Position numbers and translations under genes: made by a program
Source of the DNA: Streptomyces davaonensis JCM 4913
GTDB taxonomy: Bacteria > Actinomycetota > Actinomycetes > Streptomycetales > Streptomycetaceae
DNA length: 64,000 bases
Direction: 5' to 3'
Assembly (NCBI RefSeq): GCF_000349325.1
Contig: NC_020545.1
Location: 1-64,000 of the forward strand
Shown here: positions 1 through 64,000 of the stretch, piece by piece
Numbering within the stretch: the stretch's first letter is position 1
Layout of the letters: each line of letters starts with the position of its first letter
Notes under the pieces: model-generated
Database searches by the model: none
Seen by the model: the letters and a program-made list of their open reading frames with translations, nothing else
What the model was told of the DNA's origin: nothing

Positions 1-66
1 CCTGGGGCGGGTCCGCTGCGCTCCCCCGCCTGACGGTCCTTCCGGCTGCGCCTCCAGAACCATTGA

Positions 67-84
67 GGCCCGCTGACGCGGGCC
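67..84. terminator. hairpin at left edge
   Basis: GGCCCGC and GCGGGCC (7 bp, perfect) flank a TGAC loop. It probably terminates a gene lying left of the window. There is no T-run, which is normal for high-GC actinobacteria. Confidence 0.4.
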
Positions 85-100
85 GGGCTGGCTATGAGGG

Positions 101-1285
101 GTGGGGGTCGCTCGTTCGTGTGGGTTCCAGTGTATCGCGTGCATCAGGTTGATGCAGCATGTACCGTTGGCGGAAACAAGAGACACCCCCCAACCACCCG
201 GGCGGGGCGCCGGAAGCGAGGACTCTTTGAATCCGTCGAACTTCGAAAAGGAAATCCATCATGAGGTTACTTCGGGATCAGACCCGGATCTGATCCGCTA
301 TCGCATCGTGGCGCAGCGCACCGATCCCGAGCACCCGGGCGCGTCGGTGGTGACGAACTACGCCTATGCGCGGTCGGTCGAGGGGGCCGTCACCAAGGCC
401 CGCAAGGCGCTGGAGAGGCCGGACGGCCTGTACGGCGACCAGGGCATGTACCGCGTGGTGGAGGTGGTCGAGGAGAGCCCGTCCAGCGAGCTCCGGCAGC
501 AGGAGGAGGCGCGCCGGCGGTACCTCACCACCATCCTGGAGAACGCCATCGCCACCGTGCGAGGCCGTGAGCCGGACAACCCGGATGTGGACCTGGTCAG
601 CCGCCTGAACGACTTCTTCACCCGCGCCGTCACCTTCCCTGACCCGCACACCAGCGGCGTGCACCCCCGGCCCCACCAGGCCACCTTCGGCTGGACCAGC
701 GAAAAGCCCTACATCCAGCACGCCAGCGACCCCGGCCGCGCCCTGGCCCTGTTCCTCCTGGCCTACCTGGACCACCACGGCCTGGCCCTGACGGAAGCAT
801 CCGCCCCGGCCCACCTGGAGCGGGAAGGCCGGCATGCCGCCGACCATGACGGCGCAGAGGAGGGGAGCGAGGCGTCCCTGGAGCTGATCGAACGGACCCT
901 GGCCGTGTGCGAGCAGCACTACATGGCCGTGACCGGCGCCGACTCCACGCAGTGGGACAAGGAGCTGTCCCGCGAGCTGGTGGGTGTGGCGCTGCGGACC
1001 GTGCGTCTGGCGGACCGGAAGGCGTACCCGCAGGCGCTGGAGGAGTATCTGGTTGAGAACCGGGCGCGGCTGGAGAAGCTGTGGCGCGTCTACGGGCCCG
1101 CTGGGGTCTTCCCGCAGGGCGTCTACCACCTGGTTGAGTTGCCCGAGTCGTTCGTGTTGTGCGAGCGGATCGACAACGCTCCGAGGTGGCTCAAGGGGGT
1201 CTGGGGCAGGGAATGCGAATCGGACACCCCGCTCGAAAGGTTTGAGGAAGCCTGGCGGTATGGCACGAGTGAGGGGGATGGATGA
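101..1285 (+). CDS. hypothetical protein upstream of helicase
   Basis: I do not recognise this protein. The open frame is 394 aa. From about residue 62 on it has normal streptomycete codon use and an acidic soluble composition, without membrane segments or clear motifs. The start is uncertain. The frame opens at GTG 101 in unconvincing sequence, the next in-frame ATG is 152, and a GTG at 308 is also possible. A well-placed AAGGA precedes an ATG at 261, but that ATG is in another frame and stops after 10 codons. The stop overlaps the helicase start by 4 bp (ATGA), so the two genes are probably translationally coupled and may work together. Confidence 0.6.
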   Translation: MGVARSCGFQCIACIRLMQHVPLAETRDTPQPPGRGAGSEDSLNPSNFEKEIHHEVTSGSDPDLIRYRIVAQRTDPEHPGASVVTNYAYARSVEGAVTKARKALERPDGLYGDQGMYRVVEVVEESPSSELRQQEEARRRYLTTILENAIATVRGREPDNPDVDLVSRLNDFFTRAVTFPDPHTSGVHPRPHQATFGWTSEKPYIQHASDPGRALALFLLAYLDHHGLALTEASAPAHLEREGRHAADHDGAEEGSEASLELIERTLAVCEQHYMAVTGADSTQWDKELSRELVGVALRTVRLADRKAYPQALEEYLVENRARLEKLWRVYGPAGVFPQGVYHLVELPESFVLCERIDNAPRWLKGVWGRECESDTPLERFEEAWRYGTSEGDG

Positions 1286-4200
1286 TGAGCAGGATTCCGC
1301 TCAAGAAACATCAGGTCGACCAGAAGTCGGCTTTTCGTAGGTGGGTCGGATTCCCTGCAAGGTCATCTGTGCCCCCACAGGGTGCCCGTGGCACGATCGT
1401 GTCAGCGACCGGGTCCGGGAAAACGATCATGGCTGCCGCGAGCGCGCTGGAGTGCTTCTCCGAGGGCCGGATCCTCGTGACCGTGCCGACCCTGGATCTG
1501 CTCGTGCAGACTGCCCAGGCGTGGCGGGCGGTGGGTCACCGCTCCCCCATGGTCGCGGTGTGCTCGCTGGAGAACGACCCAGTGCTGAACGAGCTGGGGG
1601 TGCGCACCACCACCAACCCGATCCAGCTCGCCCTGTGGGCCGCCCACGGGCCGGTCATCGTGTTCGCCACGTACGCCTCTCTCGTGGACCGCGAGGACTT
1701 CGACGACCCGATGGGCCAGGGGAAGGTTCGCGGGCCGCTGGAGGCCGCTCTGGCGGGCGGAGAGCGCCTGTACGGCCAGCGCATGGACGGCTTTTCGCTC
1801 GCCATCGTGGACGAAGCCCACGGAACCGCAGGTGATCTTGGCAGGCCGTGGGCGGCGATCCACGACAACGCCCGCATCCCCGCCGACTTCCGGCTCTACC
1901 TCACCGCGACCCCACGCATCCTCGCCGCGCCCCGGCCTCTACGCGGGAAGGACGGCCAGGAGCTGGAGATCGCGAGCATGGCCGACGACCCGGACGGCAC
2001 ATACGGGTCGTGGCTGGCCAAACTCGGACTCTCGGAGGCGATCGAGCGCGAAATCCTCGCGGGGTTCGAGATCGACGTCCTGGAGATCCGCGATCCCTCG
2101 CCCGTCCTCGGGGAGTCGGAGGAGGCGCAGCGAGGCCGGCGCCTGGCCCTGCTGCAGACCGCCCTGCTGGAGCACGCGGCGGCCTACAACCTGCGCACGA
2201 CCATGACTTTCCATCAGAAGGTGGAGGAGGCGCAGGCGTTCGCGGAGGCGTTGCCGAAGACCGCTGCCGAGTTGTATGTCACCGACACCGATGACGAGAC
2301 GATGGTGAAGGCGGAGAAGGAGCTGCCCGCGTCGTCGATCGACGCGGAGTTCTACGGGCTGGAGGCCGGCCGCCACGTCCCGCCGGACCGGGTCTGGTCG
2401 GCGTGGCTGTGCGGCGACCACCTCGTCAGCGAGCGCCGTGAGGTCCTGCGGCAGTTCGCCAACGGCATCGACGCCGACAACCGGCGCGTACACAGGGCGT
2501 TCCTCGCCTCAGTTCGAGTCCTCGGGGAAGGCGTCGACATCACCGGCGAGCGCGGGGTGGAGGCGATCTGCTTCGCCGACACCCGCGGCTCCCAGGTGGA
2601 GATCGTGCAGAACATCGGCCGCGCACTGAGGCTGAACCGCGACGGCTCCACCAAGGTGGCCAGGATCATCGTGCCTGTCTTCCTGGAGCCGGGCGAGGAC
2701 CCCACCGACATGGTGGCCAGCGCGAGCTTCAAGCCGCTCGTGGCCGTACTCCAGGGCCTGCGCAGCCACGATGAGCGCCTGGTCGAGCAGCTCGCCTCCC
2801 GCGCCCTCACGCGTGGCAAGCACGCCCGCAAGGTCCACGTCCAGCGCGATGAGGACGGCCGGATCGTCGGCGCCGACGGCACGGGCGATGGCGAGGACCA
2901 GGATCACGACGACACCCAGGACGCCGCCGAATCAGCCCTGCTCCACTTCAGCACCCCCCGGGACGCGGCGACCATCGCGGCCTTCCTGCGTACGAGGGTG
3001 TACCGACCGGACTCGCTGGTGTGGCTGGAGGGCTACCAAGCCCTGCTCCGCTGGCGGGCGGAGAACGAGATCACCAGCCTGTACGCGGTCCCGTACGACA
3101 CGGAGACCGAGGTCGGCGTCACGAAGGACTTCCCCCTCGGGCGGTGGGTGCACCAGCAGCGGAAGGCACTGCGGGCCGGAGAGCTGGAAGAGCGACGCAA
3201 GGAGCTCCTGGACGCGCCCGAGGCCGGGATGGTGTGGGAACCGGGCCAAGAGGCGTGGGAGAGCAAGCTCGCCGCGCTGCGCTCCTACCGGCAGGCCACC
3301 GGGCACCTCGCCCCACGCCAGGACGCGGTCTGGGGCGAGGGCGACTCGATGGTGCCGGTCGGGCAGCATGTGGCCAATCTCCGGCGCAAGGGCGGCCTCG
3401 GGAAGGACTCTGACCAGGCCGCGGAGCGCGCGCAGCAGCTGACGGCCATCGACCCGGACTGGGACTGCCCGTGGCCGCTGGACTGGCAGCGGCACTACCG
3501 GGTGCTCGCCGACCTGGTCGACGCCGACGGCGTCCTGCCCGAGATCCAGCCCGGCGTGCTGATGGACGGTGATGACATCGGGCGGTGGCTGGAGCGGCAG
3601 AAGAATCCGGGCACCTGGGCGCAGTTGTCCGCGGAGCAGCAGGAGCGGCTGTCCACGTTGGGCATACAGCCCTCTGAGACGCCTGCTCAGGCCCCGGCGG
3701 CCACGCGCGCGGCGAAGGGCCCGGGCAAGGCGGAACAGGCGTTCCAGCGCGGCCTGGCGGCCCTTACGCAGTGGGTCGAGCGGGAGGGCGCCAACCGGGC
3801 GGTGCCGCGCGGGCACGGCGAACAAATCACGGTCGACGGCGAGACGGAGCCGACGCTCGTGAAGCTGGGGGTATGGACTTCGAACACCCGCGCGAGGTGG
3901 GACAAGCTCACTGCCGAGCAGCAGGCCGCCCTCGCCGCGCTGGGCGTTCCCTGGGCCAAGGCCTCAGCGCTGCCGGCCCCGTCCAGCGGACCGGCTCCGA
4001 CGAGCGGCGGCCCGGCACAGCCCATGCCACCGGATGTGCCGAAGCAGGGGCAGCATGTCCCCCACGCCGACACGCTGACGGACAAAGAGCGCGAAGCCGA
4101 GGCGGCCCGCGGCCGGGCGCGCATGCAGCGCCTCGCCGAACTGATGCGCAAGCACACCAAGGCCGAACTGCTGCGCATGGCCTACGCGGGCGGCCTGGTG

Positions 4201-4449
4201 AACCACAACTCCCCCGAGAAGTGGCGCAAGGAAGAGATCGCCTCCACCGTCGTGGACATCGAGCTCCGGGCCGCCGCCCGGGCCAGCGCTGACCAGCCTC
4301 CCGGCCCGTTGGCGTCGACCGCCCCGCCGAAGCGGCCGCCGGTACGGCACCACCATGACGAGTGCGACACGGTGCTGTACGAGGGCGGCGCCTGCACCTG
4401 CGACCTCATCGAGCAGTACGGGCCACCTTCCGAACGGGACGACTACTGA
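1282..4449 (+). CDS. DEAH-box superfamily 2 helicase with helicase-associated repeats
   Basis: A 1055-aa superfamily 2 helicase. Walker A (ATGSGKT) is at residues 42-48, the DEAH box at 177-180, motif III TATP at 208-211, and motif VI QNIGRALR at 443-450. The C-terminal half holds helicase-associated (HA) modules starting near W659 and F821, a DNA-binding repeat seen in large actinobacterial plasmid and chromosome-arm helicases. A His/Cys-rich tail (HHHDEC, then CTC) follows. The start overlaps the previous gene's stop (ATGATGA). A 16-bp perfect terminator lies 49 bp after the stop. Helicase-like genes near the ends of Streptomyces linear replicons (the ttrA type) have been linked to transfer; whether this one is related is inference. 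Confidence 0.85.
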   Translation: MMSRIPLKKHQVDQKSAFRRWVGFPARSSVPPQGARGTIVSATGSGKTIMAAASALECFSEGRILVTVPTLDLLVQTAQAWRAVGHRSPMVAVCSLENDPVLNELGVRTTTNPIQLALWAAHGPVIVFATYASLVDREDFDDPMGQGKVRGPLEAALAGGERLYGQRMDGFSLAIVDEAHGTAGDLGRPWAAIHDNARIPADFRLYLTATPRILAAPRPLRGKDGQELEIASMADDPDGTYGSWLAKLGLSEAIEREILAGFEIDVLEIRDPSPVLGESEEAQRGRRLALLQTALLEHAAAYNLRTTMTFHQKVEEAQAFAEALPKTAAELYVTDTDDETMVKAEKELPASSIDAEFYGLEAGRHVPPDRVWSAWLCGDHLVSERREVLRQFANGIDADNRRVHRAFLASVRVLGEGVDITGERGVEAICFADTRGSQVEIVQNIGRALRLNRDGSTKVARIIVPVFLEPGEDPTDMVASASFKPLVAVLQGLRSHDERLVEQLASRALTRGKHARKVHVQRDEDGRIVGADGTGDGEDQDHDDTQDAAESALLHFSTPRDAATIAAFLRTRVYRPDSLVWLEGYQALLRWRAENEITSLYAVPYDTETEVGVTKDFPLGRWVHQQRKALRAGELEERRKELLDAPEAGMVWEPGQEAWESKLAALRSYRQATGHLAPRQDAVWGEGDSMVPVGQHVANLRRKGGLGKDSDQAAERAQQLTAIDPDWDCPWPLDWQRHYRVLADLVDADGVLPEIQPGVLMDGDDIGRWLERQKNPGTWAQLSAEQQERLSTLGIQPSETPAQAPAATRAAKGPGKAEQAFQRGLAALTQWVEREGANRAVPRGHGEQITVDGETEPTLVKLGVWTSNTRARWDKLTAEQQAALAALGVPWAKASALPAPSSGPAPTSGGPAQPMPPDVPKQGQHVPHADTLTDKEREAEAARGRARMQRLAELMRKHTKAELLRMAYAGGLVNHNSPEKWRKEEIASTVVDIELRAAARASADQPPGPLASTAPPKRPPVRHHHDECDTVLYEGGACTCDLIEQYGPPSERDDY

Positions 4450-4498
4450 GTGACCGAGGCCGGCGCCGGTCGTTGAACGGGCCGGACACACCAGTGCG

Positions 4499-4537
4499 CA
4501 GAGAGACCCCGGGCCGCAGATGCCCGGGGTCTCTCTG
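4499..4537 (+). terminator. terminator after helicase gene
   Basis: A perfect 16-bp stem (left arm 4499-4514, right arm 4522-4537) around a 7-nt loop CGCAGAT, starting 49 bp after the helicase stop. It lies between convergent genes, so it may serve both strands. Confidence 0.8.
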
Positions 4538-4679
4538 TCTCGCCACGACGGGCGAGCCGCTTTCTCGCGGTGCGGGTCAGCGCCGTTCGATGCCCTGTCC
4601 TGGGGTGACCGCCCTGTTGCGGGCGGGCTTGCCTTCGTTCCTCTTCTCCGTGCCCACAAGAGCTGGGTTGGCGAGGGAG

Positions 4680-5210
4680 TCAGTGAGGCTGGGCGGAGGA
4701 GGAGGGGGCGGGGGCGGGTTCCCCTGGTTCTGTGTGTCTGTCATGGCCGCCAGTGTGCAGCACGAGACTGACAGTCGAGAGGAAGATCCCGGCGGCGACA
4801 GCAGCCAGTGCGACCGTCCAGCGTTTCGTCTTCCGCTGGTGAAGGCGGGCGTTCTTCTCGAACATCCCCACCCGCGTCCCGGCCAGGGCCCCCAGCGTCG
4901 CGCCCTTCTCCGAGCGTGCGTAGGTGTCCAGGACGTCCCGCGGCTTGATGTCCTCGTACTCGGCGAGGTTGAAGACTGAGATGCCGAAGCCGACGGCCAC
5001 CGCGTACGCCGCGAAGGCCGCGGTGCCGGTGAACGACTCGAAGCTCCGAGAGGCCAGGAACTGGGCGCCTGTGGCCGCGAAGCCCACCAGGAAGACCGCC
5101 TTCGTGTCCACCTTCGCGCCCGACTCCGACTGTCGTGCCAGACGCGCCGCGAGTTCGCTGTTGATCAGCTCCAGGGTCTCTTTCTGGTCCTTGAGCTCCT
5201 GCGGCGTCAT
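4680..5210 (-). CDS. small membrane protein with N-terminal coiled coil
   Basis: A 176-aa protein. An N-terminal charged helix (LKDQKETLELINSELAARL) is followed by hydrophobic segments near residues 40-57, 65-85 and 134-155, with a helical linker between, and a Pro/Ser tail. A helix, then DTKA, two TM segments, a helical linker and another TM resembles the SLATT/Pycsar-type small membrane effector families only in general shape; no nucleotide cyclase gene is adjacent, so I assign no function. Of two close ATGs (5216 and 5210) I prefer 5210, because AGGA lies 7 nt before it and would sit almost on the first. Confidence 0.6.
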   Translation of the reverse strand: MTPQELKDQKETLELINSELAARLARQSESGAKVDTKAVFLVGFAATGAQFLASRSFESFTGTAAFAAYAVAVGFGISVFNLAEYEDIKPRDVLDTYARSEKGATLGALAGTRVGMFEKNARLHQRKTKRWTVALAAVAAGIFLSTVSLVLHTGGHDRHTEPGEPAPAPSSSAQPH

Positions 5211-5352
5211 CGTCATGTCCTGAGCGTATGGGGCACGGTCCAGCGGCGTGGTCGCGGTGCGCGAAGCCGACGGCGGCCCGGGATCGTGCCGAAACGCGCA
5301 GCGGGCCCGGGCGAGGAAACCGGGGCCGCTGTCGAACGGGGCGAGCGTCTGG

Positions 5353-5850
5353 TCAGGCAGAGCTCACGACGATGCCGTTGACGCGTGCGACGAACTCGCC
5401 CGCGCGGACGCTGGCCGCCGCGGCCAGACGCTTCTGGAACTCCTGGAAGTCCTCAACCGGTTCACCGTCGACCTCGTACGCCCACTCTTCGACAGGGGCG
5501 TCAATGAGAGCGGCCTGGAGGTTCGTGAGCAGCTTCGCTCCGATGGGAGTGGGGCTCGCGGACGGGTCGACCGGGTACTCAACTGACCATCTGGTGTGTG
5601 CCATGGCGTGGACACTAACTGGTGCGCTGGCCGACGGCTCAGACTGCCTGCCGGTGGTGCAACGCGGGGCGACGGCTCGGATCTCCGCCAGGACGACACC
5701 CGTCACGGGGTCGCGGTGCACGGGGACGTACAGGCCCCAGTCGGCTCCACCGGCGGTGAGCCCGTGCCCGGCCCACGAGCTCGTGGTGGTCGACAACTCA
5801 CGGCCGCCGAGCGGGCCGCCCACGAGTCGGACAATCGCCGCTCCCTCCAT
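5353..5850 (-). CDS. hypothetical protein, possibly two-part
   Basis: The open frame is 165 aa. Residues 1-55 contain an IVRLVGGPLGGRE and a VPVHRDPVTGVVLAEIRAVA segment, a pattern common in short phage- and plasmid-type actinobacterial proteins. After an Ala/Ser-rich linker, a second soluble segment starts at MAHTRWSVEY. The ATG at 5604 would give only this 83-aa second part. Whether this is one protein or two fused small ones is not clear from sequence. No SD decides the start. Confidence 0.4.
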   Translation of the reverse strand: MEGAAIVRLVGGPLGGRELSTTTSSWAGHGLTAGGADWGLYVPVHRDPVTGVVLAEIRAVAPRCTTGRQSEPSASAPVSVHAMAHTRWSVEYPVDPSASPTPIGAKLLTNLQAALIDAPVEEWAYEVDGEPVEDFQEFQKRLAAAASVRAGEFVARVNGIVVSSA

Positions 5851-6325
5851 CCGGCGGAGCTCTCCCGCCTCACCCCTTAGCAGGGCTCTGCCGCGAGAGG
5901 ACAGCACCCAGATCACGGGCGAGCCTTCCGGCGTCGCGCGCGCGGCCCCGCCGTCGCGCGCGAGGAACACCGGCGGCGCCCGATCCCCTCGCCCGACACC
6001 GGGGCCTGTCCCACCCACCCACTCTTCTTTTCTTCCTGCTGTGGGCGTGGACTTGGGGGCGTAGAGGGGATATCCGCCTACCGACCACGGCAGGGTCAGC
6101 GCGGTGACCTGCGGATTCACGGGCGGGCGCAGCGGAGGGCGCGGGCGGTTGTCGGACGGGTTGTCAGCGGGGATATGGGCCTGGTCCACGGCGGTGTTGT
6201 CGCTTCGTGACCGCGGTCTGGCTTTCGTGGTCGGGGTTCTGGTCGGGGCCGGCTGCTGCTGTGACTGGTACGCGCGGTGCCGGACAGACCGGTGCCGCAC
6301 TGGAGGGGAAGCGAGCGGATCCGTG
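5851..6325. other. intergenic region, nothing clear
   Basis: Between two divergent genes. Open frames here have codon use of antisense or random GC-rich DNA. GGAGGGGAA at 6302-6310 is a possible ribosome binding site for the next gene. I saw no convincing promoter or repeat. Confidence 0.4.
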
Positions 6326-7222
6326 ATGATCGGCGTGGACGCGGGCAGCGGGGACCGGCTGGCGCTGGGTGTGCTGGCGCAGTACCGGATAGCCACCACC
6401 AAGCAGATGCACCGGGTGATCGCGCCCGAGGTGCGTATCGAGCAGACCCGGCGGCGGCTGGCCCGGCTGCGCGTGGAGGGGCTGGTCGACCGCATCACCC
6501 TGCCGCAGGCCGGACGGACCCGGGTGTGGTTCCCGACCTCGTACGGCGTGCAGCTCGCTTCCGAGTGGCCCGAGATGCGCGGGCGCCGGCCTTCCAGGAC
6601 CGTGTCCGATCCGACCGCCGTGCGGCTGAAGGCCGGCCACACGCTGACCGTGACCGAGACCGCGCTCGTCTTCCTCGAGGACGCCCGCCGCCGCGGCGAT
6701 GTGTGCGAGCCGCTGGACTGGATCCCCGAGGTCCACCACCCCATCGGGAGCGGCGAGGCCGTCATCCCCGACGCCCTGCTGTACTACCGGCACGGTCCCG
6801 CCAACGGGGACAACGGGGCGATGCTGCGGGCGTTCGTGGAAGTCGACCGGGCCACCATGGGCCCCGAACGTCTCGCCGCCAAGCTGGCCGCGTATGAGCG
6901 CCTCCACCGCTACGTGCCAGTGGTCCCGGGGCGCCGACCGACCGTCCAGGAACTGGCGGTGGAGGAGTGGCGGCGGCGCTACCCGCTCTTCCCCCGTCTC
7001 CTGTTCGTCCTGGACGGCACCGGACCGGCCGGTGTCGAGAACCGGATCAGCGCCCTGCGCGCGGGGGCCGGGCTGCTGGCCCGCTTTCCCTACGACGTCC
7101 CCGTGCTCGCGGCGCCGCTGGCCGACCTGCTCCGGCACGGCCCCTCCGCACCCGTGTGGCGGCCCGTCCACGACCCCGGCCTGCGAGTTCGCTGGACGGA
7201 GTCCGAGCATCGGCAGACCTGA
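6326..7222 (+). CDS. replication-relaxation family protein (copy 1)
   Basis: A 298-aa protein of the replication-relaxation type found on actinobacterial plasmids and integrative elements. An N-terminal winged helix covers roughly residues 10-75 (LAQYRIATTKQMHRV, then RRRLARLRVEGLVDRI). A conserved core follows with ALVFLEDAR near 115, then PDALLYY and FVEVDRATMG around 150-175, which read like an endonuclease-type beta-strand region. An upstream GTG at 6323 is also possible. The family is thought to act in plasmid DNA processing or replication, but its mechanism is not settled. A second member lies at 18191-19246. Confidence 0.75.
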   Translation: MIGVDAGSGDRLALGVLAQYRIATTKQMHRVIAPEVRIEQTRRRLARLRVEGLVDRITLPQAGRTRVWFPTSYGVQLASEWPEMRGRRPSRTVSDPTAVRLKAGHTLTVTETALVFLEDARRRGDVCEPLDWIPEVHHPIGSGEAVIPDALLYYRHGPANGDNGAMLRAFVEVDRATMGPERLAAKLAAYERLHRYVPVVPGRRPTVQELAVEEWRRRYPLFPRLLFVLDGTGPAGVENRISALRAGAGLLARFPYDVPVLAAPLADLLRHGPSAPVWRPVHDPGLRVRWTESEHRQT

Positions 7223-7748
7223 CGTACGGCCGCCGCAGACGACGGCACGGGTCTGTACTTCGTCCGCAGACCCTGCGCAGCGAAGTAGTCGGCCACCGAA
7301 TCAGCGCGTATCCGCCCCTTGTCGACCTGGTCAGCCGCGCGTCCGAACGGCCAACAGCCGACCGGTCGAAGCAACTGGAAGGGCACTACGTGGGGCCCTA
7401 TGAGAAGCACCAAGAAGGACACCAAGAGGGGCCATGCGAGAGGCAACCAGCCGCGTCCCGGTCTCTGCGGGTGTCAGCAGGACGCTGACCAGCCGTGGTC
7501 GGGGCTGGACGCGGCGCAGCCGGAGGCGTGGTCGGGGTCATGGTCGGGCCACCACGCTGCCGACCACCGCGTCGTCTCCCGGGCTCCGCAGGACGCCCGG
7601 ACGGGTGACTTTTTCCCTCGCGTACACGGGCGCCGTTCTAGCTGCATGGGTCCAATTTGCCTAATTTCAAAAGGTATTGACACTCTTTGAGGTGCTCTGT
7701 CATGTTCTGTTCCTCCGCTTCCGAGGCGACCGAACGAGAGGTGATCTC
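7223..7748. other. intergenic region with AT-rich promoter stretch
   Basis: No convincing gene. Small open frames are Arg/Ser/Gly-rich and look random. The last 100 bp, with an AATTTGCCTAATTTC stretch, are unusually AT-rich for this window and hold the promoter candidate at 7677-7706. Confidence 0.5.
7677..7706 (+). promoter_or_regulatory. candidate promoter for the 7749 gene
   Basis: A consensus -35 TTGACA lies at 7677-7682. A weak -10, CATGTT at 7701-7706, follows after 18 bp. The start codon is 43 bp further. The AT-rich sequence upstream could act as an UP element. Confidence 0.45.
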
Positions 7749-8438
7749 ATGGCACGAGTACGACTGGCCGAGTACGACGCGACCCAGGCCACCAAGCGCC
7801 TGAAGGTGTCCGCGGCTGCCTTCCGGTGGGCGCGGCACATCGGGCTCATCCCGGCACCGGACGCGTCTTCCTGGCAGTGGTCGCGGGCCGCTGTGGAGGC
7901 GCTGGACGCCGACGCGATCCGGGCCGCTATGCCCTCCCCGCCGATCTCCGGCGGTGCGGCGGCGGACCGGATCGCCGACGCTCTCGGTACCCCGAACGTG
8001 ATCGGCGAGCGGGCGAACGTGACGTCGTTCGTCGTCCGGCGGTTCATCGGGCGGAAGCTGCTCACCGAGCTGAGCGCGAACCCCGACGGCTCGCTGGTCC
8101 ATCCCGGCCAGGTCGCGGAGGTCTGCCGGCGCGAGGACTTGGCGGAGCTGGTCGCCGCCGACACCCCGCTCGGACCGGAGCAGGCAGCCGAGCGGCTGGG
8201 GGTCCGCAGGGCCGACTTCGACTGGATGCTGCGCCTGAAGTGGATCAAGCCCGCCGAATCGATCGAGGTGCGCTTCGGCACCTCCCGGGCCGGGGCCGTC
8301 GACGTCGCGCTCTACACCACGGCGTCCGTCGACGCGCTCGCCGCGCGGACCGACATCGACTGGCAGCAGCTGCGCTCAGTCGAGAAAGGCCAGCGCTCCC
8401 CACTCGCAGCGCTGGCGAAGCAGGCCGCCGTGGCGTGA
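7749..8438 (+). CDS. putative DNA-binding protein
   Basis: A 229-aa protein not matched to a named family. It has two helix-turn-helix-like segments: residues 10-35 (TKRLKVSAAAFRWARHIGL) and around 142-170 (PEQAAERLGVRRADFDWM). The pattern of a helix, a V..A.F+WA turn and a second helix suggests a duplicated HTH or excisionase-type fold. The ATG at 7749 is chosen for its SD AGAGGTGA. It is likely transcribed from the TTGACA promoter 70 bp upstream and stops at the strong hairpin at 8486. Its role may be regulatory or replication-related. Confidence 0.7.
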   Translation: MARVRLAEYDATQATKRLKVSAAAFRWARHIGLIPAPDASSWQWSRAAVEALDADAIRAAMPSPPISGGAAADRIADALGTPNVIGERANVTSFVVRRFIGRKLLTELSANPDGSLVHPGQVAEVCRREDLAELVAADTPLGPEQAAERLGVRRADFDWMLRLKWIKPAESIEVRFGTSRAGAVDVALYTTASVDALAARTDIDWQQLRSVEKGQRSPLAALAKQAAVA

Positions 8439-8485
8439 CGCCGATACGGGCCCGTTCGTTGAACGAGTCCTGCGGAGCAAGGGAC

Positions 8486-8516
8486 AAGCCTCCGGGGCCG
8501 ATTGCCCCGGAGGCTT
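8486..8516 (+). terminator. terminator after 7749 gene
   Basis: A perfect 13-bp stem (8486-8498 / 8504-8516) with a CGATT loop, 48 bp after the stop codon. Confidence 0.8.
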
Positions 8517-8644
8517 CGTCGTCCCGGCCCCCTGGCGAGCCGTAAGCGTTCGTTGCTGAGATGCCCAACACCTTCACTCCGCTCCCCCGGCCGGAGCTGT
8601 AAGCGCTCGTTTCCCAGACCCGGGCGGAGCGGGACACTGGAGTC

Positions 8645-9277
8645 GTGTCACGAGGACTCGGGCGAGTGCAGCGGGCCGTGCTGGCGTACGTGCTCAGCGA
8701 GCCCGGCGGCCTCAGCGACATCGACGGCACCCCGCTGGCCGCCTCGGTAACCGGCCTCGCCCGCGTCGTCTACGGCGTCGAAGAGCCGAGCGACGCCCAG
8801 CGCGCTGCCGTACGGCGAGCGGTGCGCCGCCTGGAGGCTGGCGGCCACGTTGAGGTCCACCGCCTCCGTGTTGGCCGCACCTACACCCAGCAGCGCGCCC
8901 ATCCGCGCTTCTGGCCGCCGCGCTACGACCGGCGCTTGGCGGTGTGCACGGGCGAGGACGGCTGCCCGGGGTGCGCGGCGGGCGACCGGCCGTCGATGTA
9001 CTTCAACGCGGACGTCGTGGCGATGTTCATCGAGCACTACGGCAGCCTCGCCGAGGCCGACCGGCAGCTGTGGCGGGCGACTGCGCACGGCTGGCACCTG
9101 TACCCCGTCCCGCTGCCCCGGCCCGCGGACGACTACCGCACGTACGAAGTCGAGATCACCGAACTGTGCGTACGGCGGGCCCTGAGCGCCGAAGAGCACT
9201 CTCAGGCCGAACAGCGGGCACAGGAGTTCGTCCGGCCCTACGCCGACGCCATCCGCGCTGCGCTCCGGGGCCGCTGA
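8645..9277 (+). CDS. winged-helix-like hypothetical protein
   Basis: A 210-aa protein starting at GTG 8645, with GGAG 4 nt before it. The N-terminal 75 residues look like a winged helix: VQRAVLAYVLSEPGG, a TGLARVVYG turn helix, AVRRAVRRLEAGGHVEV as recognition helix, then a basic wing. A Cys-rich segment follows (CTGEDGCPGCA, about residues 101-111), and then a mostly helical C-terminus. No enzyme motif is visible. It is probably a DNA-binding protein. A perfect DnaA-box-like TTATCCACA sits 17 bp after the stop. Confidence 0.65.
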   Translation: MSRGLGRVQRAVLAYVLSEPGGLSDIDGTPLAASVTGLARVVYGVEEPSDAQRAAVRRAVRRLEAGGHVEVHRLRVGRTYTQQRAHPRFWPPRYDRRLAVCTGEDGCPGCAAGDRPSMYFNADVVAMFIEHYGSLAEADRQLWRATAHGWHLYPVPLPRPADDYRTYEVEITELCVRRALSAEEHSQAEQRAQEFVRPYADAIRAALRGR

Positions 9278-9293
9278 GCAGCACGGACGCGGG

Positions 9294-9302
9294 TTATCCA
9301 CA
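9294..9302 (+). promoter_or_regulatory. DnaA-box-like site
   Basis: TTATCCACA, a full match to the classical bacterial DnaA box, between two genes. A single site; no cluster is seen. Confidence 0.35.
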
Positions 9303-9379
9303 GGCTTCAACGCGATCGGCGGTTCCTCCGTACGCTGCTGCCCGAGTCGATCACAGCCGGTCACACGGGGGTGCGCGGG

Positions 9380-9637
9380 ATGCGGTACGGCGTGGTGGTG
9401 GAGGAACTCGCGGTGGCGGTCATGGCACAGCTGCCGGACGACCGGGCCCGCCAGGAGGTGATGGCGCTCGTGGAGGTCGCGCGGATGGATCCGCGGGCCT
9501 GGCCCGACGTCCGCGACCCGGGCTCCGTGGAGGAGATCCGAGAAGCGTTCGGGCGGCGGTGCTGGATCCAGTACATGCCGCACGCCGGAGCGATCGAAGT
9601 CCGCGACATCGGGTGGGTTGGGCTGACGCCCTGCTGA
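9380..9637 (+). CDS. RelE/ParE-like small protein without antitoxin
   Basis: 85 aa. The layout matches RelE/ParE-type toxins: an N-terminal strand (MRYGVVVEELAV), helix AVMAQLPDDRARQEVMALVE, a DP..WPDVRDPGS loop, then strands CWIQYMPHAGAIEVRDIGWVG with the typical I.W ending. The match is to fold pattern, not to catalytic residues. An in-frame GTG at 9371 is the alternative start; ATG 9380 has a G-run 9 nt upstream. No antitoxin-like gene is coupled to it. It could be an orphan toxin or a domesticated relative. Confidence 0.55.
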   Translation: MRYGVVVEELAVAVMAQLPDDRARQEVMALVEVARMDPRAWPDVRDPGSVEEIREAFGRRCWIQYMPHAGAIEVRDIGWVGLTPC

Positions 9638-9705
9638 CACGAGATGCCCACGCCGCTGGCACGAGGCCGACCGGCCACTGACACGAGGGCGGAACAGCTG
9701 CGGCT

Positions 9706-10641
9706 TCAGCCCAAGCGGCAGCTGAGGAGCGCGAAGCCAGCTGCCGCCGCGCGGTGCTGGTAGGCGCGCAGTCCGGACGCGCCGGGGGGTGCGGGCTGGC
9801 GGGCGCTGCGGTGCCAGTGGCCGGTGAGTGCGGCGAGAAACGCGGTGGTGGTCTCGGGGCTGCTGGCGGTGGCGGGATGGTCGCGGAGCAGCCGGGCGAC
9901 GTCTGCGGGTGTGTGTCCGGCGAGGATGAGCTGCGGGGCGAGGGAGGCGGCGTCGATGCAGGCCGGACCGGTGGTGGCGTGTGCCCAGTCCACGAGGGTC
10001 ACGCCAAGGTGGTGGTCGCGGACCATGTTGTCGGCCCGCAGGTCGCCGTGGACGATGCGGTCGCCGTGGGCGAGGCCGGGCCAGGCCGCCTCGAGTTCGG
10101 CGAGCTGCGGAAGGCGGTCGCGGGCGGCGGGGGCGAGGTCGGCCGGCGGATCGGCGAGCAGTTCGTCCCAGCCGTGCAGGGCCGCCGTGGTGGAGGACGT
10201 GCCGTTCACCGCTGCGGCGTAGGGGGCGGGGGCGGGGCTGGAGGTGATTTTGTCCAGCAGAGCCCAGGTCTGTTCGGCGTCGCCGGAGGCCGGGGAGAGG
10301 TCGGGGTGCGGGCCGTCCAGGTGGGCGATGACGACGGCGGTCCAGTCGGCGGCGCGGTGGATGCCCAGCAGGTCCGGGGCCGGGGCGCCGGGCGGCAGCG
10401 AGCCGAGGACGGCGGCCTCGTGGACGTTGGCGTCGGTCAGCGGGTCGTGGTCGGGGGCCGCTTTGACGAAGGCCCGCTGGCCGTCGGCCAGGGTGAGCGC
10501 GGCGGCGAGCTGGTGGCCGAAGCCGCCGGCGGGGGTGACCGTGTCGGTGACGGGTGCGCCGAGGGCGTCCTCGAGGCGGGCGCGCAGGGGTGTGGGGACG
10601 TCGGTCCATTGCAGGCGGCCGCTGGTGGGCGGTACAGGCAT
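9706..10641 (-). CDS. aminoglycoside phosphotransferase-family kinase
   Basis: A 311-aa member of the APH/choline-kinase fold. The catalytic loop HGDLRADN is at residues 198-205, the Mg-binding segment LVDWAHA starts near 216, and a lysine in FVKAAP (K60) fits the ATP-anchoring position. The family phosphorylates hydroxyl groups of small molecules. It is the last gene of the leftward enzyme cluster and is separated from the HAD gene by 214 bp holding a hairpin, so it may be expressed less or separately. The substrate is unknown. Antibiotic resistance is possible, but the context with a phosphoribosyltransferase and a nucleotidyltransferase argues for a biosynthetic or modifying role. Confidence 0.8.
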   Translation of the reverse strand: MPVPPTSGRLQWTDVPTPLRARLEDALGAPVTDTVTPAGGFGHQLAAALTLADGQRAFVKAAPDHDPLTDANVHEAAVLGSLPPGAPAPDLLGIHRAADWTAVVIAHLDGPHPDLSPASGDAEQTWALLDKITSSPAPAPYAAAVNGTSSTTAALHGWDELLADPPADLAPAARDRLPQLAELEAAWPGLAHGDRIVHGDLRADNMVRDHHLGVTLVDWAHATTGPACIDAASLAPQLILAGHTPADVARLLRDHPATASSPETTTAFLAALTGHWHRSARQPAPPGASGLRAYQHRAAAAGFALLSCRLG

Positions 10642-10809
10642 CGGGGTAGCTCTCAGAGGTCCGGGAAACGGGTGGCGGGGTGATGGGGGCGCGCCGAGCC
10701 GGACCGCGAGTCGGGCTGAGGAACGAGGTCCTCAGTGCTCCAGCTCGACGCCGGGTGCTCGTCGCCGCATCACGCGCATTCGCCTGTGTCCTCTGGATCA
10801 GAAGTGCAA

Positions 10810-10833
10810 AGGGGCGCCCCTAGGGACGCCCCT
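10810..10833 (-). terminator. hairpin between HAD and kinase genes
   Basis: AGGGGCGCCCCT pairs with AGGGACGCCCCT with one mismatched pair. It lies 23 bp after the HAD stop on the minus strand and could be a terminator or an attenuator of the last gene. Confidence 0.5.
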
Positions 10834-10855
10834 CCACTGTAGTGGCCCGGTTGGG

Positions 10856-11515
10856 TCACGTGCTGCCGATTAGGGGCAGGTGGTGCATCAGGCACGGCCC
10901 GATGCTGGCGGGCTCGGGCAGGAGGTGATCGGCCCCGGCGGCGCGCAGGGCTGCGGGAGGGTGCCAGCCCCAGACTGCGCCGAGCGCGACGACTCCGGCG
11001 GCGCGGGCCGCGGTCATGTCGGTGGGGCTGTCCCCGACGTACACCGCGCGTTCCGGTGGGACGTCCAGTTTGCTCAGGGCGGCGTGCAGTCCGTCCGGGG
11101 CCGGTTTGGGCCGGGTGTCCTGGCGGGTGATGACGACGTCCAGCAGTTCGGCCACCGTCGGCGGCAGCAGCCACCGCAGGCGGTCGGGGTCTTGGAGGGT
11201 GACCGCGCCGGTGGCCGTGCCCTGCGTGCGCAGGGCCAGCAGGCCGGAAAGCACGCAGGGGAACGGCTTGACGGGGTTGGCCGACATGGCGCCGTCCCAC
11301 CAGCGGTCGCAGGCGTCGTCGGGGTCGGCGACGTCCAGGAGCGCCAGGACCTCGATGCGGGGGCGGCGCAGCGCGCCGGGTGGAAGGTCGCCCGGGGTCA
11401 CGCGGCGTCCGAGAGCGCAGGTGGCGACCGCCGCGAGGGTGGAGCGCACCGCGTTGGCGCTGTCCAGCAGCACCCCGTCCAGGTCGAACAGTGCTGCTTG
11501 GCGGGTGTCCGTCAC
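10856..11515 (-). CDS. HAD-superfamily phosphatase
   Basis: 219 aa. HAD motif I is FDLDGVLLD (nucleophile D11, acid D13). A helical cap follows. Motif II/III appears as a VITRQDTRPKPAP stretch, and motif IV as YVGDSPTDM near residue 165. This is the phosphoglycolate phosphatase/beta-phosphoglucomutase-like subgroup; such enzymes dephosphorylate sugar or nucleoside phosphates. The GTG start overlaps the phosphoribosyltransferase stop (GTGA), so the two are translationally coupled. Confidence 0.85.
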   Translation of the reverse strand: MTDTRQAALFDLDGVLLDSANAVRSTLAAVATCALGRRVTPGDLPPGALRRPRIEVLALLDVADPDDACDRWWDGAMSANPVKPFPCVLSGLLALRTQGTATGAVTLQDPDRLRWLLPPTVAELLDVVITRQDTRPKPAPDGLHAALSKLDVPPERAVYVGDSPTDMTAARAAGVVALGAVWGWHPPAALRAAGADHLLPEPASIGPCLMHHLPLIGST

Positions 11516-12039
11516 CGGGCACCGTCCGGGTCTCGGACCAGGGCGCGCAGGACCAGGTGGTGGTCGGCGAGCAGGGCGGTGGCGCCCGCGTCCCGGTCCA
11601 GGACGCACACGGCCGTGCCGACCAGCGCGCCGCCGATGCGCAGCAGGCGGGCGCTGCGCAGGAGGCTGGTGCCGCTGCGGGCGGTGTCGTCCAGCAGGAC
11701 GGTCCGCCGGCCTGCCAGGTCGGCGCCCTCGATCTGCTGCCACGTGCCGTGGTCCTTCGGTGCCGGGCGCAGGAAGGCGGCGGGCAGACCGGTGTGCAGG
11801 GATACCGCCGTGACCAGCGGGACCCCGGCCAGCGCCGGACCTGCCAGGGCCTCGGTGCCGGCGGGCAGCAGTTCCGCGAGCGCGGCCGCGGTCTCCGTCA
11901 GCAGCTGAGGGTCGCCGGCCAGCCGGTAGGGGTCGAAGTAGTTGTCGAGCGTGCCGCCGTCGGGGAGCCGGTAGGGGCCTGGCCGGTAGGCGACGGTGGC
12001 GATCTTCTCCGCGAACGGGGCGGTGGCAGGCGGGTTCAT
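11512..12039 (-). CDS. orotate phosphoribosyltransferase-like protein
   Basis: A 175-aa type I phosphoribosyltransferase. The PRPP-binding loop reads TVLLDDTARSGTS (D117, D118), preceded by strand GTEALAGPALAGVPLV and followed by VGTAVCVLDRD. The arrangement is like PyrE, which joins a base to PRPP. It lies in a coupled operon (ATGA overlaps at both ends), far from any pyrimidine pathway gene, so the substrate is probably a different base or it runs in the salvage direction. The start is set by the overlap with the LOG-like gene. Confidence 0.8.
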   Translation of the reverse strand: MNPPATAPFAEKIATVAYRPGPYRLPDGGTLDNYFDPYRLAGDPQLLTETAAALAELLPAGTEALAGPALAGVPLVTAVSLHTGLPAAFLRPAPKDHGTWQQIEGADLAGRRTVLLDDTARSGTSLLRSARLLRIGGALVGTAVCVLDRDAGATALLADHHLVLRALVRDPDGAR

Positions 12040-12602
12040 GAGGCGCACCGCCCGGCGGCGAGGGCCTTGAGGTCGGCGGTGAGCGCTTCGGCGTCGGGGA
12101 GCTCTCGCAGGAAGCCCAGGGGGCGGGTGGGGCTCTCGGTCAGCCATCCTTGGGCCCGCAGGAACGTGCTCAGGCGGCACGCGGTGGGGCCGAGCAGCCG
12201 TACGGGCAGGGAGCGGATGGTGGTGGCGTAGTACAGGGCGGCGGTGAGTTCGTGCAGCGTGCCCACGCCTCCGCCCATCGCGACGACCAGGTCCGCGTCG
12301 TCGAGGTAGGCGTGCAGCCGGTCCCCCATGGTCGGGGAGTACACGGTGGTGGTGACGAACGGGTTAAGGGCTCCCCAGTCGGGCCGGTCGGCCAGCGTGA
12401 TCGCGGTGACCGGCACGTGGTGGGGTGCGGCGCCGCGCGCGGCGGCCTCCATCAGTCCGTTGTAGCCGCCGTGCCGCAGGGCGTACCCGGCTTGGGCCAG
12501 TGCGGCGCCGGCCGCCTGTGCTAACGGTTCCTCGCCGTCCGGCGGGACGACCCCGGCGAACAGGGCCACGGTCAGGTCCGGGGCGTGGTCGGTGCGGGTC
12601 AT
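12036..12602 (-). CDS. LOG-like Rossmann nucleotide-binding protein
   Basis: 188 aa. Resembles the LOG / TIGR00725 family: GGYNGLMEAA at residues 45-54 and GGGVGTLHE at 110-118, where canonical LOG enzymes have PGGxGTxxE. The Pro is replaced, but the Gly-rich loop and Glu118 are kept. LOG enzymes release a base from a nucleoside 5'-monophosphate; SLOG relatives bind nucleotide-derived ligands. Four-base overlaps couple it to both neighbours. A role in making or sensing a nucleotide-derived compound is inference. Confidence 0.8.
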   Translation of the reverse strand: MTRTDHAPDLTVALFAGVVPPDGEEPLAQAAGAALAQAGYALRHGGYNGLMEAAARGAAPHHVPVTAITLADRPDWGALNPFVTTTVYSPTMGDRLHAYLDDADLVVAMGGGVGTLHELTAALYYATTIRSLPVRLLGPTACRLSTFLRAQGWLTESPTRPLGFLRELPDAEALTADLKALAAGRCAS

Positions 12603-13513
12603 GCCAGTCCTTCCTCGTGGTGCTGGTAGGCGCGGTACGCGGTGATCTCGTTGGCCAGCGCGTCGGTGGCGTGCGGGGCGATCCGCTGCGCGAGGCGCAC
12701 GATGCGGTCCAGGGCGTCGTCGGCCTGCGCCACGGTGGGGACCGGCGGGCTGGTCAGCGCCTCGGTCAGCTCGGTCAGGCACTCCCGGCCGGTGGCGGTC
12801 CGGCCCACTTCGTCGGGCAGGTGGTACCAGCCGTGGTGCCGGGAGTGCGGGACCAGCGCGGTGCGGATCACGTCTCGGCAGGTGGCGTTCAGGTCGTGCA
12901 GGAGGCCGTAGGCGATGTACTGCTGGCCCCTGGCCAGGCGCTTGCGGAGCATCGCGTGCAGCACCATCGCCTGGACCAGCAGATGGCCGCAGTCCACGGG
13001 GGCCTCCGCGGCCCGGGCGAGTTCCTGCGCCGTGCGCTGCTGGGTGTCGGCGTCGGCAGTGTCGTCGGCGCCGGGGCCCTGCCACAGCAGGCGGGGGCCG
13101 ATCCTGCGGCGCAGCGCCCCGACCGCGCTGGTCGGGCACAGGTACAGATCCAGTTGCAGCAGGTGGCCGTCGTTGGGCAGCAGGTAGACGAACCCGGCGC
13201 CGCCCAGGTTGCCGACGATGGTGTCCCGCCAGCCGGGCAGCAGGGTGCCGAAGGTGGTGGACATCAGCGCGTCCAGACTGTCCATCAGGGCGGGCAGCCG
13301 GTCGTCGCGGACGGCGACGACCAGGTCGACGTCGGATAACCGGTCCGCAGTACCGGCGGCGAGCGACCCGCGCACCAGCAGGTGCGTCACGGCCGTGGTG
13401 GCCGACAGGGCCTGGACCAGGTCGCCCAGGACGGCCAGCTGCGCCGGCCGGTGGGCGTGAGCCAGCTCCTCCAGCGGTGTCAGCCCGGCGGGCGGAAGAA
13501 CGGCGGTGGGCAT
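12599..13513 (-). CDS. nucleotidyltransferase-domain protein
   Basis: 304 aa. The N-terminal pol-beta-type nucleotidyltransferase motif is LLVRGSLAAGT followed by LSDVDLVVAV (G49, S50, D61, D63). A third acidic residue may lie in LLQLDLYLC. A helical C-terminal half follows, as in AadA-like adenylyltransferases. Such enzymes transfer NMP to a hydroxyl of a small molecule or protein. SD GAGAGGA precedes ATG 13513. Second gene of the leftward operon, 36 bp after the hydroxylase and overlapping the LOG-like gene by 4 bp. Substrate unknown. Confidence 0.8.
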   Translation of the reverse strand: MPTAVLPPAGLTPLEELAHAHRPAQLAVLGDLVQALSATTAVTHLLVRGSLAAGTADRLSDVDLVVAVRDDRLPALMDSLDALMSTTFGTLLPGWRDTIVGNLGGAGFVYLLPNDGHLLQLDLYLCPTSAVGALRRRIGPRLLWQGPGADDTADADTQQRTAQELARAAEAPVDCGHLLVQAMVLHAMLRKRLARGQQYIAYGLLHDLNATCRDVIRTALVPHSRHHGWYHLPDEVGRTATGRECLTELTEALTSPPVPTVAQADDALDRIVRLAQRIAPHATDALANEITAYRAYQHHEEGLA

Positions 13514-13549
13514 GCGGTGTCCTCTCGGGTGAAGGGATCGGGGCCGGGG

Positions 13550-14419
13550 TCAGGGGCGGGCGAGCAGGTGCGCTTTCGCCGCCCGCCACCGGCTCACGTC
13601 GGCGTCCGCGCGGCGGCCCGCGTGGAGTTCGGCGATCAGGTCGTACGCGCCGCCCTCCGGCAGGGCGTAGGTGTAGAAGGCGCGCAGCAGTGTCTGTTCG
13701 GCCGCGCCGGTGAAGCCGAGCTCCGCGAGCTGTCCGGCCTGCGCCAGGAGCCCGGCCCGGTCGGCCTCGGTCATCTCCGGCAGGTCGGCGGTGTCACCGT
13801 CGCGCAGGTGTTGGCGGGTGGCGAGGGCGTGGTAGGCGTCGTCTGCGTACACGTCGGCGATCAGGTGGAGCCGGTCCGGTCCCGTGGTGTTGCACACGCC
13901 GTGTGCCTGGGAGGGCGTCAGCCGCCACAGGGAGCCGGCCGCCATGTGGACCCGGGCCCCGGCGGTGACCAGGACGGCGGAGGGGTTGGTGACGAGCGGG
14001 ATGTGCAGGCGGTGGCGGCCGGTGTCGCGCAGTTCGGCGTAGTCGCGGTGCTCCCACAGGTAGGAGTGCGGCTCCAGGCGGGCCAGGCGCACGTACATGA
14101 AGTCCAGCCCCAACGAGTCGAGGAACCGCGCGGTCGCGGGCATGGCCTCCAGTAAGGAGGTGGGGCGTGGTCGTCCGTCGCCGATGACGACGTCGTGCGG
14201 GTCACCGGAGTGGTTCAGCAGCGACGTGGTCCACCAGCCGCCGGACTGGTACTCGCCGTACGCGACGACGCCGCGTGTCGGCGCCCCGAGCGCCTCAGCC
14301 CGCATCTGTTCGACCGTGGATTCCTCCAGGTCGACCAGCCGGGCAACCTGATCGAGCACCTCTGCCCGCATGGGGCCGGTCTGTGCCGCCGTGACGGCTG
14401 CGGGGAGTGTGGTCGCCAT
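13550..14419 (-). CDS. aspartyl/asparaginyl beta-hydroxylase-family oxygenase
   Basis: A 289-aa 2-oxoglutarate/Fe(II) oxygenase of the Asp_Arg_Hydrox type. The iron ligands fit H124-x-D126 (EHRDY) and H173 (SQAHGV), with RLHLIADVY near 183-191 supplying a 2-oxoglutarate Arg. Members hydroxylate Asp, Asn, Arg, Pro or free small molecules. The ATG has an ideal SD, AGGAGG, 5 nt upstream. It is the first gene of the leftward six-gene cluster, divergent from the TPR regulator at 14625, so the shared 205-bp gap probably controls both. Confidence 0.85.
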   Translation of the reverse strand: MATTLPAAVTAAQTGPMRAEVLDQVARLVDLEESTVEQMRAEALGAPTRGVVAYGEYQSGGWWTTSLLNHSGDPHDVVIGDGRPRPTSLLEAMPATARFLDSLGLDFMYVRLARLEPHSYLWEHRDYAELRDTGRHRLHIPLVTNPSAVLVTAGARVHMAAGSLWRLTPSQAHGVCNTTGPDRLHLIADVYADDAYHALATRQHLRDGDTADLPEMTEADRAGLLAQAGQLAELGFTGAAEQTLLRAFYTYALPEGGAYDLIAELHAGRRADADVSRWRAAKAHLLARP

Positions 14420-14509
14420 CGGGTCCTCCTGACACGTCGTCGGATCGCGGCCCTGGCGGGCAGCCGTGCAAGGACACCGCAGGCGCCAACTGCCGCACAG
14501 AGCGGTGGC

Positions 14510-14544
14510 GTTGCCGCCTGTTGCGGGTGGTTGCCGCCGGTTGC
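14510..14544. promoter_or_regulatory. direct repeats between divergent genes (operator candidate)
   Basis: GTTGCCGCCTGTTGC at 14510-14524 and GTTGCCGCCGGTTGC at 14530-14544 match at 14 of 15 positions and are spaced exactly 20 bp, two helical turns. The pair sits in the shared regulatory gap and is a likely site for the regulator at 14625. Confidence 0.5.
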
Positions 14545-14624
14545 CGTTCGCCTCGGGCGGCCTTCCCCCGCCCGCCGGGAGCCGGAAGACTGGTGTCGCC
14601 CGCGCCCGCGAAAGGGATGGGTCC

Positions 14625-15992
14625 GTGACCACTGACGCCGCCGAACGCCACCCGCTGGCCTACCTGCTGGCCGTGCGCGGGACGAACGCTGAGGCGTACC
14701 TGCTCCGTGTTGCCGAGCAGCACCAGCGCATGGGGTACGGGCAGATGGCGTACCGCAAGGAGAAGGCGTCCCGGTGGATCGCGGGCCTCTACGCGCCCAG
14801 CTACCACACCCAGCTCGCCATGGCCGCGCTCGAAGGCATCCCGCCCGAGGCGATCCACGCCCACGGCTGGCCGGGCTGGCTGCTGCTGGCCGTGCCGGAC
14901 CACACCCTCTTCACCCTCCCGTGGACGACCACGGGGGCGGTGCAGGCACTGGAGATCACAGGAGGTCCGGTGGACCGCAGGAAGTTTCTGATCACCACAT
15001 CCGCCACCCTGGGCGCCACCGTGGCGCAATGGTCCGCCGCCGCACCGGCGGGAGCCGCCCCCACTGCGGGCAGCCGGATCGGCACGGACGTCCCCGACCA
15101 CTTCGAGCGGCGCCTTGAGAGCCTGCGCCGGCTCGATGACACCGTCGGCTCCGGCGACGTCTACGACGCGGCCCGCACCGAACTCCGCATGATCAGGGCC
15201 ACCCTCAAGAGCGCGTCCTTCGGCGAAGGCGTGGAGCGCCGCTTGTTCGCCGCGGCGGCCGAAGCGTCCCGCAGCGCGGGCTGGACGGCCTACGACAGCG
15301 GGAAAGCCGCCGCCGCCGAACGCCACTACTCCACCGCCCTGCGGGCCGCAGCCAGCGCGGACGATCACGTGGTCGCGGCGAACACCCTCGCCTTCTGGGC
15401 CATCCAGCACTACTCCACCGGCGACCCACACGGCGCGGTCGACCTCGTCGAAGCCGCCCTGTCCCAGGCCCCAAGGACTGGCTCAGCCCGCCTGATCTCC
15501 ATGCTCCACGCCCGCGCCTGCCGGGCCCACGCGCACGCCGGTGACGCCCGGGCCGCCGACCGGTCCGCCAACGCCGCCCTGGACGCCTACGAACACGCAG
15601 GCCCCATCGAGGACGACCTCCCGTGCGTGTACTGGTACAACCTCGGTGAGGCCCACCAGCTCATCGGGAGCTCCGCCCTCAACCTGGGCAACCCCAAGCG
15701 GGCCGTCGTCCACTTCCTGGAAGCCTCCGCCGTTCACACCCGCCAGGAGGCGTACAACGGCGACGCCTTCCCCCGCGGCCACGCCATCTACCTGGCCCGG
15801 CTCGCCGAAGCCCACCTCAGCCTGGGCGACGTCGACGCCGCCGTGGCCACCGCGCACGACGCCGTCGACCGGATGGGAGGCGTCACCTCCGCGCGCGGCA
15901 CCAGCACGCTGGAAGACCTGCGCAGGAAACTCGCCCGCCGCCGTGGCATCCCCGCCGTCGCCGACTTCCTGGACTACACCGACACCGAGTGA
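14625..15992 (+). CDS. TPR-type transcriptional regulator
   Basis: A 455-aa protein. The N-terminal 90 residues are predicted DNA-binding, of the type seen in Streptomyces cluster-linked regulators (LAYLLAVRGTNAEAYLLRV, KEKASRWIAGLYAP). A linker with DRRKFLITTSATLGATVAQW, resembling a Tat-like or hydrophobic motif, follows. Then come TPR-like helices to the end (EAAAAERHYSTAL-type repeats, YNLGEAHQLIGSS, YLARLAEAHLSLGDVDAA). GTG 14625 is preceded by AAAGGGA. Divergent from the enzyme operon, it most likely controls it, perhaps in response to a ligand or partner bound by the TPRs. Confidence 0.7.
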   Translation: MTTDAAERHPLAYLLAVRGTNAEAYLLRVAEQHQRMGYGQMAYRKEKASRWIAGLYAPSYHTQLAMAALEGIPPEAIHAHGWPGWLLLAVPDHTLFTLPWTTTGAVQALEITGGPVDRRKFLITTSATLGATVAQWSAAAPAGAAPTAGSRIGTDVPDHFERRLESLRRLDDTVGSGDVYDAARTELRMIRATLKSASFGEGVERRLFAAAAEASRSAGWTAYDSGKAAAAERHYSTALRAAASADDHVVAANTLAFWAIQHYSTGDPHGAVDLVEAALSQAPRTGSARLISMLHARACRAHAHAGDARAADRSANAALDAYEHAGPIEDDLPCVYWYNLGEAHQLIGSSALNLGNPKRAVVHFLEASAVHTRQEAYNGDAFPRGHAIYLARLAEAHLSLGDVDAAVATAHDAVDRMGGVTSARGTSTLEDLRRKLARRRGIPAVADFLDYTDTE

Positions 15993-16166
15993 GCACTTAC
16001 GGCTCTCAGCGCGGAGTCCGACCATGGAGACGATCCAGAAGGCGCCCTTCCGGAAGGGGGCGTCTATAACGGTCGTCGGCCCCAAGGGGAACGCGATCAT
16101 TGCTGGATCCGTTGGAGGAGAAGTCGACGGCCCGTGCGTCGGGCGCGCAGTTGAACAGGGGGCGGG

Positions 16167-16736
16167 ATGCACGACTGTGATCAAGTCGCGGAGTACCTGT
16201 TCGAGCGGGACGACTTCATCATCGGCTCTGGCAAGCCCGGAGATATGCCTGGTGGCGCTATCCCGCCAGCTGATGTGCTGGTCGCGATCACGCTCGCGCC
16301 GTTCGTCACCGCGGTGGTGGCGTCCCTGGGCACGGGCCTGGGCCAGCGGATCGAAGGAGCGGCCGTGCGCATCCTGCGACACGTACCACGGTCCGCGATC
16401 CTCCGCCGGTCACCGCGGTTGCTTCGGGCACAGGTGGAGGCCGGCGATGCCGTGGCAGAGGAGGAGACGGGTGATTCGGCCCCCTCCACTCTCACTGTCA
16501 CGACCGAAGGGGGAACGCGGATCCATCTGTCCACCCGAACTCCGGTTGACGCCCTGACACTGCTTCCTGACGTCGACTTCACGGACGTGGAGGAACTCGG
16601 CGATGTACCCGCGACTGTCAGGTGGCTCCCCGGCTGGCCCTCCGACAGGTGGCATGCCGTCAGCATCAAGGATGGGCACATCGTCGATGTGGAATGGGAT
16701 CCCGAAACGCGGCGGTGGGTCACAGTCCGGTTCTAG
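16167..16736 (+). CDS. hypothetical protein with one hydrophobic segment
   Basis: A 189-aa protein I do not recognise. A hydrophobic stretch at about residues 37-58 (VLVAITLAPFVTAVVASLGTGL) could be a membrane segment. The C-terminal 70 residues are acidic and soluble. A G-rich SD precedes the ATG. The layout, membrane-proximal N-terminus and soluble tail, recalls effector-associated small proteins in actinobacteria, but no motif supports a function. Confidence 0.6.
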   Translation: MHDCDQVAEYLFERDDFIIGSGKPGDMPGGAIPPADVLVAITLAPFVTAVVASLGTGLGQRIEGAAVRILRHVPRSAILRRSPRLLRAQVEAGDAVAEEETGDSAPSTLTVTTEGGTRIHLSTRTPVDALTLLPDVDFTDVEELGDVPATVRWLPGWPSDRWHAVSIKDGHIVDVEWDPETRRWVTVRF

Positions 16737-17423
16737 GCTCGCAGTGGTCTGCCAGGTTGTGACTGTCGCCTCTGGGCATACTGCGCGAGTGGTCCGTCCG
16801 CTGACGCCGACACATCGGGCAGAGCTCCTCCGTCTGCTGCCATTTCTCATCAGCATTTCTGAGCGCCTGGGTGACGAAACGGTTCTAGGGCTGGGCGACA
16901 TGCGCTCTCCGTTCTCGCCTACGTAGCCACACCACCGACGGCCACCGCACCCGCTCACGCGCCATGCCGGTACTTTTACCCTTCCGCACGGCCGCCGGGC
17001 CCGGAACGCGGAGGGACCTCTCCCCTCGGCTGTCGCGTGGGAAGAGGTGTCGTCGTCCGGGATGGGCTTGCCCGCCGGGGTTGACCAGGGAGAACGCGCG
17101 GTGCCCGGCGTAGGAGTTGCCAACCCTCGGTCCAACCTTCGGTCCCCCGCTGAAAGCAACCGTCCAGCCAACGGTTCAGCCTCCGCTCGGTGCAACCGTC
17201 TCCGGGGCGGGCGCGGCCTCCAGCCGATCCAAGCGTCCGTAGGGCGCGAACTGTCCAGTCCCGCCGTGATACTCCGGGGCAAGCCCCCGTTGCGGAAAGC
17301 TTGCCCGCGCGGGCCGGACGGGTGAATGCCGGGCCCGTGGGCGTACCGGAGGTGCCGGGCTGCCGGTTGTGAGTTCAGCGGACCAATCGGTCCGTGCACG
17401 GCGTCACGTCTGCGAGGCACATC
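16737..17423. other. intergenic region with CAACC/GGTTG repeats
   Basis: About 690 bp without a believable gene. The centre (17120-17176) holds tandem and inverted repeats, listed separately. A weak GGGCAAGC ... GCTTGCCC inverted repeat follows near 17280-17315. Confidence 0.5.
17120..17176. repeat. tandem 12-bp repeat plus inverted repeat
   Basis: CCAACCCTCGGT (17120-17131) is directly followed by CCAACCTTCGGT (17132-17143). Then AACCGT (17158-17163) and ACGGTT (17171-17176) form an inverted repeat with a 7-nt spacer. Another CAACCGT occurs near 17193. It could be a protein-binding array for the 17424 gene or an element maintenance site. Confidence 0.5.
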
Positions 17424-18131
17424 ATGGGACGTCACAAGCAGCGCAAGCCGCGCCGCCCACGGCGCGAGAGCGACCAGCAGGCCAAGGAGTGGTTCGGCAC
17501 CGCGTTCCACTCCTCCGAGGGGATGCAGCACCTGGACGTTCGCCAGTCCGGCAACGGCGTTCTGATCACCTCCTCCCCTGCCGAGATCGATGGCGCTCCC
17601 GCCTCGTGGGCGCTGCGTCTGCGCAACGATGACGACGGCCAGGGGCTGAACGACCTGGGCGCGGCCCTCGCTGCCGGGCGAGGTCACGTCCAGGTCGTGT
17701 CCGAGGGGCCTGGACACAGGACGGTCCTTGCGTTCATGCCGAACCACCCCGAGGAAGGCGTCGGCACGCTGGCCCGGGTCCGCACCGACGGCGGCCCGGA
17801 GGGCGACGTCGTCTTCGAGCGGTCCGCAGAACGGCCGATGGGACTGTGGGCCGAGGCCGGGGAAGGTCTTCTGCGGATCGTGCCGCTGCTCGATCCGGAC
17901 GCGCCGCCGGCGGACGAACTCGAGGACTGCCAGTTGTGCCCCGGCTGCTACCGCCCCGTCTACGAGAGCTCTTCCTCGCACACCCTGATCGGTGCCGGTC
18001 CGATGCCGGTGATCGGGCTGTGCAGACTGTGCGCCGAAGGCGCCACACTTCGCTCGCTGCGCCAGGCCGACGTGCCCATCGACCCTCAACAGCTCGCCGT
18101 CCTCGAGACCGTAGCCGCCGCCCTGGTGTAG
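17424..18131 (+). CDS. hypothetical protein with Cys-pair zinc-ribbon-like motif
   Basis: 235 aa starting at ATG 17424 (GAGG 6 nt upstream). The first 20 residues are very basic (GRHKQRKPRRPRRE). The middle is a soluble alpha/beta domain. Two Cys pairs, CQLCPGC near residue 172 and CRLC near 201, could bind zinc. It ends at a 13-bp perfect terminator. No family assignment; nucleic-acid binding is plausible from the basic N-terminus and zinc motif. Confidence 0.6.
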   Translation: MGRHKQRKPRRPRRESDQQAKEWFGTAFHSSEGMQHLDVRQSGNGVLITSSPAEIDGAPASWALRLRNDDDGQGLNDLGAALAAGRGHVQVVSEGPGHRTVLAFMPNHPEEGVGTLARVRTDGGPEGDVVFERSAERPMGLWAEAGEGLLRIVPLLDPDAPPADELEDCQLCPGCYRPVYESSSSHTLIGAGPMPVIGLCRLCAEGATLRSLRQADVPIDPQQLAVLETVAAALV

Positions 18132-18146
18132 CCGGGCCGCCAGCCC

Positions 18147-18176
18147 CGGGCAAGCCCTTCACAAAGGGCTTGCCCG
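18147..18176. terminator. bidirectional terminator between convergent genes
   Basis: CGGGCAAGCCCTT and AAGGGCTTGCCCG (13 bp, perfect) with a CACA loop, between the convergent genes ending at 18131 and 18191. Confidence 0.8.
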
Positions 18177-18190
18177 CGTCGCGCGCGGCG

Positions 18191-19246
18191 TCAGCGGCTG
18201 GCGGGCTCGGGGTAGCGACGGCGGCGCCGGTCCGGGTCGTCGACGCCGATCTCGTACCAGGGCTCGCCCCGCTGGAGCCGGGGCAGGGTGTTCACCCACA
18301 CCGCGACGGCGATGCCCTTCACGTCGTCGGCAAGCGCCTGGAGGCGGTTGTCGAGCAGGTGCTCCTCCTTGCCCGCCAGGACGACGTGCAGCCGCGGGAA
18401 GGTCTTCGAGCGGGTGTAGCGGTGGCGCTGCCAGAACGGGAACGTGCCCCCGATCGTGCCGCGGGCGCCTTCCCAGACGCGGTGCCCGGCGTAGCGCTCG
18501 TAGTCCCAGACCTCCTTGGCGAGCCGAGCCTGGGACATGGTGCCGTTGTCGAGCTCGAAGAGGCGCACCTCGCTGGTCTTGGTCGGCAACGCGAGGACGG
18601 CGTCGGTGTTGAAGCTCAGGCCGGTCTCCTTGATGGCATGGTTGACCTCCACCTGCCAGTCGGTCAAATGCTTGCGGCCGCCGAAGGCCAGGATCATGTC
18701 CGTCACCGCGACACCGTGCGGACCAAACCCGGCAAGAACGGCCTTCGCTCCGGTGCCGGCCTTCGGTCGCAGAGGCAGCTCGCTGCCGTCTGCCAGAGCC
18801 TTCTGTCCCGCCGGAGTCAGGTTCCAGATCGGGTGCTTGCCCGCCTTTCCGTTCGTCTCCGCCAGCCCGAGATCCGCCAGCTTCTTCATCGCCCTGCGCA
18901 CGTACGACCGGCCATCCGACTCCTCCTTCGTGATCACCTCAGCCATCTGCCGCACCGTGGCTATCCGCACGCACCCCAGCATCCGCAGCGCATCGGCCCG
19001 CACCTTGGCCGCAGGGGTGGACTTCTTCCCCTTCGCCGATGTCTCAGAGGAAGGGAGAGAGGTGTCATCGTGCCGGGAGGCACCCTGGCGGGCGGTGTGA
19101 GCTGCGGTGATGGGCACGACATTGGAATCGTTCACGGCACCGTTCACGACACTGGACTCCGGGCCGCCCACAGGCCGCTCAGCACCCCATGACCAGGTCG
19201 GGCGCGGCTCCGGCTCGGGCTGCCGGGCGCTGCTGGCGTCCGTCAT
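18191..19246 (-). CDS. replication-relaxation family protein (copy 2)
   Basis: 351 aa. A disordered N-terminus of about 75 residues is followed by a winged helix (ALRMLGCVRIATVRQMAEV, RRAMKKLADLGLAET), then VAVTDMILAFGG, DAVLALP and EVRLFELDNGTMSQARLAKE. These correspond in order to the core of the copy at 6326-7222 (PDALLYY, FVEVDRATMGPERLAAK). Glu and Asp in these strands may be catalytic. SD AGGAG lies 7 nt before ATG 19246. The two copies are clearly divergent, so this is not a recent duplication. Confidence 0.75.
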   Translation of the reverse strand: MTDASSARQPEPEPRPTWSWGAERPVGGPESSVVNGAVNDSNVVPITAAHTARQGASRHDDTSLPSSETSAKGKKSTPAAKVRADALRMLGCVRIATVRQMAEVITKEESDGRSYVRRAMKKLADLGLAETNGKAGKHPIWNLTPAGQKALADGSELPLRPKAGTGAKAVLAGFGPHGVAVTDMILAFGGRKHLTDWQVEVNHAIKETGLSFNTDAVLALPTKTSEVRLFELDNGTMSQARLAKEVWDYERYAGHRVWEGARGTIGGTFPFWQRHRYTRSKTFPRLHVVLAGKEEHLLDNRLQALADDVKGIAVAVWVNTLPRLQRGEPWYEIGVDDPDRRRRRYPEPASR

Positions 19247-19367
19247 GACGAAGCTCCTCACACAGGTGGCGCAGGGGTCCGGATGGAATCCCGCTGTCAC
19301 CTGGTAGAGGTGTCGTGAAAGTCGACGGTGTGACACTCCGCTGAGCGCCGTTACCGAGCCGTGATCG

Positions 19368-19835
19368 TCAGGCGGGTGAGGTGCAGAGCTCGAAGACGAT
19401 CGCGAACGAGGTCGTCACCATCGGCACCGCCATGGCTGGCGGCATCACCGCGTGCGTGGTCTGGCCGTGCGCCATGCCGTTGCGGATCTGCCGACCATAG
19501 TCGAGGTACTCCGCCTGCCGGGCCGTCAGGACCCCGTCGGCGGCGCCCTGCTTGATGAGCTGGTGCAGCGGCCTCTTGCCCGCGTCCGGGATGCGGTCGC
19601 GCAGCACGATCTCCACCGAGATCAGGGAGTGCATGACCGCCACGGTGGAGAACTCGTAGCAGTAGTACGACTGACGCAGCAGCTCGCGGGCCGTACGCAG
19701 GACGGTCGCCGCGGCCTCGGGCACGCCGTCGGGCACGACCAAGTCCTCAACGAGGTCGTGCATGTCGGCGAAGTTGTCGACGAAGAGGTGGGCGCGTTCG
19801 TCCGGGACCGGGAACGGCAGCCGCTGCGTGGTCAT
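19368..19835 (-). CDS. HEPN-like helical protein
   Basis: A 155-aa, all-helical protein. Near the C-terminus, RQIRNGMAHG contains R118-N119-x3-H123, the RNxxxH (Rx4H) signature of HEPN domains, in the expected position after two long helices (RTARELLRQSYYCYEFST, SVEIVLRDR). Active HEPN proteins are RNases of toxin-antitoxin and defence systems; others are only structural. No nucleotidyltransferase antitoxin lies beside it. ATG 19835 is preceded by GGGAG. Confidence 0.55.
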   Translation of the reverse strand: MTTQRLPFPVPDERAHLFVDNFADMHDLVEDLVVPDGVPEAAATVLRTARELLRQSYYCYEFSTVAVMHSLISVEIVLRDRIPDAGKRPLHQLIKQGAADGVLTARQAEYLDYGRQIRNGMAHGQTTHAVMPPAMAVPMVTTSFAIVFELCTSPA

Positions 19836-20494
19836 CCCCGCGGTCTCCCAGCGGCACGCCCCAGGCGGCAGCGGCCTTTCCCCCGGGCGTCGCGCAGCGT
19901 GCCGGGACGGAGATTCCTCCCCTGCCCAAATGGGCGGAATGTCACAGGTAACGGAAGTGGACAAGGGGCAACGCGAGCCCCAGCGCTGCGAGTCCGCTCA
20001 CCGTCGGTACGCGAAATCTGTCCACAGGCGCCCGCCCTGAAGATCGCTTGTGAGGCCGCTCGCTCCGCACCGGGGGCGCCACGGCCGGGCGGGCTCCTCT
20101 ATCAAAGACCCCCTTGACCACGACCTGATCGCCAGACGAAACGGGCTGTGTCAAGGAGAATCGTCCTCGGCTGCGGACCCGGACAAGGGGGTCCCGCGCG
20201 TCCGGCCTCACCTGGTCAAGGGGTCGGTCGGCGGTGGGCGCACCGGTGCGGTGCGGGATATCGGGTGCGGCACACCGGTCGCGCGCGAGAGTGCCGAGCA
20301 TCGTCGCGTGGGTCGGCGCCGGGTGCGGTGTCGTCCATCGCGATGCGCACCACGATGGCGTCCATCGTCATCCGGCCCACCAGAGTGGACTCCATACTCA
20401 GTGGAGCTCACCGGGTGCAGCACACTCGATGTCGTGCATCGCCACTGGATGCAGAACATCGTGGGTTCCACTCGGTGGACGATGCCCGGCATCG
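19836..20494. other. intergenic, short-repeat-rich; candidate transfer origin region
   Basis: 660 bp without a believable gene, just downstream of the relaxase operon. It holds ACCGGTG / CACCGGT (20242-20248 / 20273-20279) and many short CGTCCATCG, GATGC and TCCACTCGGTGGA-like inverted motifs between 20330 and 20500. A near DnaA box, CTGTCCACA, is at 20018-20026. It is a candidate oriT by position only. Confidence 0.4.
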
Positions 20495-20830
20495 TCACCA
20501 CAGCCAGAGGTTGGAGTGCCGTACCCGGGACAGGGCGCGAGCGTCACGGCGCGCGGCCGCGCTGCCGATCCGGTTCTGCCGGGAGCGTGGTCGACGTGAC
20601 TGCGCGGCGGCGAGGCGGCGGCGTCCGGCGTCTTGGAGCCGCCGCCGTTGCTTGCGCAGCACCGCCTTCTTCACCGCCTTCCCGGACCGCTTCCAGACCG
20701 GCTGCCACCCGCGGGACTTACCAGGCTCGGGCTCCGGGTCCTCGCCGAGCGCGGCGGCCATCATCGCGCGGGCCGCGTGGGCGCGGGCAAGGATGTCCTC
20801 GATGCTGGGATGTTCTTCCGGGGTGCTCAC
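20495..20830 (-). CDS. small basic protein coupled to relaxase
   Basis: 111 aa. The N-terminus is acidic and helical (EEHPSIEDILARAHAARAMM), the rest strongly basic (KKAVLRKQRRRLQDAGRRRL), ending in LWLW. The GTG start has a perfect SD, AGGAGG, and overlaps the relaxase stop by 4 bp (GTGA), so both are made together. A DNA-binding relaxosome accessory role fits the charge and position but is inference. Confidence 0.65.
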   Translation of the reverse strand: MSTPEEHPSIEDILARAHAARAMMAAALGEDPEPEPGKSRGWQPVWKRSGKAVKKAVLRKQRRRLQDAGRRRLAAAQSRRPRSRQNRIGSAAARRDARALSRVRHSNLWLW

Positions 20831-22644
20831 GCGAATCCTCCTGTGGTCCGGCTCTGCGGTTGCTGGGCGCCGGGCTGCTGGGTGTGCGGCGGCGGGGCCG
20901 TTGCGAGTGCAGGTTGCTGTCGGGGACCGTGGGCGAGGGCACGCTCCCGCACGCCGTCCTGGAGCTTGGCGGCTGCGGCTTCGAGCGTCCGACGGGTCTG
21001 CTCCACCGTGTCGGCGTCGGTCCCCTGTTCCAGAAGGCGGCTGGCCTTCCAGTCCGAGCGGAACGGCCGCGGGCGCGACCTCGATGCGGCGGGCACGGCG
21101 ACGGCGCGCGGCCGGATGCGGGAGCCCAGGCGGTCCGCGCGGCGCACCGCCTGGCTCCGGACCCTGAGCGCGTCGGCGGCGAGGCGGGCCCGCTCGTACT
21201 GGGGCGCGAACCGGTTGCGGGTCAGTGGGCGCAGCACCGCCTGGTCCTCGGTGTCGCGCGGGTACAGGGCGCGCAGGTCGGCGGTCATTTTCAGGCCGCG
21301 CCCGACGGGGCGGGTGTAGTCGTCGACGACCGCCTGCACGATCTGGTCGTCCAGGCCCGGCTCGTGAGGCCGGCCGCGCAGGACGTAGGAGAGGTGGCGG
21401 CGGGCTTCGGCAAGCAGATGGTGGCGCTTGAACGCGCCGCGCATCACGTACACCACGGCGACGACGTCGACGGCCGCCAGCACGATGTCGACCACCGGCC
21501 GCACCCGCACCCACACCGCCGCGGCCGCCGCCCGCGCCCGCTCCGCCAGCCGGTCGACGATGTCGGCGCCATAGGCCCGGATCGCTGAGGCCCGCCATCG
21601 CTTGCGCAGCTCGGTCAGCGAGCGCAGCTCCGTGCGCTTGGGCGGGCGCGTCTGGTCGGCGGCCTGGCAGGCCAGCGCGTAGGCGGCCCGCTCCCCCGGC
21701 GCGTGCCCCTGCCGTTCTTCGTACTTGGCCGTGAGGACGGGCAGCGCGTCCTCGATCTGCTGACGGCGGGTCGACTGCCAGCCGATGAGCCGCTGGTCGA
21801 TGCCCGCGATCTCCATGACGGGCCTTCGGCCGGGCGTCACCTCGCGCGGCTCCCACGCCCACCCGAGCCGGGCGGACACCTCCTCCATGAAGTACAGGAG
21901 GTAGAGAGTGTCAGCCGCGACGATGTGGGTCATAAGCGAGTCCGCAGACAGGTTGCCCCACGTGCCCTTGTCGTCCGGCCGCCGGACGCGGATCGACACC
22001 ACCGCATGATCGTGAAGAAGGGGCTTTGACTCGGCAGCTCTCGACTCGTAGTGCCGGAACACCGCGACGATCAGCCCATCCTTGATCGGCTTGCGGATCT
22101 TGCCGCCGCTCCTCCAACGGATCTCCGCGACCGAATCCTCAAACCACGCCAGCGTCTTGTCCCGGGCGATGTCCTGGCACAGCTCCAGCACGAGCCGGGT
22201 CTCGTCATCCCCGAGCGCCCACGCGATGTGCGCCGTCGACGGCGCACGGAACACCAGGTCCATGGCCAGCCAGGGGGTGCGCTCCTTGGCCTTCTCGGTC
22301 TTCGGCGACTTGTTGTGCTCGATGGGCCTGCCCAGCACAGTGGCCCGCCGCGCCTTCGCCGGGCTCCTGCCCTCCCCCAGGAGCTCACGCTCGATCCGGT
22401 CGGCATCCGGGTGCCGGCCTTCCCCCAGGAGCAGTTCGGCCTGCCGCTCGGTCACCACGTCCCCAGCCGTGAGGCCGACCGCGGCCAGACCGCGCCCCTT
22501 CCAGACGCCGGGCGGGACACCGGCTTCATCCTGGGCGGCACGCAGCGGCGTACCCGCCGCGCGGTGGCCGTCGCCGACCATCACGCCCCGGAAGAGATAG
22601 CGCCACCCGTTCCCCGGTCGAACCTCCGATTTACTGATCACCAA
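20827..22644 (-). CDS. MobF-type relaxase without helicase domain
   Basis: 605 aa. The N-terminus follows actinobacterial MobF (TrwC-like) relaxases: Y16 in GWRYLFRGVMVGDG as candidate nicking tyrosine, then GVPPGVWKGRGLAAVGL and ELLLGEGRHPDA. MDLVFRAPSTAHIAWAL occupies the KSxS-type position. The metal-binding histidines are H198 (FRHYESR), H211 and H213 (LLHDHAVV). Classical members exceed 1000 aa with a RecD-like helicase; here the region after about residue 330 is basic, helical and Pro/Gln-rich with no Walker motif. It would nick at an oriT for single-strand transfer, with the helicase supplied by another protein. Confidence 0.8.
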   Translation of the reverse strand: MVISKSEVRPGNGWRYLFRGVMVGDGHRAAGTPLRAAQDEAGVPPGVWKGRGLAAVGLTAGDVVTERQAELLLGEGRHPDADRIERELLGEGRSPAKARRATVLGRPIEHNKSPKTEKAKERTPWLAMDLVFRAPSTAHIAWALGDDETRLVLELCQDIARDKTLAWFEDSVAEIRWRSGGKIRKPIKDGLIVAVFRHYESRAAESKPLLHDHAVVSIRVRRPDDKGTWGNLSADSLMTHIVAADTLYLLYFMEEVSARLGWAWEPREVTPGRRPVMEIAGIDQRLIGWQSTRRQQIEDALPVLTAKYEERQGHAPGERAAYALACQAADQTRPPKRTELRSLTELRKRWRASAIRAYGADIVDRLAERARAAAAAVWVRVRPVVDIVLAAVDVVAVVYVMRGAFKRHHLLAEARRHLSYVLRGRPHEPGLDDQIVQAVVDDYTRPVGRGLKMTADLRALYPRDTEDQAVLRPLTRNRFAPQYERARLAADALRVRSQAVRRADRLGSRIRPRAVAVPAASRSRPRPFRSDWKASRLLEQGTDADTVEQTRRTLEAAAAKLQDGVRERALAHGPRQQPALATAPPPHTQQPGAQQPQSRTTGGFA

Positions 22645-22734
22645 CCCATAGAACCCCGGCGTTGTTCTGCGGAAAAGCCCGATCCGGGGTCCTTCCCGCC
22701 GGGCGGGAGGCCCTCACCAAGTCCTTACCGCAGC

Positions 22735-22749
22735 GCCCGCCAGGCGGGC
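22735..22749. repeat. short palindrome upstream of relaxase gene
   Basis: GCCCGCC-A-GGCGGGC, perfect 7-bp arms. An imperfect hairpin of similar sequence (TCCCGCCGGGCGGGA) lies at about 22694-22708. They sit in the 156-bp gap between the relaxase and the divergent 22801 gene: regulatory, or an alternative oriT location. Confidence 0.35.
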
Positions 22750-22800
22750 TGTCACAGCAGCCCGAGACGGTAAGCCGCCGACGTGTGCACAGTCCGCCGC

Positions 22801-23001
22801 ATGATCAATGAACCGCTCTACGGAGACCCCTGCCCGCTGTGCTCGCGACTGCTCCGGATCGAGTACAGCCGCACCCGCCCCTCCGCCCAGCAGGACCACC
22901 CGGCCCGCGTCTGGATCACCGGATACCGGTGCGCCGACTGCGAGGCCGCCCGGCCCGAGCAGTGGACGGAGGTGATGCGGGTCCTCTACTGCGACGGCTG
23001 A
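22801..23001 (+). CDS. small zinc-ribbon-like protein
   Basis: 66 aa with two CxxC knuckles (CPLC near residue 11, CADC near 44) separated by 30 residues, a typical treble-clef or ribbon layout. An in-frame GTG at 22783 is the alternative start. It is divergent from the relaxase gene. No function can be inferred beyond likely zinc binding. Confidence 0.55.
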   Translation: MINEPLYGDPCPLCSRLLRIEYSRTRPSAQQDHPARVWITGYRCADCEAARPEQWTEVMRVLYCDG

Positions 23002-23185
23002 CGACGTCGTGCGAATGCTGCGCCACAATCACCCATCCATGCCTCCACCACAACAACCGACACCAGCGTCAACCAGCGCACGTCGACGGACCACTTCCCG
23101 GCCAACAGCAGAGTGCCTGGCGCCAACTGCTTGTCGAGAACGTCCCATCCAGCACCAGTCAACGCCTGTTGGCGGACAGACACTT

Positions 23186-23200
23186 CAAAACCGGGTTTTG
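23186..23200. promoter_or_regulatory. parS-like palindrome 1
   Basis: CAAAACCGGGTTTTG: 7-bp arms CAAAACC/GGTTTTG around one G/C base. Upstream of parA, 184 bp before its ATG. Strikingly AT-rich for this window. Confidence 0.7.
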
Positions 23201-23235
23201 GTCACTTCGCCCTCCACGGTCGTCAGCGCGTGGTC

Positions 23236-23250
23236 TAAAACCCGGTTTTG
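23236..23250. promoter_or_regulatory. parS-like palindrome 2
   Basis: TAAAACCCGGTTTTG, one outer mismatch from copy 1 and 50 bp from it. It lies upstream of parA, where it may serve both autoregulation and partition. Confidence 0.7.
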
Positions 23251-23369
23251 ACGCGCCGGCCATCGGCCCGGATCTCCGAGCCATGGCCCGTGCGTGCCAT
23301 GCTGTGCCGGTCCGCTAGTACCGACCTCTCAAGAGGCCGGGAAGCACACGGAGCCCTGGAGTACCACTC

Positions 23370-24104
23370 ATGGCACGGATCACCGCGCTCATCAACCGCA
23401 AAGGCGGAGTCGGCAAGTCGACTCTCACCGTCAACCTTGCGGCCATCACCGCTCATGTCCTGGGCGAGTCCCCCGACGGCGAACCCGACTACGTGGCGGC
23501 CGTCTCATCCGACCCTCAAGGCTCCACCACTTGGTGGTCCGAACGCGTCGGGGACGATCTTCCCTTCTCCTTCATCCAGACCCGCTCTCGCGCAGACCTC
23601 GCCTTCTTCCCTGAGCTCAAGAAGTCTCGCAAGGTCAAGCGAGGGTTCATTGACACCCCAGGTTGGATTGACCTCCCTGAGGACGAGAAGCAGCACGCCG
23701 GCGATCCCTTCGGCGAGAGCGCCGCTGCCGACGCGATGCGCGCAGTCCTTGAGGTCGCCGATGACGTCATCGTCCCCATCGAGCCCGAGCCGCTCGGCTT
23801 CATGCCTACGCGCGACACCATCGAGGAAGTCGTCAAGCCGCTCGGCAAGCAGTACTGGGTCGTCATCAACAACTGGGATCCCCGCGACGGCGAGGCCGAC
23901 CTCGAGCAGACGAAGAACTTTGTCCTGGGACAGGGTTGGAACCTCGCCAAGACCGTGATCCGCCACTACAAGGTCCACACTCGAGCCGCTCTCGAAGGCC
24001 TGGTTGTCACCCAGTACAAGAAGAATCGGGTCGCGATGGAAGCCCGCGAGGACTTCTACAGGCTCGCCCTCGAAGTGGGGGCCGGGAAGAAGGGCCAGGT
24101 TTGA
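23370..24104 (+). CDS. parA: ParA-type partition ATPase
   Basis: 244 aa. The deviant Walker A motif KGGVGKST is at residues 11-18, immediately after an N-terminal strand as in small (type Ib-like) ParAs with no HTH. FIDTPGW supplies the Walker A' / switch segment near residue 93, and DDVIVPIEPEPLGF is the Walker B region. GGAG lies about 10 nt before the ATG. It overlaps parB by one base (TGATG). It would form ATP-dependent dimers on nucleoid DNA and move ParB-bound plasmid. Confidence 0.92.
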   Translation: MARITALINRKGGVGKSTLTVNLAAITAHVLGESPDGEPDYVAAVSSDPQGSTTWWSERVGDDLPFSFIQTRSRADLAFFPELKKSRKVKRGFIDTPGWIDLPEDEKQHAGDPFGESAAADAMRAVLEVADDVIVPIEPEPLGFMPTRDTIEEVVKPLGKQYWVVINNWDPRDGEADLEQTKNFVLGQGWNLAKTVIRHYKVHTRAALEGLVVTQYKKNRVAMEAREDFYRLALEVGAGKKGQV

Positions 24105-25246
24105 TGGCGGCCTCCAAGCGCAAGGACTGGTCCGAGCTCCTGGGTAGCGGCAGCAAGACTGGTACGTCGGAAACCGACGCGTCGGCGGGGCCAGCAGAGC
24201 CGCCCGTCACCGTGCTCATGCACACCATCGTCGGTAACCCCGACAACCCGCGTCCGGAAGAGGACTACAGCGACGACGACCCGGAATTCCGGGAGCTCAA
24301 GGCGTCTATGAAGGAGATCGGGCAGCTCCAGCCGCTCGCCGTGGTCTCCCGTGCCGTATTCGAGCAGGCCAAGCCCGAAGCGGTCGCCCAAGCGTCTGCT
24401 AAGACCCGCAAGCTGCTTCAGGGCGCTGAGTGGGTTGTCGTCACCGGCAACCGGCGCCTTGCCGCTGCCCGGCAACTGGGGTGGACCCGGATAGACATTC
24501 GCGTCCAGGACCAGCTCGGTGACGAGGATGGCCGGATCGACGAAGCCGTCATGATCGAGAACATCCACCGCAAGAACTTGGCTCCCATCAAGGAAGCCGA
24601 GTACCTGGCGGGGATGGTGAAGCGGCACGGCAGCCAGGAGAAAGTCGCCGAACGCATTGGGAAGTCGCAGATGTTCGTCTCCCAGCGGTTGGCTCTGCTG
24701 AACCTGGCCCCGGACCTGAGGGAGGAGGTCGACGCCGGCACACTGAAAATCAAGGAAGCCCGGCAGGTTGCCCGAACCTCGGACCACACAGAGCAGCGTG
24801 CTCGCGTCGCCAAGGTCAAGGCGCAAGCGGCCCAGTCAAGGCCCGCAACTCGGCGTGAGGCGGCGTCTGTCCAAAACCCGGTTTTGAAGCCAGCCTCCGA
24901 GCAGGGGCCTGCGGCCGAAGGAGCGCTGGTTCAAAACCCGGTTTTGGACAGCGACCTGCCGCCAGAGGAGGATGGCGCGCGCGACGGTGCGCCAGCTGGC
25001 CTGCCGGGCCCGCGGTCGGACGGCCCCGCCGACGCGGAAGTCGCACACGGCGACAGCGGCCGCCCTGTGCGTCAGTTGCCGTACGACGATCCCGTGTACG
25101 TCGCCATGCACCTGCACGCGAAGATGGAGCTGCCTGCATTCGTCGAAGGGGCACGCGCATGGCTGGGGATTCTGCGGACGGAGCATCCTGAGGAGTACGC
25201 GGCGCTGGTACGTGAGCTGAGCGAGCTGGAACCGCAGTCGGCCTGA
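24104..25246 (+). CDS. parB: ParB-type centromere-binding protein carrying internal parS-like sites
   Basis: 380 aa. The N-terminal CTP-binding ParB domain contains VVVTGNRRLAAAR (G115-N-R-R118), followed by MIENIHRKNLAPIKEAEYL and the HTH SQEKVAERIGKSQMFVSQRL. A linker at about residues 240-330 has low complexity; within it the peptide QNPVL occurs twice, because two copies of the 15-bp palindrome lie in the coding sequence. A C-terminal helical domain (PAFVEGARAWLGILR) probably dimerises. It ends at a 20-bp perfect terminator. Partner of parA one base upstream. Confidence 0.92.
   Translation: MAASKRKDWSELLGSGSKTGTSETDASAGPAEPPVTVLMHTIVGNPDNPRPEEDYSDDDPEFRELKASMKEIGQLQPLAVVSRAVFEQAKPEAVAQASAKTRKLLQGAEWVVVTGNRRLAAARQLGWTRIDIRVQDQLGDEDGRIDEAVMIENIHRKNLAPIKEAEYLAGMVKRHGSQEKVAERIGKSQMFVSQRLALLNLAPDLREEVDAGTLKIKEARQVARTSDHTEQRARVAKVKAQAAQSRPATRREAASVQNPVLKPASEQGPAAEGALVQNPVLDSDLPPEEDGARDGAPAGLPGPRSDGPADAEVAHGDSGRPVRQLPYDDPVYVAMHLHAKMELPAFVEGARAWLGILRTEHPEEYAALVRELSELEPQSA
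24872..24886. promoter_or_regulatory. parS-like palindrome 3, inside parB
   Basis: CAAAACCCGGTTTTG within parB, at about codons 257-261. Identical to copy 4 and differing from copy 1 only in the central base. Confidence 0.7.
24932..24946. promoter_or_regulatory. parS-like palindrome 4, inside parB
   Basis: CAAAACCCGGTTTTG, 60 bp after copy 3 and in the same reading phase, again encoding QNPVL. The spacing (50 bp upstream pair, 60 bp internal pair) keeps the sites on roughly the same DNA face. Confidence 0.7.
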
Positions 25247-25267
25247 GTTCCCAGGGCCCCGAAACGC

Positions 25268-25317
25268 AAGAAGGCCCGTACCCCCGCAGCGCTTGGCGCG
25301 GGGGTACGGGCCTTCTT
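25268..25317. terminator. bidirectional terminator after parB
   Basis: A perfect 20-bp stem (25268-25287 / 25298-25317) with a 10-nt loop, ending AAGAAG/CTTCTT so that short T-runs occur on both strands. It separates parB from the convergent gene at 25336. Confidence 0.9.
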
Positions 25318-25335
25318 CATGCTCAGCCGTGTGCG

Positions 25336-25866
25336 TCAGGGCGCCCAGGCGGCGGGCGCTCCTTGGTCGGGGTCGGGGAGGCCCGTGGCGGTTGCCGGGG
25401 CGGCGGGGTGCCGCATGGCGGTGATCGGGACCGCGCCAGGCTCGGTGGGCGGTGCCCAGATCATCCGCCAGGTGTCTTCCCACTCGCAGCCGCACGGGTG
25501 GTCCGGGTGCGGGCGCCGTAAGAAGACGGCGTGCGTGTGGACGGCCCGCGGGATGCGGTGGATAGGCACCGAGGGGTCGTCGTCGGGGTAAAGGTGAAGG
25601 CTGCGCCAGCCGTGGACACGGTCCATGAACGCGGCGGCGGCCTCGATGATCTGTGCCCACCGGTGGTGCCCGAGGACGACGAACCTGTCCGGGTAAAGCG
25701 CCTCGTCGTTCGGCGCTCCGATGCCGGCGACGTACAGCCCGCTGTAGGCGATGAACCCGTTGTCGGCCGCATCCTCGCTGCTGGGGGTCCAGATGCCTTC
25801 GGCGGGGACAGTCGTGCCGTCGTCGGCTTCGCTGGTCTCAATCTCGTACAGGGCCGTCGTCACCAC
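25336..25866 (-). CDS. hypothetical protein
   Basis: A 176-aa acidic soluble protein, not recognised. It has a C.C pair (PCGCEWEDTWRMIW) and a Pro-rich C-terminus. Two adjacent GTG codons (25866, 25863) can start it; both overlap the stop of the upstream gene, so it is coupled to it. Last gene of the leftward accessory run, ending at the parB terminator. Confidence 0.6.
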   Translation of the reverse strand: MVTTALYEIETSEADDGTTVPAEGIWTPSSEDAADNGFIAYSGLYVAGIGAPNDEALYPDRFVVLGHHRWAQIIEAAAAFMDRVHGWRSLHLYPDDDPSVPIHRIPRAVHTHAVFLRRPHPDHPCGCEWEDTWRMIWAPPTEPGAVPITAMRHPAAPATATGLPDPDQGAPAAWAP

Positions 25867-26387
25867 GGAGCGCTCACATCCTTGAGGAGGGCCGCCAGGA
25901 GCTCGCAGGCGTCGGCCTCGTGCGGGTCGCTGTAGGAGGCGTGGTCGCTGACGTGGAACGCCGTGTCCTTCGCGGTGACCGTGTACCCGGGCATGACGGT
26001 GGTTGCCCTGCCCTCCAGCAGGGTGTTGAGGCGTTCCGCGTCGCGGGAGGCGAGCCAGGTCTGGGTGTACGGGCCCAAGCGGAGCAGGATGCGGCCGGTG
26101 TTGTCCTTCCGGCGGGCTTCGACGTGGACGGCGTAGTGCGCGGGCTTCATGCCGACGTCGTCGGTGTTTTTGAGGACGGCGTCGCCGCGCATCCACAGGG
26201 CCCGGCGGTGGTCGCTGGCGGCGCAGGCGAGCGCGGTGACGGCTTCGAGCCGGTCGCGGCGAATCGATTCGCCGTGGCTGACGCGTACGGACCGTTCGGC
26301 GGCGCGCTCCTGGAAGCGGCCGGACACGATCGCGCCCAGCAGGGTGGCGATGATGGCGAGGACGGCTGGGCCAAGGGTGGCTAACAC
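25860..26387 (-). CDS. membrane-anchored hypothetical with TTA second codon
   Basis: 175 aa. One N-terminal membrane helix (ATLGPAVLAIIATLLGAIVSG) is followed by a charged helix with RRDRLEAVTALACAASDHRRALW, and a soluble C-terminal domain. The architecture is shared with the protein at 57839-58285, suggesting a common family. AGGAGG lies 10 nt before the GTG. The second codon is TTA, which in Streptomyces needs the bldA tRNA, so translation may wait for late growth. Confidence 0.6.
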   Translation of the reverse strand: MLATLGPAVLAIIATLLGAIVSGRFQERAAERSVRVSHGESIRRDRLEAVTALACAASDHRRALWMRGDAVLKNTDDVGMKPAHYAVHVEARRKDNTGRILLRLGPYTQTWLASRDAERLNTLLEGRATTVMPGYTVTAKDTAFHVSDHASYSDPHEADACELLAALLKDVSAPW

Positions 26388-26478
26388 GGAGGGGAACCTC
26401 CTGGGTGTGCTGATGAAGGGGGAATGGGGGAGCGCCGCGTCCGGCCGGGAGGGGCCGGACGCGGCGCTCGGGGCGGCG

Positions 26479-26652
26479 CTACTGGGCGGTGCTGGCGACC
26501 ACGAGGAACTGGTCGCTGCCGAGGTCCATCACGACCTGGGCGTCTGTGCCCTGGGCGCGCTGGGCGGCGGCGTACTCTTCCGCCGGCCACGAGCCGCGGG
26601 GGCCTCCGGCGGGGAACCGCTCCAGCACCGTGCGCTGGGGCTGGGTGGGCAT
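26479..26652 (-). CDS. short hypothetical protein
   Basis: 57 aa, starting at ATG 26652 with GGGAGG 8 nt upstream. Soluble, with an AEEYAAAQRAQ helix and a VVMDLGSDQFLVVAS strand pair. No family recognised; the good SD and position in a leftward gene run support it. Confidence 0.55.
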   Translation of the reverse strand: MPTQPQRTVLERFPAGGPRGSWPAEEYAAAQRAQGTDAQVVMDLGSDQFLVVASTAQ

Positions 26653-26684
26653 CGAGGTCGCCTCCCTTGGGGCGTGGTTGATGG

Positions 26685-27428
26685 TCACGGGTCGGTGTCC
26701 TCGGGGGCGGGGACGTCGCCGAACATGTCGTCCATCGCCTGCGTGACGGCGGGCCTGCACTCGGGTCGGGTCGCGTTGAGGACCGTGTTGGTGAGGCCGA
26801 TCAGGTCGATGTCCTCGAACAGTTCGGTCAGGTCCGCGATGGTCTCCGGGTCCAGGGCGACGCTGTCGGGGCGTTCGCTGTCCAGGTAGCAGTTCATGGC
26901 GTCCACGTAGTCGGCGAGCCGGTGGGCGAGGGTCGGGCTGATGTCGAAGCTGTGGCAATGCTCCAGGCCTGACCCGAGGGCGCCGGTCGGGCTGATGTGG
27001 ATGCGGATGCTCTGCCCGGGGCCGGGAGTGGCCTGTCCGAAGCTGGTGAGGGATTCGGCGAGCGCCGCGATCGCACTGTTGCGGTCCGCGTCCGTGTCTG
27101 TCGCGGTGTCCGCGTCATCCTCGTTCGTGTCCAGCAGCGGAGCTTCCCAGAGCACTTCGAGGCTGTCGGCGTGCAGTCGGATAACTCCGTCGGCGGTGTC
27201 CGGGAGCGTGAGGTGACCGATGACGCGGAGCAGGTCGCCGGGCTGCCGCTCGGTGAGCAGGGCACGCGCGATCTCCGGCTCCACGGTGGTGCAGGGAACG
27301 ACCGCTTCTTCCACCAGGTGGTCGGTCCCGGCGGAGCAGTTCAGCCGCCAGGAGGCGGTGTCCTCCCGGTCGCCGGGTTCGGCTTCGGTGGCCAAGTAGC
27401 CGTCCAGGGCGAGAGGTATAGCGTCCAT
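26685..27428 (-). CDS. hypothetical acidic protein
   Basis: A 247-aa, strongly acidic soluble protein with an Asp/Thr-rich linker (DDADTATDTDADRN) at about residue 105 dividing it into two halves. The first half has an alternating strand pattern (LLRVIGHLTLPDT) like an OB or beta-barrel domain; the second is helical with conserved-looking SFDISPTLAHRLADYVDAM. Not recognised. Its ATG overlaps the upstream gene's stop by one base, indicating coupling. Confidence 0.6.
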   Translation of the reverse strand: MDAIPLALDGYLATEAEPGDREDTASWRLNCSAGTDHLVEEAVVPCTTVEPEIARALLTERQPGDLLRVIGHLTLPDTADGVIRLHADSLEVLWEAPLLDTNEDDADTATDTDADRNSAIAALAESLTSFGQATPGPGQSIRIHISPTGALGSGLEHCHSFDISPTLAHRLADYVDAMNCYLDSERPDSVALDPETIADLTELFEDIDLIGLTNTVLNATRPECRPAVTQAMDDMFGDVPAPEDTDP

Positions 27429-28339
27429 CAGTTCACCGCCTGCGCCGTCGTCGGGTTGGCGGCGAAGTAGGCATCCAGGATCTTCCTGGCCGGGTTGCCC
27501 CGGTCGGCGACCTCGTGGCCGTTGGCTCGTGCCCAGGTCCGGATCGCGGCCAGCTGCTCCTTGCTGTACTTGCCGATGTGGGCCGGGGCCGGGGCGGTCA
27601 CGGAGGTCGGGGTGGGCTTGCCGGTCTTGGCCTGCCTCAGTTCCGCCCGGGCCCGGGCGAGTTCGCGCTCCAGCCGGTTGACGCGGCCTTCGGCTTCGGT
27701 GACGGCCTGCTCGGTGTCGCGTCGCGCGGCGAGTTCGGCCAGGGCCGTGCGGGCCTTGGCGGCGAGGGCCTGCACGCTCTTCGTGTCGTGCTGCTCGCCC
27801 CAGACCAGCAGCGCCTCGATTCCCGCCTCCGGCACCGCGGTCACGGTGTCGGGCGCCTCGAGCTCGGGGGAGTCCGGGCCGTCGGCGGGGGCACCATCCG
27901 TGTCCGGGGTGGTGCCGAGTTCCTGGGCGAGCTCGGCTTCCGCCCGCTGGACGGCTTCGGCGAGTTCGGCGTCGGACAGCCCGAGGGTTTCGCGGACCTG
28001 GTCGGGGTTGTCGCCGCGGTTGAGCATGTCGGTGGCGGCCTGCGCGTAGGCGTTGGCGTTGGGGGCCTGGGTGGTCATGAGGTCTCCGGTAGCGGTGTCG
28101 GGGAGGTGGGGCAGGAGCGCGGTGAGGGTGTCTGCGTCACTGGGGGCGCCGATCGCGTCCAGGAGTTCGGCAAGGTCGTGCTTGTCGCGGGCGTTGCGTG
28201 CGGTGACGCGGGCCGCGGCAGCGAGCTCTTCCAGAGGGCTTGGCCGGGGCGGGCGGGATTCGGCTGCGAGGGCCTGCTGCCAGTCGGCCGTCATACCCCC
28301 GCCCTCGGCTTCGAGAGCCTCTTTCATGTCGGTGACCAT
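27428..28339 (-). CDS. protein with Lsr2-like C-terminal DNA-binding domain
   Basis: 303 aa. The last 45 residues match the Lsr2 C-terminal domain: KEQLAAIRTWARANGHEV, then DRGNPARKILDAYFAA. Lsr2 proteins insert an RGR loop into the minor groove of AT-rich DNA; here the loop reads RGN. The N-terminal two thirds are acidic and helical with a coiled coil (EAEGRVNRLERELARARAEL) and no Lsr2 oligomerisation domain. It may bind DNA as a plasmid-borne silencer or antagonise host Lsr2; which of these is unknown. SD GGAGGG precedes ATG 28339. Confidence 0.7.
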   Translation of the reverse strand: MVTDMKEALEAEGGGMTADWQQALAAESRPPRPSPLEELAAAARVTARNARDKHDLAELLDAIGAPSDADTLTALLPHLPDTATGDLMTTQAPNANAYAQAATDMLNRGDNPDQVRETLGLSDAELAEAVQRAEAELAQELGTTPDTDGAPADGPDSPELEAPDTVTAVPEAGIEALLVWGEQHDTKSVQALAAKARTALAELAARRDTEQAVTEAEGRVNRLERELARARAELRQAKTGKPTPTSVTAPAPAHIGKYSKEQLAAIRTWARANGHEVADRGNPARKILDAYFAANPTTAQAVN

Positions 28340-28350
28340 GAGCGGCCCTC

Positions 28351-28524
28351 CTAGGTGGCCTTGGTGCGGGGCTTGCGCTGGGCGATGTCCAGCAGCCTGC
28401 GGTTGCGCTTCTTCTGGGCATCGGTGAGCGGCCGGGCCTTCGCGCCGTGGCGGTGCCACAGCGGGGAGGCGGGCGGCTCGGGGTAGGCGAGGGCGTGATC
28501 GACGTCGCGTTGGGTGTCACTCAA
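28351..28524 (-). CDS. short basic hypothetical protein with TTG start
   Basis: 57 aa beginning TTG-AGT-GAC, with GGAGG 6 nt before the TTG; no ATG or GTG fits. The C-terminus is strongly basic (DAQKKRNRRLLDIAQRKPRTK). Possibly a nucleic-acid-binding peptide. Function unknown. Confidence 0.5.
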   Translation of the reverse strand: MSDTQRDVDHALAYPEPPASPLWHRHGAKARPLTDAQKKRNRRLLDIAQRKPRTKAT

Positions 28525-28546
28525 GGGGGCCTCCGGTTGGAGGGGT

Positions 28547-28825
28547 TCAGGCGTGGTCGTCGTCGCGCCGGCGTTTGGACTGGATGTCGGAGGCGAACCT
28601 GCCGAGGCGGGCCTCAACGGGGTTCGCGGCGATCCATTCCTCAGCACACGTCTTGTGCACGGGCTCCCCGTAGTGGGAGCGCATGGGCGTGGGCTTGTCG
28701 CACAGCACGCAGGGGCGGTCCTGCCAGCGGTCGAAGTGCTGGCTGTCGCGCCAGTCGAGGAGAGCGCCGGGAGCCGGGACGCAGCCCGGCTCGAAGTGCG
28801 GCTTCTTGCCTCGGGTGCGGGTCAC
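28547..28825 (-). CDS. small zinc-finger-like protein
   Basis: 92 aa. CVLC and a later HKTC with intervening His suggest a treble-clef zinc site near residues 39-60. The C-terminus is basic. The GTG start overlaps the ASCH gene's stop (GTGA). Treble-clef folds of this size include HNH-type nucleases, but the HNH catalytic residues are not visible. Confidence 0.55.
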   Translation of the reverse strand: MTRTRGKKPHFEPGCVPAPGALLDWRDSQHFDRWQDRPCVLCDKPTPMRSHYGEPVHKTCAEEWIAANPVEARLGRFASDIQSKRRRDDDHA

Positions 28826-29265
28826 GGCCGGAAGTCGGGCAGCTGCTGGAACACCTGTACCAGGAGGTCCGGCGTCGGTTTCCAGGCCGGAAGCGCGCCC
28901 GTGGCGGGCACGGGCAGGGCGAGTTCCTGGACGTCGGCGAGGACCAGGTGGTGCGCGCCCCGCTCCGCCCAGGGGCTGGTGCATTGCTCGGGCCCTTGGT
29001 CCAGGTGGCAGCCGGTGAGGCGGGCGACGCCGATGACCGCGCCCAGGTGCAGTTCGCGGCCGCGGATCGCGGGGGCGACCAGCGGGTCGCGCAGCACTGC
29101 GGGCTCCGGCTTCTTCTTCCCAGCGTGGATGAGGACCCTGCCTCGCCACGGCCAGTGCACCGGCCGATTCTCCGGGTTCTTCCCGGCGAGGATGCAGGTC
29201 GCCCAGGGCTGGCGGATCGTGATGCCGCGGATCCAGTCGCCCCCAGGCAGGGTCGCGACGCTCAT
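28822..29265 (-). CDS. ASCH-domain protein
   Basis: 147 aa. The ASCH signature is ITIRQPWATCILAGKNPENRP, with the G-K-x2-E-x-R pattern, followed by a RGRVLIHAGKK strand. ASCH/PUA-like domains bind RNA or modified nucleotides, and some are ribonucleases or RNA-modifying enzymes. Four-base overlaps (ATGA/GTGA) couple it to the GGDEF gene upstream and the zinc-finger gene downstream. Confidence 0.75.
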   Translation of the reverse strand: MSVATLPGGDWIRGITIRQPWATCILAGKNPENRPVHWPWRGRVLIHAGKKKPEPAVLRDPLVAPAIRGRELHLGAVIGVARLTGCHLDQGPEQCTSPWAERGAHHLVLADVQELALPVPATGALPAWKPTPDLLVQVFQQLPDFRP

Positions 29266-29939
29266 GCGGCTCGCCCCCACACCGCCGTGCCCGGGCGGCC
29301 CGCGCGCCGGCCGTTGATGGACGCCACCGTCGCGTGCTCCTGGGTGGCGAGGTGTGCGCGGCCCGAGTGCTTGCCGTCGTAGAGGGCGGCATCGGCGGCC
29401 CGTTGCAGCAGGGACAGGTCGCGGGAGCCGATCGCGTCGGGAGTCGCGGCGCCGACCGAGGCGGCGACGTTGACGGTGCGGCCGTCGTCCAGCACGACCG
29501 GTGTGCGCAGCATCCTCACCAGCGTCGCGAGGCGGACCTCGCGGCGGCCCGGGTACATCGGCAGCACGACGGCGAACTCGTCACCGCCCAGGCGGCCGAC
29601 GGACGCGCTCCGGCCTGCCCGGGCGGTGCGCCGGGCGCCGAACGCGGCGAGGACCGCGTCCCCGGCCGCGTGCCCGAGGTCGTCGTTGATGTCCTTGAAG
29701 TGGTCGGCGTCGACCAGGACCACGGCCACGTTGTCGCCGTGGTGGGCCAGGACCTGCCGGGCCCGGGCGGTGTACGCGTCGCGGCGCAGCAGCCCGGTCA
29801 GCGGGTCCTTCTGCGCGGCCGCCAGGCGCCGGTGCAGGGCGATGGCGTGGACGGTCCAGCCGGTCAGCGGGACGGCTGCGGTGGTCAGTAAGAGTGCACG
29901 CTGCCCGATCCGGGCGCGTGCGCGCAGGACGGAGTCCAT
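29262..29939 (-). CDS. membrane-bound GGDEF diguanylate cyclase
   Basis: 225 aa. One membrane helix (residues 15-35), then a complete GGDEF domain: DPLTGLLRR at 45-53, VDADHFKDIND at 76-86 (metal site), and an intact RLGGDEF at 116-122. No RxxD inhibitory site precedes GGDEF, so product inhibition is probably weak. It would make c-di-GMP, which in Streptomyces binds BldD to hold back development. A plasmid copy could shift the host between vegetative growth (favouring mating) and sporulation; that link is inference. Confidence 0.85.
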   Translation of the reverse strand: MDSVLRARARIGQRALLLTTAAVPLTGWTVHAIALHRRLAAAQKDPLTGLLRRDAYTARARQVLAHHGDNVAVVLVDADHFKDINDDLGHAAGDAVLAAFGARRTARAGRSASVGRLGGDEFAVVLPMYPGRREVRLATLVRMLRTPVVLDDGRTVNVAASVGAATPDAIGSRDLSLLQRAADAALYDGKHSGRAHLATQEHATVASINGRRAGRPGTAVWGRAA

Positions 29940-30029
29940 ACTGGGATCTCCCTCTCGTCTCGTACGGGTTGGGTGGGCCCGGGGCAGCCGACGAAGCCGG
30001 CAAGCACAGGCGGCTGTCCCGGGGCGTAG

Positions 30030-30341
30030 CTACAGCTCGAAGTCACCGTCGTCGACGGTGCGGCCCCAGCTGTACGGGTTGTTCCAGCGGCCGGCGATCG
30101 CGGCGGGCCAGTCGAGCTCCCAGCCGGGCCGGTAGCCGCACGCGCCCCAGCCGTCCGGCCGGTCGTGGGGGATCTCGAGTCCGTCCTCGCGCGCGGCGCG
30201 TGCCGCGTCGTAGACCTCATGGGCGATCCGTACGGCGGCGCTGCGGCTGTCGGCCCGGCCGGTGAAGACGTGCACACCGCTCAGGCCGGGCTGGGTGGTG
30301 CTCCTTGTCGGGACGTCGACCTCGAAGTAGGGCAGGGTCAT
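30030..30341 (-). CDS. hypothetical protein
   Basis: 103 aa. Starts at ATG 30341, 9 nt after AGGGAG; an ATG at 30350 sits on the SD itself and is less likely. It has a VHVFTGRADSRSAAVRIAHEVYDAAR helix-containing segment and an aromatic-rich C-terminus (GWGACGYRPGWELDW). Not recognised. Confidence 0.55.
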   Translation of the reverse strand: MTLPYFEVDVPTRSTTQPGLSGVHVFTGRADSRSAAVRIAHEVYDAARAAREDGLEIPHDRPDGWGACGYRPGWELDWPAAIAGRWNNPYSWGRTVDDGDFEL

Positions 30342-30387
30342 GACGTCCATCTCCCTTCGTTCTCTCGTGGTTGAGGGGCCACTGCGA

Positions 30388-30421
30388 CCGCCCCGGCCCG
30401 GCAGGTGCGGGGTCGGGGCGG
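30388..30421 (-). terminator. possible hairpin in 30.4-kb gap
   Basis: CCGCCCCG and CGGGGCGG (8 bp) around an 18-nt G-rich loop, downstream of the 30449 gene. Confidence 0.35.
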
Positions 30422-30448
30422 CACAGAATGCGCTCAACGCACTGCGGT

Positions 30449-30739
30449 TCAGCGGGCCGCGTCGATGCCGTCCCGCAGATGCGTGCGCGCCCAGGCCAGC
30501 AGCGAAGGATGGTCGCCCTCGGGGCTGTTCAACACGTCGGTGAGGTGGGCGATCGCATCGTCCAGGTCATAGCTGACGGGGTTGAGGGCGTTTCGGACGC
30601 GTACGACCAAGTCGATGAACTCGTTCGGCGTCGGATCGTGCGGCGCTTCCTCGGAGATGAGGGCGGCGAGATCCCGGCCAAAGCAGTCGATGAGCGCGGC
30701 GAACGTGTCGTCCTTGGTGGGCTGGGCGAGAGCAGCCAT
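30449..30739 (-). CDS. hypothetical helical protein
   Basis: A 96-aa, acidic, all-helical protein (DTFAALIDCFGRDLAALI, PNEFIDLVVRVRNAL). ATG 30739 has an ideal AGGAGG 4 nt upstream. No motif. Confidence 0.55.
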   Translation of the reverse strand: MAALAQPTKDDTFAALIDCFGRDLAALISEEAPHDPTPNEFIDLVVRVRNALNPVSYDLDDAIAHLTDVLNSPEGDHPSLLAWARTHLRDGIDAAR

Positions 30740-30765
30740 GAAGCCTCCTCAGTAGTCTCGGAAAG

Positions 30766-31719
30766 TCAGTGCAGGCTTCCGGCGGTCTCGCGGAGCGCCT
30801 CCCGGGCGTGGTCGTCGGCCTCCTGGTCGACGTCGTCGAAGCTGCCGTGAACGGTGCAGACGATGTCCGGGTCCTGGTCCCGGTCGCCGGTGAGCGCACC
30901 CCACAGGTCCGTGACCGTGTGAGCGGGCGCCCACGCCTCGCCCTCGCATTCGTCGTCGAAGGGGCAGGGCAGCAGGACCTCGAAGCCGACGCTCCCCTCG
31001 CCGTCGATGTCGGTGCGCAGGGCGAGGGTGAGGTACTGCTGGCCGATGCGGATCTCCGCGACGCGGTCGTCCCCGGCGAGGTGGGAGCCGTCCTTCCACC
31101 GCCACAGCGGCATGAGTTCGGGGCCGAAGTGCCGGCGGGGCAGGATCAGGTCGCCCAGGCCGTCGCTGCCGCCCGTGCCGAGCTCCCGGATCCGGATGTT
31201 GCTGATCTGCTCGAGGAACGGCTCCAGCCGGTAGAGGCTGTCCGCGAAGAGGACCTCGCTGAAGCCCTCCGCCAGGAGCGTGGGATGCGAGTGGACCATC
31301 GCCTTGTGCTGCGCGCGGACGGTGTCGGTGGGGACTGTACGGTTCGCCGGGCGCGGGTCCTGGCGCTCCACGCACACGGAGGCCGGGGTGGCCACCATGA
31401 CCGCGATGACCGGCATGTTGTGCCGCTTGGCGGCGGCGACCAGCGGCTCACGGGCCGACCTGGTGACGTTCGTGGCGTCAACGACGGTGAACAGGCGCCG
31501 GGCCATCCTGCGCTCCAGGAGCAGGTGCAGGACGTCGACCGCGTCGCCCGTGGCCTCCTGGCAGCCGCGGTCGTCACTGACCGCACCGCGCAGAGCGTCG
31601 AGGGACAGGACCTGTAAGGCGGGCCAGGTGCTGGCGAGTGTGCTCTTCCCGGCGCCGGATGCGCCGATGAGGACCACCAGGCAGCTTTCCGGCAACTGCG
31701 GGTAGGTCAGCGAGGTCAT
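30766..31719 (-). CDS. polynucleotide-kinase-like P-loop protein
   Basis: 317 aa. Walker A GASGAGKST at residues 19-27, a strand VVDATNVTRSAREPLV where PNK-type kinases hold the substrate, then a lid segment with RTVPTDTVRAQH. This matches the kinase domain of bacterial Pnkp and T4 PNK-like (AAA_33) enzymes that phosphorylate nucleic-acid 5' ends or small molecules. The C-terminal 120 residues are an acidic domain of unknown type, not a known phosphatase or ligase. It overlaps the upstream gene by 4 bp. Confidence 0.75.
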   Translation of the reverse strand: MTSLTYPQLPESCLVVLIGASGAGKSTLASTWPALQVLSLDALRGAVSDDRGCQEATGDAVDVLHLLLERRMARRLFTVVDATNVTRSAREPLVAAAKRHNMPVIAVMVATPASVCVERQDPRPANRTVPTDTVRAQHKAMVHSHPTLLAEGFSEVLFADSLYRLEPFLEQISNIRIRELGTGGSDGLGDLILPRRHFGPELMPLWRWKDGSHLAGDDRVAEIRIGQQYLTLALRTDIDGEGSVGFEVLLPCPFDDECEGEAWAPAHTVTDLWGALTGDRDQDPDIVCTVHGSFDDVDQEADDHAREALRETAGSLH

Positions 31720-32057
31720 GCGGACACTCCTTGGGAGTCGAGGGAGTTGGCTGCCCAGATCAGGCGCATCCCGGCGTTGTCGGTGAGCAGGGCGGCGGCT
31801 TCGTACAGCGGGCAGGAGGCGTCGCCGTCACGGTCGGGCTCGATCTGCTCGGCTCGCTTGGCGGCGACGGTGAGCAGCTGCGCGAGGGCCGCAAGGAACC
31901 CGCCGGGCGGGTCGGTGTCCTCGATGAGCTCGCGCAGGATCGCGGCGAGCTCCGCCTGGTCGACATCGTCGGCGCCCAGGTCGTCCTCGATCTGCTGAAG
32001 GGCCAGCGAGGCGATCCCGACCGCAGCGCGGACGCGTTCGAGGCGGGTGCGGCTCAC
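31716..32057 (-). CDS. hypothetical helical protein
   Basis: 113 aa, mostly helical and acidic (LQQIEDDLGADDVDQAELAAILREL). The GTG 32057 start overlaps the stop of the upstream gene (GTGA), and its own end overlaps the PNK-like gene (ATGA), so the three genes are coupled. No domain recognised. Confidence 0.55.
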   Translation of the reverse strand: MSRTRLERVRAAVGIASLALQQIEDDLGADDVDQAELAAILRELIEDTDPPGGFLAALAQLLTVAAKRAEQIEPDRDGDASCPLYEAAALLTDNAGMRLIWAANSLDSQGVSA

Positions 32058-32221
32058 CGGCGGGCGCCGGGGCGGGTGGTGAGCCAGGTGGTGACGGCGG
32101 CGGCCGCGATGCCGATGGAGCGGTGCAGGGCCGCGTCCAGCTCCATCAGGGGGTGCAGCTCGCCGAAGGTGGCCAGCAGAGTGCCGAAGAGGGCCAGACG
32201 CTCGGTGGTGAGACGGGGCAT
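32054..32221 (-). CDS. small hydrophobic protein
   Basis: 55 aa with two amphipathic or hydrophobic helices (RLALFGTLLATFGEL, IGIAAAAVTTWLT) that could be a membrane hairpin. ATG 32221 has AGGAG upstream. Coupled to 31716. Similar in size to Spd-type proteins, but no sequence evidence. Confidence 0.5.
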   Translation of the reverse strand: MPRLTTERLALFGTLLATFGELHPLMELDAALHRSIGIAAAAVTTWLTTRPGARR

Positions 32222-32297
32222 GCTGGAGGTCTCCTGACCTCGAAGAGGGTGAGGGAGCGAGGTGGCCGGCCCTTTGCCGATGCGCGGCCACCCTGCG

Positions 32298-32332
32298 GTC
32301 CCGACCCCGGCCACAGCGGCCGGGGTCGGGAC
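32298..32332 (-). terminator. perfect terminator hairpin
   Basis: A 15-bp perfect stem (32298-32312 / 32318-32332) with ACAGC loop, 57 bp after the stop of the 32389 gene on the minus strand. Confidence 0.8.
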
Positions 32333-32388
32333 GTTCGACCGTGAGCGGGACGGCGGCCGCGAGCAGAAGAGCGGTTCAGGCGCGCGAC

Positions 32389-33171
32389 TCAGACAGTCGG
32401 GGCCGGCTGGGCATCGGAGCGTGTGCTGCTCGCGGACCTCACGGCCGGGGCGGGGTTCGCCTCCAATGCCATGCGGACCAGGCTGCCGGCGGTGCGCGGA
32501 ATACCCTGGCGGTCCTGCTCGCGGATCGCATCGTCCGGGGCACTGAACGCGGCGTGCGGCAGTCCGCCGCGGAAGAGGACGTACACGCTGGCCAGCGGCT
32601 CTCGCGGGGTGGTCCACGGTGCGGCGGCGTCCACGGCGAGCGTGGTGGTGCTCCAGGGGGCGTCGCGCCATGCGCTGTCGAAGTCCTGCGGGTTCACGTA
32701 CCTGGAGGGCTCCCAGCCGTTGGGGGCGGCGCCCTGCCGTTGGGCGGCGGCCTTGGCGTCTTCCACGGTGGCGTGGGCGGACTGGCGTCGCCCGTAGCGG
32801 TACAGGAGGGTCACCGTCTGCGGCTCGGTCAGCTCACGCATCGCCTCCAGTCCGGCGCGTCCTTCGTCCGTGTCGGCGAGGCGGAAGTGGTCGGCGTGGG
32901 CGAGCAGAACCCGGGCGGCGTGGTAGCCGGCGGCTGCGGGCGATAGGCCGGTGGCCATCAGCCCGGCGATCTCGTCACCGGCCCTGCGGAGCCCCTCGAT
33001 CATCCCGTCGCGCTCCTGAAGGAGCCTCTCCAGGTTCAAGCTCTTGTGTTCGAAGTCGTCTGCCCGGCCGCGCACCTCGGTGAGTTCGCCTTCCAGGCCA
33101 GGGACACGCTTCGTGGTCTCCATCGCCTGCTCGTACGTGTGACGGGTGGACCGGCGGATGATGCTGAACAC
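32389..33171 (-). CDS. coiled-coil hypothetical protein
   Basis: 260 aa starting at GTG 33171. Residues 10-70 form a coiled coil (AMETTKRVPGLEGELTEVRG, FEHKSLNLERLLQERDGMIE). The middle holds a conserved-looking aromatic/charged segment (TVTLLYRYGRRQSAHATVEDA). No membrane helix or catalytic motif. Flanked on both sides by perfect hairpins, so it is probably a monocistronic unit. Confidence 0.6.
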   Translation of the reverse strand: MFSIIRRSTRHTYEQAMETTKRVPGLEGELTEVRGRADDFEHKSLNLERLLQERDGMIEGLRRAGDEIAGLMATGLSPAAAGYHAARVLLAHADHFRLADTDEGRAGLEAMRELTEPQTVTLLYRYGRRQSAHATVEDAKAAAQRQGAAPNGWEPSRYVNPQDFDSAWRDAPWSTTTLAVDAAAPWTTPREPLASVYVLFRGGLPHAAFSAPDDAIREQDRQGIPRTAGSLVRMALEANPAPAVRSASSTRSDAQPAPTV

Positions 33172-33213
33172 GGGATTTCCCCCTTTGATGGTGTGGAGTG
33201 ACCGGAGTGTTCC

Positions 33214-33267
33214 GGCTGCCTGATCCGCCCGGACCGCCAGGTGGCGGGACGGGCGGATCAGGCAGCC
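33214..33267. terminator. long terminator hairpin
   Basis: An 18-bp perfect stem (33214-33231 / 33250-33267); the loop itself contains CCGCCA/TGGCGG, extending the structure. It lies just after the 33292 gene's stop on the minus strand. Confidence 0.85.
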
Positions 33268-33291
33268 GCCAGCGCTCGGGGCGCTGCCGGG

Positions 33292-33756
33292 TCAGGCGGC
33301 CTTCGGAGAGGCTGGCGGGATGTAGGAGGCGGGGTCGGCGGGTGTGCCGTCGAAGCACTCTTCGCAGGAGCCGACCGTCCGCAAGCGCAGGCAGTGGAAG
33401 TAGCGGCGGCGGCACTTCGGGCAGGTCTGCCGCGCAGCCATCGCCTTGTCCAGCGCCGCTTCCTGAGCAAGCGTCGGGACCCGTTTCGGGACTGCCAGCT
33501 CGATGCGATAGAACCAGGCCGTTCGCAGGCCGCCGTGCCACGTGAGTGCCGCGATGGCCTCCTGGCCGCCAGGGCTCAGGCCCAGCGCGCGCAGCTGGCG
33601 ACGGGTCGCGAGGCCGGTCTCCGGTATGGGTCCCTCGCCCCGTACCGCTGCGAGCACGGCAGCAGCGTTGGGGGCTTGGAGGAAGCCGTACACGGGGAAG
33701 GAGCCGTCGTCGTAGACGTCGACGTCGACCGGGTCGGCTTCGTCCGGGCGGTCCAT
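33292..33756 (-). CDS. RRQ-type zinc-finger plasmid protein
   Basis: 154 aa. Has a pattern I associate with actinobacterial conjugative elements: ATRRQLRALGLSPGGQEAIA, then WFYRIELAVPKRVPTLAQEA, then a zinc site CPKC, HC, C..C. ATG 33756 is preferred because GGAGG sits 5 nt away; the adjacent GTG 33759 is too close. It overlaps a 35-aa Arg/Pro-rich reading frame upstream. Function unknown, likely nucleic-acid binding. Confidence 0.65.
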   Translation of the reverse strand: MDRPDEADPVDVDVYDDGSFPVYGFLQAPNAAAVLAAVRGEGPIPETGLATRRQLRALGLSPGGQEAIAALTWHGGLRTAWFYRIELAVPKRVPTLAQEAALDKAMAARQTCPKCRRRYFHCLRLRTVGSCEECFDGTPADPASYIPPASPKAA

Positions 33757-33863
33757 CACGGCCTCCAGGCGCCGGGGAGTTGACGGGGCTGCTGCGGGTA
33801 GCGGGGGCCGGGGCGCAAGGGGCGGGGTCGGCCGATCCGGCGGCGCGGTCTGGGGATGAGCAC
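33756..33863 (-). CDS. 35-aa Arg/Pro-rich peptide, coupled
   Basis: A GTG-started frame of 35 codons, with GGAGG 8 nt upstream. Composition is almost only Arg, Pro, Gly, Leu. The stop overlaps the start of the downstream zinc-finger gene (GTGATG). It may be a real small protein or a leader peptide coupling translation. Confidence 0.35.
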   Translation of the reverse strand: MLIPRPRRRIGRPRPLRPGPRYPQQPRQLPGAWRP

Positions 33864-33900
33864 GATCGGGTCCTCCAGGCGTCGGTGGGCAGGAAGCAGT

Positions 33901-33937
33901 GCGTCCCGCCGACGTCGTACTGGTGTCGGCGGGACGC
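33901..33937 (-). terminator. perfect terminator hairpin
   Basis: GCGTCCCGCCGAC / GTCGGCGGGACGC (13 bp, perfect) with an 11-nt loop, 79 bp past the 34016 gene's stop. Confidence 0.75.
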
Positions 33938-34015
33938 CATGTGCGGCCGGGCGGCCTGTCCGGTCCTCGCCGCCCCCACGGGGCGGGGTGGGCGAGGGCC
34001 AGGCAGAGCGTCGGG

Positions 34016-34270
34016 TCAGCGGGCGGTGCGGAAGCGGCGGGCGGCCCACGACCGCAGCCGGTCGAAGCGGGTGGGGTGGGTGTGCCGCCAGGCGGTGGGG
34101 AACACGCCGTGCTCGGTGAGGAAGGAGCGGGACACGCCGCACGTGCACGTCCACACGTACGGCTCGGGACGGGTGTCGTCGCGGGTCGCGATCACCTTCG
34201 CCGTGGTGCCGTCATGGCTCCCGTGGAAAGTGGCGACCCAGAACTCGTTCTCCTGCAACTTCATCTTCAT
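34016..34270 (-). CDS. small hypothetical protein
   Basis: 84 aa; ATG 34270 with AAGGA upstream. N-terminal strands (ENEFWVATFHGSHDGTTAKV), a CTCG pair, and a basic C-terminus (RFDRLRSWAARRFRTAR). Not recognised. Confidence 0.55.
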   Translation of the reverse strand: MKMKLQENEFWVATFHGSHDGTTAKVIATRDDTRPEPYVWTCTCGVSRSFLTEHGVFPTAWRHTHPTRFDRLRSWAARRFRTAR

Positions 34271-34318
34271 CGGATTCCTTCTCTGCGTGGTAGTAGTGCT
34301 GGACGGGGACGGCGCCGG

Positions 34319-35107
34319 TCAGCGCTGGAGGGGGTGGACGGTGTCGGGACCGAGGTCATCGCCTGCCGGGGTGGGGGCGGGGATCGTGGCGTGCAGGTGG
34401 AGCGCGGGGTTGAACTGGTACTGCGGCGGGTGGTTGTGGACGATGGGCCGCAGGGTCAGGCCGCGAAGGGCGAACATGCTGGCCAGGGCCCACATGAGGG
34501 CGGCGAGCCCGGTGGCGGCGGCGCGGCCCCCGTCCGGGGCGGCGGACCAGATCATGGCGAGGCTGCCGATGCCGAACAGCACCGAGGCGATGCGGGCGCC
34601 GGCGTTGCCGAAGAACCCGCCGACCAGGCCGATCAGCCCGGTCAGCTGCCAGAACGCGTAGAGGGCGGCCGGGGCGACGGACAGGTGCGCGGCCTGGTCG
34701 GCGAGGAAGAGCCGGACGGGGTGGTCGACCGTGCCCCACAGGCCGCTGCCGTCACCGCCGTTCGTGGCCGGGACGGCGGACAGGCCCTTGAGCGTGGCGG
34801 AGGCGATGTCGCCGGCGGCGTCCAGCATCATGACGAGGAGGCTGAGCCCGCCGAACAGGGCCGCCGCCTTGATCCAGTTGGCGGCCTCGTGCCAGCTGCC
34901 GTGCCGGGCCTGGAAGACCTCTTCCCAACGCTGGTAGAGGAAGCCGCCCTCCTGCCAGGACTCCTTCCACGCGGCGCGCAGCCGCGCGAGCCGCCTGGTG
35001 CTGGGCTTGGTGTCCAGTTCGAGGACGGGCGGCGGGGGCGTCTGGTCGATCAGGTCGAAGAAGGACGGGTTCTCCTGGCCGTTGACCGGCCTGTCGTTGT
35101 TGGGCAT
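34319..35107 (-). CDS. multi-pass membrane protein of transfer block
   Basis: 262 aa. A soluble N-terminus of about 75 residues, then hydrophobic segments around residues 84-105, 140-165, 170-190 and 195-215, and a soluble His/Pro-rich tail. The position among traB- and spdB-like genes suggests a spread/mating-channel role, as for Spd membrane proteins, but there is no direct match. SD AAGGAG precedes the ATG. Confidence 0.6.
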   Translation of the reverse strand: MPNNDRPVNGQENPSFFDLIDQTPPPPVLELDTKPSTRRLARLRAAWKESWQEGGFLYQRWEEVFQARHGSWHEAANWIKAAALFGGLSLLVMMLDAAGDIASATLKGLSAVPATNGGDGSGLWGTVDHPVRLFLADQAAHLSVAPAALYAFWQLTGLIGLVGGFFGNAGARIASVLFGIGSLAMIWSAAPDGGRAAATGLAALMWALASMFALRGLTLRPIVHNHPPQYQFNPALHLHATIPAPTPAGDDLGPDTVHPLQR

Positions 35108-35167
35108 GGCGTAGCTGCTCCTTCGGCGAAGGGATCGGTGGGCAGTGCAGGGCTGGCCCGGGGCCGG

Positions 35168-35662
35168 TCAGCGGATCTCGTTGCGGGTGCGGGCGAAGAA
35201 CGCCCCGCGCGTGGTGCTGTTGTTGTGGATCTCGGTGTGGTGGGTGACCGGGCCCTCGAAGACGTTCTTGGTGACGGCCGCGCGGTTCTTGCTGATCGCG
35301 CCGCCGATGGCGGTGGCGGCCATGGCCAGGGCCGCGAACGGCAGGGTGACCAGGAGGATGCCGTTCAACGTGACGGAGGCCAGGCCCTGGAACACGAGCC
35401 AGGCACCGCAGCCGATGCCGGTGATCCCGGCTCCCACGCCGATGGAGGCCACCGCGATCCCGGCCGCCCAGGCCGGGACGATCCGGTGGTCCTCCTGCCG
35501 CACGGGCGGGGTGGTGCCGAAGGCCGGCGGCTCGGTGTCGTCGCGGAACGAGGTGGGGTGGTGGCGTACGGGCTTGCTCGCCCAGGAGTCGAGCAGGCGG
35601 CGGGCTTCGGCCGCGGCCTCGGACTCGGGCATGCCGGACTGGGTGTTGTGCAGCGGGTCCAT
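35168..35662 (-). CDS. two-TM membrane protein of transfer block
   Basis: 164 aa. Soluble N-terminus, two membrane helices (about 65-90 and 98-120), and a polar C-terminus with HHTEIHNNSTTRG. Probably an Spd-like membrane component by position. Two tandem hairpins lie between it and the next rightward gene. Confidence 0.6.
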   Translation of the reverse strand: MDPLHNTQSGMPESEAAAEARRLLDSWASKPVRHHPTSFRDDTEPPAFGTTPPVRQEDHRIVPAWAAGIAVASIGVGAGITGIGCGAWLVFQGLASVTLNGILLVTLPFAALAMAATAIGGAISKNRAAVTKNVFEGPVTHHTEIHNNSTTRGAFFARTRNEIR

Positions 35663-35692
35663 CGGGGTTCTCCGATCACGCGGGAAAGGGGC

Positions 35693-35726
35693 GCGCCCTC
35701 CTGGCCGTGACGGCTGGGAGGGCGCG
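35693..35726. terminator. hairpin A of tandem pair
   Basis: CGCGCCCTC (35693-35701) with GAGGGCGCG (35718-35726), 9 bp perfect. Confidence 0.5.
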
Positions 35727-35741
35727 TGGGGGAGTGGCCGC

Positions 35742-35799
35742 GCGCAACGGCGAAGGGCGTCGCCGCAGTCGTGTCCGGCGGCGCCCTTCGGCGTTGCGC
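35742..35799 (-). terminator. hairpin B of tandem pair
   Basis: An 18-bp stem with one mismatch (35742-35759 / 35782-35799); the 22-nt loop contains a further CGCCG/CGGCG pairing. Together with hairpin A it isolates the 35168 gene from transcription coming from traB. Confidence 0.7.
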
Positions 35800-35887
35800 A
35801 GCAGGTGAGTTGGGGCTGGCGGGTGGGTAGTCACCGCACCGGCGCCCCGGGCATCCTCGATCCGGTAGGCGCGGGAAAGGGGATCGG

Positions 35888-36049
35888 GTGGAGTTCGTCT
35901 TCGAGTGCGGGTGGTGCGGCGGGGACAACTACTTCGTCGGCAAGCAGGTCGGCTTCTGGGTCGACAAGTGGGAGATCCCGTCGGAGTGGGAATGCCGCTT
36001 CTGCGACGGGCTCAACACCACGCCGGACCCGCCGTGGACCGAGGCGTAG
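35888..36049 (+). CDS. small zinc-ribbon protein (antisense to the run)
   Basis: 53 aa from GTG 35888, with AAAGGGG 7 nt upstream. Two CxxC knuckles (CGWC and CRFC) 30 residues apart, aromatic-rich in between. The only rightward gene within the leftward transfer block; its stop is one base from the end of the convergent 36050 gene. The codon use and paired knuckles make it credible. Confidence 0.6.
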   Translation: MEFVFECGWCGGDNYFVGKQVGFWVDKWEIPSEWECRFCDGLNTTPDPPWTEA

Positions 36050-36238
36050 TCAGACGCTGGAGATCAGTCCGGCGAGCGAGACCAGGCCGCTGTTGAGGGT
36101 CGGCGCCAGGCCGGTCGCGGCGAGGGTGAAGCCGAACAGCGTGCAGGCCAGCGCGGAGCCGACGCGGACGTATCCGCCCTTGAGCAGGACGAAGACGATG
36201 ATGCCCAGCAGCACGGCGGCGGAGATGGACAGGGCCAC
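36050..36238 (-). CDS. small two-TM membrane protein (SpdA-like size)
   Basis: 62 aa, almost entirely hydrophobic: two membrane helices (SISAAVLLGIIVFVLL and LACTLFGFTLAATGLAP). GTG start with GGAG 10 nt upstream. It sits 76 bp after traB and is likely co-transcribed. Small hydrophobic proteins next to traB are typical of Streptomyces spread genes; orthology to a named Spd is not shown. Confidence 0.6.
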   Translation of the reverse strand: MALSISAAVLLGIIVFVLLKGGYVRVGSALACTLFGFTLAATGLAPTLNSGLVSLAGLISSV

Positions 36239-36314
36239 GGTGGTGGTGCTCCTTCACGGGTCGGGTGGGGCCGGCCGCGCTCGGGCGGGCCAGCCCCGGG
36301 GATGGTGGGTGTGA

Positions 36315-38453
36315 TCAGGCGTCGGTGAGGCTCTTGATGGCCTCCAGCGCCTGGCGGGGAGAGGCGACCTGCTCGGAGCGGCGACCGCCGCCCTTGGAGC
36401 CGCGCCCGCCTCCGCCCTGCCGGCCGCCGCCGTGCCGGCGGGAGCGGCCCTCGCCCTCGTCGTCCTCGTCGGGCTCGGGCCAGAACTCGCCGGGCCGCAT
36501 GGGCTCGTTCCAGTCGAACCACAGGCCGCGCTTGTCCAGCTCGCTGATCTCGTAGTCGGTGAGCCGGTTGACCTCATCGGGGAACAGGTTGGACAGGTCG
36601 GTGTCGAAGTCCGCGTACAGCGAGCGCATGAGCATGGCGCGGCCGTTGTCGAGGACGATGACCGCGACGCCGCCCGTGGAGACGCCGTTCTCCGGGTCGG
36701 CCTCGCCGCGCATGGCCCGCTCAATCGCGGAGCCTTCGGTGCGGGAGTAGCGGGCCGGGATGGTCGGCACGTCGTAGGCGTTCTCCATGGTGCCCTCCGC
36801 GGCCTTGCGGGTGGCGCCGGGCGAACCCATGTTGAAGATGACCGGCCTTGAGTTCTGCCGCAGGTTGTCCTTCATTTCCGTGGAGAACCCGTTGTGAGCG
36901 AACGGGCTCTGTCCGGCCGGGTTGAAGCCGATGCCGTACTTGAGGCCGGTGACCGTGAGGTCCTCGCCGTCCTTCTGGATGAACTCGCCGAAGTCCGCGT
37001 CCTGCGCCGCGGTCATGAACTCATCCCCGTACACGTTCAGCTGCCGGTACGGGCAGCGCGGGTCGCCCGGCTTGTAGTCATGCGGCTGGCCGTCGTGCGG
37101 CCAAGGCATCTCCGCCCTGATCTCGCACAGCGCCTTAGCCGCCCGCAGCGAGCGCGCCATCCACAACGCGTTCGAGCCCTGCCGGTCGATGTACCGGCCG
37201 AGCACGGTGGTCTTCTCGTCCTTGCGGACGGTGCCCAGCCACACCACCTGTCCGTCCAAGGACTGGGCAGCCATGTGGATCGCGAAGAACTGCGTCTTGC
37301 CCGACCGGCTGACCCCGAGAGTGAGGCCGTGGGCCGGGGCGTTCTTGTCGTGCTGGTACACCATCGTCTTCACCGGCTGGCCGGTGATGGTGAACCCGCA
37401 CACGTACATGCCCTTGGCGTCCGGGGTGAGCAGCTCGCAGGTGGCGGAGAAGATCTGCGACAGCGGCGGCTGGTCGAACGCGCTGATCAGGAACTCCGAG
37501 CCGTCGATGAGGACGAACACGCAGGAGTCGTCCTCGGGCAGCCCGAGCGCGCGGCAGACCTTGGCCAGGTCGATGCGCGGGGTGTCGGTGGCGTCGGCCA
37601 TCCTCGCCCGGTAGAAGGTGACCCCGCGTTCGTCGTCGCGGGTCTTGTGGACCAGTTCGGAGCCGGGGGCGCCGCCCTTGGGCCCGCCGACGCGGTCCGT
37701 CCAGCGTTCCTGCGCGGTCGGCTGGGTGCGCCGCCGGGCGTTGGCGTCGGGGGTGAGGCGGGCCTCCATCCAGCCGGGGCCGCCCTGGCGGCCGGGCTGG
37801 ATGGCGACCTCAGCCAGGACGACGTCGCTGGAGTGCACGCCGAACGGGGCGGCGACCGCGGCCTCGGAGAGGCCGGTGATCGGCCGTCCGGTCTCCGAGG
37901 CGCGCAGCAGGAGCGTCATGTCGTGCTGCATACCGGGGTGCCGGGTCGCCTTGACGATGTGCGTGCGGCCGGGCATCCCGGCCTCCTCCCACAACACCCG
38001 CGCGTCGCGGGTGAGCAGATCGGCTCCGTCGTCCGGCTGCGCCACAGCCGACTCGGGGGCTTCGGCGGGCGCCAGCTGCGGGGCGGGGGCCGCGAGGGCT
38101 GGACGGTGACGGCGGCGGGTGTGCCGGGAGAACGGCATCACCAGGTAGCCGGCCGCCGCCCATCCGGCGGCGAGCAGCCCGTCCAGCCAGTACGGGCCGA
38201 AGCCGCCTGTGTGCCCGGCGGCGACGTCGACGGCAGCAGCCAGGACCAGCGGGGACCAGCGCAGGATCTTGCGTCCGGCGCCAGGCTCATCGCTCTTGTA
38301 GGCGAGGAACCAGCCGCCGATCCCGGCAGCGCCGGCCAGCTGCACGACCTGGTTGACGGGGCTGTCGGGGTAGAGGTTCGGGGCCGCGGCCAGCACGGGC
38401 GCGGCGAGGGTGTAGGCGAGGCGTTCGAGCGCGGCACTGCGCGGCGTGGTCAC
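36315..38453 (-). CDS. traB: TraB-like conjugal DNA translocase
   Basis: 712 aa. Two or three membrane helices in the first 110 residues, then a P-loop motor: Walker A GVSRSGKT at residues 380-387, Walker B LNVYGDEFM, and GFNPAGQSPFAHNG beyond. This matches FtsK/TraB-class translocases that move double-stranded plasmid DNA between mycelia. The C-terminus is Gly/Arg-rich. I start at GTG 38453 (AAGGAG 6 nt upstream) instead of GTG 38480, which lies inside a terminator hairpin. No VirB4- or VirB6-like genes accompany it. Confidence 0.75.
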   Translation of the reverse strand: MTTPRSAALERLAYTLAAPVLAAAPNLYPDSPVNQVVQLAGAAGIGGWFLAYKSDEPGAGRKILRWSPLVLAAAVDVAAGHTGGFGPYWLDGLLAAGWAAAGYLVMPFSRHTRRRHRPALAAPAPQLAPAEAPESAVAQPDDGADLLTRDARVLWEEAGMPGRTHIVKATRHPGMQHDMTLLLRASETGRPITGLSEAAVAAPFGVHSSDVVLAEVAIQPGRQGGPGWMEARLTPDANARRRTQPTAQERWTDRVGGPKGGAPGSELVHKTRDDERGVTFYRARMADATDTPRIDLAKVCRALGLPEDDSCVFVLIDGSEFLISAFDQPPLSQIFSATCELLTPDAKGMYVCGFTITGQPVKTMVYQHDKNAPAHGLTLGVSRSGKTQFFAIHMAAQSLDGQVVWLGTVRKDEKTTVLGRYIDRQGSNALWMARSLRAAKALCEIRAEMPWPHDGQPHDYKPGDPRCPYRQLNVYGDEFMTAAQDADFGEFIQKDGEDLTVTGLKYGIGFNPAGQSPFAHNGFSTEMKDNLRQNSRPVIFNMGSPGATRKAAEGTMENAYDVPTIPARYSRTEGSAIERAMRGEADPENGVSTGGVAVIVLDNGRAMLMRSLYADFDTDLSNLFPDEVNRLTDYEISELDKRGLWFDWNEPMRPGEFWPEPDEDDEGEGRSRRHGGGRQGGGGRGSKGGGRRSEQVASPRQALEAIKSLTDA

Positions 38454-38478
38454 CAGCTTCTCCTTCGGCGAAATGAGC

Positions 38479-38510
38479 ACGGGCGGCCCCGCAGTTGCGG
38501 GGCCGCCCGT
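38479..38510 (-). terminator. perfect hairpin between 38535 and traB
   Basis: 15-bp perfect stem (38479-38493 / 38496-38510) with a 2-nt loop, 25 bp after the 38535 gene's stop. It limits read-through into traB. Confidence 0.8.
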
Positions 38511-38534
38511 GGCGGGGTGGGTGGGGGAGCGAGG

Positions 38535-38954
38535 TCAGCGGTTGAAGAAGCCCGGCCTGGGGGTCTTCTCGGGCCGGTTGGAACGGATGTCGTCCAGCGC
38601 GCCGTAGAGCTTGGAGTGGGTGCGCTTGGTCTCGTAGGTGAGGTCAGCGGTCTCGTGGGCGGTGTCGGACAGGTTGCGGACCTCCCGGGAGGCGCCGACC
38701 AGGGCGAGGGCCACGTTGAAGGTCAGGCGGACGAACTTCGGGTCCAGGTCGGCGTGTTCGATGTCGGAGGTGACGTCCTCGGCGTGGGCGGCGTTGCTCT
38801 CCATACTGCGGTGGAGGCCCTCCAGTTCGAGGGAGGCGTCGTCCATGGCCTTGCCGAGCTGGTCCAGCTTGCTCTGGACGGCCTTGTACCGGTTGTCATC
38901 GTTGGCCGGGACGGGTGCTGCGCTGGTGTTGCGGGGTGCAAGGTCGCTGCTCAT
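38535..38954 (-). CDS. coiled-coil hypothetical protein
   Basis: 139 aa, all helical: KLDQLGKAMDDASLELEGLH, then FVRLTFNVALALVGASREV and DTAHETADLTYETKRTHSKL. No membrane segment or motif. ATG 38954 has GGAGG upstream. Sits directly after the long 38980 gene and shares a helical style with it; likely a structural part of the transfer apparatus. Confidence 0.6.
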   Translation of the reverse strand: MSSDLAPRNTSAAPVPANDDNRYKAVQSKLDQLGKAMDDASLELEGLHRSMESNAAHAEDVTSDIEHADLDPKFVRLTFNVALALVGASREVRNLSDTAHETADLTYETKRTHSKLYGALDDIRSNRPEKTPRPGFFNR

Positions 38955-38979
38955 CAGCGGTATTCCTCCAGGGCTTGGC

Positions 38980-41217
38980 TTAGTCGTGGTGGGCAGCGGC
39001 CGATGCGTGCGTGAGGCCGGCGTCTTCCTTGGCGTCCATGTCCTCGCCGTAGACGCGGGCGACCATCGCGGCGGCGAGCTTGGCGGCCTCCAGAGCGAGT
39101 CCGCACTTCTCGGCACACCGTTCGGCCAGGCCCTTCATGCGGGCTGCGGAGTCGGCCAGGTCCGCGATCAGGTCGGTGACCGCCGTGGAGATGTTGTGGT
39201 CGGCCGCCAGGTCGGCGGCCATCTCCCGCAGGGCGTCGGCGACCTTGCCGAGCGCCTCCGTCAGGGCTTCCGCGCGTTCCTGGTCGGAGGCGGCCTTGAT
39301 GGCGATGTCCGCCATCTCCATCAAGTACCGGTCGAACGTAATGTCCGTGCGGTGCTGGACGCCCAGGCCGCTTCGCCCGGACGGCCTGCTGACTCCCGAG
39401 CTGCTCACGCTGCTCCCTTCCATGCTGGTCGGTCGGCTGGTGCCGGGCCGTGTGGTGTTGCGAGCCGGTGCGGCCGGGAGACTTTGGGCCCCAGTGGTGA
39501 CCGGCTGCGGGCTCGATGCGGGACGCCGCCGACGGGCCTGTTCGTCGGCGCGCTCCACCGTGATCCCGACGGACTCTGCCGGGACCGGCCCATCCGGCTC
39601 CGGCGGCTCGGACGCGGCCTTCCGGTCCCGCATCCTGCGCAGGCGCTCCCTGGCAGCCTCGAACCACCACCACTCGCTGTCCGAGTCATCTGCTGTCTGG
39701 GCGCGGGAGCCCGCCCAGCCGGACGTCTTGCCCCGCCGTCCGGCCCGGCCGGGCCGGGTGCGGCGGGTACGTCCGAACCAGCCGGCCCGGCCTGTGCCGC
39801 CGGTGCGCCGGCGCCGGAACCGGCGCCGCTTCTTGGCACCGTCAGACGCTCTGTCACCTGCCGTTGAGCCGGTGCCCGGCACATCGCCTGCCTTGCCGTC
39901 CTTCGCGGAGCCGGGGGGCCCGTCAGGGCCGTCCTTGGCGGTCTTCCCGTCCGTGCTGTCGGTGTCCTTGGCCTTGGAGTTCTTGTCCTTGGTCAGGTTC
40001 ACCTTCTGGGTGCCGGCCGTGCCGTCCTTCGCGTCAGCGGCGGCCTTTGCATCGGCGCGGCGCCTGTCCCAGCGGCGCTGGGCTTCCTCACCGACGGCCT
40101 GGCCCAGCGTCGTGCGGCCCGGGTCGGCCGACGCCGCGGCTTCCCGCTTCGCCTGCCGTGCCGCGTCCCGCTCCTGCCGCCTCAAGCGGCGGTCCTCCCA
40201 CGCCTGCTGTCGCTGGGCGCGGGCCTGGTCGCGGTCCTTGCTGCGGTCTGCGACAGCGGCGGCGTGCCCGGCTGTGCGCCGCTCTTGCCGTCCGGCCTGC
40301 CGGACCCCGGCGCGCTCCTGGCGGCCGCGGGCCCGCTCGGCGCGGGGGCCGGATGCCTGACCTCCGCCGTCGCTCTTGGAGTTGTTGTTCCGGCCAGTGC
40401 GGCCAGAGCCCGCCTGAGGGTCCTTCGACGGCCCGGACGAACTGCGGCGCCCGGAATTGGCTGCGTGGCCGCCAGAGCCCGACGGGGAGCGCTTCGTGGC
40501 GCCCTTGCCGCCTCCGCCGCCCCCGGTCGATCCGGCCCCCGAACGGCCGCCGGGGGCGCTGGAGTTGGAGCCGCGCGAGGACCCGGACCGGTTCGGCCCG
40601 GGGTTGGAGTTGTTGCGGGACGGCGCGCTGCCGCCCCCGCCGCTGGCCTTCGAGCGGCCCTTGTCCGTCCCCAGGCCGGAGCTGGACGACTTCATGTGGT
40701 CGGCGTCGGCCTTTCCGCGCGCCGCGGCCTTGTCGCCCTTCGCTTTCATCATCGCGGCGCGGAGCTTTCCGTTCTGCTCCATCATCGCGACGTCCTGCGC
40801 GGTGCGGCCCTCCAGCAGCGCCGCCTTCCGCGCTATTTCAGCCTCACGGAAAGGCGCTTCGCTTTCATGATTGGCCCGCGCTATTTCCAGCCGGAATTCC
40901 AGCCAGTCACCGAGACGGTCAGCGAGAGAACGAGGCTGCTCGTATTCACCTTCCTCGTATTCGCTTTCATCTTCACCGGTTTCCGGTGCGGTAATTCCTT
41001 CGGAACGCAGCGCCGTTGCCGGGTCCGGGGCGGCCGGGATCGGCGGCAGTTCCATCGTCGTCTCCTCCGGGCTCTCCGAGGGAGCCTCCGGAATGTCTTC
41101 CGGCGGTGGAATGGTGTCGATGAAATCCGGGGTCGGCGGCAGCGAGTACGTGGAATCGCCGCTCCAGGGGCCGTGGACCAGGGTTCCGCCGCCGGTGTCG
41201 TCAGGGTCGTCGGACAC
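38980..41217 (-). CDS. large low-complexity basic protein of transfer block
   Basis: 745 aa. An acidic Pro-rich N-terminus (about 90 residues) is followed by a helical part with EFRLEIARANHESEAPFREA; then a Gly/Ser/Asn-rich disordered stretch, a very basic stretch (KKRRRFRRRRTG), and finally a compact helical domain of about 110 residues (FDRYLMEMADIAIKAASDQE to MVARVYGEDMDA). GTG 41217 follows GGAGG by 5 nt; GTG 41223 is nearly as good. It may bind DNA through the basic region. No homologue recognised. Confidence 0.6.
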   Translation of the reverse strand: MSDDPDDTGGGTLVHGPWSGDSTYSLPPTPDFIDTIPPPEDIPEAPSESPEETTMELPPIPAAPDPATALRSEGITAPETGEDESEYEEGEYEQPRSLADRLGDWLEFRLEIARANHESEAPFREAEIARKAALLEGRTAQDVAMMEQNGKLRAAMMKAKGDKAAARGKADADHMKSSSSGLGTDKGRSKASGGGGSAPSRNNSNPGPNRSGSSRGSNSSAPGGRSGAGSTGGGGGGKGATKRSPSGSGGHAANSGRRSSSGPSKDPQAGSGRTGRNNNSKSDGGGQASGPRAERARGRQERAGVRQAGRQERRTAGHAAAVADRSKDRDQARAQRQQAWEDRRLRRQERDAARQAKREAAASADPGRTTLGQAVGEEAQRRWDRRRADAKAAADAKDGTAGTQKVNLTKDKNSKAKDTDSTDGKTAKDGPDGPPGSAKDGKAGDVPGTGSTAGDRASDGAKKRRRFRRRRTGGTGRAGWFGRTRRTRPGRAGRRGKTSGWAGSRAQTADDSDSEWWWFEAARERLRRMRDRKAASEPPEPDGPVPAESVGITVERADEQARRRRPASSPQPVTTGAQSLPAAPARNTTRPGTSRPTSMEGSSVSSSGVSRPSGRSGLGVQHRTDITFDRYLMEMADIAIKAASDQERAEALTEALGKVADALREMAADLAADHNISTAVTDLIADLADSAARMKGLAERCAEKCGLALEAAKLAAAMVARVYGEDMDAKEDAGLTHASAAAHHD

Positions 41218-41261
41218 GGGCACCTCCCCTCCTGGGGGCTTGACAGACAGTGGGGGCTTGT

Positions 41262-41291
41262 GTGCACGCGCGTGCACGTGCACGGGTGCAC
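41262..41291. repeat. cluster of GTGCAC palindromes
   Basis: Four GTGCAC sites at 41262, 41272, 41278 and 41286 within 30 bp, upstream of the 38980 gene. Starts spaced 10, 6 and 8 bp. A possible operator. Confidence 0.45.
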
Positions 41292-41345
41292 GCTTTACGC
41301 GCGCGAGGCCCCGCCGGACGCTGGCGGGGCCTTCGTGGGTGACGC

Positions 41346-41654
41346 TCAGTGACGCGGGCCGTGCTGCTTCAGGACGGTGCCCGCGTACTGCATGAGGTGG
41401 TCGAACAGCCGCGGGTCGCCCGCCTGCCGCTTCTCCAGAACGAGCTTGAAGAGGCGGCAGACCAGCGTGAACGCGGTGATGACATCGCCGCGTCCGGCCT
41501 TGATTTCTCTGGTGATTTCGGACCGAGTAACGCGGAGCCAGAATTCCATCCGGCCGATTTCCCCGCGACTTTCGATCGCCTTGCGCTCTTCCTCCGTCAG
41601 CCAGCGGTTCCGCCCTTGAATGGAGCGTTCGGCACTGCTGAGGGGGCGCGTCAC
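41346..41654 (-). CDS. hypothetical helical protein
   Basis: 102 aa, basic and helical, with RMEFWLRVTRSEITREIKAG followed by VITAFTLVCRLFKLVLEKRQ. The GTG start overlaps the upstream stop (GTGA). Unknown, but coupled to the 41651 gene. Confidence 0.55.
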   Translation of the reverse strand: MTRPLSSAERSIQGRNRWLTEEERKAIESRGEIGRMEFWLRVTRSEITREIKAGRGDVITAFTLVCRLFKLVLEKRQAGDPRLFDHLMQYAGTVLKQHGPRH

Positions 41655-42127
41655 GCCGACTCCCTCTTACCGAGGTCGTAAATCGACGTGGGGCCACCAT
41701 AGCCGGAATTCTGGTTCTGTGCACCATGCTGGGGCGGGTTGGGTGCGGCCTGGAGGGGCGGCGGGGTCTTCTTCCGCTGCCTTTCCAGCTCCTTTTCCTT
41801 CCTCCCCTTGGCCGTATTCACAACGGTCTCGTCGTGGGCGCGGCGCTTATAGGCGCTCTTTTCCAGGCCCTCGGTCAGGTTTTTCAGGTTCTTGAGCACG
41901 CTCCCGAGGGCCTTTTCCACGGGCATCGCGCGCAGCCTGGCCTGGTACCAGCGATCGCCCTCCACGTGCGTCTCGCGCAGGTGAACACGGGTCTCGATCG
42001 CAAGGGTCTCCAGGTTCTTGCCGACGTCCAGCAGGAGCCGCTGAACATCGGCCAGGTACCGGGCAGTTGCCTCCGGAGACTGCGCAACGTCGCGCAGAGG
42101 GGAGTAGTTCGGGTCGCTGCTGTTCAC
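41651..42127 (-). CDS. coiled-coil hypothetical protein
   Basis: 158 aa. Helical residues 15-120 (DVQRLLLDVGKNLETLAIET, KNLTEGLEKSAYKRRAHDET), then a Lys-rich and Pro/Gln-rich tail. GTG 42127 has AGGAGG 10 nt upstream. It follows the spdB terminator, so it starts a new transcription unit with 41346. Confidence 0.6.
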   Translation of the reverse strand: MNSSDPNYSPLRDVAQSPEATARYLADVQRLLLDVGKNLETLAIETRVHLRETHVEGDRWYQARLRAMPVEKALGSVLKNLKNLTEGLEKSAYKRRAHDETVVNTAKGRKEKELERQRKKTPPPLQAAPNPPQHGAQNQNSGYGGPTSIYDLGKRESA

Positions 42128-42186
42128 GGCGGGGATTCCTCCTGGTGTACTGGTGGGGCTGTCGACTGCTTCCGGCAGTCGCAGCA

Positions 42187-42217
42187 AGGGCCAGCCCACT
42201 TCCGATGGGCTGGCCCT
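42187..42217 (-). terminator. terminator after spdB-like gene
   Basis: AGGGCCAGCCCA / TGGGCTGGCCCT (12 bp, perfect) with a CTTCCGA loop, 26 bp past the stop. Confidence 0.85.
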
Positions 42218-42242
42218 CACTGATGTGTGCCGGACGGGTGGG

Positions 42243-44378
42243 TCAGGTCAGGTACTTCTCCGCGTCTGACGGACGCAGCAGGCCGGCCTCCTTGAGCAGC
42301 CGGACCGCCCGGGGCTGGTTCACGCCGAGCTGGGTGCGCACGCGGCTGATGTTGACGAAGCCGTCGTCCTCGCGCGGGAGTTCTCGTACGGCGGGCAGCA
42401 GTTCGGCGTCCGTACGAGCCGGGGTGGCCGTACCGGTACGCCCGGCGTTGTCCGTACCGCTGGTACGCGGGCGGCCGTTGGCCGTACTGGTACGGGCGGC
42501 GGGAGTGCCATTCGCCGGGGCCGTACGAGCGGGGACCGTACTGGTACGCGTCCCGCCGTCGTACACCGCCGCGCTGGTACGGCCGGAGTGCTCCGTACTA
42601 GTACGACCCGCCCCCGAGGGGGTGGCTTGTACGCCGCTTGTACGGCTGCTGTACGCGCTGGTCGCGCCCGTATTCACCCCTGCCGGGATGGTGGCGTTCG
42701 CGCCGTTGCGTACAGGCTCCGTACGAGCCGCGCCGGGGACCGTACCAGCGGGCGGCGTACTAGCCGCCGCGCCGTACAAGCCCGTACCGGCCGGGGTGGT
42801 ACGCGCGTGCTGCGTACCAGTCGCGCCGTCCGTACGAGCGGCCGTACTGGTACGTCCGTCCGTACCGGACGCGGTGCCCGTACCACCGTGGCCGTCCGTA
42901 CCGGCGTCGTGCATCAGGGAGTGGACGCGCCAGATGACGGCCACGAAGATCAGCACGACGAAGGTGGTCAGCGGCCACGGCGCCGACCCGCCCGGCTTGA
43001 CGATGTGCGCCTGCTCGGACAGGTGGTAGATCACGTTCGCCGACGCCATCAGCGTCAGCGCCGCCGGGATGTCCCGCTTGGCGCGGAACGCCGTCACGCA
43101 GTACACGTCCAGCGACACCGGCAGCAGCGGAGCGACGTACGCGTTGATCCCGACCATGCGGGCCAGCTCGTACTCGCCGGAGGCGGCCAGCCCGACGCCG
43201 GCGGCCAGCGCGATCCACGGCGCGGTCTTCCACGCCTTGCGACCGAGCCGCTGATGCCAGCCCCGGAACTTGGAGTTGGCCTTCTTGGCCTCCCGAGCCT
43301 CTTCCAGCATCCGGCGGGCGCTGGCCTCAGCAGCCTGCGCCCGCTCGAAGGTGCCCTTGGCCTTCTTCTCCGCCTCGCTGGTGATGCGGTCGGCCTCCTT
43401 CTGCGCCGTCTCCCGCAGCTGGACGGCGAAGGTCGTCGCCTCGCGGCGGAGCCGCTCGCGCTGTTCCTCGCACGCCTTACGCAGTCCGGCGAGGTCGGCG
43501 TCCAGGGCGGCACGCTTCTCGGCTGCCTCCTTGTCGAAGGCCTCGCCCATCGCGTGTAGCTGCTCACGCAGTTCGGTGCGGGCCTTCTCCGCCTCGGCAT
43601 GAGCGTCGGCGACGGCCTGGTCCGCCTCGCGCCGACGGGAGCCAGCGGCGGCGACGGCATCGGTGTAGAGCGTCTCGCCCTCTGCCCGGCGGGCGTCGTA
43701 GGCGGCGGCCGCCGTCGTGGCCAGGCTGGTGATGCGCTCGTGGGCCTGGTCGACTTCCCGCTGGGCGGCTGCCCGCAGCTGGTCGGCCTGCTCCTGGGCG
43801 CGGGCGAGGATCGCCGCGGCCTCCGCACGGCGTGTGGTGACCAGTTCGCCGATCTCCGCCAGGTCGGCCTCCACCAGGCGGCGCATCTCGGTGACCGCCG
43901 TGCGTGCCGACTCGTGGTCCGCGGCTGCCTGTTCGGTCAGCTCGGCAACCTGGGCGTGCGCCTCCTTCAGAAGGGAGTCGGCGCGGTCGCGGGCCTCGGA
44001 CAGGAGCCGGTCGGCCTCGCCGCGCGCGGCCTCCACCGTTTCCTTGGCCTCCGCACGGTGGGCGGTGGCTTCCTGCCCAGCCGTCTCGGTGAGGCCCTCG
44101 GCACGCGTGCGCGCCTCGGACAGCATCTGCGCGACCTGCTCGTGCGCGGCGGCGACGGTGCGCGCCGCCGCGCCTTCGGCCTCCGTCTGGAGGGCGGCGG
44201 CGTTCTCACGGGCGAGGTCGACGATGTCGGTGGCCCGGTCCCGCAGGTCCGCCGTACGCGTCTCCTGATCCGTCGCCTCGGTCGCGGCCGGGGCGGGAAC
44301 GGTGGTGGGGGAGGCGGCGGGCGGCGGAGTCGGCTTCTTCCGGGCAGTGGGCCTCTTACGGGTTCGTGTGGCGGCCAC
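42243..44378 (-). CDS. spdB: SpdB-like spread protein with long coiled coil
   Basis: 711 aa. Residues 40-380 are an Ala/Glu-rich coiled coil. A membrane domain follows (about 395-480: APWIALAAGVGLAASGEYEL, VAPLLPVSLDVYCVTAF, TFVVLIFVAVIWRVHSL), then a Thr/Arg/Gly-rich low-complexity region (about 490-650) made largely of RT, GT and ST steps, and a C-terminal HTH (VNISRVRTQLGVNQPRAVRL). Membrane domain plus terminal HTH is the SpdB arrangement; SpdB proteins help plasmids spread through mycelium and bind DNA and TraB. The low-complexity part coincides with the GTAC array. AAGGAGG precedes the GTG. Confidence 0.75.
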   Translation of the reverse strand: MAATRTRKRPTARKKPTPPPAASPTTVPAPAATEATDQETRTADLRDRATDIVDLARENAAALQTEAEGAAARTVAAAHEQVAQMLSEARTRAEGLTETAGQEATAHRAEAKETVEAARGEADRLLSEARDRADSLLKEAHAQVAELTEQAAADHESARTAVTEMRRLVEADLAEIGELVTTRRAEAAAILARAQEQADQLRAAAQREVDQAHERITSLATTAAAAYDARRAEGETLYTDAVAAAGSRRREADQAVADAHAEAEKARTELREQLHAMGEAFDKEAAEKRAALDADLAGLRKACEEQRERLRREATTFAVQLRETAQKEADRITSEAEKKAKGTFERAQAAEASARRMLEEAREAKKANSKFRGWHQRLGRKAWKTAPWIALAAGVGLAASGEYELARMVGINAYVAPLLPVSLDVYCVTAFRAKRDIPAALTLMASANVIYHLSEQAHIVKPGGSAPWPLTTFVVLIFVAVIWRVHSLMHDAGTDGHGGTGTASGTDGRTSTAARTDGATGTQHARTTPAGTGLYGAAASTPPAGTVPGAARTEPVRNGANATIPAGVNTGATSAYSSRTSGVQATPSGAGRTSTEHSGRTSAAVYDGGTRTSTVPARTAPANGTPAARTSTANGRPRTSGTDNAGRTGTATPARTDAELLPAVRELPREDDGFVNISRVRTQLGVNQPRAVRLLKEAGLLRPSDAEKYLT
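42429..42854. repeat. GTAC-rich array with CGTACNNGTACG palindromes inside spdB-like gene
   Basis: About 30 GTAC tetramers in roughly 500 bp (about 2 expected). Five form 12-bp palindromes CGTAC-NN-GTACG: 42429-42440, 42483-42494, 42537-42548, 42594-42605 and 42843-42854. The first four starts are spaced 54, 54 and 57 bp. On the coding strand the GTAC arises from CGT-ACN (Arg-Thr), using the CGT codon rather than CGC or CGG, which are usual at this G+C. Confidence 0.75.
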
Positions 44379-44429
44379 GCCGCCTCCTTCCAGGTCGGGT
44401 GCCGCCCGGACGGGGCGGCGGATCAGGGG

Positions 44430-44801
44430 TCAGATGTGCTGTGCGGGCAGCGCCGCGTCCTGCGCAAGGTGCTGGCGCAGCCAGGCGACGGCGGCCGGGG
44501 TCATCGCCCCGGTGTCCGGCTCGCTCAGCGGCGCGGTGTCGATGTCGTGCATCGCGTCCGTGGCCGGGAGCAGCCGCATGTAGTCGGGGTCGATCCCGGC
44601 GCGGGCGCGATTGCCGCTCAGCTCGGTCAGGTCGTAGAGGACCTTGCGGGTGTCGGCGTGCGTCCAGGACCGCTCCACTCGGCCGACGAAGGTGTGGCCG
44701 GGAAGCCCGAGCCAGAACCGTTCGACGTCGCGGAACAGGACGATGTCGCCCTTGGTGTAGGTGACCTTCGGCTGTACGGCCTGCGTCTGGGGCTGGGGCA
44801 C
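44430..44801 (-). CDS. hypothetical protein upstream of spdB
   Basis: 123 aa. N-terminal strands (TYTKGDIVLFRDVERFWLGL, TFVGRVERSW) resemble an SH3-like or KOW-type barrel; then an acidic helical C-terminus. GTG 44801 with AGGAG 5 nt upstream. Unknown role; likely same transcript as the spdB-like gene (51-bp gap). Confidence 0.55.
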   Translation of the reverse strand: MPQPQTQAVQPKVTYTKGDIVLFRDVERFWLGLPGHTFVGRVERSWTHADTRKVLYDLTELSGNRARAGIDPDYMRLLPATDAMHDIDTAPLSEPDTGAMTPAAVAWLRQHLAQDAALPAQHI

Positions 44802-44922
44802 GTGCTCTCCTCACATCGCGTACACCGGCCCGGAGGCCGGCGGGTCCGGACTGCCCGGCTCCCAGTCACCGCCCGACCCGGCCGCCGGGATCGGCGGGCG
44901 GTGCGAGCGGATCAGGCAGCCG

Positions 44923-45294
44923 TCAGGCCGACCGCGAGGTGCTGAAGGAACTGGCCAGGGACGCCGCCTGGAGCAGCGCAGCGGCGCCGGTCTTCCCGCT
45001 GCGGGCCGTGCCTCCGATGAGCGCGTGGGTGGCCGCGAGCCGAAGAGGCCGTGTGGCGCCGGTGGGCCGGTGCGGGTCGACGATCCGGCCGTCGGGGAGC
45101 AGCTCACCGGTGTCCTCGAAGAGCAGGACAGCGTTGCAGAGAAGGCTCCAGCCCTGCTCCGGGTGGGCAGCCACGACGTGCGCGGCCTCCCGGTCCGGGC
45201 TGTCGGCCGTCGGGCACGTCGGGGTGTGCGTGCACAGCAAGTCCGGCAGCGTGGTGCCGGTCGTCGCGGTGTCGTGCTGGTTGCTGCTACGCAT
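44923..45294 (-). CDS. DUF5999-like protein with extra P-loop tail
   Basis: 123 aa. Residues 20-80 match what I know of the short DUF5999 family: C21, H23, C27, then ADSPDREAAHVVAAHPEQGW and FEDTGELLPDGRIV. DUF5999 proteins usually end there. Here about 40 residues follow with ATHALIGGTARSGKT, a perfect Walker A (G95-x4-G100-K-T), and no Walker B. This could be a fusion to a translocase fragment or a chance tail; function unknown. Confidence 0.65.
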   Translation of the reverse strand: MRSSNQHDTATTGTTLPDLLCTHTPTCPTADSPDREAAHVVAAHPEQGWSLLCNAVLLFEDTGELLPDGRIVDPHRPTGATRPLRLAATHALIGGTARSGKTGAAALLQAASLASSFSTSRSA

Positions 45295-45349
45295 GGGCTC
45301 TCCTGCGGGGATGCGGGCCCGAGACTCTCTCGGGCTGAAGGCGTGAGAA

Positions 45350-45382
45350 AGGCCGGCCGCCCGTGGTGCGGGCGACCGGCCT
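45350..45382 (-). terminator. terminator before DUF5999-like gene
   Basis: A 14-bp stem with one mismatch (45350-45363 / 45369-45382), TGGTG loop, after the 45440 frame. Confidence 0.7.
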
Positions 45383-45439
45383 GGCGGAACTGCGTGGCGC
45401 GGGACAGAAGTTGGGATGCCGTCCTGCGGTGCGGGCTGA

Positions 45440-45526
45440 TCAGCCGTGAGCGCGGCGACCGAAGTCGTGCTGCTCGTTGGTCCGACGCAGCGCGTCCTCC
45501 AGGCGCTTCTGGTCGGCGTCGGTCAT
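45440..45526 (-). CDS. 28-aa peptide coupled to WhiB-like gene
   Basis: A 28-codon frame (MTDADQKRLEDALRRTNEQH ...) whose ATG overlaps the whiB-like stop (ATGA). Helical, charged, with normal codon use. The coupling supports translation; the role is unknown. Confidence 0.45.
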   Translation of the reverse strand: MTDADQKRLEDALRRTNEQHDFGRRAHG

Positions 45527-45780
45527 GCCGACGCCTGCCGCGCCCGGTTGCGGGCGGCGCGGCGCTTCATCGCGCGCCGTTCGTCCTCGGACAGTCCGCC
45601 CCAGACACCGGAGTCCTGACCGGACTCCAACGCCCACTGCAGGCAGTGCTCGATGACCGGGCAGCGGCGGCAGACGGCCTTGGCCTCCTCGATCTGCAGG
45701 AGCGCCGGGCCAGTGTTACCGATGGGGAAGAACAGCTCGGGGTCCTCTTCGCGGCACGAGGCCAGGTGGCGCCAGTCCAT
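45523..45780 (-). CDS. WhiB-like iron-sulphur regulator
   Basis: 85 aa. Four cluster-binding cysteines: C9, C37, C40 and C46 (C, then CRRC, then C), the G[VI]WGG turn (GVWGG, about 59-63) and a basic C-terminal tail (RRAMKRRAARNRARQ). Starts at MDWRHLASC as in other Wbl proteins, so ATG 45780 is chosen over the in-frame GTG 45789. Wbl proteins bind sigma factors and respond to redox or NO. It might tune transfer genes or host development. Confidence 0.9.
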   Translation of the reverse strand: MDWRHLASCREEDPELFFPIGNTGPALLQIEEAKAVCRRCPVIEHCLQWALESGQDSGVWGGLSEDERRAMKRRAARNRARQASA

Positions 45781-45785
45781 GCTGA

Positions 45786-45869
45786 TCACTTCCCCTGCCG
45801 GACGCGGCGCAGGGCCTCGTCCATGATCGGGTCGGAGTCGCCGTCGTTCCGTGCGATGCTGGTGGGCAT
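45786..45869 (-). CDS. 27-aa peptide upstream of WhiB-like gene
   Basis: 27 codons from ATG 45869 with GGAGA upstream; the stop overlaps the alternative GTG start of the whiB-like gene. A leader or small protein of unknown role. Confidence 0.4.
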   Translation of the reverse strand: MPTSIARNDGDSDPIMDEALRRVRQGK

Positions 45870-45890
45870 CAGGTCTCCAATCGGGTCCTG

Positions 45891-45926
45891 GACAGCCCCG
45901 GAGGGTCTCAAGTCACCGGGGCTGTC
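45891..45926 (-). terminator. hairpin upstream of 45869 peptide
   Basis: GACAGCCCCGG / CCGGGGCTGTC (11 bp, perfect) with a 14-nt loop, just upstream of the whiB-like unit. Confidence 0.6.
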
Positions 45927-45956
45927 GTGCTGTTCAGGCTGTCTCGTACGAGCAGC

Positions 45957-46000
45957 CACGGCCCCGGCCTCCCCGATCACTCGGGATGGCCGGGGCCGTG
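45957..46000 (-). terminator. terminator after 46015 gene
   Basis: A 13-bp perfect outer stem (45957-45969 / 45988-46000) extended by an inner CCCGA/TCGGG stem, 14 bp after the stop. Confidence 0.85.
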
Positions 46001-46014
46001 GGCGTTCGTGCAAG

Positions 46015-46800
46015 TCAGCGGGTGGGCTGAAGGGGCTCAAGCGGCACGCCGCGAGCCTCAGTCGGCGTATCACCAACGGGCAGCTGCGAGCGCCGAGTGT
46101 CGGCGTCCTTCACCCTCGGGAGCACCGCAACCCACTCAGACGTCCGCTTCGCCGGGGCCACCGCAACGTACTGACGATCAAAACGCTGGCGTTCCCGGGC
46201 GAAGAACTCGCGAACGGACCGGCGTTTGGGCTCCTGGCGGAGCAGTCGAAGGAAGGTGATGGCCAGGCGCTCGCCGTCGCGGCAGGGCAGCGGCTGTCCG
46301 TCGCGGCCGGTGGCCTCGCCCTTGCAGGCCAGGCACTGCTGCTGGTGCTGCCGGAACGCCTGGCGGACCTGTTCCGCGCTGAGCGGGGCGGGCTTGATCT
46401 GGCTGGCGGCCAGGACTGGCTTCACCTTCGGCTTCGGCAGCACCTTGGTGGCACGGCGGGAGGCAGTGGTCGGGACCGCTTCGATCAGCTCCGTGTGCCA
46501 GGCGCCGACCTCGACGTCGATGGCGACCTGGCGGTTACTGCCAGCCGTGCAGCGGCGCGGTTCGGCGGCGTTGGCGCGGCCGGTGTGGTGGGGCACCAGC
46601 TTCGGCGTGCCCTGCATGCCGGTGATCGGGACCCAGGTGGAGCAGCCGGGGCAGACCAGGTGCTCCTTGCCGGGCGTTAAGTCGAGCTCGTTGGCTTTGA
46701 GGTCGGAGGCGATGATCGGCGGGCGGTGGTTGACGTTCGGGGTACGAGTCTTGCGGCGGCGCTTGCGGGCCTTCGGCACTGCGGGCGTCGTGGTCGCCAT
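46015..46800 (-). CDS. basic zinc-binding hypothetical protein, first gene of transfer block
   Basis: 261 aa. The N-terminus is very basic (KARKRRRKTRTPNVNHRPP). A zinc-ribbon candidate follows: CPGC near residue 51 with HH, then C, and a second CLAC ... C near 155. The C-terminus is basic and helical. AGGAG precedes ATG 46800. First gene after the regulated promoter at about 47.13 kb, so the most likely direct target of the GntR protein. Probably a nucleic-acid-binding transfer factor; not recognised. Confidence 0.6.
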   Translation of the reverse strand: MATTTPAVPKARKRRRKTRTPNVNHRPPIIASDLKANELDLTPGKEHLVCPGCSTWVPITGMQGTPKLVPHHTGRANAAEPRRCTAGSNRQVAIDVEVGAWHTELIEAVPTTASRRATKVLPKPKVKPVLAASQIKPAPLSAEQVRQAFRQHQQQCLACKGEATGRDGQPLPCRDGERLAITFLRLLRQEPKRRSVREFFARERQRFDRQYVAVAPAKRTSEWVAVLPRVKDADTRRSQLPVGDTPTEARGVPLEPLQPTR

Positions 46801-47123
46801 GGGGGACTCCTCGTGATCGGAGAGACGGGGCGCGTCGCGGTGCTCTCTCCGCCCGTCAGGCCGCACGGGTCATTCCCGGCGTCCTGACGGACGGACAGCG
46901 CATCTGCGCTGCGACGTGCAACGCAGGAGCCACACCAGCCAGTGACTGGTCCGGGGGATTTGGTGGAGCTATCAACCCCGGCCCTCCCCGTGAGGGGAAG
47001 AGGCTTCCTGCGGTGGTGCTGTGGGGACCGACGTTCCGGCTCCCTCATCCGGCGCCGCCCTGAGGCAGATCCAGGTGGGGGAGTCGGGCCCGAAGACCCA
47101 GCCGCACCTCGTTACCGAGGTCC

Positions 47124-47152
47124 AGTGAAAGCCTCCTCGGTACCGATGTCAA
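47124..47152 (-). promoter_or_regulatory. candidate promoter of transfer block
   Basis: On the minus strand TTGACA (47152-47147) and TTCACT (47129-47124) with a 17-bp spacer. The TCGGTACCGA palindrome fills the spacer next to the -35, an ideal repressor position. Confidence 0.5.
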
Positions 47153-47236
47153 GAAGTACGTTACCGATGATGTACCATCCGCGTATCCCCAACACGATCA
47201 ACGCGCCCCTTAGGTCCCCTCGGTAGCAAGCAGCCC

Positions 47237-47242
47237 TAGGAT
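47237..47242 (+). promoter_or_regulatory. candidate -10 of GntR gene
   Basis: TAGGAT at 47237-47242, flanked symmetrically by the two arms of the 47218/47244 inverted repeat, 22 bp before the ATG. No clear -35. Suggests autorepression. Confidence 0.4.
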
Positions 47243-47264
47243 CGCTACCGAGGTAGGGAGACGA

Positions 47265-48029
47265 ATGACGGACGAGGCAGGCGCGCAGCGCACGAAGGTC
47301 CAGCAGATTGCTGACGACCTGAAGGCGGCGATTGAGCGCGGGGATGACGGATTCAGGCCTGGCGACCGGCTGCCAGGTGAGAACGCCCTGGCAGCGCAAT
47401 ATGGCGTCGCCAGCCTCACTGCCCGAAGGGCCCTCAAGCTTCTGAGCACCGAAGGACTGGTCGAGAGCAAGAAGGGAGCAGGTGCCCGTGTCCTGTCGTT
47501 CCAGCCCATCAGGCGTCACGGCATTCCCCGACTGGCTAGTGACCAGTGGGGGAGCGGGAAGTCGATTTGGTCGGCAGACGACAGCCGTGCGCCAGACGTT
47601 GACCAAATCACGGTGCAGCAAAACGCATCCCCGCCTGAGCACATCAGGACCGTGCTCGACTTGGGTCCTGAAGAGAAGGCCTGCGTACGCAGTCGGCGGT
47701 ACGTCATGGAAGGACGACCTGTCATGCTTGCCGCGTCCTACCTCCCACAGGCGCTGGTCACAGGCTCCCCCATCACTCAAGCGGACACTGGCCCCGGCGG
47801 GATCTACGCCCGGTTGTCCGACCTCGGACACGCACCGACGCATTTCCGTGAGGAGATCCGAGTACGCCTGCCCACGGTGGATGAGGCAGCTCGGTTGTCC
47901 ATCCCTACCGACAGGGCCGTAATCAAGTTGGCCCGGACGGCATTTGACGCAGCTGGGCGAGCGGTGGAGATCAACGAGATGACCATGGACACGGCAGCGT
48001 ACGTGTTGGACTACGAATTCGACGCCTGA
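47265..48029 (+). CDS. GntR/HutC-family repressor (KorSA/TraR type)
   Basis: 254 aa. An N-terminal winged helix at residues 8-75 (VQQIADDLKAAIERG, then LAAQYGVASLTARRALKLL, then the VESKKGAGARV wing), and a UTRA ligand-binding domain from about 95 to the end. This matches the KorSA/TraR repressors of Streptomyces conjugative plasmids, which silence tra genes. SD GGGAG is 4 nt before the ATG. Divergent from the transfer block, with TACCGA palindromes in between, so it most likely represses both. The ligand is unknown. Confidence 0.85.
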   Translation: MTDEAGAQRTKVQQIADDLKAAIERGDDGFRPGDRLPGENALAAQYGVASLTARRALKLLSTEGLVESKKGAGARVLSFQPIRRHGIPRLASDQWGSGKSIWSADDSRAPDVDQITVQQNASPPEHIRTVLDLGPEEKACVRSRRYVMEGRPVMLAASYLPQALVTGSPITQADTGPGGIYARLSDLGHAPTHFREEIRVRLPTVDEAARLSIPTDRAVIKLARTAFDAAGRAVEINEMTMDTAAYVLDYEFDA

Positions 48030-48226
48030 CACCAATGTGTCTGGCCAAGCACAAGCAGCCACTGGTGATGCCTCCCAAACCGTCGAACGTGCAGGTGCCA
48101 TCACACCCGCACAGAGCTCGGAGGCCCATCACGAAGAGCTCGTCACTTCGGTGAACGAGTTCCTCAACGCGTTTTCAACGACTGGCTACACACGGGTTCT
48201 CGGGGCCCGCGCCTAGGCTCCGAGGC

Positions 48227-49258
48227 ATGGTGCAGACGGAGGGTCATGGGGTGGGGAGACAGCGTGCGGGATGGCGTCCGGACAGGCTGCGTGAACACCG
48301 TGAGGCGCATGGGCTGACGTTGGAGGAGGCCGGTGAGCGGCTGCGTGTTGTGGCTGAGCAGGCTCGGGTGACGGTGCCGGCTGCGAATCCGCAGACGCTG
48401 AGCATGCACGAGACGGGCGAGAGCTATCCCGGTCCGCCGTACCGCCGCGCGTACTGCTTGCTCTACCGGGCTACGGAGCCGTCGCTCGGGTTCCGGCCGG
48501 CTTTGCCGGGGGAGGAGACGCAGTTCGAGGTGACGCCGCTGCCGGAGCAGCGCAACGGATCGCATGTGATCGCTGTGGAGCGGGCGCTGACGCGGATCTC
48601 GGACGGAGACGGGTTCGACAGCTTCGGTTGGCAGCAGCGGGTGATGGAGGCGTGGAAGCGCCGTCGCACGGGCGGTGATCCGCATAGGCCGTGTGTGGTG
48701 CTGGTGGGTGGTTATGCCGGGTCGGGGAAGACGGAGTTCGCCCGGTTTTTGACGCAGTTGACGGGCTGGCCTCTGGTCGACAAGGACCCGTTGACGCGGC
48801 CGCTCGTGGAGCTGTTGCTCACCTCGTTGGGGTCGCAGCCGCACGATCGGCACACGGAGATCTACCGCGATCGGGTGCGTCCTGCGGAGTACGCGGCATT
48901 GATGCAGGCCGTGTACTCGAACGTGAGCTGCCAGATCTCCACCGTGGTGACGGCGCCGTTCATCGCCGAGCTCACCAATGAAGAGTGGATGCAACGGCTG
49001 ATCAACCGCTGTTCAGCGCAGGGTGTCGACGTCGCGCCGATTTGGGTGCGGTGCGATGTGGAGTCGATGCACGAATACATCTCGCACCGCGGTGCGGCTA
49101 GGGATGCTTGGAAGCTGGAACGTTGGGACGAGTACTTGGCCACGATCGATGTGGCCCTTCGTCCCGTCGTCCCTCATCTCGTGGTTGACAACCGCCTGGG
49201 CAGCGCAATCTCGCTGGCGGACCAGGCACGGCAGGCGATCGGGGCGATGTCCGTATGA
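48227..49258 (+). CDS. XRE-HTH / P-loop kinase fusion protein
   Basis: 343 aa. An XRE-type HTH spans residues 18-90 (LREHREAHGLTLEEAGERLR) with an unusual insertion. Then a P-loop domain with Walker A GGYAGSGKT at 161-169 and WPLVDKDPLTRPLV, resembling small-molecule or nucleotide kinases of the AAA_33 group. A TAGGCT -10-like element lies 7 bp before the ATG, so the transcript could be nearly leaderless. It overlaps the next gene by 4 bp. Possibly a kinase that regulates its own operon. Confidence 0.7.
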   Translation: MVQTEGHGVGRQRAGWRPDRLREHREAHGLTLEEAGERLRVVAEQARVTVPAANPQTLSMHETGESYPGPPYRRAYCLLYRATEPSLGFRPALPGEETQFEVTPLPEQRNGSHVIAVERALTRISDGDGFDSFGWQQRVMEAWKRRRTGGDPHRPCVVLVGGYAGSGKTEFARFLTQLTGWPLVDKDPLTRPLVELLLTSLGSQPHDRHTEIYRDRVRPAEYAALMQAVYSNVSCQISTVVTAPFIAELTNEEWMQRLINRCSAQGVDVAPIWVRCDVESMHEYISHRGAARDAWKLERWDEYLATIDVALRPVVPHLVVDNRLGSAISLADQARQAIGAMSV

Positions 49259-49845
49259 GGCGGCAGGGAGTTGTTTTGTATGGCCCGCCAGCCGCGGGCA
49301 AGGACACCGTCACCACGGCGCTCACCCAGCTGCGCCCGCAGTACGGCCAGTTTGCACGGCTCAAAGTCGGGTCGGGCAAGTCGACCGGCTACCGGATGGG
49401 CACAGCGGAGCAGCTGCGCGAGCTGGAAGCTGCGGACGGGGTCGTCTACGCGAACAGCCGCTACGGCAACACGTACGTGCTGGACCGGCCGGGGCTGGAC
49501 GCGGCGTTCGCGGCCGGGGTGCCGGTGGTGCACCTCGGGCAGGTCGACGGCATCCGGGCCCTGATCGACGGCTACCCGGCGGACTGGTCGCTGGTGCTGC
49601 TGTGGTGCCCGCGCCAGGCGACCGCAGAGCGGTCCGCGGGCCGGGGGGACAGCGACACCCTGGCGCGTGTTGCGGCCTGGGAGGCGACCCGCGAGGACAT
49701 GGACTCGCATCCAGGCATGGTCTGGGACCTCACGGTGGACACCACTACGACACCGCCGGAGGAAGCAGCTCGGCTCATCGACCGGCTGGTAGCCGGGAGC
49801 TCCAGAGCAGCGTCCGCTCCAGGCGATCAGAAGGGACATGCATGA
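49255..49845 (+). CDS. guanylate-kinase-like P-loop protein
   Basis: 196 aa. The N-terminal VVLYGPPAAGKDT (P-loop, G10-T18) is followed by LKVGSGKSTGYRMGTAEQLR, GVVYANSRYGNTYVLDRPGL and VVHLGQVDGIRALI, the layout of guanylate kinases with a base-binding region in the second segment. The lid Arg-rich motif appears as RQATAERSAGRGD. It is short and divergent compared with housekeeping Gmk, so the substrate may differ. ATGA overlaps link it to genes on both sides. Confidence 0.75.
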   Translation: MRRQGVVLYGPPAAGKDTVTTALTQLRPQYGQFARLKVGSGKSTGYRMGTAEQLRELEAADGVVYANSRYGNTYVLDRPGLDAAFAAGVPVVHLGQVDGIRALIDGYPADWSLVLLWCPRQATAERSAGRGDSDTLARVAAWEATREDMDSHPGMVWDLTVDTTTTPPEEAARLIDRLVAGSSRAASAPGDQKGHA

Positions 49846-50396
49846 CCGAGCACGTGTACGTCATCGGCTCACCCGGCTCTCGCAATGTGAAGATCGGACG
49901 CAGCACAGCTCCCGAGAGGCGCCTCTGGACCATCCAGGTGGGGTCTCCAGTGCGTCTTGCGCTGTTGGCCACGTTCGAGGGCGGGCAGGTTCTGGAAGAG
50001 GCGTTGCACTGCTACTTCAGCGCCTACCGGAAGCACGGTGAGTGGTTCGAGCTGGGTACCGACCCGGTAGAAGAAGTACACGCAGCAGTGGCTCTTGGTG
50101 TCGGTCGCCTCCGTTCCAGCCGCCCTGCCGCCTCCTTCACAGCGCATTTCGGCGGCGCGCGCTGGGACGATCGGTTCCCTCGGCGCATCACCACTGTTCT
50201 CGCGGCGCACGGGATCACCCTGGATTCGCCTGGCTCCAGCGAGGACGTGCTCCATCAGTGCAAAGCCAGTAGCGGCTGTGTCGATTGCCGCACCGGGCGT
50301 TCCGTCTACCTAGCCGACCCCGACTTCGTCGTGCATGCGACGAGCTGGGAAGGTCGCCTCTGGGCTGAGCGTTTCCCGGAGGTACAGACGGCATGA
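49842..50396 (+). CDS. T5orf172/GIY-YIG-like protein
   Basis: 184 aa. The N-terminal 75 residues match the T5orf172 variant of GIY-YIG nucleases: HVYVIGSP, then NVKIGRSTAPERRLWTIQVG, then EEALHCYFSAYRKHGEWFEL. R-x-E-H-like residues are present, but activity cannot be judged. The C-terminal half has a CKASSGCVDC knuckle. Third gene of a tightly coupled operon; ends 7 bp from a convergent gene. Confidence 0.7.
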   Translation: MTEHVYVIGSPGSRNVKIGRSTAPERRLWTIQVGSPVRLALLATFEGGQVLEEALHCYFSAYRKHGEWFELGTDPVEEVHAAVALGVGRLRSSRPAASFTAHFGGARWDDRFPRRITTVLAAHGITLDSPGSSEDVLHQCKASSGCVDCRTGRSVYLADPDFVVHATSWEGRLWAERFPEVQTA

Positions 50397-50403
50397 GCGC
50401 GTG

Positions 50404-51243
50404 CTACGGGCGGGCGAGTTGGTCCAGGGCGTCGGTGAGCGTGAGCTCGCTGTCGTCCTTGGCGTCGTTCCACCGGGCCAGCGTGGACGCGGCCGCGCGC
50501 AGCATCTCCGGCGGAAGGCCGGCGGCCGCGAGGGTGTCGGCGGCTTCCTCCAGCTCCGGGCCCCAGCGCCAGGCTCGCGCGGCGGTCTTGGCAATGTACT
50601 GCGGCTCGGAGAGGTACGAGTCGGCGCGCCGGGAAGCGACCTCGATGAGCTCCTGGTCGACGCCGTGCTCGCGCGCCATCCCGACCGCGAGCGCCACCAG
50701 CACCCGCGACGTCTTCTGGAAGCTGGCGTACGCCAGCTTCAGCGCCGATGCCTTCCCGATTCCCGTGCCTAGTACTGCCGTGCGGACGGCAGTACCTGTG
50801 AACAGCGTCTCGATGCGAGCGGTCGCGTTACCCGGGCCGGACAGGTACAAGGTTGGCGCCTTGCCACCGACCGGCGGGGAGCCGACGACGCCGCCGTCCA
50901 CGACGGTCGCGTCCGGTGCGAGCAGCGCGGCGATCCGCTGCGCCCGCGCAGGGTTGATGGCGTTCGCGTCCACATACACCCCGGTAAAGCGGTGCCTGGC
51001 GACGTCGTGGGCCAGGTCCTCGGCGGCGGCTGGCGGGCAGAGGCTGATGACGATGTCGCTGCGGTCCAGCAACTCCGCCAGCGTGGCCACGCGCGTCAGG
51101 CCGAACTGCGCGGCACGCTCCGCGGACGCAGTGCTACGCCCGGCTTCGCACCACAGGACCTCGGCCGCGTTGGCCGAGGCGCAGGCAGCGACGGCGGCAC
51201 CCATGGTGCCCGGGTGCAGGATGCCGACGGTCGGCTGGTCCAC
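50404..51243 (-). CDS. NAD(P)-dependent beta-hydroxyacid-dehydrogenase-like protein
   Basis: 279 aa. An N-terminal Rossmann motif VGILHPGTMGAAVA (6PGDH-like GxxxPGxMG), then VISLCPPAAAEDLA, VYVDANAINPA and VVDGGVVGSPP in the usual order. The C-terminal helical domain contains ALKLAYASFQKTSRVLVALA, as in the DUF1932 subgroup, with lysine in the expected catalytic region. GTG start with GGAGT upstream. Lies 4 bp after a HAD gene and is likely co-transcribed. Substrate unknown. Confidence 0.85.
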   Translation of the reverse strand: MDQPTVGILHPGTMGAAVAACASANAAEVLWCEAGRSTASAERAAQFGLTRVATLAELLDRSDIVISLCPPAAAEDLAHDVARHRFTGVYVDANAINPARAQRIAALLAPDATVVDGGVVGSPPVGGKAPTLYLSGPGNATARIETLFTGTAVRTAVLGTGIGKASALKLAYASFQKTSRVLVALAVGMAREHGVDQELIEVASRRADSYLSEPQYIAKTAARAWRWGPELEEAADTLAAAGLPPEMLRAAASTLARWNDAKDDSELTLTDALDQLARP

Positions 51244-51247
51244 GGTG

Positions 51248-51895
51248 CTACTCCGTCTCGTTGATCAGGATGGCGATGGCGTCGGTGACGTCGTCGACGA
51301 TGTGGTGCGCGGTGGGAGGGCCGTCAGGCCAGGGTCGGCCGCGCAGCCAGATGGTGTGCAGTCCGGCTTGGTGGCCGCCGCCGATGTCCCCGGCCGGGTT
51401 GTCGCCGACCATCCAGCCGCCGTCCGTGAGGCTGGCGCCGCAACGGGAGGCCACGAGTTCGAAGAGGGCAAGGTCCGGTTTGCGGATCTCCAGGTCGCCC
51501 GATACGGCGACGCCGTCGACCAGGTCGGCGAGGCCGGTCGCGGCGAGTTTGGCGCGCTGGATGTCGGAGGCGCCGTTGGTGGCGATGCCGATCGTCCATG
51601 CTGCGGCCCGGAGTTCGGCCAGTCCCTCGAGGACTTCGGGGCGGCACGTGACGGCGGCCGCCATCATGCCGACGTACTCCTGCCACAGATCCGCAGCGGG
51701 CTCGGTCAAGTTGAAGACGGCGCGCAGCTGGGCGAAGTCGCTGGCATTCGCCCGTTCGGCGAGCTGGGTGCGAAGCCATTGTTCGACCGGGAGGCCGAAG
51801 CCGTGGGCTCGGCACAGGTCGGTCACGGCGTTGCCGAGGGCGGCCTGCCGGTCGACCAGCGTGCCGTCCAGATCGAAGAGGGCGAGTCGCTGCAC
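51248..51895 (-). CDS. HAD-family hydrolase
   Basis: 215 aa. Motif I FDLDGTLVD (D8, D10), motif II IGIATNGAS, motif III RKPDLALF, motif IV MVGDNPAGDIGGG: a complete HAD-IA phosphatase close to the haloacid dehalogenase/phosphoglycolate phosphatase group. Starts at GTG 51895. First gene of the two-gene leftward unit with the dehydrogenase. Confidence 0.85.
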   Translation of the reverse strand: MQRLALFDLDGTLVDRQAALGNAVTDLCRAHGFGLPVEQWLRTQLAERANASDFAQLRAVFNLTEPAADLWQEYVGMMAAAVTCRPEVLEGLAELRAAAWTIGIATNGASDIQRAKLAATGLADLVDGVAVSGDLEIRKPDLALFELVASRCGASLTDGGWMVGDNPAGDIGGGHQAGLHTIWLRGRPWPDGPPTAHHIVDDVTDAIAILINETE

Positions 51896-52247
51896 GTCAG
51901 CGAGCCTATCGGCGGTGCCGCGTGGTCTGGTTCAGCGCCCATTCTCCGGACGGCTGGGGGCTGCTGCGGCCCGTGGGGCGGGCGCCGCATGCAGGTTGTA
52001 TCCCGCGTGGCGGTATTCGCGGGGGTGTCCGGGCAAATCTTCTTGGCTTGCGGGCTGATCCTTGTTCGGATCAGGAGCACTGGCCCCGTGAGTGGTGCAG
52101 TTGGTCCTGGTGAGGGGCGAATTCAGCAGGGAGGTATCAGGTCGTGACGGGACGTCAGTGGCCGTGTCGCTTTGCGACACGTGTGCCCCAGGACGGCGCG
52201 GGGTTCGGCGGGAGCGATACAGTGGCCCCCAGCGTTGATCAAAAAGA

Positions 52248-52289
52248 GTGGCCCCGTCGACCGGCCTTGAGCAAGCCGGGAGGGGCCAC
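52248..52289 (-). terminator. orphan minus-strand terminator
   Basis: GTGGCCCC / GGGGCCAC with internal CCGGC/GCCGG pairing. Read on the minus strand it is followed by TCTTTTTGATC, the only clear T-run terminator noted in this window. No minus-strand gene precedes it. Confidence 0.55.
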
Positions 52290-53065
52290 GTGGCCGACGG
52301 ACCTTGTAGCAGGGGTCCGAAGGCCTGCCGAGCACCCTTTTCGCGAGAAGGAAGGTGCCGACGTGATCAGGGTACCCGTACCCGTCACCCGACACACCGC
52401 ACCCCGCCGTGGGCCCAGCAACCGTGGCCGTTGCTGGTCCTTCGACGGGGTGTTCGTGCTGTCCGCGCGCACCCCGGTTCGCCCCTCTGGTGAGGGGGTC
52501 GGGATGACGTAGGTCTCTGGGGGCGGCGCCTGCTGTGCAGGACTTCTGACCGCCCCGGGCCTGGCTCCCGGTGATTGCCCGTCACCAGTTCCAGCGCCCA
52601 TCTGCTCTCCGTGAGGTTTGCCCGCCTCGTGGAGGAGCTGCCCGCCCCGGTTGCCGCCGGCTGCGAGCGGTTCGAAATCGGTTCTCCACAGAACCCGAAG
52701 CGCCCCGAGGGGGCTTCGTTGTACCTGCTTCATAGAAGGAGGACGTCGTCATTCTGCACGACGCTTTGGTCTTTGGCCAGCCCAGCTATGCCCGTTTCAT
52801 GCCGGTTAGTCGGTGTGTGATGTCGCGCATTGAGGCATTTAGCAGCCCGATTCGCCCCCTATGTCCCGCTATTGGCGCTGCTCCGCACCCGCACGGCGGG
52901 GCCCCGGCGACGTACCCCGGCCGCCGTCAGGCAGCCGGTACGAACGACGACATCCACGGCCGCGGGACCCTGGGTCGGAGGCGCGCCGTCCCGGATGGCG
53001 GGAGCCATTTCAAGAGTCTTGCTCGCCGGGCGGGAGCGCTGGGGCTGCTCGGGGTTGGACCCGCT

Positions 53066-53074
53066 CTGTCCACA
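53066..53074 (+). promoter_or_regulatory. DnaA-box-like site before rep
   Basis: CTGTCCACA, one mismatch from the Streptomyces box TTGTCCACA, 60 bp upstream of the rep-like start. Confidence 0.35.
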
Positions 53075-53133
53075 GGTGATCTGGCCCAGGGTCGTCTGAT
53101 GGGTCATGCTGCGCGTTCTTTTCGGGTGGGCCA

Positions 53134-54891
53134 GTGAGCGCGGACGCGGCGTCGATCGCTGCCGTGGACAAGAGGGCGCCGGTTCGGCGGCAGCAGGTGC
53201 GGGTGCCGATGCGTCTGGTGTCGTCGGCGGCGTACTCCGATGTCGCGTTGTCGGTGTACGTGAAGGTGAAGGCGCTCGGGCTGCGTCCGGAGGGGTGCCA
53301 GGCGAAGTCGTCGACGATCGCCTCGTATCTGGGGATGTCGCCGGCGTCGGTGGAGCGCGGGATGACGCAGCTGCGCCGTCCGGGGCCGGACGGTGTGGTG
53401 GAGCTGGTCTCGGATCGTCGGACGCTGCCGGGCGGCACGGGCACGTCGGCGTTGCGGACGGTGCGAACGATGACCCGTAGGGAGGCGTTCGTGTGGCTGC
53501 CGGTGGCGGCCGCGGAAGACCTCACGCCCCGGCAGCTGCGCGCGTACGCGCTGATCGCCTTCGCGCAGGCGCGGGGGATCGCGCTGACGGAGGCGGAGCT
53601 GGCGGCCGGCCTGCGGCACCACTCAGGCCGGAAGGCAGGTCAACCGATCTCGGTGACGGCGGCGTCGGCGGTCGTGGACGAGGTGGAGGCGACGCGCTGG
53701 ATGACGGTGCAGCGGCGTGCGGGGGCGCAGGGGCGTCACCAGTACATCGCGCACGACATCGCTCCCGAGGCCCGTCCGGACGGTGGCTGCGTGGCAATCG
53801 CCGTGGATGCTGAGGCGGCTGGGACCAGTGGTTCGCAGGAGTGGGCTAGTTCCCAAGTTGGTGAGGGATCCGGTTCGCCGGTTGGTGAGGGATCCCTCGC
53901 GAATAAGGAATCACCTAGGACTGACTCACCGAATGACGAGCGCGCGTTCCTCTCACCCGCCGTAGGCGAGGTACCGGTAGTTGAGGGCGCCAGGGCTGTG
54001 GAAAACCCGGCTTACGCTGCTGCGCGTACGGAAGCCGACGCTGGTCTCGCGCTTCGCGCGGGTGGAAACAACCAGCCCTCCCCCTCGAAGCCGGAAACCG
54101 AAAAGCGCAGCAGCAGGGGCGGGGGGTCCCCGCGGGCGTCGTACGACGGACCGCAGTTGGCCATGCGCCCGCACATCTACGCCGTGCTGGAGCCGGTGCA
54201 CCTGCTGCTGGAGCGTGTGCACAGCGACTTCGTCGTCCGGCAGATCGCTCGTGAGGTGGGCCGCCAGCTGCGCGAGGGCACCGACGCCGACCGCCTGCAC
54301 CACCGGCTGACCGCCCGGTTCGCCAAGGTGATGCTCTCGAAGATCCGGGACCCGGGCCGGTGGCTGCTCGGGGTGGCCCTGCCGCGCTGGGGCTGCGGCT
54401 ACCAGGACTGCGAGGCCGGTGTTCTGTGGTCGACCGGCAAGGACTGCGAGGTGTGCGCCGAGATCGTCCAGGACAAGGCTGCTGCCCGGAGGCGCGCCCA
54501 GCGTATCGAGCAGGGCCTGTGCCTCGAGCACGGCACCCGTCCCGGCTCGGCCGGACGCTGCGCCGACTGCGTGCTGGACGACGCGATGCGCAACCCTGCA
54601 CCGGTCCCGGCGCCACGCGAGCCGGAGGGTCCGCCGCGCGGTTCCTGCGGGGACTGCGGCGCCCGGATCATCGTGGTCGGCCGAGCCCTCGAGGACGGCC
54701 TGTGCAAGCTCTGCCGCGAGGAGGCCGCTGCGCTGGGCGCCGCCGTCGTGGCCACGCCCGCCGCCGCACCGGCCGGGCAAGAGACCTGCTCGGACCGGGA
54801 CGGGACCGCGCCGTGCGGCCGCAAGGCCCTGCCGTCCCGGAGCGTCTGCGGTGTCCACCGCGTCCAGGAACTGGCCGGGGAGGTGGCGTGA
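53134..54891 (+). CDS. helix-turn-helix Rep-like plasmid replication protein
   Basis: 585 aa. Two winged-helix units in the first 220 residues: SSTIASYLGMSPASVERGMT, then LTEAELAAGLRHHS and AASAVVDEVEATRWM. A variable Ser/Pro-rich linker (about 225-335) follows, then a helical domain (AVLEPVHLLLERVHSDFVVR) and a Cys-rich C-terminus with paired CxxC motifs (CEVC, CADC, CGDC, CKLC). Streptomyces linear-plasmid Rep proteins are large DNA-binding proteins with the origin iterons inside their own gene; the 53857-53957 repeats lie in the linker region. The stop overlaps the DciA-like start (TGATG). Identification as initiator is inference from architecture and partner. Confidence 0.65.
   Translation: MSADAASIAAVDKRAPVRRQQVRVPMRLVSSAAYSDVALSVYVKVKALGLRPEGCQAKSSTIASYLGMSPASVERGMTQLRRPGPDGVVELVSDRRTLPGGTGTSALRTVRTMTRREAFVWLPVAAAEDLTPRQLRAYALIAFAQARGIALTEAELAAGLRHHSGRKAGQPISVTAASAVVDEVEATRWMTVQRRAGAQGRHQYIAHDIAPEARPDGGCVAIAVDAEAAGTSGSQEWASSQVGEGSGSPVGEGSLANKESPRTDSPNDERAFLSPAVGEVPVVEGARAVENPAYAAARTEADAGLALRAGGNNQPSPSKPETEKRSSRGGGSPRASYDGPQLAMRPHIYAVLEPVHLLLERVHSDFVVRQIAREVGRQLREGTDADRLHHRLTARFAKVMLSKIRDPGRWLLGVALPRWGCGYQDCEAGVLWSTGKDCEVCAEIVQDKAAARRRAQRIEQGLCLEHGTRPGSAGRCADCVLDDAMRNPAPVPAPREPEGPPRGSCGDCGARIIVVGRALEDGLCKLCREEAAALGAAVVATPAAAPAGQETCSDRDGTAPCGRKALPSRSVCGVHRVQELAGEVA
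53857..53957. repeat. candidate iterons inside rep-like gene
   Basis: GTTGGTGAGGGATCC twice (53857-53871 and 53881-53895, 24 bp apart); GAGGGATCCCTC (perfect palindrome) at 53887-53898; inverted CTCACC at 53925-53930 and 53952-53957. The local sequence is less GC-rich than the flanks and encodes only the variable linker. Confidence 0.5.
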
Positions 54892-55721
54892 TGACCGAGA
54901 ACCCACAGCTCAGTGGCATCGACCTGGCCCGGGTCGCCCTGCGCGCTGCCAAGGCGGCGGCACAGAAGAACGGCGGCGGCCGCACGGTGCAGTCGAAGCC
55001 GCGTACGACTCGGGTGGTCCGGCGCGGTGGGCGAGAGCCGATGGGGCTCGGTGCCGCGATCGTTGCGCTGGTGACCGAGCGGGCCTGGGAGCTCCCGGCC
55101 GCCGGTGCGACGCTGCGGGAGCGGTGGGCGGCCATCGCCCCCGAGCTCGCCGGGCACGTCGCGGCCGTCGGGTATGACGCCGACTCGGGCCGGCTCACCG
55201 TGTGCCCGGAGTCGGCGGCCTGGGCGACGAAACTGCGCCTGGAGCAGGCCCGGGTCATGGAGGCAGTCAATGAGTCGGCCGGCCGCACCGTGGTGCGCGC
55301 CCTGCGGATCCTCGCGCCTGGCTCGGTGTCCGCGCCTGACCTGGACGATGCCGCCCTGCAGCCAGCGACCGCGCCGCTGGTGCCAACGAAGACCAGAGAG
55401 AACGCGTGTGAGGGCTACCGTCGCGCGCTCGCCGCGCACCAGTCCGCCGCGCACCCGAGCCGGGGCGACCCGTACATCGCGGAAGCGGTGGAGCGGCAGA
55501 CGAAGGCGATGCACGAGTTCCGCGCCCGTGCGTTCCCCGAGCCGGAGTCAGCACCGGACGGTGAGCCGGCCCAGATCGCGGCGGCCCGTGTTCAGCGCCG
55601 CCGTGAGTCCGAGGCCACCCGTGCCCTGGCGCTGCGCCGGGCCCGGGCGGAACGTGCCGCCCGACAGGATGGCACGCCGGCCGCTGCTGCCGAGCCTGCC
55701 CCGATGCGTACAACGGCGTGA
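54891..55721 (+). CDS. DciA-like (DUF721) replicative-helicase loader
   Basis: 276 aa. Residues 8-28 (IDLARVALRAAKAAAQKNGG) and the core at about 50-145 (ATLRERWAAIAPELAGHVAA, GRLTVCPESAAWATKLRLEQ, RALRILAPG) follow DUF721/DciA proteins, which help load DnaB helicase. The C-terminus is a basic helical tail (RVQRRRESEATRALALRRAR). Host copies sit between recF and gyrB; here it is one base from a rep-like gene. That suggests the plasmid brings its own loader or recruits host DnaB through Rep. Confidence 0.8.
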   Translation: MTENPQLSGIDLARVALRAAKAAAQKNGGGRTVQSKPRTTRVVRRGGREPMGLGAAIVALVTERAWELPAAGATLRERWAAIAPELAGHVAAVGYDADSGRLTVCPESAAWATKLRLEQARVMEAVNESAGRTVVRALRILAPGSVSAPDLDDAALQPATAPLVPTKTRENACEGYRRALAAHQSAAHPSRGDPYIAEAVERQTKAMHEFRARAFPEPESAPDGEPAQIAAARVQRRRESEATRALALRRARAERAARQDGTPAAAAEPAPMRTTA

Positions 55722-55790
55722 GCACGGTGATGCTCTGTCAGGTCAACAGCATGGGTGGCACGATGAGTTGGGACGAAGGGCGGGGGTTTC

Positions 55791-57503
55791 GTGCGGGGTG
55801 ACAGGCGGCAGATCCAGACGGCGGTCTTGGGCGGCGCGGACTCGGAGGAACCGCTGATACTGCCGCTGGAGGCGATCGAGCTGGACGCCTTCCGCCGCCG
55901 GCACGAGTACGACACGTTCTGGTGCGGGCTGCTGCTCGGAGGCTGTGGCATGCAGCTGACCACCAAGCTGTACACCGACCGGGTCTGTCACTTCGCCCAC
56001 CACCCGGGCCCCGACGGCCACCCATATCTGTGCGGCCGCCGTGCCCGCGGGGTCAGCAGCGCCGACCACCTGTACGTGAAGTCGGCTGCCGCCGCCTGGC
56101 TCCGCAGCCGGGGCGCGGAGGCCGACGTCGAGTTCGTCCAGCCGGACGGGGCGCCGATCGGCTCGGTCGTGGACATCCAGATCCCCCGCGGTGGACTGCG
56201 CGTGCACTTGGACCAGGCGGTGCCACCCGCGTGGGACCAGGACGGCCGTGAGCCGGTGCTCGGGGTGTCGGTGCCGGTGGATCGGGACACGCTGATCGAC
56301 CGCTGGTACGTCCACCGCATCCGGCTGGACAGCGACGGCACCACCCGCACGGTCCGCATCGGCACCGAGGCGTTCGCCCGGGAAACCGAGTGGTTCGCGC
56401 TGGACGACTGCGAGATGACGGAGCGCGGTCTGTTGACGCCGGCGGTGGAGCAGATAGTGCGCTCCCGCAGCACACGCCCCGTCACCCAGTGGGGCGTGGC
56501 CAAGACAAGGAAGGCCCCGGACGCCCGCGCGCGAGCACAGGTGCTGCTGCGCAAGCTGGCCGACGCCATGAGGGTGGAATCCGTCCTCACGGTCACCCAG
56601 GTGCGCCGCGACATCGCCGATCTGACCGGCGTTCAGGGAGAGCTCCAGGACCAGTTGGCGGCCGCCGCCGCGGACGCGGAACGCTGGCTGGAGGACCAGA
56701 CCCAGGTGAGGCACGCGCTCTTCTCCCGCCTGGAGGACGCCCTCGCTGCGAGGGACACCGTGCAGGTCCGCCGCCTGCTGGCGCGCGTCAACGCGACCGC
56801 AAGCCACGACCGCACCGCCAACGAGATCACCCTTGTCGACGTGGCGGCCGGGTACCTCGCGGAGCAACAGCACGCCTACGCGGAGCAGTTGCAGGCCAGG
56901 GCGGCGGCCAGGCTGGCCGAACAGCAGGACGCCCGGGCGCGGCGGGCAGCCGACCGGGTGCGGACGCTGCTGGCGACGCTGCACCGCCGCGGGGACACCG
57001 GGTCCCCGAAGGTGATGCGCAAACTGGTGCGAGAGCTCCTGCACGCAGCATCCGATGCTGGCGACCGCGTCGACGCTGATCAGCAGGAGCAGATCGACGT
57101 CTGGAAGACGCGCGCTGGCATCGGCTGGCCGCTGGCGCAGGCCGCCCGCCCCGCCCCTGCACTGGGGGTGCCGCAGGCGGTGCGGCACCAGCAGGTGGCC
57201 CGCCGGTACTGGATCAAGAAGAATTGCCCGCGCTGCGGAGCCGTGGTGGGCAAGAACTGTGTCACCAACGCCCGGACCGGTACAGGCGCCGTGTCGAAGA
57301 GCCCCCACTACGAGCGGATCGAGCCCATCCTGGCGGACCGCCAGGCCAAAGCGGACCGACGCTGGCGGGCACCAGGGGCGTACGACATCGCCTGCCCCGA
57401 CTGCGGAAAACCGCCCGGCGCACGCTGCACCTCACCGAGCGGCGGCGTACACCGATCGAGGGCCGAACGGGCGCAGAGGCAAGCCGGTGAGGAGTCGGCA
57501 TGA
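55791..57503 (+). CDS. CoiA-like protein with C-terminal zinc ribbons
   Basis: 570 aa. The N-terminus fits competence-protein-CoiA-like sequences in actinobacteria: FWCGLLLGGCGMQLTTKLYT, then VCHFAHHPGPDG, SSADHLYVK and an acidic strand segment (EADVEFVQPDG) as in PD-(D/E)XK-type nucleases. The centre is a long helical region. The C-terminus carries two zinc ribbons, CPRCG..VGKNC and CPDCGKPPGARC. It may process nucleic acids; the catalytic set is not certain. It follows the Rep/DciA pair by 69 bp. Confidence 0.7.
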   Translation: MRGDRRQIQTAVLGGADSEEPLILPLEAIELDAFRRRHEYDTFWCGLLLGGCGMQLTTKLYTDRVCHFAHHPGPDGHPYLCGRRARGVSSADHLYVKSAAAAWLRSRGAEADVEFVQPDGAPIGSVVDIQIPRGGLRVHLDQAVPPAWDQDGREPVLGVSVPVDRDTLIDRWYVHRIRLDSDGTTRTVRIGTEAFARETEWFALDDCEMTERGLLTPAVEQIVRSRSTRPVTQWGVAKTRKAPDARARAQVLLRKLADAMRVESVLTVTQVRRDIADLTGVQGELQDQLAAAAADAERWLEDQTQVRHALFSRLEDALAARDTVQVRRLLARVNATASHDRTANEITLVDVAAGYLAEQQHAYAEQLQARAAARLAEQQDARARRAADRVRTLLATLHRRGDTGSPKVMRKLVRELLHAASDAGDRVDADQQEQIDVWKTRAGIGWPLAQAARPAPALGVPQAVRHQQVARRYWIKKNCPRCGAVVGKNCVTNARTGTGAVSKSPHYERIEPILADRQAKADRRWRAPGAYDIACPDCGKPPGARCTSPSGGVHRSRAERAQRQAGEESA

Positions 57504-57530
57504 GCCACGGTGAGGACGCACAGGTCACTA

Positions 57531-57863
57531 GTGTCCTCGGATGACCAGCCGGCCCCGATCGAGACGGCCCGCGTCCAGCGTCGCCGTAAAGCCGAGGTCA
57601 CCCGCGCCCTCGTGATGCGGCGGGCGCGTGCCGAGCGAGCGGCCCGGCAGGACAGGCCTGTGGCGGGACAACTCGACAACACCCCTTCATGGGACGCTAT
57701 CCAAGTCACAAGGCTCCAGGTCAGAAGCCGTGTTGAGCCCGGCGTAGCAAGGCGAGTAGTACTTCAGTGCAGGTCGTGGGCATCGAATGCTGTGCGGAGA
57801 CGTTCGAATCGGCCTCCGGAGCGGTGCGTCGGTCTGGGTCATTGGACATGCTTCGATGCGTAG
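57531..57863 (+). pseudogene. remnant paralogue of DciA-like C-terminal tail
   Basis: A 110-codon frame whose first part (ARVQRRRKAEVTRALVMRRA ...) is alignable with the tail of the DciA-like gene at 55721 (ARVQRRRESEATRALALRRA), followed by unrelated sequence that overlaps the convergent gene at 57839. Either the broken remnant of a duplicated loader gene or a small basic protein. Confidence 0.5.
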
Positions 57864-58285
57864 TCGACGAAGGCTTCGATGGCCTCTTTGGCCGTCCCGT
57901 TCAGCCGATCCCGCGCTTCAGCATCCTGCTCGGCATTGTGTATGTCCCGCGTACGGTCCAGAGCTGCCCGCGCGAGGGTCACCAGGGAGTCGTCGTCGGT
58001 GACCAGCTTGAGGCGGTAGAACGCTTGGCGCGCGGTCGTCCGCAGACGGTGGCCCTCGTGGTATGCCCTCTTGTACGCCTCCTCGTCATTCCGCCGCTTG
58101 TGGAAGAAACGTTCGGCTTGGCCCCACCTGAAATCCTCAATCGCGGCCGCGAAGGCGGTGTACGCGGCGATCCGCTCATCGCGCAACGTCTGTTGCTTCG
58201 CCGCGAGTCGCTGAAACGGATAGGTGGCAACAGCGCCCAACAGCGTGCCTGCCACTGCCACAACGCTCGTCCATATCGGCTCCAT
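57839..58285 (-). CDS. membrane-anchored hypothetical protein
   Basis: 148 aa. An N-terminal membrane helix (WTSVVAVAGTLLGAVATYPF), then a charged helical domain (QQTLRDERIAAYTAFAAAIE, FFHKRRNDEEAYKRAYHEGH) and an acidic C-terminus. It shares architecture with the 25860 protein (TM helix then an R..R+..A.TA..A helix). Start ATG 58285. Function unknown; such short TM-plus-helical proteins recur in actinobacterial mobile elements. Confidence 0.6.
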   Translation of the reverse strand: MEPIWTSVVAVAGTLLGAVATYPFQRLAAKQQTLRDERIAAYTAFAAAIEDFRWGQAERFFHKRRNDEEAYKRAYHEGHRLRTTARQAFYRLKLVTDDDSLVTLARAALDRTRDIHNAEQDAEARDRLNGTAKEAIEAFVDYASKHVQ

Positions 58286-58356
58286 GGCCACATCCGAGCA
58301 CAGGCGCCGCTGTGCGTCGGGGATCTCAGCCTTTTCTTCACTCCAGGCCAAAACGT

Positions 58357-58596
58357 TCAGGCAAGCGTCCCCACCACCAGCGCGGCCGTCACCGTCACCA
58401 CCGCGACCGGCAGCATGACCGCGCGCAGCCAGTTCAACCGGCCAACAGGATCGAGACCTTCACCCGATGACGCAGGCCGCTGACCATCCTGCCGGGCAAG
58501 TCGTCTCCAACAGTCTTCACCAGCGTCGTCCAACCAGTAGGCACCCGTCAGCTGGGCGAACACCACATCGCTTCTGTCATCCCTCATCAGGCTCAT
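58357..58596 (-). CDS. small C-terminally anchored membrane protein
   Basis: 79 aa, soluble N-terminus with DDAGEDCWRRLARQDGQRP and one C-terminal hydrophobic helix (AVMLPVAVVTVTAALVVG). Resembles tail-anchored proteins. Adjacent to the 57839 gene, same strand. No family known. Confidence 0.5.
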   Translation of the reverse strand: MSLMRDDRSDVVFAQLTGAYWLDDAGEDCWRRLARQDGQRPASSGEGLDPVGRLNWLRAVMLPVAVVTVTAALVVGTLA

Positions 58597-59335
58597 GCCT
58601 GGGACAACGACGAATCCCGCGCTGCGCTACCGCCACCCTCGAACCGAGAAGGCAAGCGCCCCCAACAACGTCCCAACTGTCACTCGCTGCAGACGCACAA
58701 CGGCTTCTGGCGCTCGCCGACCGAATCGTCGGCGTCACCTTCTCCCTGCACGAGGCCCCCGCCCGGGCTGACCGCGACGCTTGCGCCGACGCGGCCCAGG
58801 CCGCGCACAACGCCTTCGTCGCCGCCGTCGGCCCGCTCGTGTGAGCCTGACCTCTCGGGAACGCCCTGCAAAAGGGGCGTGGTCAGAAGCTGTTCGGCGC
58901 GGCCGGGTCGAAGAGGTGGGGGCGTGCCGCGGGTCCGCTTCCGCCCAGCGCGTGGGCGGCTGGACGGAAGCGGGGCGGTCCCCTTCGGTCGTTCTTCAGC
59001 ACAAGGGGGCCGCAGGCCTTCCAGACAGGAAGGTGTGACGCCGGGGGAGGCGTCCGTGTTCTATGGTGCGCGATCCCGTCGGCGTCGCAACGAGAAGTAC
59101 GGTTTCGCCACCAAAAGCGTTCATTCAGCCAAGATTTGCTACTGCTGGTGACTGTCATGGAGTAACGGACGGAAAGCGTCTGGCGGGTGACGCGGTGTCA
59201 TTGTTCCGCAATCTCATGATCACGTTGAGTGGTGTGCGCCCGGCGCAGCATGCTGTCGTGCAACTCCTCCGCGGGCGCATCAGCACCGCCCCGGAGGAGC
59301 CTTTCCAGACGCTCGTATCTTTCCGGGAAGGTGAC
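58597..59335. other. intergenic region
   Basis: 740 bp. A frame ending at 58844 has a plausible C-terminus (AADAQRLLALADRIVGVTF ...) but no usable start, and may be a truncated gene. GACGCC/GGCGTC (59038-59043 / 59049-59054) is followed by CTATGGT at about 59061-59067, a possible regulated promoter. Confidence 0.4.
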
Positions 59336-59590
59336 ATGACAAGCAAGCAAGTGATGATCGTGGCCGTGCTGGCGGCGGTCCTCACGTGGAGCGCGGTGAT
59401 GACCGCGCTGGGGCAACTTGCGGCCGTGGCCGCGCTACTGCCTTCGCTCGGGCTCCTTATCCAGCAGATCGTTTCGGTGTTCATCGGTGCGGAGGTGCGC
59501 TCCGGCGCGGCCCAGGGCAGCCGGCGGCGTCGCTTACGGCAGCGGCCGGCGGAGGCTTCGCCGGCCGGGAGTGAGGAGCCAGCACGGTGA
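59336..59590 (+). CDS. small membrane protein coupled to XRE regulator
   Basis: 84 aa from ATG 59336 (GGGAAGG upstream). Two hydrophobic helices (VMIVAVLAAVLTWSAVMTAL, LAAVAALLPSLGLLIQQIVS) and a basic C-terminus. Its stop overlaps the GTG of the regulator (GTGA), so both are made together; it may anchor or signal to it. Confidence 0.65.
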   Translation: MTSKQVMIVAVLAAVLTWSAVMTALGQLAAVAALLPSLGLLIQQIVSVFIGAEVRSGAAQGSRRRRLRQRPAEASPAGSEEPAR

Positions 59591-60471
59591 AACTGCCCGA
59601 GCAGCCCGGAGGGGATCCTCCTCAACGTCGCGGCCGCCCACCGGAGCCGATCTGTGAGAGTGCCGGTCTGGCGCACCGGACGTGGCTGGAGCCCGTCCGT
59701 AGCCGGCTCGTCGCGAGCGGCCTGACGCTCGACGACCTGGTCAGCCGCTCCGGTTATTCCAAGGCCCGCCTGTCGGAACTCCTGCGAGGCAAGGGCTACT
59801 ACCCCGGCTGGGAGATCACCTACAGCGTGGTCCGTGCGCTGGAGATCCCCGTCGGCCCGCTGCTGAGGCTGTGGAAGGCGGCCGCCGTGGAGGCCGACAA
59901 GAACACGGCATGGATCCGTAGCCGGATCCGTGATGTGCGCACCGACGTGGTGGAGGAACCGCCCGTCGCCCACCTGGGACTCACCCAGGCCATGTGGCGG
60001 CCCTACACCGCCTACGCGCAGGTCTTCCTCCAGTCCGAGCCCCGGGCGCGGCAGGCGGTGGGGGAGACCTTCGACATCCTCTGGCTCACCTGGGACCAGG
60101 CGACGGCCAGCCCCGATACGCCCCGCCACGCCTGGCAGCTGCTGCGCTCGACGGTCCTGTCCCGCACTCCCAGGCGGCCCGCCGGACATCCCGACTTACG
60201 GGCCGCGGCGTTCTGCACGACCGCGCAGGCCGAGGCCGGCGACCTGGGCGAGCGTCTGGCCCGCATCGACATCCACGCACGGTTCTTCGACGCGATCGCC
60301 CGCCTGCCCGCCGACCAGATGGACATCACCGTCCTGCGCTACCTGTGCGGCATAGCCCCGGGCGCCATCCCGGGCATCGTCGGCCTGTCCCCGGCCATCA
60401 CCCACACACTGGACCACCACGCCCGAGGGGCACTGAACGAGCTCTTCCCCGACACCGACCCCCAGGAGTGA
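59587..60471 (+). CDS. XRE-type regulator with sigma-region-4-like C-terminus
   Basis: 294 aa. HTH at about residues 45-85 (GLTLDDLVSRSGYSKARLSE, LLRGKGYYPGW). The C-terminal 60 residues (ADQMDITVLRYLCGIAPGAI, VGLSPAITHTLDHHARGALN) have the helix-turn-helix spacing of sigma-70 region 4, as seen in some Streptomyces XRE proteins. It lies between a small membrane protein and a hypothetical gene, 10 bp from the next. Confidence 0.7.
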   Translation: MKLPEQPGGDPPQRRGRPPEPICESAGLAHRTWLEPVRSRLVASGLTLDDLVSRSGYSKARLSELLRGKGYYPGWEITYSVVRALEIPVGPLLRLWKAAAVEADKNTAWIRSRIRDVRTDVVEEPPVAHLGLTQAMWRPYTAYAQVFLQSEPRARQAVGETFDILWLTWDQATASPDTPRHAWQLLRSTVLSRTPRRPAGHPDLRAAAFCTTAQAEAGDLGERLARIDIHARFFDAIARLPADQMDITVLRYLCGIAPGAIPGIVGLSPAITHTLDHHARGALNELFPDTDPQE

Positions 60472-60481
60472 TCACACCGCC

Positions 60482-61546
60482 ATGAGCACCATCGACGACC
60501 TCCTCGCCCAGTCGCTGCTGCTGCACCAGCCGCACGTCCCCTCCGATGTCGTCCCCTACAACGACCTGGCCGAGGACGACATCCTGCTGTGGGACGGCTA
60601 CCGGCCGCAGGTGGCCGACGACCGCGCCGCACAGAGCCTTACCGCCCTGTGCGAGGCGGTCGTCACCCACTGCACCCCGGATCAGTTCGCCGACTTCCTC
60701 ACCGACCAGATCCCTCAGCCGCGGGCCGCCTGGATCCTCGGCTGCGTCCTGCATCTCGCCGGCGCCGACAACGGCGCCCGCTTCTGGTGGCAGTACGCGG
60801 CCGGCGCCGACGACGCCCCCGCCTCCTACTGCCTCTACCTGCACCACCTCGCCCAGGGCGATACCCACGCCGCCACCCTCTGGCAAGCCCAGGCCGACGC
60901 CCACGCACCGCAGGACCACGACCCCGATCCCGGTGAAGACGCCCCGGCTAACCGCATGATGACCGCCGACACCAGCCTCGCCACCGTCCTGCGGATCCTC
61001 AGCCGCCTCACCCGCGCCACACAGCGCAGGCACACCCCGACCGCCCAGGCCGTCATCGAATTCGTGGCCGCCGCCGTCGCCATCGGCTACGACCGCCACC
61101 CCGACCTCGAAATCCCCGTGCCCGGAACCCACTTCGCCGAGCAACTCGAGGTCATCATCGCGGCCGCGTCCAGCATGCGCGACCACACCCGCACCACCAC
61201 AACGCCCGCCGAGGAACTGCCCAACCGGCCCGCTCCGATCGGCCCCGGCGAGCGGACCCGGGTCCCGGCAACGGCGCAAGGACCAGCACATCTGCTGGTG
61301 GAGGTCACGGCCGCCGACCACGAACCCGCATCCGCGCACGTGTTCTTCAAGGGTGCGGCTGCCGTGTGCTGGAAAGCCGCCACAGCCGCCGACACCACGG
61401 ACGGACACGGCAACCGCATGGCCTACCACCTCAGCCGCTTCCGCACTCGAGCCGCCTACGCGTTCGCCCCCGCTCCTTCCGGCTTCGGGCAGATCCGGGC
61501 TGCATCGCCATCCGGTGCCGCCCCCGCGGCCTTCCACCGGCTGTAG
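60482..61546 (+). CDS. hypothetical protein of XRE operon
   Basis: 354 aa. The N-terminal 130 residues are helical and repeat-like (ALCEAVVTHCTPDQFADFLT, ILGCVLHLAGADNGARFWWQ, YCLYLHHLAQGDTHAATLWQ), close to TPR/Sel1 style. The C-terminal part is less ordered. A 10-bp gap to the XRE gene and a hairpin at 61668 define the operon end. Possibly a partner of the regulator. Confidence 0.6.
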   Translation: MSTIDDLLAQSLLLHQPHVPSDVVPYNDLAEDDILLWDGYRPQVADDRAAQSLTALCEAVVTHCTPDQFADFLTDQIPQPRAAWILGCVLHLAGADNGARFWWQYAAGADDAPASYCLYLHHLAQGDTHAATLWQAQADAHAPQDHDPDPGEDAPANRMMTADTSLATVLRILSRLTRATQRRHTPTAQAVIEFVAAAVAIGYDRHPDLEIPVPGTHFAEQLEVIIAAASSMRDHTRTTTTPAEELPNRPAPIGPGERTRVPATAQGPAHLLVEVTAADHEPASAHVFFKGAAAVCWKAATAADTTDGHGNRMAYHLSRFRTRAAYAFAPAPSGFGQIRAASPSGAAPAAFHRL

Positions 61547-61667
61547 TGGATCATGAGCTGGTCGCCGCAACTCGGCGCGTCTGGTGCTGCGTTGGTGGTC
61601 CAAGGAAAGACGCCCCGCTTCCCGCGGGGAAATGCAGGTGCAAGGCCTGCCCGGCGCTCGATCAAGA

Positions 61668-61692
61668 GCCCGTCCGCACACCGCGGACGGGC
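61668..61692 (+). terminator. terminator after XRE operon
   Basis: GCCCGTCCGC / GCGGACGGGC (10 bp, perfect) with ACACC loop, between the convergent genes ending at 61546 and 61826. Confidence 0.75.
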
Positions 61693-61825
61693 CATGTGCG
61701 TTCCTCCGGGCCCGCCGGACACTCAGGACTTTGTCGGCATGGCAGGCAAAGCGGGTGTTGCTGTGGCACCTTGGAGGTGTTCCTGGCCCGCCGTTCTCCC
61801 CCGTAGCGGCGGGCCAGATCCTTGC

Positions 61826-62494
61826 TCAGCGAGCGAGGACGACCTCGATGGGGCTGTTCGGGCACGCGCTGAGGATCTCGGCGAGTGCAGCCTGTTCGGC
61901 AGGGTCGATGGTGTGCTGCCAGCGGGTTTTGACGGCCACCCAGGTGATGGCGTAGGTACAGCGATAGCCGTCGGCCGGGGGCTGCCAGGTGGCGGGGTCC
62001 TGGTCAGCCTTGGACCGGTTGGATGCGGCGGTCACCGCGATCAGGGCGCGCCCGTCACCGAGGTCGTTGGCGTACGCCTCGCGCTCCTTCGCTGTCCAGG
62101 CGGAGGCGCCGGAGTCCCAGGCCTCGGCGAGCGGGACCATGTGGTCGATGTCGAGTCCGCGCGGGCCCTCGACGTACCGGTCGTCATAGGGTGAGTACCA
62201 GGTGCCGCCAGTCAGCAGGCAGCCGGCGCCCTGCTCGGGGGCGGTGACGGCCTCCTCCAGGAGGACCTCGGCGCGGGTCGAGCAGCCGTCGCGGTCGGCG
62301 TCGGTCCAGTGCCGGAACTTGTCTCGGCTGTATCCGGTGCGGTCCTCAGTGGCGACGGGGAGCGCGGCGAGAGCGTCGCGCACGGGCAGGACGACGGTGT
62401 CGCCGGGGCCCGCAGCGTGGGCGGTGGTGGGGATGAACGGGATGGCGAGCGTGGCCAGCACGGCGGCTGCGATCCGTACAAGGGTGGAACGCAC
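61826..62494 (-). CDS. secreted HNH-family endonuclease (DUF1524-like)
   Basis: 222 aa with a Sec signal peptide (basic start, hydrophobic core AAAVLATLAIPFIP, cleavage likely after AHA). The mature part has LDIDHMVPLAEAWDSGAS (DH metal site), YANDLGDGRALIAVTAASNR and a W-rich end, the GmrSD-C/DUF1524 HNH layout common in exported actinobacterial nucleases. GTG 62494 is chosen because GAGGGGA lies 5 nt upstream; the frame opens at 62515. It would degrade extracellular DNA. No immunity gene is visible. Confidence 0.8.
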   Translation of the reverse strand: MRSTLVRIAAAVLATLAIPFIPTTAHAAGPGDTVVLPVRDALAALPVATEDRTGYSRDKFRHWTDADRDGCSTRAEVLLEEAVTAPEQGAGCLLTGGTWYSPYDDRYVEGPRGLDIDHMVPLAEAWDSGASAWTAKEREAYANDLGDGRALIAVTAASNRSKADQDPATWQPPADGYRCTYAITWVAVKTRWQHTIDPAEQAALAEILSACPNSPIEVVLAR

Positions 62495-62747
62495 GAGGAT
62501 CCCCTCGAAGATCATCGACAGGTCGTGATCTTCATAGCGGGGCGGTGTGCGGGCTGCCGGGTCTTCGGGGCGTGGCTCACCTGTCCGGGCGGTAAGTCAC
62601 ACTGCCCCATCGCGCGATGCGGGTGGATCACCGCTTCCCCCAGTAGTGCGGCAGGCTCCAGGAACTCGCAGGGGGTATATCAGAGGCTCGCCGCGGGAGG
62701 CCTCGAAATGGGCGTTGGACACTAGAGTGTTCCAATCGGCAGAGAAA

Positions 62748-62821
62748 GTTACATCCCGCCTCTATATGATTGCAGAGTTTGTTACATCAGAGGTGTAACT
62801 ATCTCTGCCAAGGCGTGTAAC
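62748..62821. promoter_or_regulatory. GTTACA/TGTAAC operator repeats and -10
   Basis: GTTACATC at 62748-62755 and again at 62781-62788; TGTAAC at 62794-62799 and 62816-62821. The pair 62781/62794 is an inverted repeat. A TATGAT -10 lies at 62765-62770. Upstream, GGACACTAGAGTGTTCC (near 62717-62733) is another near-palindrome. They fit autoregulation by the AbiEi-like protein. Confidence 0.6.
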
Positions 62822-62830
62822 TATGTCTGT

Positions 62831-64000
62831 GTGGACCGTACTGAGCAGGTGATGATTCTCTCTGGTCCGGCCGCGGACCAGTGGGGTCTCGTGACGGCTG
62901 CGCAGGCCAAGAAGCTCGGTCTCAACGCTGTCCAGCTCAAGCGGCTGACCGAGGCTGGCTTGCTGGAGAGCGTCGGGCGCGGCGTGTACGCCCTTGCGGC
63001 CGCCGGGCTGCCTGAGCATCTTGAGGCCAAGGTGGCCTGGCTGCGTCTCCAGCCGGAGGCATTCGCCTGGGAGCGCCCCGTCGGCGACCGGGACTCCGGC
63101 GTCATCTCCCATGCCTCCGCCTGCCAGCTGCACGGCCTTGGAGACATCCCCGCCCCAAGCGTGGAGATCAGCGTTCCCCGCCGGCGCACGACCACCGAGC
63201 CGTTCGTCCGGCTGCGAACCGCACAGCTGAAGCCCGCGGACATCACCGTCATCGACGGCCTGCCAGTGACCGCCGCGGAGCGCACCATCGTCGACCTTCT
63301 CCAGACCAAGGCCGACGGAGGCCACATCGGCGGGGTGATCGCGGACGCCGAGCGGCGCGACCTGGTGGACATCGAGGCTCTGGCCGCCCGGGTCCAGCGG
63401 TTCACCCGCAACTACGGACTCCCTAGTGCCGCCACGGGGCACGAGCTCATCGAGCACATGGTGGAGCAGGCAGGCAGGCAGCTGCACTCCCAGGAACTGG
63501 ACGCCGCCAGCCTGGAAGGCTTCGCCGCAGCCGCCCAACTGCTGAGCACCCAAGACCTCGCGGCGAACGCCCTCGTGTCCTACCTCCACTCGGATGCTGC
63601 GGCCGACCAAGCGCTTGATCCCTACATCCGCAGTCTTGCGGCCCACCAGCCTGCCCTCCAGGATCTGGCCGCGAAGACTCTGTACCGATCCCCTGCGTTC
63701 GAGACTCTCCAAGAGACCCTGCGTCAGCTCCGGCATTCGCCTGCCATGGTCAAACTCCTCAGAGATGCCAACGCGCGTACCGCTGCCCTGAAGACGCTTC
63801 AGCAAGCGAGATTCGGCGACGACGTCCTGACGGCGGTGCAGGCAGCGCAGCGGGCCATCGACCTGTCTCCCAGCGTCCGGCGCGCGATGCAGCAGGCAAT
63901 CCCACCCAACAGCGCTGTAGCCCAGGCCGCCCAAGCCCTGAAGCAGCTGTCGCCGGCACCCACTCCCCGTGCGGAGGAATCCGCCCCCGACGAAGCCCTG
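62831..64000 (+). CDS. AbiEi-like (type IV antitoxin) protein, partial
   Basis: At least 390 aa, open at the window end. The N-terminal winged helix (WGLVTAAQAKKLGLNAVQLK, RLTEAGLLESVGRGVYAL) and the following domain (VISHASACQLHGLGDIPAPS, VEISVPRRR, LPVTAAERTIVDLLQ) match AbiEi_4-type antitoxins of AbiE systems. After residue 210 there is a long helical extension (about 180 residues, Gln/Ala-rich) that typical AbiEi proteins lack. GTG 62831 is the first start; GTG 62849 and ATG 62852 are alternatives. The operator repeats fit self-repression. A partner AbiEii toxin, if present, would lie beyond the window. Confidence 0.75.
   Translation, partial: MDRTEQVMILSGPAADQWGLVTAAQAKKLGLNAVQLKRLTEAGLLESVGRGVYALAAAGLPEHLEAKVAWLRLQPEAFAWERPVGDRDSGVISHASACQLHGLGDIPAPSVEISVPRRRTTTEPFVRLRTAQLKPADITVIDGLPVTAAERTIVDLLQTKADGGHIGGVIADAERRDLVDIEALAARVQRFTRNYGLPSAATGHELIEHMVEQAGRQLHSQELDAASLEGFAAAAQLLSTQDLAANALVSYLHSDAAADQALDPYIRSLAAHQPALQDLAAKTLYRSPAFETLQETLRQLRHSPAMVKLLRDANARTAALKTLQQARFGDDVLTAVQAAQRAIDLSPSVRRAMQQAIPPNSAVAQAAQALKQLSPAPTPRAEESAPDEAL

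Follow-up and report, generated by a model that had tools for sequence, protein, structure and literature searches.

Agrocin 84 is encoded by a gene cluster on plasmid pAgK84, whose self-immunity leucyl-tRNA synthetase, AgnB2, has conserved catalytic motifs (PMC5059758). In the ascamycin (acm) cluster, an extra alanyl-tRNA synthetase (AlaRS), AcmD, was described as resisting the alanyl-nucleoside product (PMC12945691). The likeness considered here was drawn from these published descriptions. The second full-length synthetase that marks both systems was absent from the window (the 64,000-nucleotide stretch of Streptomyces davaonensis JCM 4913 analysed in this study), which contains an operon of a family with 40 complete loci; 31 of these had such a synthetase, three of the copies being split, partial or cut by a contig end.

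The operon was located on an 89-kb contig that has linear-plasmid ends and resembles a linear plasmid of Streptomyces. It comprises six open frames read leftward (9706-14419); a regulator of the NsdA family (14625-15992), also an open frame, diverges from them (Table 1). The first-pass annotation had named the families of these seven genes, and the Pfam and NCBIfam assignments agreed, that of the nucleotidyltransferase (NT) being weak and backed by an AF2 model. The genes for the hydroxylase (OX) and NT were separated by 36 bp, whereas the pairs NT-LOG and PRT-HAD each overlapped by 4 bp, as did LOG-PRT when ATG 12039 is taken as the start of PRT; a gap of 214 bp lay between HAD and APH. For PRT, the family scans and the alignment were run on the frame beginning at 12066, whose N-terminus is nine residues too long.

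Table 1. Features of the operon and its divergent promoter region.
Feature	Position	Strand	Details
OX, 2OG/Fe hydroxylase, Asp_Arg_Hydrox family, proline-hydroxylase-like, core gene 1	13550..14419	-	289 aa; PF05118
NT, nucleotidyltransferase, LinB/ANT type	12599..13513	-	304 aa
LOG-type nucleotide phosphoribohydrolase-like protein	12036..12602	-	188 aa; PF18306, PF03641
PRT, orotate-phosphoribosyltransferase (OPRT)-like	11512..12039	-	175 aa from ATG 12039; TIGR00336
HAD-IA phosphatase	10856..11515	-	219 aa; PF13419
APH-fold small-molecule kinase, proposed self-protection gene; AlaRS instead in other clades	9706..10641	-	311 aa
NsdA-family TPR regulator, divergent	14625..15992	+	455 aa from putative GTG start 14625; NF053720
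Direct repeats GTTGCSG x4, 10-bp spacing, divergent promoter, likely operator	14510..14546	+	

OX was assigned to the Asp_Arg_Hydrox family (Pfam PF05118, 7.8e-16). Among solved structures, its profile matched only L-proline cis-4-hydroxylase (4p7w, 2.4e-19) and 1e5r (2.7e-17; listed as a proline oxidase and presumably a 3-hydroxylase) at E <= 0.1. H124, D126, H173 and R183, which we take to be the iron and 2OG ligands, were invariant among 21 aligned sequences, and the pattern of free proline 2OG hydroxylases, an HxD...H triad with an Arg ten residues past the last His, was present. Because the only solved-structure matches were proline hydroxylases, an amino acid is a likelier substrate for OX than the base that had been proposed from the window.

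NT matched NTP_transf_2 weakly (0.0016, 19.2 bits, under the Pfam cut-off of 21), and the best structural matches of its AF2 model were LinB/ANT enzymes. LOG matched SLOG/LDcluster4 (PF18306, 4.1e-12) and Lysine_decarbox (PF03641, 1.8e-8) in Pfam, and its profile matched LOG enzymes, e.g., 5zi9 (3.2e-12). The phosphoribohydrolase signature, GGxGTxxE with a catalytic Arg 23 residues before the Glu, was present (as GGGxGTxxE), its Arg and Glu, R95 and E118, being invariant in 20 sequences. PRT matched the pyrE-like TIGR00336 (2.1e-23, 83.0 bits) below the NCBIfam cut-off of 106.8, and its profile matched human OPRT (2wns, 2.3e-28). It keeps the DD and R(S/T)G of the PRPP site and the Arg of the OPRT-type DR motif, and the Lys of LKSG is lost; taking this Lys and the DR Arg to serve the orotate site, we classify PRT from its residues as OPRT-like, not as OPRT. 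HAD belonged to HAD_2 (PF13419, 8.7e-20, Pfam) with D11, D13, T106, K137, D162 and D166 invariant in 18 sequences. The predicted catalytic residues of the core enzymes are intact. The sixth protein matched the APH family (5.5e-8, Pfam).

The order hydroxylase-NT-LOG-OPRT-like-HAD was found again in Streptomyces, Kitasatospora, Nocardia, Micromonosporaceae and Planobispora. Since it recurs across actinobacterial families, the gene set is more than a chance assembly, and the earlier proposal holds in that the pathway is conserved, uncharacterised and accompanied by a divergent regulator: the homologues co-occur elsewhere, and a literature search found no paper describing this gene set. What had been proposed as a six-enzyme pathway is instead, across 48 loci, a five-gene core with an exchangeable sixth gene outside it. 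This last slot is occupied by the APH-fold kinase in the clade of the window and by a full-length second AlaRS in most relatives.

The complete core was present in 40 of the 48 loci (longer than 5 kb, judged by our own length thresholds). AlaRS accompanied it in 31 (counting split or partial genes in L028 and L032 and one cut by a contig end in L049) and APH in nine, with no complete core having both or neither. Four of the 48 loci lacked AlaRS and APH alike (L024, L033, L038, L060), and the core was broken or partial in each. In an AlaRS profile search of 52 loci, each AlaRS-type locus had a single AlaRS gene, which lay in pieces in L032 and L055; none was detected in the window, where APH fills the slot. 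The locus comparison excluded other APH genes of the window's own genome (L001-L008) and weak or partial NT matches (L013-L017, E 1e-5 to 7e-4); the count of 48 further excluded L009-L012 (<5 kb) and the orphan loci L132-L135 and L159-L166, and included five of 12 plasmid records (L018-L022). The core tree was built without L009-L012, L024, L033, L038, L045 and L055. A Streptomyces chartreusis plasmid, seen after the count, carried NT annotated in two pieces, the four other core genes and APH.

Among 392 genomes of the window's genus, NT was found in 11. Nine were full matches, three with APH (G000, G019, G374) and six with operon-type AlaRS (G012, G290, G292, G299, G369, G382), and at the thresholds used none of the 392 had both; at most 5, 5 and 2 candidates were scored per genome, and the AlaRS step was blind to Nocardia-type AlaRS. 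One genome, G399 (55% complete), represents the same position as L055, whose AlaRS is in pieces. The genus and locus counts are not independent, because the sets partly overlap and near-kin pairs occur (L031/L061, L036/L040, L047/L049).

Several loci departed from the common arrangement. L056 contained only OX, NT and APH; LOG, PRT and HAD therefore do not accompany every unit, which makes the chemistry less certain. L060 contained only OX and NT, with the first catalytic aspartate of NT changed from D to N and an NRPS-like gene upstream. In five of six Nocardia/Kibdelosporangium loci, AlaRS was encoded on the opposite strand and is therefore not co-transcribed with the core.

From this distribution we infer that the operon probably makes a poison directed at AlaRS, which charges tRNA with alanine; this target is suggested by the spare AlaRS that most related operons carry in place of the kinase. 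Our preferred reading, to which we give a probability of roughly 60%, is a mobile biosynthetic operon producing an antimetabolite against AlaRS, with AlaRS or kinase as swappable self-protection. The core (OX, NT, LOG, PRT and HAD) would build an amino-acid/nucleotide hybrid that blocks AlaRS, most simply a stable mimic of alanyl-adenylate. In a putative order of steps, OX would make a hydroxy-amino acid, NT would attach a nucleotide to the new hydroxyl, and LOG, PRT and HAD would set the base and phosphates; this specific chemistry is perhaps correct, with the odds clearly against it. The producer may be protected by a compound-tolerant second AlaRS or, as would apply in the window, by a kinase that phosphorylates and so inactivates it. 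More broadly, and with somewhat less than even confidence, we propose that widespread mobile mini-clusters of actinobacteria make a hydroxy-amino-acid nucleotide mimicking alanyl-adenylate, that their immunity is swappable, with AlaRS recruited at least twice and APH used elsewhere, and that orphan immunity genes mark past exposure. The first-pass annotation had left a signal, an antimetabolite and a protective modification side by side; the antimetabolite is now favoured, and nothing beyond the enzyme families spoke for the other two, so that its pathway interpretation was partly supported. Neither AlaRS as a target nor the replaceability of APH can be inferred from the window alone.

Alternatively, AlaRS and the kinase may be biosynthetic themselves, the former supplying alanyl-tRNA or alanyl-AMP for alanine decoration and the latter completing the molecule in the other branch. 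AcmD is described as also feeding Ala-tRNA to AcmF (PMC12945691). The synthetase, SAD and DHHA1 domains were detected in the AlaRS proteins scanned (two operon copies and two orphans), and in the operon AlaRS the residues of the conserved motifs and of the editing site, to which we assign their usual roles, are retained; the enzyme is therefore probably active, as a biosynthetic function would also need. However, a housekeeping AlaRS was already present in 18 of 18 AlaRS-type genomes examined (split between contigs in G204), and the loci held single AlaRS genes, some in pieces, with no separate truncated AcmF-like form. Moreover, a synthetase and a kinase have unlike chemistries, yet they share one slot and exclude each other. 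Among six APH-type genomes, five had one full-length AlaRS and none was found in G201; the window's genome carries APH and one AlaRS.

The persistence of intact AlaRS and APH orphans without the core also argues against biosynthetic roles. APH was intact beside the last 51 aa of HAD in L161, AlaRS was intact beside the last 62 aa of HAD in L160, APH stood alone in L132 and L133 (99% identical, and hence not independent losses), AlaRS stood alone in L159, and L134 retained truncated PRT, HAD and APH. Plasmids pSacid_B21-078-1 and pSGZL also carried APH or AlaRS; the annotation around these genes showed none of the core, and NT matched neither plasmid. The dN/dS values were 0.20-0.39 for intact orphans versus core-linked copies and 0.23-0.37 for core-linked pairs. 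A kinase or AlaRS that outlives the core is the pattern of immunity genes, and we regard the biosynthetic alternative as unlikely.

Some observations bear on self-protection from the other side. NT was absent from seven of 10 APH-bearing genomes of the genus, and APH was broken or partial in three of the seven (G325, G359, G392), which could also reflect an unrelated or fading function. Two AlaRS matches at E <= 1e-100 occurred in 16 of 199 genus genomes, only two of the 16 being of operon type; an extra AlaRS-like gene is thus not rare in itself, which counts against the immunity reading. In favour of self-protection, the operon AlaRS formed two separate groups (single clade rejected, AU p = 0.015) in a tree of 29 operon rows from 34 AlaRS loci plus 16 housekeeping rows that did not include Micromonosporaceae; L045 (sequence identical to L021) and the partial or broken L028, L032, L049 and L055 were left out. 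Fixed differences from housekeeping AlaRS were few and mostly unshared between the two lineages, so tolerance is not readable from the AlaRS sequence.

The regulator matched NF053720 (NsdA-family TPR; 1.3e-84, 285 bits against an NCBIfam cut-off of 75), and 27 of the 48 loci had a clear match next to the hydroxylase in divergent orientation, L054 having a weak one (26 bits). The GTTGCSG array gave three overlapping pair-matches in 64 kb versus 0.01 expected; it was found in 10 of 167 loci (nine distinct), every one a copy of the window's promoter, and was not found in promoters of AlaRS-type operons. The regulator may govern the unit via this array.

The divergent regulator, the linear-plasmid ends and the mobile context would also suit an intracellular toxin with its antidote, plasmid-stabilising or phage-triggered, in which AlaRS would meet the metabolite once the plasmid is lost or the cell infected. 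Some copies were in a plasmid or likely integrative-element context, a relaxase-type gene cluster occurring in eight loci and a DUF3631-type cluster in five (one member of each scanned). In addition, no recognised transporter was found among 15 gene clusters recurring in >=4 loci (one without a Pfam match), so neighbouring genes leave export unexplained, a point that also counts against the antimetabolite reading. Against the toxin reading, the operon also occurs off plasmids, e.g., in the single-contig genomes G012 and G292, no relative was found among viral contigs, and PADLOC returned only weak matches for NT (nine families, best 8.3e-5) and none for the other six proteins. We consider a toxin-antidote unit quite unlikely and retain the antimetabolite against AlaRS as the preferred reading. 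If AlaRS and APH were unrelated cargo, the unit could instead make a nucleotide-derived signal or a protective modification. This would suit LOG and PRT, whose families act on nucleotides, but is very improbable, as the strict presence of one gene or the other, never both, with each complete core is unexpected of such cargo.

If the antimetabolite reading is true, the operon represents a biosynthetic family that lacks a signature synthase (the unit itself contains no polyketide or peptide synthase), traceable via its immunity gene and aimed at AlaRS, an enzyme with few natural inhibitors that we know of. The kinase/AlaRS swap would then be a natural experiment, naming a likely target ahead of compound isolation.

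Compared with described proteins, OX shares its family and iron/2OG ligand pattern with the proline hydroxylases 4p7w and 1e5r, the relation being distant. NT shares the catalytic-domain fold and catalytic aspartates of the LinB/ANT antibiotic nucleotidyltransferases, with poor overall superposition; the described LinB/ANT enzymes inactivate antibiotics, whereas NT sits in a biosynthetic core. APH has the fold of the self-resistance kinases corramycin phosphotransferase, capreomycin phosphotransferase and AmiN. As far as the published accounts go, the ascamycin cluster is likewise from Streptomyces and has an extra AlaRS, as do the AlaRS-type relatives here, and differs in its truncated AlaRS-like transferase AcmF, which the 52-locus profile search did not find. 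We know of no kinase alternative in agrocin 84, which differs further in its host group and in targeting leucyl-tRNA synthetase, where alanyl-tRNA synthetase is proposed here; it resembles the present operon as a plasmid-borne small-molecule cluster, whose adenylate-like toxin is countered in its producer by a second synthetase.

The operon comprised a five-gene core, namely a 2-oxoglutarate hydroxylase (OX), a LinB/ANT-type nucleotidyltransferase (NT), LOG, an OPRT-like protein (PRT), and a HAD phosphatase, followed by an APH-fold kinase (APH) in the sixth slot. As described in the first-pass annotation, a divergent regulator, here assigned to the NsdA family, adjoined the leftward operon. 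In family alignments, presumed catalytic residues were conserved within the family of each enzyme. Four GTTGCSG repeats with 10-bp spacing, not explained by chance, were found between the regulator and the operon. This array was present in 10 of 167 loci (9 distinct), every one a copy of the window's promoter, and was absent from the promoters searched of operons carrying alanyl-tRNA synthetase (AlaRS) in the sixth slot.

Features of the operon and its replicon in the window
Feature	Position	Orientation or location
OX	13550-14419	leftward
NT	12599-13513	leftward
LOG	12036-12602	leftward
PRT	11512-12039	leftward
HAD	10856-11515	leftward
APH	9706-10641	leftward
Regulator, NsdA family	14625-15992	divergent from operon
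Helicase	1282-4449	near one contig end
Replic_Relax protein	18191-19336	
ParA-like protein	23370-24104	

The operon was located on an 89,331-bp contig (C2) of the 9.56-Mb genome, the window being the contig's first 64 kb; the closest relatives place the genome in Streptomyces. Because both contig ends carried inverted copies (198 bp, 94% identity) and a helicase gene was encoded near one of them, the contig looks like a linear plasmid.

For the neighbourhood comparison, 30 aligned NT homologues yielded 42 loci from one-per-species genomes, which were compared together with five plasmid records, four short genus loci, and the window (52 loci, 48 long enough to judge). The order OX-NT-LOG-PRT-HAD was kept in Streptomyces, Kitasatospora, Actinacidiphila, Planobispora, Nocardia, Micromonospora, and Actinoplanes; HAD was not detected in the Kibdelosporangium locus (L063). 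The slot after HAD was occupied by APH in the window's clade and by AlaRS in most other loci. The expected co-occurrence elsewhere held for the five-gene core, but the sixth gene was mostly replaced. A complete core was found in 40 of the 48 loci. Of these, 9 had APH and 31 had AlaRS, which was truncated by a contig end in one locus and split or partial in two more; none had both or neither. Among the remaining loci, AlaRS was present in L031 and L063, where HAD was missing or short, and in L055, where all genes were in pieces. L056 contained OX, NT, and APH only, and L024, L033, L038, and L060 had a broken or partial core and neither slot gene.

NT was detected in 11 of 392 Streptomyces genomes. 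The nine full matches were accompanied by APH (three genomes) or operon-type AlaRS (six); at the thresholds used, neither was found in G128, which was truncated, or G399, a 55% complete genome coinciding with L055. At these thresholds, APH and operon-type AlaRS never occurred together (0/392). A housekeeping AlaRS was present besides the operon copy in all 18 AlaRS-type genomes checked, and five of six APH-type genomes had one full-length AlaRS, none being found in the sixth. This is tempered by a control set of 199 genomes, in which 16 gave two AlaRS-like matches and just 2 of the 16 carried the operon type; having a second AlaRS is therefore not special in itself, and its family and place are.

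Slot genes were also found without a complete core. Seven of the ten APH-bearing genus genomes lacked NT, APH being intact in G107, G110, G158, and G277 and partial or broken in G325, G359, and G392. The intact APH of G277 (L161) adjoined the last 51 residues of HAD, and an intact AlaRS in G377 adjoined the last 62. G158 retained a truncated PRT, HAD, and APH; in G345 AlaRS stood alone within the 20 kb covered, and in G156 it lay at a contig edge. Two plasmids had APH or AlaRS next to a gene for a regulator; their annotation showed none of the core genes in the vicinity, and neither gave an NT match. Pairwise dN/dS between intact orphans and core-linked copies (0.20-0.39) resembled that of core-linked pairs (0.23-0.37), which is weak support since these paths include pre-loss history. 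In addition, G277 contained a second, frameshifted APH (L162) about 300 kb from the intact one, and on pSGZL (L168) a type I-E CRISPR-Cas locus lay a few kb from an orphan operon-type AlaRS, itself adjacent to a gene for an HTH regulator.

The slot gene behaves as self-protection, because it always accompanies the intact pathway, is swapped elsewhere for a chemically unrelated gene, and is kept after pathway loss. Since the slot holds, in one of its versions, a second AlaRS whose motifs are conserved, AlaRS is the likely target of the product. In the favoured, inferred chemistry, OX would hydroxylate an amino acid, and a nucleotide would then be placed on the new hydroxyl, giving a stable adenylate mimic, with base and phosphates possibly adjusted by LOG, PRT, and HAD. 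The geometry of an aminoacyl-adenylate is matched by a 1,2-amino-alcohol O-nucleotide. L056 fits a minimal version of this proposed chemistry. No recognised transporter that could account for export was found among the 15 gene clusters recurring in at least four loci.

The AlaRS slot gene was annotated alaS in plasmid locus L021. Conserved motifs were retained in operon AlaRS, and scans of two operon copies and two orphans identified tRNA-synt_2c, tRNA_SAD, and DHHA1 domains in all four. In a 45-sequence tree, operon AlaRS fell into two groups, each with 100/100 support: 23 rows from Streptomyces and Micromonosporaceae, and 6 from Nocardia and Kibdelosporangium; a single clade was rejected (AU p = 0.015) in this tree, which lacked Micromonosporaceae housekeeping rows. 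AlaRS appears to have been recruited twice. Five of the six Nocardia/Kibdelosporangium loci had the gene on the opposite strand. On the core tree (OX + NT, 43 rows), where L056 was a long branch of unsure placement, the three-state protection label needed at least three changes, or four if L060, with no protection gene, was counted.

A GNAT acetyltransferase gene (L036:15570-16112; one member scanned) was found there and in 11 other AlaRS loci, convergent with AlaRS and no more than about 100 bp from its end in 12/12; a further role in protection is possible for this gene. Relaxase-type (8 loci, e.g., L036:4791-6458) and DUF3631-type (5 loci, e.g., L028:1848-3134) gene clusters, one member of each scanned, near AlaRS-type operons suggest integrative elements. 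Repeated peptide units (VAGEDRN) in frames adjoining OX-NT-APH at L056:14963-18117 suggest a candidate CRISPR array. At L060:3-5297, OX and NT came after a gene of the fatty-acid-desaturase family and one for an NRPS-like protein with AMP-binding, PP-binding, and thioesterase domains; in this NT, asparagine replaced the first catalytic aspartate. On the S. dengpaensis plasmid (L018:1058-3349), genes annotated as D-alanine--D-alanine ligase and PLP aminotransferase adjoined the regulator.

No paper on this gene set was found in literature searches. The producer of agrocin 84 is protected by the plasmid-borne LeuRS AgnB2 (PMC5059758), and an extra AlaRS, AcmD, protects the ascamycin producer (PMC12945691). 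The operon would work like these systems, but membership in either family is not claimed, because both clusters contain a second synthetase whereas the window's operon does not, and the feature represented in ascamycin by AcmF, a truncated AlaRS-like transferase, was not found in the operon loci. The principle that an extra synthetase protects its maker has been described before; this operon is a new version of it by virtue of its core enzymes, the swapping of kinase and AlaRS, and its mobility.
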